From Pomacea canaliculata (lineage: Eukaryota; Mollusca; Gastropoda; Architaenioglossa; Ampullariidae), in contig NC_037597.1 in the NCBI RefSeq assembly GCF_003073045.1, forward strand, positions 8,901,217-8,965,216: a stretch of DNA of 64,000 bases, in the 5' to 3' direction. This document shows positions 1 to 64,000 of the stretch, piece by piece. The notes under the pieces were generated by a model. It made no database searches. It had not been told where the DNA came from and saw only the letters and a list, made by a program, of their open reading frames with translations. A program made the position numbers and the translations under genes. Numbering within the stretch: position 1 is the stretch's first letter; each line of letters starts with the position of its first letter.

Positions 1-14532: not shown

Positions 14533-15387
14533 ATCTGCCACCCGCTTGTTCAAAAGCGCCTATAAAGCAAACTCTAATTTGAAAAACAAAAAGCCCTTTG
14601 AAGAGGATTGTCTTTGAGTATTGGCGACTAAACTGGTATTTAGTTTCGGTGTAGCATGACTGCGATTTAACAGTTAGCATAAAGTAATGTAAATAATATC
14701 CTCTGTTCTTAAAATCCGTTGGTTCAGCAGAACATTAAGCAAGTCCAAGCAAACATTTTTTTTTCTCTAGACGTCAATGAAATTTGTCAATTTTTTTTTT
14801 TTTTAGGTTGTAAGGAAAACTAATGTGGTATATTCTGCTGATAGAATTTTTTAACACAGTCCTGTAACAGCACACGTATGCGGCTGGCTGTATTTCGTTG
14901 TATAATGCCCTGTCTGCAACTCCAGCATGAATTGCATATCTCGATCTCGTCTGACGTGTTTATGACGGACATACCTTTCTCCCTGAAATGGGAGCTTATG
15001 GCCTTTTCAAAAACAGACAAACAAAAATCTTTTAAATGTCTACACCCTGAGAACACACATACACAAACATAAATGAATTCATCACACCCGAACGTCACGG
15101 TAGCTCTGTCAACCGATCAATTTCCCATGCAGTCAACTGCAGGTAGGGGTGTGGGAAGACGCCCCCTCAATAGATATATAGATATATTGAGGAAGCAAAA
15201 ATGTGAACGTCGTTTGCTGTCAGCATGGATCGCGTTTAGTGCTCCCCCAAAGTCAAGCATCAATTCTGAAACGCCACTGCCCTGAACGTACCACTGTAAT
15301 AATTAATAACAATTCGTATAAAGCGATTAAATGTAAAAGAGTGCAGTTACCATGCATGTGCACTCTTTAGCAGTACCACAAGGAAAG

Positions 15388-15426
<39 letters not shown>

Positions 15427-15560
15427 AATACAGAAGAACGTGGGAAAAAACCATCGAGCCACAAAAAAGTAAAATTAAAATTAATTAGAATCCGAAAAAA
15501 TTAGGCAGACTTCAAAATACAAGAAATAATTGAAAAATACATCTATAGTGAAAATATTAC
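14533..15560. other. Intergenic; only simple repeats
   Basis: No gene with recognisable homology. It contains poly-T runs and a (CAA) microsatellite at 15391-15426. Confidence 0.5.
15391..15426. repeat. (CAA)12 microsatellite
   Basis: A perfect CAA triplet run of about 36 bases. Confidence 0.95.
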
Positions 15561-15566
15561 GAAAAA

Positions 15567-16385
15567 TTTTTTTTGTTGGTCCCAGTGGGCAATTTAAACA
15601 TAAGAAAGGTGCTCTAGTTACAGTAAGTTAAAGTAGAACACGTTCACTGCAAGGTGTAGCGTTAAGATTACAGTGAAAGGAATACAAATTATATATATAC
15701 TATAAAACAAACAACTTGCATCAAGAATAATCATGTGTGCATCTACATCACACACACACACACAGCACTGACACTTCATCTGAGGTTGAGCAGCTGGACC
15801 ACAGATAGCACAAACGATTTCAGGTGTCTGTTACTTTTGCATTTTGGCATGGACTAGCGTTTACCTGAGCTTAATAGTATAAATTCTCTCATTAGTACAT
15901 GTTCGTGTACAGACAAAATGCGTGAAGCTTTCCTGTTTGTTGATAACAAAAAGAAACTAAATCCCTCTGTCCGACACCAATTATCTTAGAACAGATGTGG
16001 ACAATGCTGTTCAGACTGCTCCTATCATGGACAGAGAGATTGCGAAATCAGCATACAAATGAAAAAGATAAACGACTCTCAATAAACAACTGGTAGAAGC
16101 GGCCTACGAGCGCTTAACTAACTTAAAAACTATTGAGCTTACGCAGAAGGTACATTCTTTGTTGGCCACGTTTAACAATGTGCTCGGTATTTAAATTCCA
16201 TTTGAGCTGGCAATCAAAAATAGCTCCCGGGTAGCTGAATAGGTACAGACGAATTGTTATATCTGTAATGCCTTTGTCTTTAGACGGTTTGACCTTCTTT
16301 AACTGCTAGTTTAGTCTTGTTGAATGTTGAATAAGCTTATGCTAGAGCACTCCATCAAGTAATAATGCACGAAAACAGATAAAAG
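15567..16385 (-). mobile_element. LINE remnant, reverse-transcriptase C-terminal part plus 3' end
   Basis: On the minus strand, roughly 16255-15930 reads DCQLKWNLNTEHIVKRGQQ, RMYLLRKLNSF, FYQLFIESRLSF, RNLSVHDRSSLNSIVHICSK and IIGVGQRDL. This is the conserved region after the catalytic core of CR1/Rex/L2-like LINE polymerases. Stop codons interrupt it at least three times (after NSF, two codons later, and in place of the W before FRNLS), so it is dead. About 350 bases further along the minus strand the sequence GCCCACTGGGACCAACAAAA looks like the element's 3' terminal hairpin and tail. Both the 5' half and the core with the FADD box are absent. Confidence 0.8.
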
Positions 16386-17640
16386 CGGTGCTTGAGCAGA
16401 TTAATTATGGGATAGAGTGATACCATCAAGATATACGTTATTATCACTATAACAACTAGCTATCAAAAAACAGAACAATTCAGGGGCTTTTATACAGCTG
16501 TCCAGTGAGTAAAGAAGGACTTAGCTAATAGTTGAGTTTCTCTACACACTAACTGTAGAGTGCGTGGTATCAGTGGGACATGTATCAAATATGCTTTGAG
16601 ACAAAATGATTTGCTCAAGTGGATCTGCTGAAGAACTTTGTCCTTTGTTCTCTGCGTGCTTGCTTGTTTATTGCGATGAAATATAATGTTAGAGCTCCTT
16701 TTGCAACCCACACAATTTGTCTGTAAGTCTGTGTGTGCGTGCGCATGAACAAGAAGGTTAGATGGGTGGGAAAAAAGAGACAAATTTCACCTAAACCTTC
16801 CAGCCTCAAACTACGGTTAATAATACATTTCGGGTAATTTTTTTAGACAAGCCACTTTTATATTATTTTACCCGCACAGTTAAACATTATAGACTCCTGG
16901 ATTATTTTTCAGGCAGCTGTACGTACAGCAGTATCTCCTTTGCACAGGCCGTCGGTCACACGCACCTCTAGGGGGGCTGGGGCTCCCCGCTACTCATAAA
17001 CTTTATAGGAATTCGGCCACGAACGACCTTTGTATTTACGATCTTCGCTTTTAATGTTATGGGGGAAAAATAACAAACGAAATTTCCAGTTAAGTTTAAC
17101 TTCCTTTATTTTCACGTCATGCACAACATAAACAGACTTTCAAAATAAGAAATTAAAACTTGTTCATTGCTATAAAACCTGAATACGTACTTTTCGCCAA
17201 TTGCAAGATACTAATTTTCAAAATTATGAGAAAACAACCCAATTTTAGTTTCATTTGCGCCCAGGAAAAAAATGAAAGCTCTGGAGTCACTGGAGTAAAC
17301 ATCAATACAATAAACCAAATCTCTATATTCTCATAGGTCTCCTTTTGGGAATGGTTGGCTTTGACAACTTAATTTCACGATGTCCAGTGTATTGTTGAAT
17401 ACAGGTACACTTTTCAGAAAGACATTTATTGAAGAAATCAATACATGTTTTCCAAAATAACAATAAGTAGTAAGGTTTACGAATATACTCACTGCTTTGA
17501 GTTTGTGCTCTGGGTTCAGTTCTGATAAACCCTTAATGCAATGGACCTATGGCTAAGCTGATTATATTAATTTATTATGTGCCATTATATTAATTCATTT
17601 CTGGAAAATCAATTATTCTTTGAATTCATAAGAGACAGCT
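16386..17640. other. Intergenic; nothing recognised
   Basis: There is no convincing gene or transposon in this stretch. Confidence 0.45.
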
Positions 17641-19454
17641 ATACAAATGTGCCATTTATTTATTATTTATATATTTTCACACTCTCTATTTAGTCTTACA
17701 CTTCATTTAGTACTAGTAGACTCTCATGCTACATATCTGTATATGTATGAAAAACTGTTAAGGAGTAGAAACTGCTTCGGTTTAAATGTTATTTTTCTAT
17801 CTTTCCTGCAGGCTGTATGCTTTCTTAAGCAGTTCTTAGGTTTGTATCCAGTTTACTGGGCTTTGGAAAAAGGTCAAGATCTAATGTCCAGTGGCATCTC
17901 AAGGTCAATGTCAGCAGACTGATTATGCAATGGAAGATTTACAAAGAGTTTGCAAATGGTCATGATCTTCAATGCTGACCAAAGTACAAATTCTGATCAA
18001 CTCGCTTTTCTAAAAAAAGAAAATTAAAAAATTCACTACACATTTTGTAACAATTAAGGACAATACTATTTTCTGTTAACTTGCCAGCAACGTTAAACTT
18101 AAACTTGTGTTTACTCAGGTCAGACTTCACAGTTGAATGAAACAGGTATTGTTGGAAAACCACATTTACTCAGTGGATGAGCATAAAACTTAGTAAAGAG
18201 TTCATAAATAATGAAGAAATTCAAAGGATGTTCCTAATACAACTCATAAAAAGTCCTTTTAAGAAATAAAAACTGCAGAATAATTGTATCACATGCGATT
18301 GGAGGCTTTATAGTAGTACTCATGTGTTTTCTCTAAAACAGCAAAAAAAAATACCCACCATTGTTTACTACATTCCCCTAGATATTAAGTAGTAAATAGT
18401 AACAATATTTTCTCTAATATTTGTGATTGAAGATATAGTGATCTTTCTCTCATCATTAAACCAGTGGTTCTCAAAGTACTTCGGACCATGGACCACTTTA
18501 CTAAAGTAAAAAATAGACCACCAAGGCTTAAAATCACTCTGTACTGTGAATTTAAATTTTAAACTGTTTGATTACAATTCAAAACTAAATGTACTTTTGT
18601 GACAGTAGTATAGTAATAAGTTTACATAAAATTACTTCACAAAAAACACATAAAAATTAAAAACAAGTGAGTGCACTGCATTACTAAGGGGTAATGGATG
18701 ATGCAATTAAATGACATGATACTCATGCCACGACATAAAGACTTAGTTGGTAAGCAAGTGTTTTATGTGAACGAGCAGTTGGGCATCGATAAAACTAAAA
18801 CTCTTGTGAAATCAATGCTGGACTAATTAGCGTATCACTGCTGACATATGATGTCTGTCAACTGCAGACCACCTGACTCATGCATGCGGCCCACTTTGAG
18901 AACCACCAACTTAAACTAATGTGACCCATAATAAACTTAAATGAAAACTGGATCCATTTTGGCTAGGGTACAAATATACATGATTACTGTGTAATTATAT
19001 GAAAGCACCACAGAAACATGACTAATTCTCACTCAAAAACATAATAATTAAAAAATATCCAAAAATCATTCTTTCCCAACGAGTACACTTAAGATTTCAT
19101 CAATTAGGGACAATTCATTCATACACAAAATCAGTCAAGCTATTGCTACATGTTGAAAGTCTAAAATTAAAATATGTTGCTCGAATTAATGTAATAACAC
19201 AACTTTGACTGCCATATGAAATCTGCATGTGAGGGGAAAATGTGTAATATTTCTGTCAGGGCCATGCATTTGAACCACAGTTAATTGTAGCAATCATTGT
19301 AGAGATCATCTATTTCAAAGCAGCTTGTTCTGAAATGCATGTGGAACTAGAAGGCAGCTGTAGCAGATGACACATCTCACCCAATGCTCGACTCTATGCA
19401 AATTTGATGCAGTGTTTGTACAGAGTTAGATGCAATACTGACATCATATACTCT
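17641..19454 (-). other. Downstream region / 3' UTR of the cornichon gene
   Basis: No coding homology. TTTATT motifs around 17653-17668 give AATAAA on the minus strand and could end a long 3' UTR. A hAT-like MITE sits inside at 18462-18908. Confidence 0.4.
18462..18908. mobile_element. hAT-type MITE (447 bases)
   Basis: The left end CAGTGGTTCTCAAAGT is matched by ACTTTGAGAACCACCA at the right end, inverted repeats with only the outermost two bases differing. The flanking octamers CATTAAAC and ACTTAAAC match at six of eight positions, which fits a decayed 8-base hAT target duplication. There is no transposase, so the copy is non-autonomous. The CAGTGGTTCTCAAA end is the same as that of many hAT-Charlie elements in vertebrates. 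Confidence 0.82.
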
Positions 19455-21462
19455 TCATGAAGACACCAGCACGTATATCATACTGGAGAGAGAAGAAATG
19501 TAGCATAATTACTCTACAGCTTCTTACAATGCCTGGTACACACAATCTTACACTGAGTATGTAACAGAGGCAAATTCCTCAAAAATTTACAGCAATAATA
19601 AATCCTTTTAAGGCTGCAGAAAACAGAAAGGATAAATATGTAGCTACTAAAAAATTATATCTGCTGAAGCAATATAGTTAAACGTTTACAGTTTTATATA
19701 CTATTAATAATATTTATATTTGTCTAGTAACAACTTATGCTGCAAACTGATGAATACTGCTGCCTACCTGTATAAATAATAAAAGAAAGAGATCAGATAG
19801 AAGCCAAGCTTGATCCATCCCTCTTTCTGAGCCCTGTTTAGCTCTTCTGCATTCATTATGGTGGTTGGATCATACAGACCTGGGCAACTCATGACTGGCC
19901 TGTGCATATACCTAGACAACAGTAATAGAGTCAACATCTTAGGAACAAATTGATTTTATCAAGAAGAACAATGGAGGGTCCATTCAACCTGTGTGAAAGC
20001 TGACTTTAAAGCCTAGGGGAAATTACTGGGTAATGCTATGAAAGTCAATGACAATGGGATTAGGGTTATGGTTATGATTAGGGTATTGACTGGGCAAAGC
20101 AGATAAAGTGATGGCACATGATAACTCTATCCCCTGCCCCATCATTTCTGTCTAGCATGTCTTGCAGTCTTCTGCTGGCCCCCATAAGTCAAATTTCCTC
20201 CCTTTCTTGTTCATAATCATCACAAGCATTAATCGGTTTTGAAATAAAATAATCTTAAGACTAATTTTGAATGTTCCTAATAACTTAGTAGAAATTATAA
20301 GTGAACAAATCACAGCATCCCATCCCCATTTTGATCTTCTAGAGAAAGTTTATCCACAGCTCACAGAAAAAGTACCACATACAGAGATGACTTTTGCATG
20401 CCGATTGTCAGATGTGAGATCTGAAACCCACAATTCTCAATGTCACAGAGACAAGTATAACTTGGTTGGTATACTGACCATTTGAGGAAAAAAAAAACTT
20501 GTCACCATCTGCAGATCCTCACAGGATAAGAAGTACACTGTATGCAAAAACTAACACTAAGTGCTATCTTCCTTTAAGCATTTCACACTTATTAATTATT
20601 ACAAATGTTACACATATATCCTTTTGAAAAAAAGTACTGTTTAATGGTCAGTGTAATTTTCATTTTCTGCAAATTTAGTTCAGAGCAAGTGAACATGCTA
20701 TTGACAAACAAATAATTTCTTGATTGGTCAGTACCTTCTTATGTGATAAACAACCAGTGGCAAATTCCAAAGAAATGAGCCAAATTGAAGAGCGAAGAGG
20801 AACAGCAAGGTAAAGGATATGTGGAGTACATACTCAGGAAGCACCAGCTGAAATTATTAGAATTTCATGCTTTTGACCATATTAATATATTTTTCATATT
20901 CTCTTGAAAGCTATGTTCATTCCCACGCAGACACATAAAAAATATAATTACACTGAAATTTATTAGTCTTACTGCCTTAGTTTCATATTTCCCCCAAGAC
21001 TTAGAACGGCATGAAAGGTATGATATATTTGACAAAATATAAATGACTGCTGGATAATGACAATTCTTTTTCAAGAACTAATAAATATTACAAGTTAGGT
21101 GTATTTTTTAAAACTTTTAGTTGTATTCTATTAGTAGCAAATGTAACATAATTCAAGATTTCTTTGCTCGTTAACACTTACCGGATTTAAGCTTGAGCAC
21201 TGATCAATAGGATTCTTATAGTCTGTTTTCAGCTCATCGAATGCAATGATCTGAGAACAAAATTATTTATCATTGACAGGTGTGTCATTCTTTCTGAAAT
21301 TAATATACAAGAAGAAAGCAGAAGACAAAGCAGACATATAATATTTTCTAGTTGAGATTCAAGTATATATAGGTGACATACGTGAAAAATTGCAAAGAAA
21401 ATAAGAACAGCTGATAAGACAAGTGCAACGATGTAGCAAAACGCCGCAAAAGTGAACGCCAT
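19455..21462 (-). CDS. CNIH1: Cornichon homologue, cargo receptor for ER export
   Basis: Five exons: 21462-21382, 21250-21182, 20847-20735, 19911-19768 and 19482-19455. They give 144 residues, the same length as human CNIH1. The product starts [20 protein letters not shown], then [73 protein letters not shown] and SMIYVLVSS. All known segments are present: the N-terminal membrane span, the conserved acidic/proline loop, and the C-terminal spans. It sits in the ER membrane and loads cargo such as TGF-alpha-type ligands into COPII vesicles (family knowledge). The last exon is only 28 bases and would be missed by simple ORF search. Without it, exon 4 runs straight into a TAG stop, giving a product eight residues shorter. 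Confidence 0.97.
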
Positions 21463-24400
21463 GTTGTTTGGTCGGGGGAAGATAATGCGTTGCAGTTCTC
21501 ACGAGTATTTTCCCTTGAGCACTCTATCATGATTGTTCTCACGAAGTTGCTGCTACAGTATATGAGATGTAGCTGACTGGGCTCAACGGTTGATGAGTGA
21601 TGAAGTATTTAGTACGGTCGGACTCTGTGATGCGTGTGTGTCCACACCATACGTACGGTCGTACAATGCTTAAAACGTGCGAAGCTATGTGCGTTGATGG
21701 GTTTTTTTTTGTAGCTGTAGAGAAAGGGAAATGCCCCTCGCACCAGTCCCTCGATCCCTTACCCTAGAAAAAAAAGAATTCATGCTCATCTCACATCATA
21801 CCCATGTCCTTGACTGTACATGCGTCCAATGAGTGTGCCCAACTACAGCTCTACATTCATTCTTTAGAAGTTGATCTCTCTCTCTCTGTACCTGTTCATG
21901 AACACAAACCACGCAATGGCACGTGACACCCGGAACCCACTCGATCATCTTTCCTTTAAACGCGACACAGATCACTGATTGCCAGTGTATAGATCACAGC
22001 TTCTGTGATGTCGTGAACATCAGTTAAATGATAACGGGTGATGGCTGTGTATAGTGTGAGCACTATGATAATGTTAACATTCTTTATATATGGACGAATT
22101 TTTGTAATCGTTGTGGTGAGACTACAGCGTTTGCGTTGTACGATCACAGAAATGGGTCCATATGCAGTCTTTCTGTTAAAAAAATACAACTAGACAATAT
22201 TAGCTGGCGATTTTATTTACAATAATACTCGGTGTCCAGCACGAACAGTACGTGATATTGGTCGAAATATCCTGCAGTTATTAAAAAAAATCGTAATCGC
22301 CCTGCAAGAATTCCTTAACCCTCAAATATTACAAATTACAAAGGTCTGCAAAATAGACTTTCTACATCTGTCAGAAACCTTAGTCTCGACAATTTTTTTA
22401 AACATTTAAGGAAGCAGTCCATTGAAAGTAAGGTCAGATACATAGATACGAGTTTATTTTTTTATCCCAGAGGGCAGTTAGAAGCAGCTCTATACGGAAG
22501 CACAACAATGAACAATACCAAACACATACGTGATCCACCAAACAGACCCACCATACATTCATGAGTTAAACTACCATACGATCTTCATTCATTCGCATAC
22601 AATAGCGTTTAGAAGTCGCACGGTCGAAATAATGAAAGGCAGTCTCAGTCTGTTGGTCCTGCATGCAGGTAAACGAAATCGGCGGCCCGACGAAAGTTGA
22701 CAGAACTCTCCTTACAAGATATGCCTATCATCACATAGAATTGCAGACACATTTGAAAGTGTCTTTCGATATCGTGCATCAGAACGCTTTTTAAACAATT
22801 AAGGAGGCAATCTAATTAAATTGTGTCTCAGAGCTCTGTCATATCAGCCTAAGACGCTGTAGGGCTAATCACCCAAAGACCCAGCAGTTACATCTGAAGA
22901 GAATGAGTGTCCCGTGTTTGACTCCTCTGAGACTCGAGTTGACAAGAGTGGTTGACAAACTCCGAGTACACAATGTTCCCGTTGGACAACATAGAAACAC
23001 ACATCAAGGTGTACATATTTCCCGTGCATTTTTATCCCCCTAGAAACCGAAGAGCACTACTTCGTATTATTTAGAAGTTGCGACAGATGTTGACTACCAG
23101 GTGTCCAGTGCTGTTTCCATGGTCACAACACCCTGTCCTTCCGTCGAGCATCGCCCAGGACAGAGGACAAGCACTTGTGGTTGCTAGCGCGTGCCTACGC
23201 GTGACTTGAAAACCTTCGGAACCTACGCTGGGAACTAACTAAATCGTGCTATTTACCTGCTAAGTTTCGCGGAGCCCTTTCATCGAACGGACACTAGTCA
23301 CCGGCACCTCAGCAGCAACCCTCGGATGACACGTGCAATGTGACGTCATCGAGTGCCTGGCCATGCCCTTTTCGGCGTTGGTCGTTGGTGGAACATGTTG
23401 TCCCCCTTACCTGTCCCATGAGCAAACGGATATGCCTTGCAGCAAGAGAAAAGCAGGCTGGGCTTAATTTCGCCGCTTGTTTGTTCTGAGGGTGGCTAGG
23501 GTTAGATGCGATCCTAAAACAAGCCGCGTGCAAATTCCAGCGAAAATTGCGCCGCGCGTTTCCCCTGTGCAGTCCTGCTGCTCTCACCGGCCGTCATCCG
23601 CACCCAGCTCCCCCCTATCTCCCTCCCCTCCTTCTCACTGTAAGGTCTCCAAACTGCGGTCGTTGTTGACCAAGACACCTCCAGCAACTACTGCCCTAAC
23701 TGTGGGCTGCAGCGTGAGAAGCTGATGAAGTAGGATAGCGTCAAGGGTCTGTTTGCCGTGTCGCACCACGCCGCACGCGTTCTGGTGCGAGCGAAGACGT
23801 ATGACAATGTGAGGGGGGCTTTTTGCTTTCCTTTGTATAGTACCTGAGCGACGAAAAGTGATTTACTCTTATTAGAATAAAATGTGTTACATAACTTTGA
23901 TACTTTTACAGGTAAGTGTTACAATTTCATTACTTTATTATTTTTAAAAAAATTTTTAAAAATTATTTTGACCTTTCGATAAGCGCATAACTTTGGAATT
24001 GTATTGATGACACTGATAAATAATTGACTGTTTAATGATTTCTAAATCGATTTTAACAATTTAAAGTTATAACTTTCGGTGATATTTGCAACTGGTGACA
24101 ATGGCGTGGCTTTTTTTATGAGGTGGGGGGATTTTAGGATATTTTGATATATATTTTCAAAGAAAAATTATAGCACAGAGTTTTGCTCTTTGAACATGAC
24201 CAATTTCTTTCGTGTGCAACTCTGTGTGTGTGAATGAGAGAGAGAGAAGAGCGCTGTTCATCTCGCGCATAAACGCGTTTCCAGGATTACCTTGGCGCCT
24301 TGTTCTTAATGAAGTTTGACTTTGTGCCTATCTTTCGATCTGTCAATCTGAATATATGTCTACACAAAGAACGAAAAGGCATAATTCTGTTCAGACATTT

Positions 24401-24712
24401 TTTCGCATTAAACTTCATATTAAAATGTCTGCATACAGACAATTTTACAAGAAAGGGAGGACCACTTTAAAGGTGTCCATCTTCTACTGGCCCACCCTGA
24501 ACATCTATAAATCAAGACCAACACATTTCAAAATCCATCAATCACAGCTTTCAGTGTTCTCCTCAAATCCAACATTTGTAGGATGCTGTGCATTTACTAT
24601 CTTCAATGACAAAACCAAGTCTGGCAAAATTACTTTCACCGAGATGACAAATTATACTATCTTATACTCTTTTATGCTAATCCATCTGCTTTTGTAATTT
24701 TTAAAACAAATA
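21463..24712. other. Intergenic between cornichon and the DSL-ligand gene
   Basis: No gene supported. GC-rich sequence at 23.1-23.8 kb may be regulatory. At 22447-22480 the plus strand reads TTTTATCCCAGAGGGCAG, similar to the LINE tail at 15.57 kb. A motif TTTTTAAACA(T/A)TTAAGGA occurs at about 22393 and 22789. Confidence 0.4.
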
Positions 24713-26106
24713 ATGCATTCTCTAATAGATTTTACAGCTGTTCTACTTTTGCTGTTCGAGCAGATTGCTTCTGTAATCTATGCGGATTACATAGTACAGC
24801 TGGACATTACTCAAATATTACATGGAACCAGCATTACCGACCTCGCTGTCAACTCCTGCCTGGAACTCAGGCATCGGTCTTACACGACTGAGGCTGGAGA
24901 CAGTGGAGAATCCCTTGTCTGTGTTAATGGAACACTACTTCAAGGTTAGTGTTCATATCTCAGTCTATGGAGTCGTATGGCTATATGTCGTGTATATAAT
25001 ATTATTATCGAGGCACCAAAAAGTAGGGTGTTGCATTCCAGTATCGGAGTAATATGGTGTGTGCGAGAGAAATGGAGGATGGGTGAATTCTGTTTGCCTA
25101 TTTATTTAAGTACGATTCTATCTTACAATTTTGTTAAGGAACGACTTTTTCTGCCTTTTCAAGATAATTTTTATACCTCGTCCAAACACCCACTTGCGTG
25201 CCTTTTAGATAATTTTGTAACAGAATCGGCTGGTTCGTCTGTCCTTCTGTTCATCTGTCCGTCTGTCTGTCTGCCCATCCCAGCGGAAAGCGGAAGTAGG
25301 AAAGACTATTGAGATGTTCGCGCTGCCAGGTACATGTTTTAAGGGTGTTTCTGTTCACTTGCCAAGCTGCGAAGTTGGCAGGTGCGACTCTAACGCCTGA
25401 CCAAACACAGCCCGCGACGCATGGCTCCAGGGTTCGCCGCTCGTGGCCCAAGAAAGACCCTCGTGGGAAAGGTCGAATGGCGAGGATATGTGACCAGCAT
25501 ACTGGACCTTGGGACTAGGATACAGTGTCATGGAGAAAGAACGATAGGGCGGTGTGTGTGTGTCACAGGTCAGGTAGCTTCGGTATCTTTCTGGATCCCA
25601 CTCTCCCCAGTTTTTCAACTACGACGGTTGTGCACATTGAAGTGCTAACCATGAATTCTTGAACTACTTTCAGTTTGCAGTTGTATTCCTTTGAATATCA
25701 ACAATTCTTTCCAGTTCAATGTTTCAGTTTTTTTCAGGTTAAACTGAACTCTCTCCCTTTCCATATTCACCACCTACCTACTATTGAATTCTTTAAATGT
25801 GCATTGAAAACGCACTTCTTCCTGAAGTATTACTCCACCAGTCCCCACAATGCCAGTCCTTTTCCTCCTTATTACTTCCCTACTCGTCTTCCTTTTGCAA
25901 AATTACGATACTCTCAGTCCTTGTTACTTGGTTTCTCTTTGCGTTTTCTGTATTTGTGCTTATTCATCATCGGTAGTGTTGTTTATCCTTCCGTAGATCA
26001 TATGTTGCTTGTTCTTCTGTCCCTCGTATGTTGTCCATGTCTCGTTCTTGTTCTTAAGCGCTAAGAGCATGCTTCTTGTGTGAGTATGCACTATACATAT
26101 CTTGCA

Positions 26107-26197
<91 letters not shown>

Positions 26198-29100
26198 TTA
26201 TTATTATTAAAATTCTTCATACAGTAATGCCGAAACTGTTAGTTGTCTGTTTCTACAAATTCAGTGATTGGAAAAGTAGAAGCTTCTTACCTTAGCTCCT
26301 GCTGCACCCTGAAATTTTTCGAGAGCAGGGTAAAAGGTTCGAGCCAAAAGGTCAAACAAAATTTTTTTCTGAAAAGAGTAAAAAGAAGTTAGCTCGTTGC
26401 AAGCAGCTTGAATCTAATACTTGCTCACAGAACATCAATTTTTCCTGATTTCAGAAACAAATCACTCAGAGACCTCGAGCTTACACAGTCGAAATGTTGT
26501 GTTTGCCTTTCTGTTTCCACACCGTGTACCAGTGAGTTATAATTTTTGTTGTTTTTGGGGGGTTTGTGGGTTTTATCTTTTAACTACACCGCATATTGCT
26601 TTCTGATAAACTTCATAATGAATCCTATTACAATGACTCATTAACAACATATAAGCATTTAAAAGTATTTATGTGGCGCAAGGAGAGCTAAGTAAAAGAC
26701 AAATGTGACAGGTGAAGCAACTACATTTGGATGTAAACGTCTGGAAGGGGGACGAACTAGCCAAGGCCTTTCCTTTATCAGTGCCCGTGCATTCATCACT
26801 GGATGGAAACGTAAAAGGAAACAGAGACAGGTATCAGCGTCTTTCCCTGCAACTGCCAGTCCCAGGTGATGGCAACAACGGCTCTGCTGTCGGTGTGAAG
26901 GTTGGTGGAGGCTAGGTTTGTTCTCACCTGAGAATTCATAGGAGAAAGAGGTCTTTATAGCTATTTGTGTAATTTTGTGTAAGTTGTGTGTATGTGTATG
27001 AGCGCGCGCGTGAAAAAAAAGAGATAGGAAAGTAATTTTTTTGCAATCAGGATTTGCGTCAGTAATAGAAATCTGTGTTTCAGAATAAGTTTTGACGATG
27101 CATTAATTCTCATTGTGCAAGGTTCGTTGCTACTTTATGATAAATACTGTTTGTCACGTTGTTGTACGTGCTGTTTATTACGCGTGTTAGTTTGTGTTAC
27201 GTGCACGAGCTCATGGCGTGTGTAGTTGAGGCGCATGCGCAGTGTCACAGACAACACATGCACGTGTCATGTCTGTAGGTGTTGTGCCAGACGGACTTCT
27301 TCGGATCTCGGTGTGAAACTCGCTGCACTGACACAGACAGGTACGCATGCGACTGGACAGGCCGCCGGCTGTGTCACAAGGGCTGGTTGGGGGACAGGTG
27401 TGACATACCATCAGGTACTTTGCTTTTTGTCTCTTCTCTCTGTCTCTCACTCTCTCTCACACACACACGGAGAAGTGATTGCTTGACTAGAAGTTGAGGA
27501 TTTGAATGTGACACCCTACGATCATTACTATATTTTTTTTTATTTATACAATACTTTTGACTCAGTTGACCACATTTTTGTTCTTGCGTTTTTTTTATTC
27601 TGCATGATGATTTCAAACTTTTGCATTCATTGCTAACGTCCACTATTATCATCAAACATCAAATATCCACCATTACACTCATTTTCTGACATCGTCAATC
27701 TATTTCTGAACCCTATACCTATCTTTGAGCTTTCAGCTTGTGATGTCGTTTGCTGTCATTTAACATCATCACTGAAGGTCTCAATAATCCAGACGCAATG
27801 TTGCCTCTCTTGGCACACGTGCCCCGGCTCAGACACAAATAATTATGACATTTTCTGTGGAAAACCCATGTGGTTGCAGGCAAAGTTGCTAACGACACCC
27901 TACAACCAGGAAGGCTTGAAAGGATTGACAGGGAGAAGCGACAGACTAACACAAGCGCCATTTTTGTCAGTAAGTCTTCGCACATACACTCAAAGTCTTG
28001 TCTTTCTTTAACAAGTCATGATTGGGCGAAGACGCTTACTACAGTTGTCCTTCTGTCCATCAGCATGTTTGAACAGCTACGGAATCCGTTTAACAAAAGC
28101 TTTTCATTTACATGGAGGAGCTGTAATAACTCATATCAACAGCTCCATTTTTCATTGGCTGTCCAACATACCAGAGATCATAAAACGGTGTCCTGCTTTT
28201 TTTTTCTTCCTTGCTAAGTTCGTGCAATAATTTGTTTACATTTTTTCAAGCAAGCAAATAAAATGGTATGACGTAAAGGTATCCTAGGACCAAAGAAACA
28301 ATTTAACGAATTTCAATGATTCTAACCAGGAGTGACCTGTTAAGACAGCACAGAGACCTGACGACTTTTAAATTCTGTTATTGTTTGTATAAGATAAACA
28401 ACATTATGCTATTTCTCATGTCTTAGAAAAGGTACTCAGAGCTGTTATGCAGGACTAGTTGTATTACCATAATCTGGCCTTAGTTGCTGGCTCGGCGGAA
28501 AACACCAATTCTTCCACCCTCCCCCACCCCACTCACTCTTGTTGTAATTAGAGATATCAGTTTACTCAAGTGCATGCTCTCACAGATCCATGCAACGATG
28601 CACCTTGTAAAAATGGCGGGACGTGCTTCCTACTAACAGTAGAACCACCCACATTCCAGTGCAGCTGCAACCCCGGGTATACTGGGGACTTCTGCGAAAA
28701 AGGTATGTTGGTCTTGACACTTTGTTGTTACTTGACAACACATAATCTGTGACTTTATGTATGTATAAAACTGATCGATGATACAAGATGCCTATAATTA
28801 TGATGCTCAAGAAAAGCACAGGGTCGCAGTCTTCTGAGACATAATTATTGTTGTGGGCAGGCATTGACGAGTGTGCAAGCGGGCCATGTCGCAACGGTCG
28901 TTGCATTGACAACATCGGCTTCTACCGTTGTGCTTGTGACTTCGGCTTCACTGGCCTCTACTGCAGCATCGGTATGATGATGATGTAGACAACACACACT
29001 CACTAAGCAAGTCGCTAACTCGCTAAACGAATACGTCACTGACAAAAACTAAGCACAGAGTGTATGGGGCTATACACAGTATACATAGATAATCATTTCA

Positions 29101-32100
29101 AGCGTTTAAACTGTCTAATGAGGTTATAAGATGGAGAAAAGATGCGTCGCTCTTGCGGAAGTTCATCTATGAGACTATAGTTTTCCACTTGCAGATGTCG
29201 ACGAATGCGCGGTGAATCCCTGTGAGAACGGTGGCACGTGCAGTCAGGGTCCCCCGGGAACCTTCGAGTGCACCTGTCCCGTTGGCTTCGCCGGCCTGCA
29301 GTGCGAGACAGACATCAACGAGTGTTTGGCTCTCAGCCCCTGCCAGAACGAAGGGACCTGTCAACAAGGGCCACCCGGACAGTACATCTGTATTTGTCCA
29401 CCCGGCTTCACAGGTACGCCTCTACCCGGCGTCTCCGTAGCTGAGTGTATGTAAGGTCGTTGCCCGCTGTTACCATAGCGGGGTCTGTTCTACGATTCTG
29501 CCAGTAAACAGAAAGTTTACTTGGTCCTGTATATGGTAAACAATAAGATAACATGAAATAAACTATTACAAAATCTGTAATGATGATTAAACAATGATTC
29601 ACACAAAAACGATGCAAGTAATAAGCTTATTAAACAACTGCTTTTCTGTGTCGCTTATTAAACACAGACCTTTGGCATCTTCCGTCCCTTTCCACCCACC
29701 CCAACCAAGTTCTGACCATTAAAAAAAAAATTGAGTGCTTGTGTGACAAACAAAGCAATAAAGTTAGTATGAGTACTGTATGATCCACTTCCTGTTGTAC
29801 TGCTCGTGTACCTGCCCAGGTGTGAACTGCGAGACTGATGTCAACGAGTGCGCCAGTCGCCCATGCCAGAATGGCGGACTGTGTCAGGAGAACGGGCCGG
29901 CCAGCTTCACCTGCCAGTGCCCTCAGGGCTACGAGGGCAACGTGTGTCAGTTCGAGGTGCTGGCGTGCGCACCCATCAACCCCTGCGTCAGGGGCACGTG
30001 CCAAGAGCTGGGTCGCGGAGCCTACAGGTGCAACTGCAGACCCGGCTACACCGGCAAAAACTGCGACGTGGACATCGATGAGTGCCAGTCGCAGCCTTGT
30101 CTCAATGGAGGCTCTTGCTCCAACGGCCCCCCGGGCTCTTACATTTGTCAGTGCCCCGTTGGTGAGTGCGGCGGGGGGGCAGGGGTGACGTGGTGCACAA
30201 ACCGTTTTCACTGCTCAGTGTCAGAAAAAAAATGTTGCTTTAAGTTTCTTGCTGTGAGGTATAAAGATGAGGAGGATGGGGTGGAGGGCACTAATTTAGA
30301 GTTTGGGTGATAAGATAACCAGAATAGTAGAACATATGAAATGTTGGACACGTGTCTCAAGATCAAACTGCTAAATGTCGCAGACAATATACATATCAAG
30401 ACAAACTGTTAGATGACTGATATACCGGGTATCTTAAGACAAGATATAAAATTCTTTTTTTTTCTCTCTTAGATGAGCACAGACTGTCATATCTTCATTT
30501 CAGTTATTATCTCAAAAACATGAAAGGAAATTCTAAAGATATGTATAGGATGGATATATAAATATATACATGGGAATTATTAGTCCACATACCTAAATAC
30601 TTGTACACACACTCACGTACAGTAATACATACCAACTAATACACTTTCACCTAATTCTCTCTCAATTGCACTCTCACCTGACGTACTTCATTTCAGTCAC
30701 ATCAAACCTAGTTCGTTGTATTTATATATAAGTAAATAACGTGGGTGCAGGTTTCTCGGGCGGCAGATGCGACGTGGACATCGACGAGTGCGCCATCCTC
30801 ACCCCATGCGCCAACCGCGCGACGTGCGTGCAGGACGTACCCGGCAAGTACCGCTGCATCTGCGCCACGGGGTACACTGGCCCGCGCTGCCAGGAGGACA
30901 TCGACGAGTGTCTGTCCCAGCCCTGCGCCAACGGCGGCACCTGCACCCAGGGTCGGGTGGCGGGTACGTTCAGCTGCGCCTGCCGCGCGGGCTTCACCGG
31001 GCCCACCTGCGATGGGGCGTTGGACCTGTGTGCGAGGTCGCCGTGTCAGAACAAGGGTCAGTGCAACCAGCTGCTACCAGGCACCTACAGCTGCGTCTGT
31101 CCACCTGGCTTCAGAGGTATAGTTCTTCCTTGTGTGTGACGTCAAAAAAAAAAAACCACAAAAAACAACAACAACAACAAAAAACTGGACTAATAATCAT
31201 TGGGTACAGTCCTGGTCTATATGAACTACAGTCCATTGGAATACTAACCTTAAGTAAGAATAGCATCTTTTGTCACATTAATGTTGGAAACATTGAAAAC
31301 TAACGTTGAATAAATATGCTAACGATATTGTGAGAAAATGAACAACAACATTTCACGCTCAAAGTTGTGTTTGCTGTCCAGGGCGGAACTGCGAAGAAGA
31401 CATCAGTGAGTGTGCCTCCCAGCCGTGCAGAAACGGAGGCACGTGCAGTGAACCTGTCCCAGGCACCTTCTCCTGCGCATGTCTCAAGGGGTAACTCGAC
31501 AAACATCTCAGGCGCATCGCGGTCGTTGTCATCGATATCATCAATAACAGCCACTTAAAAGGATGACATTTACTGTGTCATCGGTCGTGTGTTATTTTTA
31601 GTCTTTCGTTAGAAAACACTCTTCATTGTTAGCCTTTATAACCCAGGATTTACTCCGTGACAAGCCAGGTGTTGATGCACTGGGTTTGTCGCATTGTTGT
31701 TTTTAGACTTTCTTCAGATGAGGCTTTTCATTTAAATCCAGTTTGTGTCGGTTGTATCAGTCTTAAGGGGATAAGTTCTAGTCTTTCCAAGTGTGACCAG
31801 TGTCACTGGTTGACTGTTGCAGTTTCACCGGCGCCCAGTGTGCCGAGGACATCAATGAATGCTTGAGTAACCCTTGTCGGAACGGCGGCACGTGCTCACA
31901 GGGACCTCCCGGGAATTACACCTGCGCATGCGCAAACGGTTTCGCAGGCAGCACGTGCGAGCAGGACATAGATGAGTGCGCTAGCCGGCCGTGTCACAAC
32001 GCAGGCATCTGCATCCAACCGTACCCCGGAATCTTTCAGTGCAACTGTACCCAAGGTGAAAGTCTATGTCGTTTTTTAGCCTGTTGGTGTCCTTTTCTCA

Positions 32101-35100
32101 CCTGTCGCATACGGTTGAGGTTTTTATTTGTCTGTTTCCTCCACCCCTAAAGTTTTCCTGTTGATCCTCAAAAAGCTGCCCAGTCTAACATTTTTTTTTT
32201 AAATTCGGGTGGGGATGAAATACCCGGATGCAGGGTTCCGTGGCCGAGTGTGCGAGACGGTGGTTGACCCTTGCCTCTCTCAGCCTTGCCGTAACGGTGG
32301 CACGTGCAACACGCTGGACGGAGGTAGCTACAGTTGCACCTGTCCCCTGGGGACATCCGGCCTGCGCTGTGAGGAGGATATTAACGAGTGCGAGAGCCGG
32401 CCATGCAAGAACGGGGGCCAGTGTTCGCAGCCTGCCCTGGGGACCTTCCGCTGCACGTGCGAAGCTGGCTACACTGGGTCAACATGCGGTGTGGGTACGT
32501 ACGTAGGTAGACATACGATGAGCCCAAACTTTAATAATATAACTTTTAAACTTTAATAAAGGTCAAGAGGAGGGAGCGATTTTATGTTACTTGCTCTTAT
32601 CACCAGCAGTATCAACAACTAGAACTAGAAGATCCCATTGTGTATCTTTTGGTAGGCCGAAATGAAATCGCGCGCACATACACACGTTCACACCCACCCA
32701 CACATTCTCTCTCTCACACACATTCTCTCTCTCTCTCACACACACATTCTTTACCCAGATTTTTATGATTGCTATGATGGAGACATGTTAGCCGTGTGAG
32801 CAGTGGCACGCGCCACTCTGTACAAGTAATTTGTTCACTCTTTACAAGGGAGCTGTTGACGATGCAATAATAAATCAACTTCTGATGAGTTTAAAAGTAT
32901 TGTTCATACAGGCAGACATATAAAATGATATCCTTCGATATTTTTCTCTTGTAAAAACACAGTTATAGCTTCAGATATAGTGTGTACCTGATTTTTTTTT
33001 TTTTTTATCACTATACTTGAGATTTGCGTGCGCCAAGTGTTTTCATGATCTGGGTCGCAGATATCAACGAGTGTGCTGCACAACCGTGCGCCAACAACGG
33101 TACCTGTCGCGAGGGTCCTCCAGCTACATACTCTTGCACATGCGCACCGGGCTGGCAGGGCTTAAACTGCACAGAGGGTGAGTGGCTAGCAGGCGTCAAA
33201 CGTCAAACGTCGCTCATCACATAAACTAAACCCTGACGGCTACAGAGAGAAACTGAATGTCCCCCCCCACACACACACCTCACTGCCCCACCGAGTGCTA
33301 TACTTTACTGATGCCACTCTCTGCTTCCAGTTTAATTTAACATGGACTTGCACAAAGTCTACGTAACAGAAAATAAGGGTGAAAGTTGAGCTGTCTGCTT
33401 AAATGAAGGATGATAATGATAATGTTGACAATCATGGATACCATGCGACGATGCAAACAATAAATGGATAAAGGCACAATTTATTGTCATTCCAAAACTT
33501 CCGAGGAAAGCGAATGGAAATGAAGTCTGTCCCTTTACTTGTAGATGTGGACGAGTGCGCGTCGTCACCCTGTCAGAATGGCGGCACCTGTGAGCAGCCA
33601 GAGCCCGCAGTGTTCAGCTGTTCATGTCTGGAGGGCTTTCTGGGAGACAGATGTCAGCAAGGTAAGTCCTCTTCTTCCCTGCGAATTGTCCACACGATTT
33701 CGCCTGCAAGCTTGACTTCTTTTGTCGCTTTATCGAGTATTGTGCGTTCCATGGTTACACTGAAGTACATGTCTCTGACGGTCTTCCAGTGACAATAGAT
33801 GGTTGAGGTTCGACTCCAAATACCAAATAATTGAATAGTTTTACTCTGCAGTGTCAGCGAGCTGTTGCAAAAAATGTTAATGGATAAATAGGTACAGTCT
33901 GTAACTAAAGCCATGTTTTCATTGCAGAAAAACTTTGTCACAACAAATGCAAAAATGGTGGTACATGTCAAGTAAGTTATTCCAGTAATTAGTTCTATTA
34001 ACCTATATAATATCTTTACTATTTACTAATATTTATGGTATTATCAAAATGCCAATAAATGTGTGATAAGCACACAGAGAGGTTATTTGTCTGAACATAT
34101 ATTCAGTCAGTCGTCCCTTGACCGGCACCTGTCGTTGGGTGTGTGGGTGGAAACATGGATAGACTACTTTATGAAAAGATACTATGTTATGACAAATAAA
34201 AATTAAAAAACAAAAAACAACTAAAGGGTGAAAAAAGCATGAAAAAAAAGCTTGGACAAACTGTGCACTTGAGCCAACATTGTCCTGTTGTAGACAGAGG
34301 GATCGATGAAACTGCCATAAATTCTCATAGGCAATGGCTGTTGCTCAATTCCTGTGCCTTGCACACATGCTTTCTACATTCTAACATGCCAAGTAATATG
34401 GCATGCAGGAGCTGTCTGGTGTGGATTACATCTGCATGTGTCCTCTGGGCTTTACTGGGCGCAACTGTGAGGTCAACATTGACGAGTGCAGCAGCAACCC
34501 CTGTCGTCAGCTGGGAGTGTGTATTGATGGAGTCAACAGTTACACCTGTGCTTGCATGAAAGGTACACAACAAGATCTTTAAGTGTTGCCCCACTCCTCC
34601 ACCTTCATCTTTTTATACCATATTACATGATGATACTCAAACATTAAAATTTAGAAACTGTGAAGACTCATTTTCTGACATCAGGGATGATCATCTTTCA
34701 CTAGAAATGCTGATCAATGTACCTTTTCACAGTTTTACAGTAAAACAGTGGCAATAAAGATTGCAGTAGTGATTTTCTTATAACTAAGTTAAAACTGCCT
34801 TGGTTATAACTAAACGCACCAATCCAAAAAACTACCTTCAAAAATGTCACAAAAGATAACAGCTTAGAAATACATGTGATCTGCTGCTTACATGTGATAC
34901 ATTTGATAGCGTCTTTTCCCACAGAGCTCACAACACCCATACATCAAGTTTGTACACGGACACACACAATAAGCAGGAATCATTTATACCTTACAATTAT
35001 GTGCATACACTCTCATATATAGCATAGACATACACAAACATGTGTACCATCCAGAGGAGGAATATCAAAGGTGAGATCAGAACCCACAACACCTGACAGG

Positions 35101-36810
35101 CGCAAATGTGGGTATGCTCACCTGGGTTTTTTATTTTTGAAATGTTGTAATATTTAGCAAGTATTCACATGGCATCAAAGTCTCTTGTCATCTGCAGGTA
35201 CTTCAGGATCTTTTTGTGAAGTGAACGTGGACAACTGTAATCCTAACCCTTGCATTGGTAATGTTCGCTGTGTTGACTGGACGGACGACTTCTACTGCAT
35301 GTGTCCTAATGGTACTGCTGGAAAAATCTGCAGTAAGTGTAGTTGTTTTCTTAACGCACTTAAAAAGTAAGTGTGCAAGTACATCACATGTATCTGTTAC
35401 ATATATTACCACACGAAACTTTTGAAAGGACATTATCGGATACTCTCTGATCACCATTAAAGTATAAAAAGACTAGCAAAAGTACTAATACCAAACATTT
35501 TATCGACAGTTAAACAGCAATGGAATGTATTTTTGCACATCTGTGTTTTAATGCAAATGGATGAAAAAGAAATTGGTTAAAAAGAGATAAAGTGTTTCTG
35601 AAAAAAACTGCCTATGGAAATGTTACAGATGTGTCATCACCAGATACATTGTACATATCCTGCACCAACAACCCCTGTTTGAATGGTGGTGCATGTTGGC
35701 GAAACAGAGATGGAACTACTCGTTGTGACTGTGCAAAGGGTGAGGAAGAACAAATTTTGTATTCATGCAGCAGTCAACTTGAATACCTTTGGCTATACTT
35801 CCTGTAATTCTGAGGATTATGGGGAAACCTGTAAATACAAAACTGTAGAACACAAATATGTACCTTTCCAAAACCACTGTTACTGATTTAAAGTAGGTTA
35901 TTCTGTGGTACCTATTTGTATGTACTTAAAATATATTCAGCTGTAGCGTTAATTTAAAGGCTGTGCAGACAGAAAGAAGGATAAGTCTAAAAAAGACAAA
36001 ATGAGAGGAACACTCTATGTATCTGTAATATGAACATTCAAAGATCTCTACACCTGTGTTTTTTTATTTTATAAAGTATTGCTGACATGTGCAGGATTCA
36101 CAGGCACACAGTGTGAGAGGAACATAGATGACTGCAAGCCAGGGTTGTGCAAGGCTGGTGCACGATGCACTGACTGGATCGATGACTTCTATTGTCATTG
36201 TCCTCCAAAAACATATGGCAAAACTTGTGGTGGGTGTCTGTCTCTATAGTCTAGCTAAAAGTGCACAGCTTTTTAAATCCTTTGCATTTATTTTCATTAC
36301 CAAATAATTGGAAGTAATCAAGATTATGTTTATACTTATGAAAAAGGAAAACAAGAAAAATATTTAGCAGCCTACAAAAAAAAAAAGTGGAAGCTTGCAG
36401 ACAAATTCTGTTATGCCTTTGTGACTTGAAATAAACTATAAACAATCACAATTTTTAAAGAGAAAATAGAAGATTGAATTTTACTCTTTTTTGAATCTTT
36501 CAGTGTTAATGTTTGCTTAGGAAACTGATGGATATTTTATGTTGCAGGGGACAATACAACAGTAACCACATTTACTACACAGGAACCTCAGGTGGCTATA
36601 CTACCTGGTGGATATGGCATTGATGCCACATTCTTAGCTGTCCTCTTAGGAATCCTTATTGGCCTTGGCATCATCATACTCATTGCATCTGCAGTGAGAT
36701 TTTGGTTTCGACGTGGGCAGCCTCGTGATTTCTGTTTTGCCCTAAGAGGCCACTTCTACCGTCCATTTTATGACTGGAATGAAACTACTTTCACTTCTGA
36801 GCGCTACTGA
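24713..36810 (+). CDS. Notch DSL-family ligand with about 22 EGF repeats
   Basis: Twenty exons: 24713-24944, 26455-26531, 26712-26900, 27279-27414, 28586-28702, 28861-28971, 29195-29413, 29820-30161, 30751-31116, 31382-31490, 31823-32055, 32234-32494, 33061-33177, 33545-33661, 33928-33971, 34409-34562, 35198-35332, 35629-35739, 36095-36229 and 36548-36810. All join in frame to about 1155 residues. Order: signal peptide, MNNL region (exons 1-3), DSL domain (exon 4: [14 protein letters not shown]... HKGWLGDRC), about 22 EGF repeats, many calcium-binding (DIDEC, DVNEC), a transmembrane helix ([20 protein letters not shown]) and a tail of about 33 residues ending SERY. The late repeats contain DDFYC as in Jagged/Serrate, but there is no von Willebrand C region. 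It should be a surface ligand or modulator of Notch. The DSL loop is short and the tail lacks lysine. Orthology to Delta or Serrate is unclear. Confidence 0.87.
26111..26208. repeat. Compound (ATT)n(AGT)n(ATT)n microsatellite
   Basis: About 100 bases of triplets in the first-half introns of the DSL-ligand gene: ATT units, then a long AGT run, then four ATT units. The long open frames across it are artefacts. Confidence 0.95.
32684..32752. repeat. CA/CT-rich microsatellite
   Basis: Interleaved CACACA and CTCTCT runs with repeated CACATTCTCTCTCT blocks, in an intron of the DSL-ligand gene. Confidence 0.85.
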
Positions 36811-36815
36811 ATAAA
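36810..36815 (+). promoter_or_regulatory. AATAAA overlapping the DSL-ligand stop codon
   Basis: The hexamer starts on the last base of the TGA stop. Further AATAAA hexamers at 36932 and 37214 are more usual positions for 3' end formation. Confidence 0.35.
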
Positions 36816-38488
36816 GTGTGGATTTCAGTGTACAGTCCTCTTAAACAACAGCATGTACTCAACGAGAACAACAACAAATGAAGGTGTATAAAGTCTTCTA
36901 TAACATTGACACTTCAGAAGGCAACAAGCAGAATAAAGGTGTATAGGCAGAAGCACAGTCCCACATAACCATCCATGAAGTAGTACACTATTTGTGCTGC
37001 TGTCTTGCGTAAAAAAGCAGAAATGAAGGAAAAAATTCCCATGCTCATATTTATAAATATAATGGAAAGCGTAGTGATTTGCTCTTTGTTTCTAGACACC
37101 TTTGTTCTTTTTTAAAAACTTGCACTTTATGGCTCTCTGAGCTGCTGGTTACAAAGTGTTCTTCAGATATTTATGGCAGCACACTAAAGGACTGAGCTTG
37201 CTATAGCACATGTAATAAAAGTCATGTTGTAAATCTCAAAGGTTCATTGTGAACTGAATCTTGGTGCTCCAGGAGACATGTGGAAAGGTCATGGGATGGG
37301 GAAGGGAAAAGCACAACATTCTTGTCTCCTTAAAGTGTACCCCATTCATGCACAGACAAGAGAAAAAAATTGCATACACATGCTTTATATCACAAGGTTT
37401 CCAAAAAATACTGATTGCAAGCACAGCTCTTTTTTGCTCTACACACTACCCATATATATATATCAGTACATATATAATAGGAAAGTGTTTAGATTTATAA
37501 ATAAGCAAACTTTGCCATCACAGTCTTGTGTTATGCAATGTTTTTACAAAGCATGATCTTAACTTTTTATTATATCAAACTTGCATTAGATGTATTATGA
37601 AATTTTGTTCTTGCAATGCTTTTTATGTCAAATATTGCACTTCGTAAGACACTTTTGTTACATTTCCACTGTATTTTATCCATGTTCAATTTTGAAAAAG
37701 AATATTACAAGTTGAAAATAGCCTTAGGATTTTTTTTCTCTCATAAAGAAAAAGTTTCATCTATATTTTTTCATGGTTATCATTAGACATTATGACCTAC
37801 AAAAAGGGATGATTAGGAAGGCTATTACTATTATTGAATACAACTTTGAAGATATTAACATGAGATCTTGTAGTCATATTTGGAAAGTAAAAAAATTGCA
37901 ATATGAATATTTACTGACATGCAAAATATTTAATCAAATTAAATTTGTAAGATAATCTCTGTAGCCAAAACAGCATCCATATTTACATAACAGATTTTAT
38001 TTGTTCTGCTGTGGATTGCACTGAAATTGTTTTAGTTGTTCATTCTTAAGCCATGTAAAAATATTACAATACTTTTGTAAGAATGTGATGAAAGTGTATG
38101 TAAACTTTTTACAATCAGCTTATGTGTGTGTGGATTACCTTGGTTGTAGATGTTGGGAAATGGGGGCATCTTCATGTGCACAGACATGCAACTACTTATT
38201 GCAAATGTTTGATTAAAAATACACACGCACACATATATATATATACAAACCAACAACCAAAAAAATGATCAACCTTTCTACTGAAAAAAGTGAAGCAATG
38301 TTTTACAATCAATTTGTGTATTCTGAAGCACTTGTATAACCCATTCATCAGGTTGAATCCCCATAATGTAATACATGTTATGAACCATTTAACAAAACAT
38401 GAGAAAATGCCATTTACTTTCACCTTTGAAATCTGTGGTACAAGTCAAAGATGAAAACAGTTTATCAACAAAATTATCTGTCATGCTG
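36811..38488. other. Convergent 3' ends of the DSL-ligand and AVEN genes
   Basis: No coding homology. Plus-strand AATAAA at 36932 and 37214 serve the ligand gene. TTTATT at 37996-38001 gives a minus-strand AATAAA about 490 bases past the AVEN stop. The 3' UTRs may come close or overlap. Confidence 0.45.
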
Positions 38489-41434
38489 TCAGCTATCTAA
38501 TACACTGTCTAGCCAGTCCTCCAGCTCATCAGACTCCTTGATGGTTCCTGAAATGCATAAAAAGGAAGCACTCACAGTCAGATTTATCCCCAAAAGCTTT
38601 GTGTTCATATTTACACTACTGAAAACTGAAGAACATAATTCTGCAATACTTACCTATGCTTAAAATAAATGGCATCAATATACAACATATTGGCAAAACC
38701 CCTTTCCAGAAAAGTCACCTTTATTACATACAACATCCTTAAAGATCCAATCAGCTCAACACCCGCACAGTGTAACCATAAATTTGCTTTACAGATTATA
38801 AACAGATTAATTTTTACTATGGGATGAAACTGCTTCCTTTAAGCCAATACTCAAGCTTCAGAGAGAGGATCTAACATTTTTTTTTTAATCTGAAGAGATT
38901 ACATGTATGTTCACAAGCAATTGTGGCTCCAATACTTAGTTTCTAAATCTCAAGTTACTTACCTTTTACGGATTCAACCAATTTAGACTGTCCTTGGTTT
39001 GTTGCCTGAACTGAATCATTGTCTAGAAGGTCATCCAACTCTTCATCTAACGTTCTCTTACAACCAATGGATTGTTTTTCAACATTTTTCTTGGCATTTG
39101 CACCTGTGAGAAGCTTATTTTTAGGAGTGTTTGCTTCTCTCCCTTCATCATTGTCCAATAGGGATGCAGAATTTGTGTTTTTAGACAGGTCCACCCCTTC
39201 TTTGTGGAGTATGTTAACTGAAATATCTACTGATCCACCTCTGAAATACTGGCTATCTGTTTTTTCTATTACATTTGCACTACTGTTTGAAGCAGCTTCA
39301 TCTGGCTCCAAAGATGGTTTGGAACATAATGATTGTGAAGAGGAGCTGGCAGAACAGATTTTCATGTAAGTCTCTCTGTGCTTTGCAGCTAAGGAGTCCA
39401 TTGACAGAATCTGACTGGGCTGAAAAAGAAGTTAGGCCATTTAAGACACAACATCTGTGTGCTCAAAGCACATACAAATGAACCTGCTTTTCCTGGAATA
39501 TGATGAAAACAAATCTCATTAGCAATGCTATCAACCTGCACAGAGTGTGATAGCCAAGTCTTGCTTCTTAACCAAGTGGTGCGAAAATTCTGAATGATCC
39601 CTAGTAACAATTATTTGACTGTGACTTTCATATTAATTTCAAACTTTACTTTTCAAGTGAATTGCATATTATCATATTCTTAAAATGTCCATGATAGCTA
39701 TTGCTTTTGATGAAAATTATCAATGATTTAGAATGATCTCTGTGGCCCTATATGCTCCTCAAGGAGTAACAAGGAATAAACTAACTAAAAACTTAACTAG
39801 CATGATGTGACAGCTGCGAGATTTTCTACATTGGTGATAATGTGGACGTTTAAAAGTTTCTATTTTGCAAACAAACTGGACTACACACTCAAAATTTGTT
39901 ATCTCGTTCTGAGTTTTATTATCTTGCATGTCTTTGATGAGATAAAACTCTGCAATTTAATGAAAAAAATTGTTATGAAAATTTCGATAAAAGCCAAATC
40001 TCTTTAGTTTAACAGCATAAAAGAACAAGGTTAAGAGTGCTATTTTATAAATTATTTATTGGTTTCACTTTGCATGTTTAGCAGTGAAAGGCAACCTCCG
40101 TCTAGCATAATATTCTACAAACTCAATACCTCAGATATGCCAGCGGATTGATATATCAGCTAAAGCAGAATGAAAATACCGTAAAAATGTGCGTGTCCAA
40201 GTGCAGCTGTCTGTACAAAGGTATACAAGCTAATGAAGATGCAAGCTGAGCACAGTCCAAGGTGAGTAGCTGTACTGCATATTCTGATGTGCACTCTCTC
40301 TCATCGCTGTCTTCTTCCCATGCCTGTTCCTCTTTAAATCGAAAATGAGTAACTGGATGACCTGGTCAACAAGAAAAAATAAAAATTTCAAAATTCTTCA
40401 AAACTATCAAAGCTATACCTGAAATTCCTCATTTGTTAAAAAATGCAAGAATTCCTTGTGATCAAACACAAAATAATAGGGAAAGATACTCAAAATTCAT
40501 CAGAAAAACTGAATAATTTGAGATGCTTAACCATAAATACAATGTCTTTGTCAAAGACTGCTGCTAAAAAAACTATTAAAAAGTTGTTTGTTCTAAATTA
40601 TCCACTGCAATGGACTTTCATTACAAGTATTTGAGTGTACAAAGAGTTCTGGAACAGTTAACCTCCATGAACACTCATAGTCACACAATAGATTACATAC
40701 TACCTTTAATAAGCATCATCTGTAGCAAACAGGAAACTTCTTTTTTATGAAAGATTTTCGGATACTTCATACTTCTGAATGTAATATGGAAAATAACTTC
40801 ATTTAAAAATACGAACCAGCAGAAGCTAACAGCTTATTAAAATCTTCTCCTTTAGGTTCAGCTTGAGTGCTGGCTTCATCTGCTGAAGGCAGATCATACT
40901 TGGCCCAATTGCTCAAAACTTCACGCTTTCGATATGTTCTTTTAGGTTCACCATCAACTTTTACCTCTCCCTGCAATTTTATTTATTTGATCCTATTAAT
41001 GACATTTATAAAGACATCGCATAATTCAGCGAGTCTAATACTCTGGAATAAAATTGGAGTTACTAGAAAATGTAAATGCTCCACATTCATGCAGATCATC
41101 TTCATCTAGAAACTTAACAATCAATGCAATACAAACATACATCACTATCTGAAGAGGGTAGGTCTGCAGCTTTACTAGTTTTATCCTTAGGCTTTCCTCG
41201 AGTCGAGCCTGAAGACACGTGACAAGACGAATCGTTTTTTGAAGATGTCAAAGTACCCTTTGAGGGTTTTTGTGATGGCTTTCCTTCGCTCTCATCTTTT
41301 CCTCTGGCTTTGCCGTGCTTTTTTTGGTACTGTGCGCTACGTTTCTTCTTATGTTCGTCGGGTCTCATCGTTGGCAACTGTTTTAAAGCAAAAACAACCA
41401 CAGAGTTGTCTGTAATGAAAAGGCCGACAGCCAT
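38489..41434 (-). CDS. AVEN: AVEN homologue, apoptosis and checkpoint regulator
   Basis: Exons: 41434 or 41368 to 41141, 40970-40817, 40361-40180, 39419-38963 and 38547-38489, joining in frame to 381 or 359 residues. Family marks are TYRKREVLSNWAKY (human YSKRKIVSNWDRY), GEDFNKLLASAG (human GTDFSVLLSSAG), HFRFKEEQAWEED (human QFRFAEEKEWDSE) and the C-terminal DELEDWLDSVLD (human EELEDWLDSMIS). The first exon is lysine/serine-rich and lacks the arginine-glycine region seen in mammals. In vertebrates Aven binds Bcl-xL and Apaf-1 and activates ATM (family knowledge). Two in-frame ATGs compete: 41368 opens MRPDEHKKKRSAQY, which looks more like the family; 41434 adds 22 hydrophobic residues. Confidence 0.9.
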
Positions 41435-41595
41435 GATTTCGAATATTTGTCTAATCGAGAAAGAAATTACTTACTATTGATCTGTAATTATAAAAAATAG
41501 AAATTTATTCCATCTTTTATTTAGAAATATGAGTTATGATCTATCTGTCGTAACTATCCATTTTTTTTTCCAGCGAGTGTCGTAAAATTTTATGA
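41435..41595. promoter_or_regulatory. Bidirectional promoter of AVEN and the S9 peptidase
   Basis: Only 161 bases separate the outermost possible start codons (227 if AVEN starts at 41368). Both promoters must share this space or overlap the first exons. Confidence 0.6.
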
Positions 41596-44500
41596 ATGAC
41601 TCAGTCAGTGTTATTTTTGCTGTCTGCTAGTGGGAACAGGAGGCGTGTAATGCGATATCACTTGACATCGTTTGCTGTACTTAAATCTGTGCTGAGGTCG
41701 ACGTCGAATTTGCTGCGCCGTCTAGATACCCGTGTTTCTCTGCCCTGTATAACGATTTGTCGCTCTAATTTACACTGGTCAAGACTGGTAAGAATGTCAG
41801 TAAGCGAATATGGTAGCTGGAAATCACCTATTTCTAGTCAGCTTGTGACTACTAGTGGAGTGGGTCTTTTGGAAGTGCACGTTGATGACAACCCTGAAAA
41901 AACAGGTAAGTTAAATAATTATGTTAACAAATTTTTAAATTTCTTCTCTGTGGTAAAGCATACAAAGATTTACACAAAGATTTACAATGAAACATTTTAT
42001 ATAGAAAACATGAAGAACTTAGGGTCCAAATTCCAAACAAGTTTTTTCCATGAATCTGTTCATTTATGCCCATTTTCTGTTCCAATTAATAATTTTATTA
42101 GTAACAAATAGAAACTGAAAGAATTTGGAAGTACTTAAGAGTCTTTCTCATCGGCAACGACATGTACAAACCAAACTGAGCAAGCAGAGGAAGCAAAGAA
42201 GACTGGCTTAACGGTCAACAGAAAGAAGACTGAAGTGTTGAGAATCACAAACTAATATCCCTACAGTTTACTCTGTTGGGTTTTTGCATGTTTGTGCAAG
42301 CTAATATATTAGTATTTATACCGTGTAACCATATAAGACACCCCTGAAACATTGAAGAATTACTTAGGGTGCCCTCCTAATTAAGGAGATAATGAAATAA
42401 TGCAGCATGCATATCCAGAGGAATAGCCCTTTTATTGCAGACTATGTGTACTGGAGTGAGATCCACTATGAGGAAAAAGGACGGTATGTGATATGCTCAG
42501 CAAACAGAGAGACAGGAGAACAGAAACAGTGGACTCCAATAAACTTCAGTGCACGAACAACTGTCCATGAGTACGGTGGTGGAGACTTCTTTGTCTATGA
42601 TGGAGCTGTTTTCTTTTCAAACTTCAATGACCAAGTTCTCTACAAGCAAACCTCTGATTCTTCCACCCCAGAACCAGTGACAGATACCACAAGGAAGTGG
42701 CGCTATGCTGATGGCATCTTCTGTTCTAAGGTTAAGAATCATGTTTGTGGTTGTGGGCTTGATACTGATAATATTATTAGTAATGATACTTCAGTGAAAA
42801 CGTTTTGCTTTATTAGCTTACATTTCCAGTACAAGAATACCATTAAAGACTGATTCAAGAATAGTTTACAAAAAATAAGTTTGTGAGTCTGGTTTCCTTC
42901 TCAGAGACATCACTGTAAATATGAAACTCATCTCCATTTACCTCTGTTTGTTTATACTGAAACAAGACATTTGCTATCATGATTCAGCAACCAAGATTTA
43001 TTGGGGTAAATATATAATACTGCATGTGTTTGAATGATGTTACCTTTATCTTACCTTGACATACTGATTATTTTAGTCTTTAAACACTTCTTCATCTCTT
43101 GAATCATATTTTGAGTGTTCTCAGAATGTGTTATCTGCTATATGCAGCTAGTTGTAACTGTTGAAGTTACTGAAGTACTTTAATTTGCTGATGCATTAAG
43201 AACTGTTTTTCATCAGGTGATAGAAGGCAAGGTATAAAGCTTACAGTGACATATTTTCAAAATAAATGGGACATTAGTGCTCATCCTGCAGTTTGCATCC
43301 CACTGGTCTGAAAACTAGCTGAAGCAAAGGTTTCTTCTCCAAATGAAATGGAAGGACTAGTTGTGGCTCTTCTTTGTGTTATATTTAAATTTTCCTAATT
43401 GAGAGAAAACTTTGTCATTGTGGTCATCTGTGGATTATGTTGTAAACAGAAAGAGCTAATATACTGTGTGCGAGAAGACCATGAGGCAGAAGAAAAGGAG
43501 CCTGTTAACAGTATTGTTGCCATCAACCCAGTCACTAAAACACAAACTGTGCTGGTATAACTTTTCCCTTTGCTTCTCTTAGCTTATTTTTCTGTGTACA
43601 TTTACATTAAAGTTGTGTGTTTGTGTATGTATGTGAGAGAGAGTGCGCACATGCAAGTGTACATATAATCATGTGTGTGCAGGAGTGTGTGGAAGGATGA
43701 AAGAAGAGAGATTTTGCACATATGTATATGTTTGTGAGTGAATTTGTGGGCTTTACCTTATAAAATAGGATTGGTTTGGGGTTTTTTTGTGTGCCATGCC
43801 TAAAGTGATTTTCATCTGTGATTCTCTGATTCAAAGGCAAGTGGAGCTGACTTCTACAGTCATCCACGTGTGTCACCTGATGGCAGAAATATTTGCTGGT
43901 GTCAGTGGTATCATCCAAACATGGTAAGAACTAACCCTCAACCTTTAGCTTCAAAGTTGTGGGGAGAAACTCCCGTTATTTTTTTTCACCAAACATTCTG
44001 ATAGGAGATAGATCACATGTAGGATTGATATGAAGCAATGCATGTTCATGGGTATTTATAATTATTGCACACGTATGCATTCTCATGCAGATGTGCACAC
44101 ATCTATACACACACTATTAATATATAAAACTCTTTCTATATATAGGTATGCATATTTACACATTCTAATTTTCAAAAACCATTTTAGCCATGGGACAGTA
44201 CTGAAGTGTGGACAGCTAAACTGGACCCTTCAGGAGATCACCTTGTGGAAGGGTCACAGAAACAAGCTGCTGGTGGTGAGGGCATCAGTGTCATAGAACC
44301 AGGATGGACACCTGACAACCAGCTTCTCTATGTGAGTGATGAAAGTGAGTGGTGGAACCTTTACTTGGTCAGCCCCTCAGGGCAGCATGTCAACATTCGG
44401 CCTGATCACTCAGAGATGGCTGGTCCACAGTGGACTTTTGGGAAGACAGCTTATGTTCCTGATCCCAGTGGTTCCAGAAAGATCCTTACTGCTCAGAACG

Positions 44501-47500
44501 GTGTGAGTGTAATTCCTATTCTTCTTTGTTACCAGATAAAATAATCTTAGCAGACATTGTCTCCCTCCTCAATTCAAACAATAGCTCAGAGAAAAGGAAA
44601 AAAAATTGTTGTCTTTGAGTCTTCTTTTCTTGCAACATTAATGATGGCTGAGGAGGGTCCATTGGGTTGGAAAATGGGAAAAGTCATGGAAATCTGAAAA
44701 ATGATTTCCAGTGACTGGAAAAGTCAGCGTAGTCGAAATTCTTTGAAATACAGAGTGAAAATAGGAAGTTTGAAATCTGTGTTAGAGTTATGGCTTGTAA
44801 TTCTGGTGTTCAGAAGAGATCACAATATACTCTTAAGTTAGATTAAGAATTGTCCTGCTGAAAGAAATCAGAGCACTTGGTCATTCAGCCAGTGTTTGGA
44901 ATTTAACATCAGCACCTAATGAGATATACTTTGATAGACAAACATTGCATTCTGTTTTTAGGAACTAGGTTGGCTAGACTCAGAGACAAAGGCCTATAGA
45001 GTTCTTGAGACAGGATTCAGGTACAATAAGTGTCTTGCTCTTACCAAAACTGGAGATGCATATTGCATTGGCTCAAGTGAAGATCTATTTCCATGCCTTC
45101 TCAGATATGACATCAATTCAGAAAAGGTAAGACTCTAAGAAGACTTCATATAGATTCATGTGAATTTTTTAATTTTGCTTTTGCCATCTTTCTATTCTTA
45201 TTATTATTGCAAAAATACAATAGAGCAAAAAAAAGAGTTGCCTCATTTTAGTAGTTTTTGCATTTTAATACATATAAACAAAATATATTTTTCCATTCTT
45301 GGTGCTAGCTATCTGCTTGTCTTATTTCTAAGCTATGCCTTATTTCTAAGGTTATATAACAACAGAAATTTCCCTTTTAGTACTTTTGAATCTTCAGTCA
45401 ACCCAGATCTACACCACAACCCCTCAGTTTGTTGACACTCTGCCCAGCTGAATGCGAATACTGAGGTTTCACAGTGTGTGTTTATTGGGGTGAACTAGGG
45501 TACGAACAGCAGGAGTATGGGCTTCCAGCACAGTGCAGAGAACGGCTGTAAGCCTGTCAGCAGAGGTTGAGGGGCAGAGGGATAGTTTGGTTTCCAGGTC
45601 ATCACAAAACTTTGCACTTAACTCTGGTGTTGGATTAGTCTTTTTGTGTCCTCTCTTTTTGGTCTCAGTCAAATTTTACTCCAACGTAACTATCCACAGT
45701 CCACATATATAATCCACAGTTCAGGTGCAGTTCAGAATTCATTTACAATTCCTTTTTTATGAGATTGATACAACAACGGTAAGTCCAGTCTAGTGCTGGT
45801 ATAAGCTCCCCATCAAATATGCAGGCCCTCAGTCCAGCACACAATAGCTTTTTACATCTCCTCAAGACAGACTTCCACTCACTAGTTTGCAAAGTCGTAA
45901 AGTGGTAGGTTTCTCTTATGCAGAGGCCAAGTTGCCTCTTTCCGCATTTCCTCGGAAAGTGGTAACTTTTCCTACTTGGAGGCCGAGTTGCCTCTTCCTG
46001 TGTTTTAGTGTGCCTGGTACCCCTTTCATGTTGGATTAATTCTTTGGAAAATAGTTTAAACAATTTAAACTAAAAGTATAAAATATGTTTTCTACATTGT
46101 GGGAAGGTAGCATTTATAAAAATGTGTTTTATATCTTGTGTTTGCATTATGTGTTACACCATAAAGGAGGTATATTGACATTTTGTCAAGATCATATTTG
46201 TACATAATTTTGATCATTTCTCTTAAAATATCTCTTTTGACAAAGAACAAGACGAAATACAACATTAAAGGCTTGTGGTTTTTATAGGTTCATATTGTCA
46301 AAGAGTCGCAATCAGTGCCAGAAGCACAAGGCTATGTGAGCATGCCTGAGTTTGTCAGCTGGCCTACAGGAGATAAAGAAACGTCACATGGCATTTTCTA
46401 TCCACCTTACAACAAAGATTTCAAGGCTCCAGAAGGTACAAAGCCACCTTTACTTGTCCGTGCTCATGGTGGACCCACATCACATTTTTTTGCCAACTTG
46501 GACTTAAAGCTTCAGTACTTCACAAGTCGTGGCTTTGCGGTGATTCTGGTGAATTATCGTGGCAGCACTGGCTATGGAAGAAGTTATCGCCATCGCCTGC
46601 GTGAAATGTCAGTTTACAACATTGTCTTGTATGGTATAGTATGATGTGGAAGCACAAGGAAGAATCTCCTTAATGTCGACTTCTTTTACAAAGAAAATAA
46701 TTTGTGTGCTTATATATTTTGCATACCAATAAAATATCTTGACAATAAAGTAATTAATAGGTTAAATTTTTGCAAGTTGGTAAGTGATAGTTGGTAAACA
46801 AACAAACAAAAAATAAGAAATTTTTATCCTGAAATGGAGATTTTATATCAAGACTTGCAAATATACTATGTTAAATTAAAGTTTAAGATCTACTTACAAC
46901 CTTTGGTTACAGCAAAAACAAACAACTTTTGCCATTCCTGATATTAATTTATAGGATTCCAAGTAAATATGTTTGATTTGCTGCAGCCTTTTCACTGTTG
47001 GAAGTCACTGCTAAGCATGTTGATCATGAAAATAAGAATTTATTTGCCAAGTTACATTGCAAAAAAGAACATGTCTTAGTGATTGCCACCAATTTCTTGA
47101 TAGTCACAGCTTGCATGTACAAAAAGAAATGAAGACAAAAATTCCTCTGTTGCATTGAAAATAAAAAGCACTCTTTCTGCAAGAACCCTTCGTTTTCAAA
47201 ATTAGAAAGGTGTTTTTTAGGTTATCACTTGATCTAAGCATTATGAAGACAGACTATATAATGAATTGCAGGTGGGGAGTATATGATGTTGAGGACTGCT
47301 GTACAGCTGTGGATTACCTGGTCCAAACTAACAGGGTTGACTCCCAAAAAATCTGCATTGATGGGGGATCTGCTGGGGGGTATACAACACTTGCATGCTT
47401 AACCTTTCGGAACACTTTTAATGCTGGTATATATATTTTTGGATGTTTTTCATGTATTTACTAATGTTGGCTAAATATTTGAGAACTGCATGCACTTTTT

Positions 47501-49649
47501 GGAGGGTGGTTGTTAAATGGAAGTTAAAAAAGTGACCACAATATTGCCTTTTTGGTGATGTGCATATTATCTATTACTACACAGGTGCAAGTCATTTTGG
47601 CATTGGGGACCTTCATGCACTGATGAAGGACACTCACAAGTTTGAAAGTCGGTATATTGGTCGTCTTTGTCCACCTGAAAAATTCCAAGAGCGATCACCA
47701 ATTCATCACGTGAATCAAATCAACTGCCCCATTGCTCTTTTCCAGGGAGACCAAGACAAGGTGAGAGTTTGTTGAGTGCAGCATATATGATCTTATGATT
47801 GCATGAATCACATATAATTCTTTGCTAATGCTTGCATGAGTGGCATACAGGATAAACAGTTAAAATGGAAGTTGGGCTGAAGGTTCTGGTAATGGGCTCA
47901 TATTTCAATGTGCTTCTTATGATCAGTGTGCTCTACAAGTCGCCTTAAATTAACACTTAAATAACAGACTTTCATTGTTTAATTGAGTATTGTCTTTTTT
48001 CTGTATACCTTAACTTGGTGCATGCAGAAAATTATTCACCTATGTACAGAAGTGCATGTACTATAGAGGTTGGAAACATAGAAGTTTGTTGACACCATCA
48101 TAGTCTGAAGCATTGAACATGAACCCAGAATGTGGGTTTACTTCACAAGCCAACAGGTACAGAAACTAAACAGCAACTTCTACAAGTGAAGAAGCTTTCC
48201 ATTTTATGTCATGTTAAAATTGAGAACTTGGTGATTGATGATCAAAGGAGAGTTAACACATAGTAATAATTTCATCTTGCTATTACATATTGCATTTTGC
48301 TGCCTTCAGATTGTGCCACCTAACCAAGCAGAGATGATGTACCAGGCAGTGAAACTCAAAGGACTGCCCACAATGTACATCTTGTTTGAAGGTAAATTTA
48401 TTATATGTTTATTAAATTTGGTATAAAGTTTATTATGGCCTTATTGTAGCAAATTATTTTTTGGCTGTACCAGACATCAAGATTTTAATCCCTAATTGGG
48501 CCTTAGTTGTGGTGTGTGCTACTTGACTAGCCACTTAAAAGGCTCCACCAATGAACCTTCAATATGGCTGGCAACACATGCTGGTAAACCCTAAAGCAGC
48601 ATTCCACCATCTGCCTATAAAATGGTGACAGATAATTCACACTGCAAACACGTAGCTGGCATGCTCAAGATACTCAGATTATTTGAAATGTGCCTTAGAT
48701 TGATGAAGATGAAATGTGTGCTGATATTCATGGTTATAAAAATACTGACAGCTTTCAGTACACTGTTCGTGATTATGGTTGATAAGTGAATATCAATTAA
48801 AGCATGTATTTTTCTACTTCACAAGAGACGAAAAGCATTACTTCAGACAGTTCTGCAATCTTATCAGTTTATTTATCAATATATAAACATACATCTTTCA
48901 CAACATAGAAACATAAAAACACATGGAAACTACTGGACATAAATGTTCCAAGCTCTAATTGTACATTTAATCATCTCCATTTATTGAGCATGTGATGCTT
49001 GTCTCTGAGGTCATTCTGTAAGTTTAAGAAGATTATAAGTGGCAATTTTCTTTTTTCTAAAAATATATCTGTATTAGCTGGACAACATATTTTCTTCCAA
49101 TTTTCAGGTGAACAGCATGGCTTCCGAAAAGCAGAAAACATCCAGGCATCCCTTGATGGAGAGTTTTATTTCTTTGGAAAAGTTCTGGGCTTCAAACCTG
49201 CAGACAAGGGGATTGAGGTGAGATGGAAGTATTATTGTTAAAAACTTGATTCTTTCTCCATGAGTATGCATCTGCATAATGCTGCTGAGATTATTTACTG
49301 TAAATGCAAGAATTTAACTGTAAAGTCTTATGGGGATAAAAAATCCTAACAGATTACCCAAAGTTACCAACTACAAAGTATCACAAAAAACATGGCATAG
49401 TATGCAGATAGCTTCGGGATAAAGTTCTGTATGTATGATTCCATACATGAAACCTTTACTTAAGATGTTTAAGCATCAAGGGCAGTTTCGGAAAAAAGAA
49501 ATAGAATCCTCATGACACCCAGCGACACACAAACAGCCACACAACTAGTATACACAAGACAGATATTGATTATGATTTTTTTGAAATGTTACAATTTTCT
49601 GTTGCAGTACAAAATAGACAACCTGAAAACAGAGCAAAGTAAGATTTAA
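41596..49649 (+). CDS. S9-family prolyl oligopeptidase-type serine peptidase
   Basis: Twelve exons: 41596-41905, 42441-42730, 43450-43554, 43837-43923, 44188-44502, 44962-45126, 46288-46607, 47272-47426, 47585-47760, 48310-48391, 49108-49217 and 49608-49649. They give about 718 residues in frame. A propeller N-terminal half ([38 protein letters not shown]) precedes an alpha/beta-hydrolase domain with HGGPTSH. The likely triad is Ser564 (GGSAGGYT), Asp640 (GDQDKIVPP) and His672 (EQHGFR), each in a different exon. It is closest in style to acylaminoacyl-peptidase-like S9 enzymes of bacteria and invertebrates, cutting short peptides. The first 66 residues are rich in Arg, Ser and Leu with no acidic run, as in mitochondrial leaders. 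ATGs at 41650 and 41794 could give shorter, cytosolic forms. The last exon is 42 bases; reading past exon 11 would end in WKYYC. Confidence 0.92.
42140..42255 (+). mobile_element. LINE fragment in intron 1 of the S9 peptidase
   Basis: The plus strand carries a short stretch of LINE polymerase coding sequence ([18 protein letters not shown]-like). Words such as CAAACCAAACTGAG and GGCTTAA are shared with the longer copy at 61.4 kb, so both come from one family. It is short and dead. Confidence 0.75.
45450..46045 (-). mobile_element. Possible LINE remnant in intron 6 of the S9 peptidase
   Basis: The minus-strand frame 45672-45469 resembles the linker between endonuclease and polymerase of CR1/L2-like LINEs: [20 protein letters not shown] compared with the usual DKHAPLKT pattern. 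The neighbouring stretch repeats AGGCC(A/G)AGTTGCCTCTT at 45923 and 45981. Resemblance is weak and family uncertain. Confidence 0.4.
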
Positions 49650-51192
49650 ATCGGCAGCAAGTTATACACATCTGTGGCACAGGTGTAAGAGTAAGAAATG
49701 TTCTTAAAAATGCCACAATTCTGCAATGTCATCAATGCAAGAGCTTTTCTTTGATTTTTATTCGTAGCAGGTAAAAACTACAAAAATCAGTGTTTTTAAG
49801 TCATTTCTCAAATATCTGGGAGTTTGTTTTTTTTTTATCCAAGGTAACATCCTATGACACATGCCCTGCCAGCTTGTGACCACAACTTGTTGAATTATAC
49901 ATTTGCTCATCTTTATGAGGTGATGTTCAGTAATTAAAAAAAAAGCAGTCACTCATGCAGAGCAGTTGTCAGTTTATATGCTAGAAAAGCAGTCATGTTT
50001 TTTTAAAAAGTGCCCCATATGCAGCAAAAGAACAGTGTTCCAGAGACATCTGATCCTTGATGAAAAGCTGTTAACTATTGTATCACATTATACAGGTCAG
50101 CAGCACAATTGTTATTAAAAAATTTTTGTTAGTACCTGTTGCAGCTGCATGTTGATAACTGGTCTTACTAGTTTTAACCAGTTGTTTCAGTCACATGCAG
50201 ATGTATATATATTTAAAAAAAAAACTTTTCAACAGCTAGACATGAAACAATATCTGCAGCATCACATATGGAGCCATGCTTCAGTCAGTTCATATTGTCT
50301 TCCAGCTACTGACATTTTCAAACTCCAGGTGTCCAATATACAGATACGTACAAGGTCATTTTCGTATGACATATTTTAAAAGGACTGTATTTTATTACCC
50401 TGTTTCTTGAAGAAAAATCTATATTTGATGTGTCATTTCATTTCCACCGTACTGCCTGAAACAAAAGACCTTTTGATGCACAGTGTTTTCAATACATTGC
50501 AGTGTTATTATATCATGCAGAATTCATACTCCAGTATAGAAATATTTGGCAAAATTTAATCAGAAGTTTATCTTTTTTGAAGACAATGATCAATAAATCT
50601 ACAATAACTATAGTTTACTTCTTAAACTTAAACATTTTATTTTCCAGCATGAAATTTTTTTTCTTTTTTGTAACCTGGTTAAAGAGCATGAGTGAATAAA
50701 TTAAAAATATGTCATCTCAAACTTTGAAAAATTGTCTCATAAACCAATAAAATATACAAAATACGTATATATATGTTGGTGGAAATCAAAATTAAAAAGA
50801 GCAACAGATTTCCAACAAGGGACTTAGATGACTACTTAATATGCTTTAATATATGGGGAACAAGTCATGGTAAAACAACCCCACTGTTTTGGTTTCTCTT
50901 ATCTATTCTAGCATTTGAGAAGCTCAATTCTAGCAACCCAACCATTCCCAGCTTAACATAAGGAAACTAACTGGAACATCAGCAAGAGATTAAGAGTGCA
51001 GTAATTGAAGACATTTACCCAGAGTCTCTTTGCATTCATTGGTAAATCAAAGAAATTGTTTGATATGGTACACCTATTCCCCTGAACCTTTTTTTTTTTA
51101 TCATATTCCTTCTAAGCAAAGATAAAGAAAGGTTTAAGATTAGCAAGAAACATGCCCACTAAAAAAAAAAAATTACTGAAAATTTTACTCAC
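49650..51192. other. Convergent 3' region of the S9 peptidase and VIPAS39
   Basis: AATAAA on the plus strand at 50695 and 50746 could end the peptidase transcript. A last short VIPAS39 exon probably lies here on the minus strand but I could not identify it. Confidence 0.4.
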
Positions 51193-54100
51193 TTCATCCT
51201 TCAGCATTCGACGAGCATAATCTGCTTCAATGGTACCACCATGCTTGTGGGCAAAGTCCTCCACACCTGCTCGATCTTTTAGCTTCACAAGAGTCTAAGG
51301 TTGTCATGAAAGAAAACAATAAAAATGTAGCATGTGCAGCAGAATAATATCCGTTCTTCCAACTCACTCTGATGAGAAGCACAGTGTTATGTAAAGTTTG
51401 CCAAACCTTTTGAACAAAGTAAGAGAGGCAGCCTTAGGTGCTGTACATGCTTTCTGCTGATATAGGAAGGTTTCTTCTATGTAAAAAGCTGAAACTACAA
51501 AGCAGTTGTGGTTTATTTACCTCAACAGTGACTTTGTGGTTACTAATTTTCTTGCTTAGAGATAGTCTTATGTCAAGATCTTCCACCAGCTCCAGATATT
51601 TGGTCAGGATCTGTAACAACAGACACTACTACTGACTACTTGCTGTGTAAATATCACTAGCATACTCCTGAAGATATAATATATTGATCACCACATTTTA
51701 TATATACGCAAATCATTAGTTTAGTTATGTTGTATGATTATAAATCAAATGACCAAATGTGAGGAAACTATTTCACTAGAAACAGGACATACAAACTAAA
51801 AGCTTCATGCAGCTAATATAATAAGCAAATCATTTGAACATGGGTATAGCGCCCTATCTCCCTCCACCCCACCCACCCACAAAACACACACACACACAAA
51901 AGTGCATACTTCGGTTCTAGATAAGGTTTTTAAACCTGATTGAGGATTGCAGAAGCAGTTAGCGCCACCTCCCCTTCCTAGCTCTGGCCTCAGTGGGCCC
52001 AGGATTACTGTCTCAAGCTGATATTATTCAAACAACTTTAAAATAATAAGTGTGAGAAAATAATTTGTTGTTACAGCTGATCTTTAAAAAATCCACTAAT
52101 GCATAAATTTTAGATTGCATGAATATACATGGCTAAACTTGCATCAGTGGGAGCATTGAACTTGTTCAAGATTTCCACCACTTTATCAAAGCCTATTGGC
52201 GCCTTCATCTTCTTTCCACCAAACCAACTCTGCAAAAGTCAAGATGAACACCTTATAGATAACACTCTTTGTCCTTCCTTTCTCATTCCATCCTGTAAAC
52301 CTCAGATTCAAGATCCCTGTGTACAATTATATTAATTTCTGCTTTAAAAAAATCATTATACAATGTTATTACTATAGCAATTATAAGAAATTTTTTTTTT
52401 AATGAATTAAATGCAACATGAATAGTCTTTTATGTTTATGCACTGAGGTACTAAAATTTATATAGTTACTGCCCTCTAATACTGTATTAAGACAAAATGT
52501 TACACTACAAATACAAAGCCTCTATTAAATCCCTTTCAGGAAATTATTATTTGTCTGCACTGCAGATCATGTCGCCACTGAGCACAGCACCAAAAGTAAA
52601 ATACAAGATGTCACATACTTGCAGTCAGATAAAGATATCGCATTTAAAACTCTGGTGGATGCTGACATTAGACAATGAGAAGCACAAGGCGGCAATAATA
52701 CAAAGTCTCCAGTCACCAAAAGAAATAAAAGAGCAGATGTCACACAGCCATGAAACGTCCATTTTATGTTTCATGCTTTTTGAAAGCTAAATCTTAAAAA
52801 GTGATTTTAACTGATTTCACTCGCAGCTTGACATTTTTCTGATATTCTGTCATGAAGTGAAACATGGTGGATTAAGTCAAGGCACAACTCTGTCAGAGAG
52901 TGATGCTGAAGACATTTCGCTGGGCTGTGCATGCTTGGATAACTAAATTGTGCCTCGGCACGACTATTGTTTGGTACCGCACATCTACAAAGCCATTAGG
53001 ATTCTGATAAAAAAATAAATCAATTTAGACTCAGTCTTGTGTTTGATGAAATGATCTGTCAATCAATAGGATCAACATGATAGTGAAGCAGAGGGGATAA
53101 CCCAACTGTGCGACTTTCTCACCAATGAATGGCACAAAGAAACCTTTAGATAAAGGAGGCTTATAGTCAATGGGACACCAGAAGGCCATACTTGGAACCA
53201 AAAAGGTTGCAGATGAGCACATAGTTGAAGAGAAGGATGGTGAAGCATGTGTCAAATAATAGGCATAAAACTAACAACAGGCCCATAGAAACAATCACAA
53301 AAATACAGAGAGCTAATCCCCTTCAGCTGGTCAGGCAAAGAGTCAACTCTATCAACTGTTTACACAACCACCACTAGCAGTTTGTCAAGTGATGAGCTAT
53401 GCATACGCCAGGTATGTATTCTAGCTGGGTGAGCTGGAGAGTTTTCTAACTGCTGAAAATGTATACTTTCAGCTGCTTTGCCCTAACAGTCAGGATAGTG
53501 GTTTGTGATGTTGCACATCTGGATCCCAGCTTGTAATTGTATTTTTTTTCATTTGTAAAGTGACTATATATATATTTATAATCAAATATATCAATCAGTA
53601 CAAATTTACCTTTGCTGTTAATAAATTTTCAATGTCTGCCCAAGCATGGGCTTTGGCACGTGCACTCAGTGCAGTCCAAATATACTGTCGCTCTGGTATC
53701 TGGAAACATAGCATCATGACCCTTACAATTTTTTTAAGTTTCTACGATATTTTTCCAGATCTTTTGATACACTAATATCTCAATAATCTGATCACAGTGT
53801 TTTGGTAATGTCGGTTTTCCTTTCTTTCACAGACAGAGACACAGTTTAAAAATTGTCAATACACCAAGATCATAAATGTACACACAAGTCAAGACATCAC
53901 AAGTTAATGTGGGCAAAATGATCAACAGTTGCACCAACCTCATGTCTCTTCTTAAGAGAAAGAGGGCTGGATAAGCTATTCTGCAAGCCGAAAAAAAAAT
54001 GATTGATGTGAAAAATGCAGACATGAAACAATTATAACTTTTTGAGATAAATTTAAGTCTTACATGGCTGATATGCAACAAATGTTATTGCTACCATTTT

Positions 54101-57100
54101 CATGCAATAATCTCTGCCAATGCAAATAGTTTGAAATGAGATCCTTTCAAAGTATTTTATTTACCACTATTTTAGAGCTAACATAACACATCATAAATAA
54201 GGGGTGATTGGTCTGACCATGGAGAGGCTTAAGCTAATGTGGGTGGGTTTGGATCTCAGTTCTGACACACCTCTTTGTGCATGGAATTCTGTTCACAGGG
54301 ATGACATTTAGTAGTTTTTCTACATGTTTTCTACCCTCTGTGTGTGTGCATACACAATGGCACAAATGATGGAGACTTTTTAAGATAGACCTGATGTCTT
54401 TTAATGGCATGTAAATTTTCACGTGTTCATATAAAATTATATAAAAGCACTTTCAGTCTGCCTTCAGTGGCAGTGACAGAAGCTGTATAAATATTATTAA
54501 ATATGATATTGCTGAGTGGAACTATTTTAAGTGAATGCTGAAATTATGATCATGTTCTTCAGAAACATCTATGGGATATCCTTCCAAAGAGGCAGTATAG
54601 GATTTATATTTCTGCAGAAGGCTTTATATTAATACTTAATGTACACTCAAGCATGTACTACATACTGAAAAATTAGAAAAACGAGCTAAAGAGGAAATAA
54701 AAACAAAGAATGCTAGGAATGACCAAAACTAATGTAAAGATGTAATGTAGCATAGTACAAACTACTGGCATTCATAATTACTGTATAAATGGACTGTCCC
54801 TACCTCGAGCTCATGATGATGATAAAGGCATGAGTAGAAAAGAGTGGTGGTCAGAGGCATGTCTAGCAATGAATGACGCCGAGGAAAATCCCTGAAGACT
54901 TTTGTTCTACCCTCTGCTTCCAGCCTGGCATCAGAATCCTACAGAAGTGACAACAAATGATTTACAGCAGATCTTTAGATCTCTTTTCTCAGGAGACTTA
55001 AATAAGTAAACCTATTAATATACAAACCTATTAGTACGTATGCCAATTAAGCAATATGTAGTAACCCATAAACATATTAAGTGATTTTTGCATTTATGAG
55101 ACTTTATTAACAAACTGTCAAAAACTTAACATTTTTCCAGCTCTGTAAAACTTTCCTGTTTTTCCATACTTTTCTAGACTTTAAAACAAAACAAGACCTT
55201 CACACAAAACTGTATGAATTATGAAGAGAGATTTGTTAAGGAGCAAAGGACAACTTCACAGATAACAGAGTGCTTGTAAAAAAAATTCTCTCATTTTTAT
55301 TTTCTATGTTAGATGATTAATATATTTTTCAGTAGACAAACATGCTGCTATAGTGGGACGAGTGAATGAAGGCAACAGTCTGCTATAGTCTGACCAAAGT
55401 CTTACTTCAATTGGTAGCTGGCGCTCCAGCAGGTCCACATGTTCCCTAACTAAAGCTGCATCCCCTGCCATTGAAGAGTCTGCTTCAAAGTGAGTTCTGT
55501 AACAGTAAGGAAAGCAAGGCATACATCATGCACCAACAGTTTTGGTAAGATATGTCCAAAATATGCAGACAACATCTAAGACCTTTGCAGAAATTAACAG
55601 AAGGGCAGACGAAGTATCTGTGAATACTGCAGTTATCTATGAGAGGAGTATGTGCAACAAACCACTGCAATGTGCACTGCAGGGAGTTTTGAATAGGCAC
55701 CCTGACTGCTGACTATTTTTTTATGGCCGTTGTACAGTCATCCCAAGCTGTAAGCATAGATAAACATGACTAGTCTGCATTGAATCTACATTAAAGAGAA
55801 ACCCATTTGTTTTGTCCAGTTACTGTTAATTTCGAGACTTAAGACTCTTACCTGAGACATGTTTTCAGCATGGATACCTTGTTTCTGACATCTCCAGAGT
55901 TGCATATTACTTTGTACTTTACAATCTGCAACAAAATTTAACTCCAAGTTGTATATTACTTTGTGACCGAATTTCATAATTATATTCCAGTTATATAGCA
56001 GAAAATACCTTAAGAACAATCACCATTTACAAAACCTAAATACATCGATGCAAATTGTAAACACAAATAACTTACTGATGCCTCCTCTGTCCTTCTCAGA
56101 GATCTGAAAAGAAAATAACGAAAAAAAGTTGAAGAAGTAAAGGAAAAGAAAACAAAATTACCAGCTAAAAAAGACTATCAAGATGAAGATGTCGGCCACA
56201 CTAGTCCCTTTGTTTAAACTTCCCTCTATTTTCAGTCTAACCCATGCTTATTAAAGTTTTCTAAATAAGTATATAAGACATTTATTATTTCTACATTAAT
56301 GAGCACTTTAACACTCTTTAATATGACTGTAACCGGATAACCTACCACACAGCACACAATTGGCCTTCGGCTTCTATGCCATCCTCTACACGATATCTGT
56401 GAAAAATGTTGCTATCTTTTAACTGATTTGCTTGCACTTTTATGTGTGTTAAAAACAACATCCATAATTAAATTATTTTGTCATGATAATGATCTCCTGA
56501 TCACATCAACTAAACAGGAGTTTTTTCTGATCTGTTTGCTAAGTGACATCCTCACTCAGACTTTAATTAATATTGCAATAATAGTAAAATATTATATAAT
56601 AGTATTATTATGATCCATGTAATAAGAGCTATAATAAACTTAACTAATAAACATACTTACACCAATGTATCAACAAGTTCAGCATGTTCATAGTGAGCCC
56701 GAAGATAACTGAGATAATGATTAGCTGCCACAGGCCGTTTCGCTAGTTCTATAGAGAAAATAGATTTCTTCACTGTGTGGCGCAAATGCAGCACAGCCTG
56801 AGAAAAAAAGCATTATTTACAAGTTTGTTAAAATTATTGGGCAGATGAGCAAAAAGGACAGGATGCACAAGACATAAATACTTGGTTTTAGCAGTTAAAT
56901 ATTTTGTGCACTGTTCACAGTTCTTTATGATCAAAACTCACAAAGTTCAGCAGTGCAGGCATCAGTTTATTGACTGCTATTTCCTACTGAGAAGTACTAC
57001 AAAAATCTCAATAGCAAACTTGTATAGTGGTTAGGATTCTCACGTTTTTGTAAAAATTTAAGAGAGAAAAGTGTAGTCATTGATTTTGAACTACCATTTG

Positions 57101-60100
57101 GATAAAATGACAGTAAACTGCAAAAGGAGGCCCTGCAGTTGGCCTTTTCTACTATGTTGCTTTTTTCAGCTATTAAAACCTTGTTGATTTAACAAAATTT
57201 CCTTTAACTAGACATTCTTTTTTCATTCAGTATTTGTTCATTCACTATCATTTTGACCAGCAAAAAATCACAAGACTAATCGAGGTATACTGAGCAAATG
57301 TTTGTAAACATCAGGAGCCCATCATGTTAATGAGCTGAAGCACACAACTATTCCAGTCAAACAAACAGTAAGCTTTCTCTGGTTTTCCTATTCCTTTGAC
57401 AGCAGCAATAACATTTAATCATGTCGATAGGCAAATTCTACTGCTCTTAAGAGAAAGAAATTCCAAAATGACAATTCATCCATCTATGCAAAATTTTGGG
57501 CTCAACTGACATACATACATAACATGCTTTTTGAGTGTTTTTTTTTTACAGATATAAAAAAGTACATGGGAACTCACAGCTGTAATTGCATTGCCATCTT
57601 GCAGAGCTGTTGCTTGGTCTAGGAGAGCAAGTTTGTCTTCAAGCGCACGATATGCTTCAAGAGAGTATGCCTTGGGGGGGAAAAAGGGATAAAACCAAAA
57701 AGTTTCCTTACTTCTTATAATTTTTATTATAAATTTCATTCAAGTGTTGTAGTAATGATGGGGGTGGTAATTTAAAAATAATGAATATAGTCATGAATAA
57801 TAATTCAAACTAATAAACATATAAATAATCTGGCATAAAACAAAGGCATCATAAAAATAATCAAGTACATCTGATGAGTAAGAGTGAGAGAGATATATGT
57901 ATTTCATGTATTCCTACAGATTATAGAGAAAAAAATGTGTAATGTGAAAGACCATTATTATCAACAGTTGAAAGAAAAGCACCAAAAAACAACAAAGAAA
58001 AGAACAAACACATATATATATATAACCTACATCATCACAAGTAATAAAATCTACACCCTATGAAAACATGACTACCTCTCCTTTCATAATCCTGCGAAGT
58101 GTGGCTTCAACTGGCAACTTTATCCACCTCTCACGCCTTGCTGTCTGAACAAAGAAAATTGGGCTTACTAAAATGCATTGTTACCCATAATCATGACAAA
58201 TTGTGACAAAAAAGAAGAGTGAATCAGAATATCTTTGCAATTATTTGTTCATCAATGCATCTAGAAACCATGTATGTGTAAGCATGTGCATCTGTAATGC
58301 ATGCACCCACACCCACACTCACACAAACCTCCACTGATGGTATAAAATATGTAGTATGTATTAATTATACTTACCAGCAGCTGTTTTTTGAGAATCTGAA
58401 TAGTCTGCTGCATTTTCTCAACATCTTGTGGCCCTTTCTTCCCACTGTTGACCACTGGTGCACAAGCACACATATACACAAGCTTTACAAAAACCGCTAA
58501 ACTGTGAAATATTCTGTTTTTAAGGTGTTTATAAAGGATTCTCTTTTTTAAGAATCAGTCAGTCAACAATTGTTTTCATCAGGGAAACAGTATCTGCACT
58601 ATTTTTTGTAATTATATCAACTGATATTTTTATCAGGAATGAAATAAAGAACATGACACTGTTATAAATAAATGTGTACCAAACCAAAGCACAAGTCAAC
58701 ACATATCTGACCTTCTTCTATGCTCATGCTAAGGCTGCTTGAACTGGTATTTTTTTCAGGCACCATACTGACTTTTGGAAAGGCTTCAGATGTTGATTTT
58801 GGTGCTGCTGCAATCAAAGATTGAGTCTTCTTGGCCAACAATTAGGAATCAGTGTGATACAATGATCTTGTATGAAGGCACTCTGCTGCACTGCCAGGAC
58901 TTAATAAACCAACATTATCCTGATAATTCATATCTAATCAGGTGGTTTTAACATAATTCTTCTAACATTTCAGTAAAATATACGTGTTTATAGCAAAATT
59001 GTTTTACCTTCTCTTTAAAAACCTCATTAATATGTTACATCTCATAAATATGTGTTGTGTGTGCAAGATAAAGTTGTAAAAACAGCAGCATCAACAGATA
59101 TAACTGTCTCATCATTGCCCAGACTTGTTTCACTGTTTGGTCTGCACACATGTGCATGCACATATGCACCCACATACAAAATGCACACAATAAGCTTAAT
59201 TAACTATCCAGTAACCCCATAGTAACTTGAAAGTGGTTGGCATTTATTAAATAGCTTTAATTTTAATCAGTATTTGTGAAATAACATGCAGAAACTTTGA
59301 CGTAACAGGGCTTAAACTATATATATGTCTGACATTCTTATTGTATCTATGTATAAGGAAAGAGATCTTTACTTTTTGATATGTTAATGTAAGACAATTA
59401 CTTCTGTGTCAGTGATCAGTTTTGAATATGATCTATACCTGCTACTTCAATGGAGAGATGTTATAATGTGGGATATTGCTCAGTTTGTATTTAATAATTT
59501 CTGAATGACTCCTATTTTCAGATGCAAGTGCACTTGACAATCACTTTACAAATCTTATGAGCGGTAAAAGGAAAAGACTTAAACAGAGTGCATGCATATG
59601 TAAATACCAAGCAGAAGGCTATATTTGAGAAAATCTGGTATAAAAGATATGTCCTTCTATAATGGTTTGTATGCTTATTGTCCACTCAAAAATATTCACA
59701 AAAAAAGCCAAAGAATGTTCATCAGTTGATTATGCTTACCGAAAGTAAAACTCTGAGAACGAACATGATTGGCAGCCTTAGAGGCACTTCCAAAGGAGTA
59801 CTTGGGTTCTGGTACAGCAGGGGTAAGACGTAAGGAAGCAGGGGCAAGAACTGGAGTAGCAAGGGAAGATAAATCTGGAGCACAAGTATAGTCCACTCCC
59901 TTGTTCTCTATTAATTATGCATACAATTCAGAATAATTATACACAGTGTAATAATTATCACACAGAAGGAAAGCCTGAAGGGCACACAGCAAACAAGATA
60001 AAACAGGGATTAAAAAAAGAGCTTCTATATAAAATGAATGAGCTTGGAAGATCTAACTCTGGCAATAAATCATTTAAGACTTAATGGAGGAAAAAATAGC

Positions 60101-62961
60101 CCCACTAAAATGAATGCTGCTTGAACAACAATCACTCAATGACTTATATGTTTACTCATCTGCCAGCACCTAATCAGATCCAACATATCTGACAGAATTT
60201 CACTATGGTGAGTCTGCATTATCTGCCCATTGAAATGCTTTAGTTTCCCAAAGTACACAGAAAAGCATTGAGTCTGATGGCTTCAAGGCTATAGAAAAAC
60301 TTTGTAATTTGTCCTTAAAACTATCGCTATTTACACTTTGTAGGACAAAAGCAAGGAATTCATGCTTTATCCCATGTCTCGCAAACAAAAGTACCATCTG
60401 GCTGCAAAAAATTAAAGCGATGTAGCATATTGCATTGATTACAGGTGCAAAACACATACTTTCAAACCAGATATTTTACAAATGGGCTGCACATAAGATT
60501 CTGTAATTTACAAATACATATATTTTACCAAGATCTTCTCCAAAGATGATTGCAAATTGGTGTAGTCTTTATGCAGTGATGTTAATTTAACACATGTATA
60601 GTGTCATGTTACATCTTCACTAGATGAGTGCACATATAATGTAGTTTAACGATGTACTTTAAAGTATGTGGATAAGAAAGAATACTAACTTGTATAGAAG
60701 AAATATAGTTTCGCGAGATACTGGAATAAGGGAGAGGGCAGAACAAACAAGGTTTGATTGTACCATGATGAAGGTTACACACACACATAAGTAAATATGT
60801 TTGTTGTTGCACTTAGGATACATTGCAATTTTATTCTTTGCAAAACTGATATTTCAATTGAAAAATTCTACAGGCCAAGTCAAATGGAGTGAAAAACTTA
60901 AAGATATAGTGCAAAAGTGCAGAAAAGGAGCTGGTTGGAGAAATCAAGCAGCCATGGTTGCATGCATGTTTTTACAGACACTTGTTTTCATAAGATTAAA
61001 AAATATCTAATCATACCATAATGCACAAAGTTCCCTTCAATGCCAATGATTTCTGCATCGTCTTCATCATTAAAGTTTTTGATACCTTTCTTTAATGCCT
61101 CAACAGACACCTGTTTAACATATTAAGAAAATGTAAATTTAAATAATTATAAGAAATTTTAAAAAATGAAAACATGTCAGAAAAATAGGCAAATGATTGC
61201 AATAACTATTATGGCAAACTCACTAAATCTTTTGTAATGAAGACCATTGTAAGACAGGGTTGCATATTATCACCAACAATCTTCCTGATGGTCATAGTGG
61301 ACCATCCAGTGGACCTTCACCAAACAGCTAGAGGACCTGGACTTTGCAGATGATATTAATCTCCTATCTTATCAGCAACAATAACATGCACAAACCAAAC
61401 TGAGTAAGATAGCAGAGGAAGCAGAGAAGATTGGCTTAAAAGTCAGCAGAAAGAAGACCAAAGTGATGAGGATCAACAACAAGCAGGAACTACCAATCCA
61501 ACTTCAAGGAAAGAACATCTTGGAAACAGACCGATTCACATATCTGGGATCATTGTCAACAAGGACGGTGGAGCGGAAAATGACATCAAAAGCTGCATCA
61601 ACAAGGCCAGGCATGCTTTCAACAGCCTACGCCCCATCTGGAACTCCCAAGCATTATCCTTCTGCAGTAAGACCCGCATCGTCAACACCAATGGTATAAA
61701 TAGTATAAACCTTATCTGCAGCTCCTAGAAGTTAACAGCCTGTTCTGAATATTTTGCTCAAAGAGCTAGAGCAATCTAGTTTTAAAATGTGTTCGAATTC
61801 AGACAAATACAAATTTAAGAATGGATGTAAGTATTTTGTAAAAAGAATAATGGTTTGACAGGATATAGTATTAAATATAAGAGTATGCCCTCCAGATTAA
61901 GAATACAAATAATAAAACTAAAAAAGACAACAAAAAATATAAACATGCCTTCATCCATTAATTGTATAAAAGCATTAACGTTCATGTAGTTTAATAAAAC
62001 CAATTATATCTATACCCATATGCATACAACATTTTTTTTAAATATACTATCTGCCAGTGCATGAGTACTCACATCCTCATCAAAGACATTCTTCTTTGTG
62101 GTTGGTTTTACATTTTCCCAAATATCATCAGCATCATCTGAATCCTATTCTCATGACAAAAAACTCAATGAAACTTTGAACAATATTGTTTACAGATTAA
62201 GTTTTCAACCAGCACTTCATAATTTCAACAAAGACCTCTGAATACAAAATTATTTACAAATTTATTTCAAATTTACATTAATTATATTTAAAATTACATC
62301 AATAATTATTATTATTATTATCAGAAAGACTTCAATTCGAACCAACACTCTTTTGCCTTCTTGTTAAAAGGTTTAATATTAATAATAATAAAAGCAAGAA
62401 TTAAGAAATAATTTGTATATTGCTCATATATGCTCATCTATGAAGATATGTTATATATATATTATATGTAACTTACAAAACACTACTGAGAAACGAAACA
62501 TGATAAATGCAAATACCAGAGACTTAAATCTATGCTTAAGTATTGATAAACAACCGTAACACGAACTGAAATTTCCTTTACCCTCATTTTATGTAGTTGT
62601 ACTTGACTATTTTGACAGATTATCACTATTTAATTCCAGTGCCAAATTGTCAGTTATTGCAAATCGTCTTGTGATTTCAGATGAAATAAGCACGAAGTTA
62701 CAAATTTTTTCCCCTATGGCTACTTTACGGTTACAAGGTTTGCTAAGCGCAGTTTAAGACTCGCATTGTGGAGTTTCACGTCTCATGCCACACCCCTCCA
62801 TTTTTATTTCAGAGTTACTTCCCTTGCTCCCCCCTCCCCGCGCAGTCAAGCGCCAACGATCATTTCAAATGTCTGCGTAGATTGTAGTGTGTGCCACCCA
62901 GCTAATAATCTTTGCTAGTAAAAACAATCGTAAAAAGGGGAATCGCCTATCTCATTACCAT
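51193..62961 (-). CDS. VIPAS39: VIPAS39 / SPE-39 homologue, VPS33B partner
   Basis: Exons: 62144-62073, 61110-61017, 59907-59740, 58807-58712, 58454-58375, 58144-58076, 57670-57578, 56797-56661, 56103-56076, 55925-55852, 55496-55406, 54938-54804, 53980-53939, 53699-53610, 52229-52143, 51610-51521 and 51294-51193. The likely start is a lone ATG at 62961-62959 before a GTAATG donor. About 517 residues are recovered, against 493 in human. Matches include YRALEDKLALLDQA..DGNAITA (human FRSLQDKLQLLEEA..DGNVITA), RTEEAS, HVDLLERQLPIE, DMPLTTTLFYSCLYHH, IPERQYIWTALSARAK and KAPIGFDKVVEILNKFNAP. It pairs with VPS33B in the CHEVI complex for endosome and lysosome-related-organelle traffic (family knowledge). 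The extreme C-terminus after MLKDE is not found; the frame past the donor would add about 34 residues. Confidence 0.93.
61221..61700 (+). mobile_element. LINE reverse-transcriptase fragment in a VIPAS39 intron
   Basis: Bases from about 61225 read VRQGCILSPTIFLMV. After a frame change comes WTFTKQLEDLDFADDINLLS, which holds the FADD catalytic box. Then come IAEEAEKIGLKVSRKKTKVM, INNKQELPIQLQGKNI and DRFTYLGS, followed by another frame change into NKDGGAENDIKSCINKARHA. At least two frameshifts make it dead. The endonuclease part and both ends are missing. It is antisense to the host gene and related to the fragment at 42.2 kb. Confidence 0.9.
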
Positions 62962-63235
62962 GTGATCTCTTAAACGTGACGTTAGCAGTTGGGAATGCGG
63001 ATGATTCCAAAGCGTTGCGTTGTACCAATTTACACCTATTGGTAACCAGCTTGGTAGTACAGTACTATCCACGTACATGATGCACTTTGTAGTATAAATT
63101 CACAGCACAGCAAAACTATCATGTATAATCCTAGTGATAGGGATCATCTTTGGCTGCCCACATCGGTTGTTTCCGTTAAAAAGCTGACTGCTGAATTCTG
63201 TATAGCGAACGGCACGGCGGAGTTCAAGAATTAAA
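62962..63235. promoter_or_regulatory. Bidirectional promoter of VIPAS39 and the ABHD12-like gene
   Basis: The two proposed start codons are divergent and separated by 274 bases with no exon signal between them. No TATA box is placed convincingly for either gene. Confidence 0.45.
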
Positions 63236-63774
63236 ATGCTTTGGCAAAGAAAGAAGTTGACACGGTTTGTCTCAGCCCATCATCTCATCATGTTTATATT
63301 ATTATTGCCTATATTAGAAATGCACACAAATTTGAAGAGCTTTAAGAACTATAATTTGTAAAACTATTTTACAGTTTTAAAAAAATTGTAATCTGCTTAG
63401 ACCCAGGTAACATTCAAGTGATATTAAGAGGGTGAGATAAATAGGCCAGGAGGCCTAGGCAAATCATAGCCAGACTCTACTACTGCTACCACAATGATTA
63501 CTGAAGTACTGTGAAGACAACACTAGCCAAAAGTTTAATGTATAAGGACAATATTTCAGGCGATCAATTCAACAATTGCTCATTCTGTTCATAGAGAACA
63601 TAGTTGCTTACATTTGACAACAATGGTATGGCAGTTTTATTTTCTACTGTTTATTCCTCTTCAGAAAGATGCTGCATATCATAATTGGGATATTATTCTT
63701 GGTTTATGTCATCATTCCACTTATGGTACTGATATTTCCTAGCATTGTTGCCTTCATGGTCTATGCAAATGCCT
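63236..63774 (+). CDS. ABHD12-like hydrolase, first two exons (partial)
   Basis: Proposed exons: 63236-63264 (donor GTTTGT) and 63665-63774 (donor GTAAGT); the gene runs off the right edge. They join to MLWQRKKLTRKMLHI, then a hydrophobic helix with YVIIPLMVLIFPSIVAFMVY and AN. This aligns without gaps to the membrane anchor of human ABHD12 ([20 protein letters not shown], LN), sharing the Tyr, both Pro, Ile, Ala and Asn positions. An in-frame TAG 30 bases upstream supports the ATG. ABHD12 is a membrane lysophosphatidylserine and monoacylglycerol lipase, but the catalytic part is outside the window. The first exon has a weak donor, so an alternative start at the ATG in exon 2 (63670) is possible. 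Confidence 0.6.
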
Positions 63775-64000
63775 GTAAGTATAGTGTTCTGCATTGTCCA
63801 TATTTTAATGGGTGTTCAGTATTTTAGATGTACAGAGTAGATAATATAAATCAATAAATCATCCTTTCAAGACTTTGAACTGGATATTGACCCTTTTAAG
63901 ATAGAGTATATAATGTTTTTGAGGTTTAAGTAGTCACAAGTATGTGTGTATGCATGGTTTGACTGGGAAGACTTATCTGTTTTAGATAAAGCTGAAAAGG
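63775..64000 (+). other. Intron of the ABHD12-like gene
   Basis: It follows the GTAAGT donor. There is no further exon before the window ends. Confidence 0.5.

Follow-up and report, generated by a model that had tools for sequence, protein, structure and literature searches.

A Pomacea canaliculata gene encoding a DSL-like domain with a shortened third loop: a candidate non-activating surface protein of the DSL family

A gene of Pomacea canaliculata was found to encode a six-cysteine DSL-like domain whose third loop, TDTDRYA, has 7 residues, in a protein that also lacks the atypical EGF1-2 pair of Notch ligands and carries no lysine in its cytoplasmic tail. With slightly better than even confidence, we read its product as a diverged, non-activating type I surface protein of the DSL family, which could act as a decoy, a cis-partner or an adhesion molecule. 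The sequence, the gene model and the missing residues were observed, and from these we infer binding and function. The window, that is, the whole 64-kb stretch of DNA analysed, corresponds to C8:8901217-8965216, and the genome searched was the 440-Mb assembly in 24 contigs.

The preliminary description of this DNA had dealt with one exon, and around it a whole gene was built by hand, including a linker, the missing EGF1-2 and the lysine-free tail. The model comprises 21 exons on the forward strand (24713-36810) and encodes 1185 residues with no internal stop; all 20 introns are GT-AG and their phases are consistent throughout. The features are, in window coordinates:

24713..24944, + strand: exon 1, coding part; start codon, predicted signal peptide (residues 1-24) and start of the N-terminal region
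26455..26531, + strand: exon 2; N-terminal region; AG/GT sites, phase 1 in, 0 out
26712..26900, + strand: exon 3; remainder of the N-terminal region, ending in AVGVK; AG/GT sites, phase 0 in and out
27279..27414, + strand: exon 4; six-cysteine DSL-like domain with the third loop TDTDRYA; Pfam DSL 36.5 bits
27880..27969, + strand: exon 5; 30-residue linker with the furin-type site REKR; 90 nt, phase 1-1
28586..36229, + strand: exons 6-20; 22 EGF repeats in 15 exons with consistent phases
36548..36810, + strand: exon 21; transmembrane segment, 38-residue lysine-free tail and stop codon

Exon 1 is an open frame with the donor AAG/GTTAGT (slash at the junction) and phase 1 out; the signal peptide was called by eye and the 5' end of the gene is a predicted one. 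The signal peptide gives way to an N-terminal region of 144 residues, two of them cysteines, and then come the DSL-like cysteines (169-207), the EGF repeats (244-1098) and a transmembrane segment near 1127-1147. Among the 22 EGF repeats, counted by pattern, 14 carry the calcium-binding motif, 12 the O-fucose consensus and 11 the O-glucose consensus. The REKR of the linker (residues 229-232) is the sole RX[KR]R of the modelled protein, the composition of the linker predicting 0.005 such motifs there; since exon 5 has 90 nt and phase 1-1, its skipping keeps the frame. No other match to exon 3 or to the tail in exon 21 was found in the P. canaliculata genome at E<=10. On C8, Jagged (7.69-7.73 Mb), the modelled gene (8.93 Mb) and Delta (9.28-9.29 Mb) follow one another inside 1.6 Mb. 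Elsewhere, the window holds an open frame with Kelch repeats (3993-5507, +; Pfam Kelch_KLHDC2_KLHL20_DRC7, 162 bits) and an exon with a partial prolyl oligopeptidase match (46288-46641, +; Peptidase_S9, 30.9 bits).

The cysteine framework of exon 4 had been described as C-x8-C-x3-C-x7-C-x7-C-x8-C, and frame 1 of 27279-27414 (+) encodes exactly this spacing, between an AG just upstream and a GT just downstream (phase 0 in, 1 out) that support the exon edges proposed at the outset. When the six frames of the window were scanned with C-x8-C-x3-C-x6..13-C-x6..9-C-x8-C, the pattern occurred once, and in 60 dinucleotide shuffles it did not occur. The Pfam DSL model (PF01414) matched exon 4 alone with 36.5 bits (cut-off 24.2), the domain without flanks with 33.9 bits, also above the cut-off, and the domain inside a 281-residue piece of the protein with 30.5 bits. 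A PDB search placed Jagged-1 (20.9 bits, E 0.0033) first, closely followed by Drosophila Delta (20.7 bits), with Tie2 (14.7 bits) as the top non-ligand. The cysteines are presumably paired 1-2, 3-4 and 5-6; an AlphaFold2 prediction of the exon alone from the single sequence was poor (pLDDT 62.7, pTM 0.29). An ordinary six-cysteine EGF was rejected, the C4-x1-C5 step being missing, and both the C2 and C4 cysteines of the eight-cysteine laminin/SREC-type EGF are missing as well.

The expectation that a DSL third spacing is usually about 11 agreed with the alignments, in which it is 11 in six solved ligands (Jagged-1, Jagged-2, Serrate, DLL1, Delta and DLL4); in the eight other DSL exons found in the genome it has 8 to 12 residues. 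The loop lies wholly inside one open exon, and therefore no shift of an exon edge would restore the four or so residues; a missed exon restoring the loop was rejected on the same ground. A second DSL exon that might have escaped the preliminary description was sought in the 64-kb window by the Pfam DSL genome search and the six-frame pattern scan, and none was found.

In Jagged-1, the available text of PMC3415683 places F199, R201, R203, D205 and F207 on the Notch-binding face, and F207A is reported to drop Jagged-1 binding to background (PMC3888931, available part). In a phmmer alignment to Jagged-1, in which the residue numbering was assigned from matching letters, F199 is replaced by R and R201 and R203 by T, and D205 and F207 fall in a gap. 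As judged from this alignment, all five reported contact residues appear to be replaced or missing, a wider loss than the one first described; the snail Delta (L001) retains R, R, D and F among them. According to the part of PMC2725086 available, MNNL-DSL binds weakly and full binding is restored by EGF1-2. After the DSL-like domain of the window comes a linker of about 30 residues (30/31) and then an ordinary EGF, on which the two Pfam models of the atypical ligand EGFs gave 18.9 and 18.2 bits, below the cut-off of 27; EGF1-2-like exons, judged by eye, are carried by the snail Jagged and by L003. The tail holds no lysine in 38 residues vs 10 in 122 in the snail Jagged, and at the Jagged density the chance of a 38-residue tail without lysine is about 4% (hand calculation). 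A Delta without tail lysines is described, in the text available from PMC5675594, as having stronger cis-inhibition and as retaining weak signalling.

In place and length, the N-terminal region matches MNNL, and an MNNL/C2 domain there would be no more than an inference; a phase-0 intron follows exon 2, at the position at which the snail Jagged and Delta carry theirs, after FAWT and SWP. The Pfam MNNL model gave no match on this region, and the genome-wide MNNL search at E<=10 returned 12 places, none in the window gene. In local hhalign comparison with MNNL, the region scored 10.1 (shuffle mean 12.1), with 162 of 200 shuffles as good and the reversed sequence at 17.0, and in global mode 4.9 vs 3.4 for shuffles, with 44 of 200 as good. 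A global profile alignment to MNNL was marginal, with z 1.5 and 8 of 150 shuffles doing equally well, and in it an EGF piece taken from the same protein was not far off (-83.8 vs -81.1). MNNL is thus not claimed, because hhalign did not rise above shuffles and the profile alignment was marginal.

The lost loop, the lack of EGF1-2 and the lysine-free tail together indicate that the protein is most likely not a trans-activating Notch ligand. The DSL would keep its six cysteines and lose the loop that grips Notch, the atypical EGF1-2 would be missing, and the tail, presumably not ubiquitylated, would offer no lysine for ubiquitin-driven pulling. The protein could then serve as a decoy or cis-partner of Notch or of Notch ligands through its O-fucosylatable EGF stalk, or, within the same reading, as a Notch-independent adhesion protein; cleavage at REKR, if used, would free the N-terminal head from the stalk. 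Counting against the non-activating reading, which we favour by a little on balance, are the insecure DSL ancestry, the lack of an MNNL match, the chance, computed above, of a tail free of lysines, and sponge Deltas without contact residues that are discussed as Notch ligands.

These sponge Deltas, stated in the available text of PMC3482393 to be without the conserved binding residues, also bear on the foremost alternative, which is nonetheless unlikely, namely a working Notch ligand that would make contact by another surface, through its N-terminal region, through changed residues of the DSL or with a receptor that co-evolved. It would accord with a DSL-type domain preceded by a signal peptide and by a region of MNNL-like length, with the phase-0 intron in common with Jagged and Delta, and with the notch-type LNR exons that exist in the P. 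canaliculata genome. However, every one of the five contact residues is changed or missing, no ligand-type EGF1-2 was seen after the domain, and the tail has no lysine.

The ancestry of the domain is the subject of another alternative, a rather unlikely one, by which it would descend from a laminin/SREC-type EGF through loss of the C2-C4 disulfide, giving a DSL-like consecutive pairing. In laminin/SREC-type EGFs, C2 and C4 pair with each other, and their spacing, C-x8-C-x3-C-x1-C-x5-C-x5-C-x1-C-x8-C, becomes the 8-3-7-7-8 of the window domain when these two cysteines are removed; 7 residues separate C1 from C3 in 12 of 22 such EGFs. Two snail laminin/SREC-type EGFs taken end to end matched the DSL-EGF1 region of DLL4 and DLL1 in a PDB search, the alignment being gapped at the third DSL loop. 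FFG and GW, which had been taken as marks of a DSL, are also found in EGFs of laminin/SREC type elsewhere in this genome (e.g. L057 and L053).

Two controls were applied to this question, with L004 and L051, in both of which an intron splits the DSL, and L056 omitted from the EGF/DSL comparison and 8 of 20 stretches omitted from the EGF set, where the pattern found no unit. The first was a leave-one-out profile over 24 columns, loop and cysteine positions being excluded. In a set of 12 DSLs and 10 EGFs, Tie2 unit b included, every DSL was positive (9.3 to 43.3), nine of the 10 EGFs were negative and one scored +4.3, and the window domain scored -7.2. With 22 EGFs, this unit being omitted, the ranges were -0.3 to 39.9 for DSLs and -2.2 to -46.6 for EGFs; at -3.8, the window domain fell under all 12 DSLs and within the range of the 22 EGFs. 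Over the 24 columns it has 10 residues in common with L007, and likewise 10 with each of five EGFs. The profile tells against a confident DSL call, and the residues outside the loop appear to lie between the families.

In the second control, both C2 and C4 of laminin/SREC-type EGFs were exchanged and the products were scored with Pfam DSL. With serine, 4 of 9 passed the cut-off, and with the window's own D and R, 12 of 18 did (18 of 22 units; L077, two SREC units and u112427 omitted), so that the Pfam DSL cut-off alone does not separate DSL from EGF. The 18 averaged 25.2 bits (SD 3.1) with a maximum of 30.7, and on the same cut the window domain reached 33.9, above every one of them, and L007 37.6; with its flanks, the window domain also exceeded all 9 serine-stripped EGFs, and five unmodified EGFs scored 11.9-17.8 bits. 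This control favours a DSL identity. When the window domain was searched against its own genome, with 7 of 11 further matches retrieved, the top three non-self matches were DSLs (31.4, 28.3 and 27.0 bits) and EGF types reached at most 24.4. Further against an EGF origin, an arginine stands at the place of the lost cysteine, where DSLs mostly have K or R, and the domain is single and N-terminal, outside any EGF array. In favour of an EGF origin, Teneurin-EGF had a lower E-value than DSL in the 281-residue piece, although its match did not reach the cut-off of its own model. On this evidence, DSL descent of the domain is likely and EGF descent possible. The preliminary description's claim of a true DSL is likely but not secured: the Pfam DSL score of the domain stands above all the stripped EGFs, but its spacing equals that of an EGF minus one disulfide, and the residues outside the loop favour neither family clearly.

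The Pfam DSL search of the genome returned at least 8 exons, all above the cut-off, and the own-genome search added a ninth, L051 (27.2 bits on a partial domain). The third loop has 11 residues in L001, L004, L005, L006 and L051, 12 in L002 and L003, 8 in L007 and 7 in the window. With acceptors judged by sequence, the window and L007 appear to have in common a phase-0 intron that lies two codons upstream of the first cysteine, and L004-L006 a phase-2 intron eight codons upstream of it; L001-L003 are open across the latter place. Downstream of L007 (Pfam DSL 40.0 bits), and on its strand, come many EGFs and then a chitin-binding CBM_14 (32.9 bits), and therefore short-loop DSLs may sit in matrix-type proteins. 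This locus on contig C2 (~8372727-8383077, -; L007, L015 and L032), with its 8-residue-loop DSL exon, many EGFs and then CBM_14, possibly encodes a matrix protein with a DSL. On other contigs, an MNNL match at C9:1063665 (L022) lies near the divergent DSL exon at C9:1064698 (L051), missed by the Pfam genome search, and N-terminal halves of an MNNL lie at C13:16871667 (L020) and C13:2161210 (L021), whose pieces scored 35.9 and 28.8 bits; that search, with its at least 8 exons, gave no DSL match on C13. Several snail DSLs (L004-L007 and L051) contain C-[DN]-x-x-TG-x-[KR]-x-C, a stretch that closely resembles CDPxTGxCxC in laminin/SREC-type EGFs.

An artefact is very improbable, be it an assembly error of 12 bases within the loop, a mistaken gene model or a pseudogene in decay: the loop does contain a donor-like CAGGTACGC and exon 5 could be skipped or unreal, but the 1185 codons are free of stops, the introns have matching phases, and L007 is a second short-loop DSL in the genome.

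Like Delta and Jagged, the modelled protein has a signal peptide, an N-terminal region, a six-cysteine DSL-type domain, an EGF stalk and one transmembrane segment; unlike them, it has a third DSL loop of 7 residues (11-12 in the ligands) without the contact residues, 22 EGFs with neither a ligand-type EGF1-2 nor a VWC seen, no detected MNNL, and a tail free of lysine. DLL3, which neither binds Notch in trans nor activates it (PMC4391858, available text), resembles it in the proposed role of a DSL protein not activating Notch in trans, a likeness by anatomy only; DLL3 is a vertebrate protein with fewer EGFs, and orthology is not claimed. Precedents for such a protein are the sponge Deltas, reportedly also without the Notch-contact residues, and DLL3, which does not bind Notch in trans. 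Lophotrochozoan genomes are described as rich in DSL genes (138 screened; PMC8166818, in part), and Platynereis has the DSL-like genes Pdu-DSL-like1-3 (PMC5356439, in part); such proteins likewise combine a DSL with EGFs outside the canonical ligand plan. Laminin/SREC/Tie2-type EGFs have the same spacing once the C2-C4 pair is removed, and FG and GW motifs, but they have two more cysteines and usually stand in tandem arrays. Literature text searches of partial coverage listed no molluscan DSL described as having a short loop.

Since many EGFs deprived of one disulfide pass the Pfam DSL model, some of the DSL genes counted in animal genomes rich in EGFs may be look-alikes. A long shot is that the DSL itself would derive from a laminin/SREC-type EGF through loss of one disulfide and, later, insertion of about four residues contacting Notch, the window domain being a living form without the insertion and with a job other than Notch activation. 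The idea of DSL arising from EGFs is in print (PMC3415683 and PMC2725086, as far as their available text goes), and the term for its laminin-type version was not found in the literature search; if true, the window domain would show how a generic EGF became a Notch-gripping module. As the diverged, non-activating DSL-family protein that we favour, a natural DSL protein without the whole contact loop could separate the folding parts of the DSL module from its Notch-binding parts, and it would also test the use by molluscs of DSL proteins outside Notch activation.
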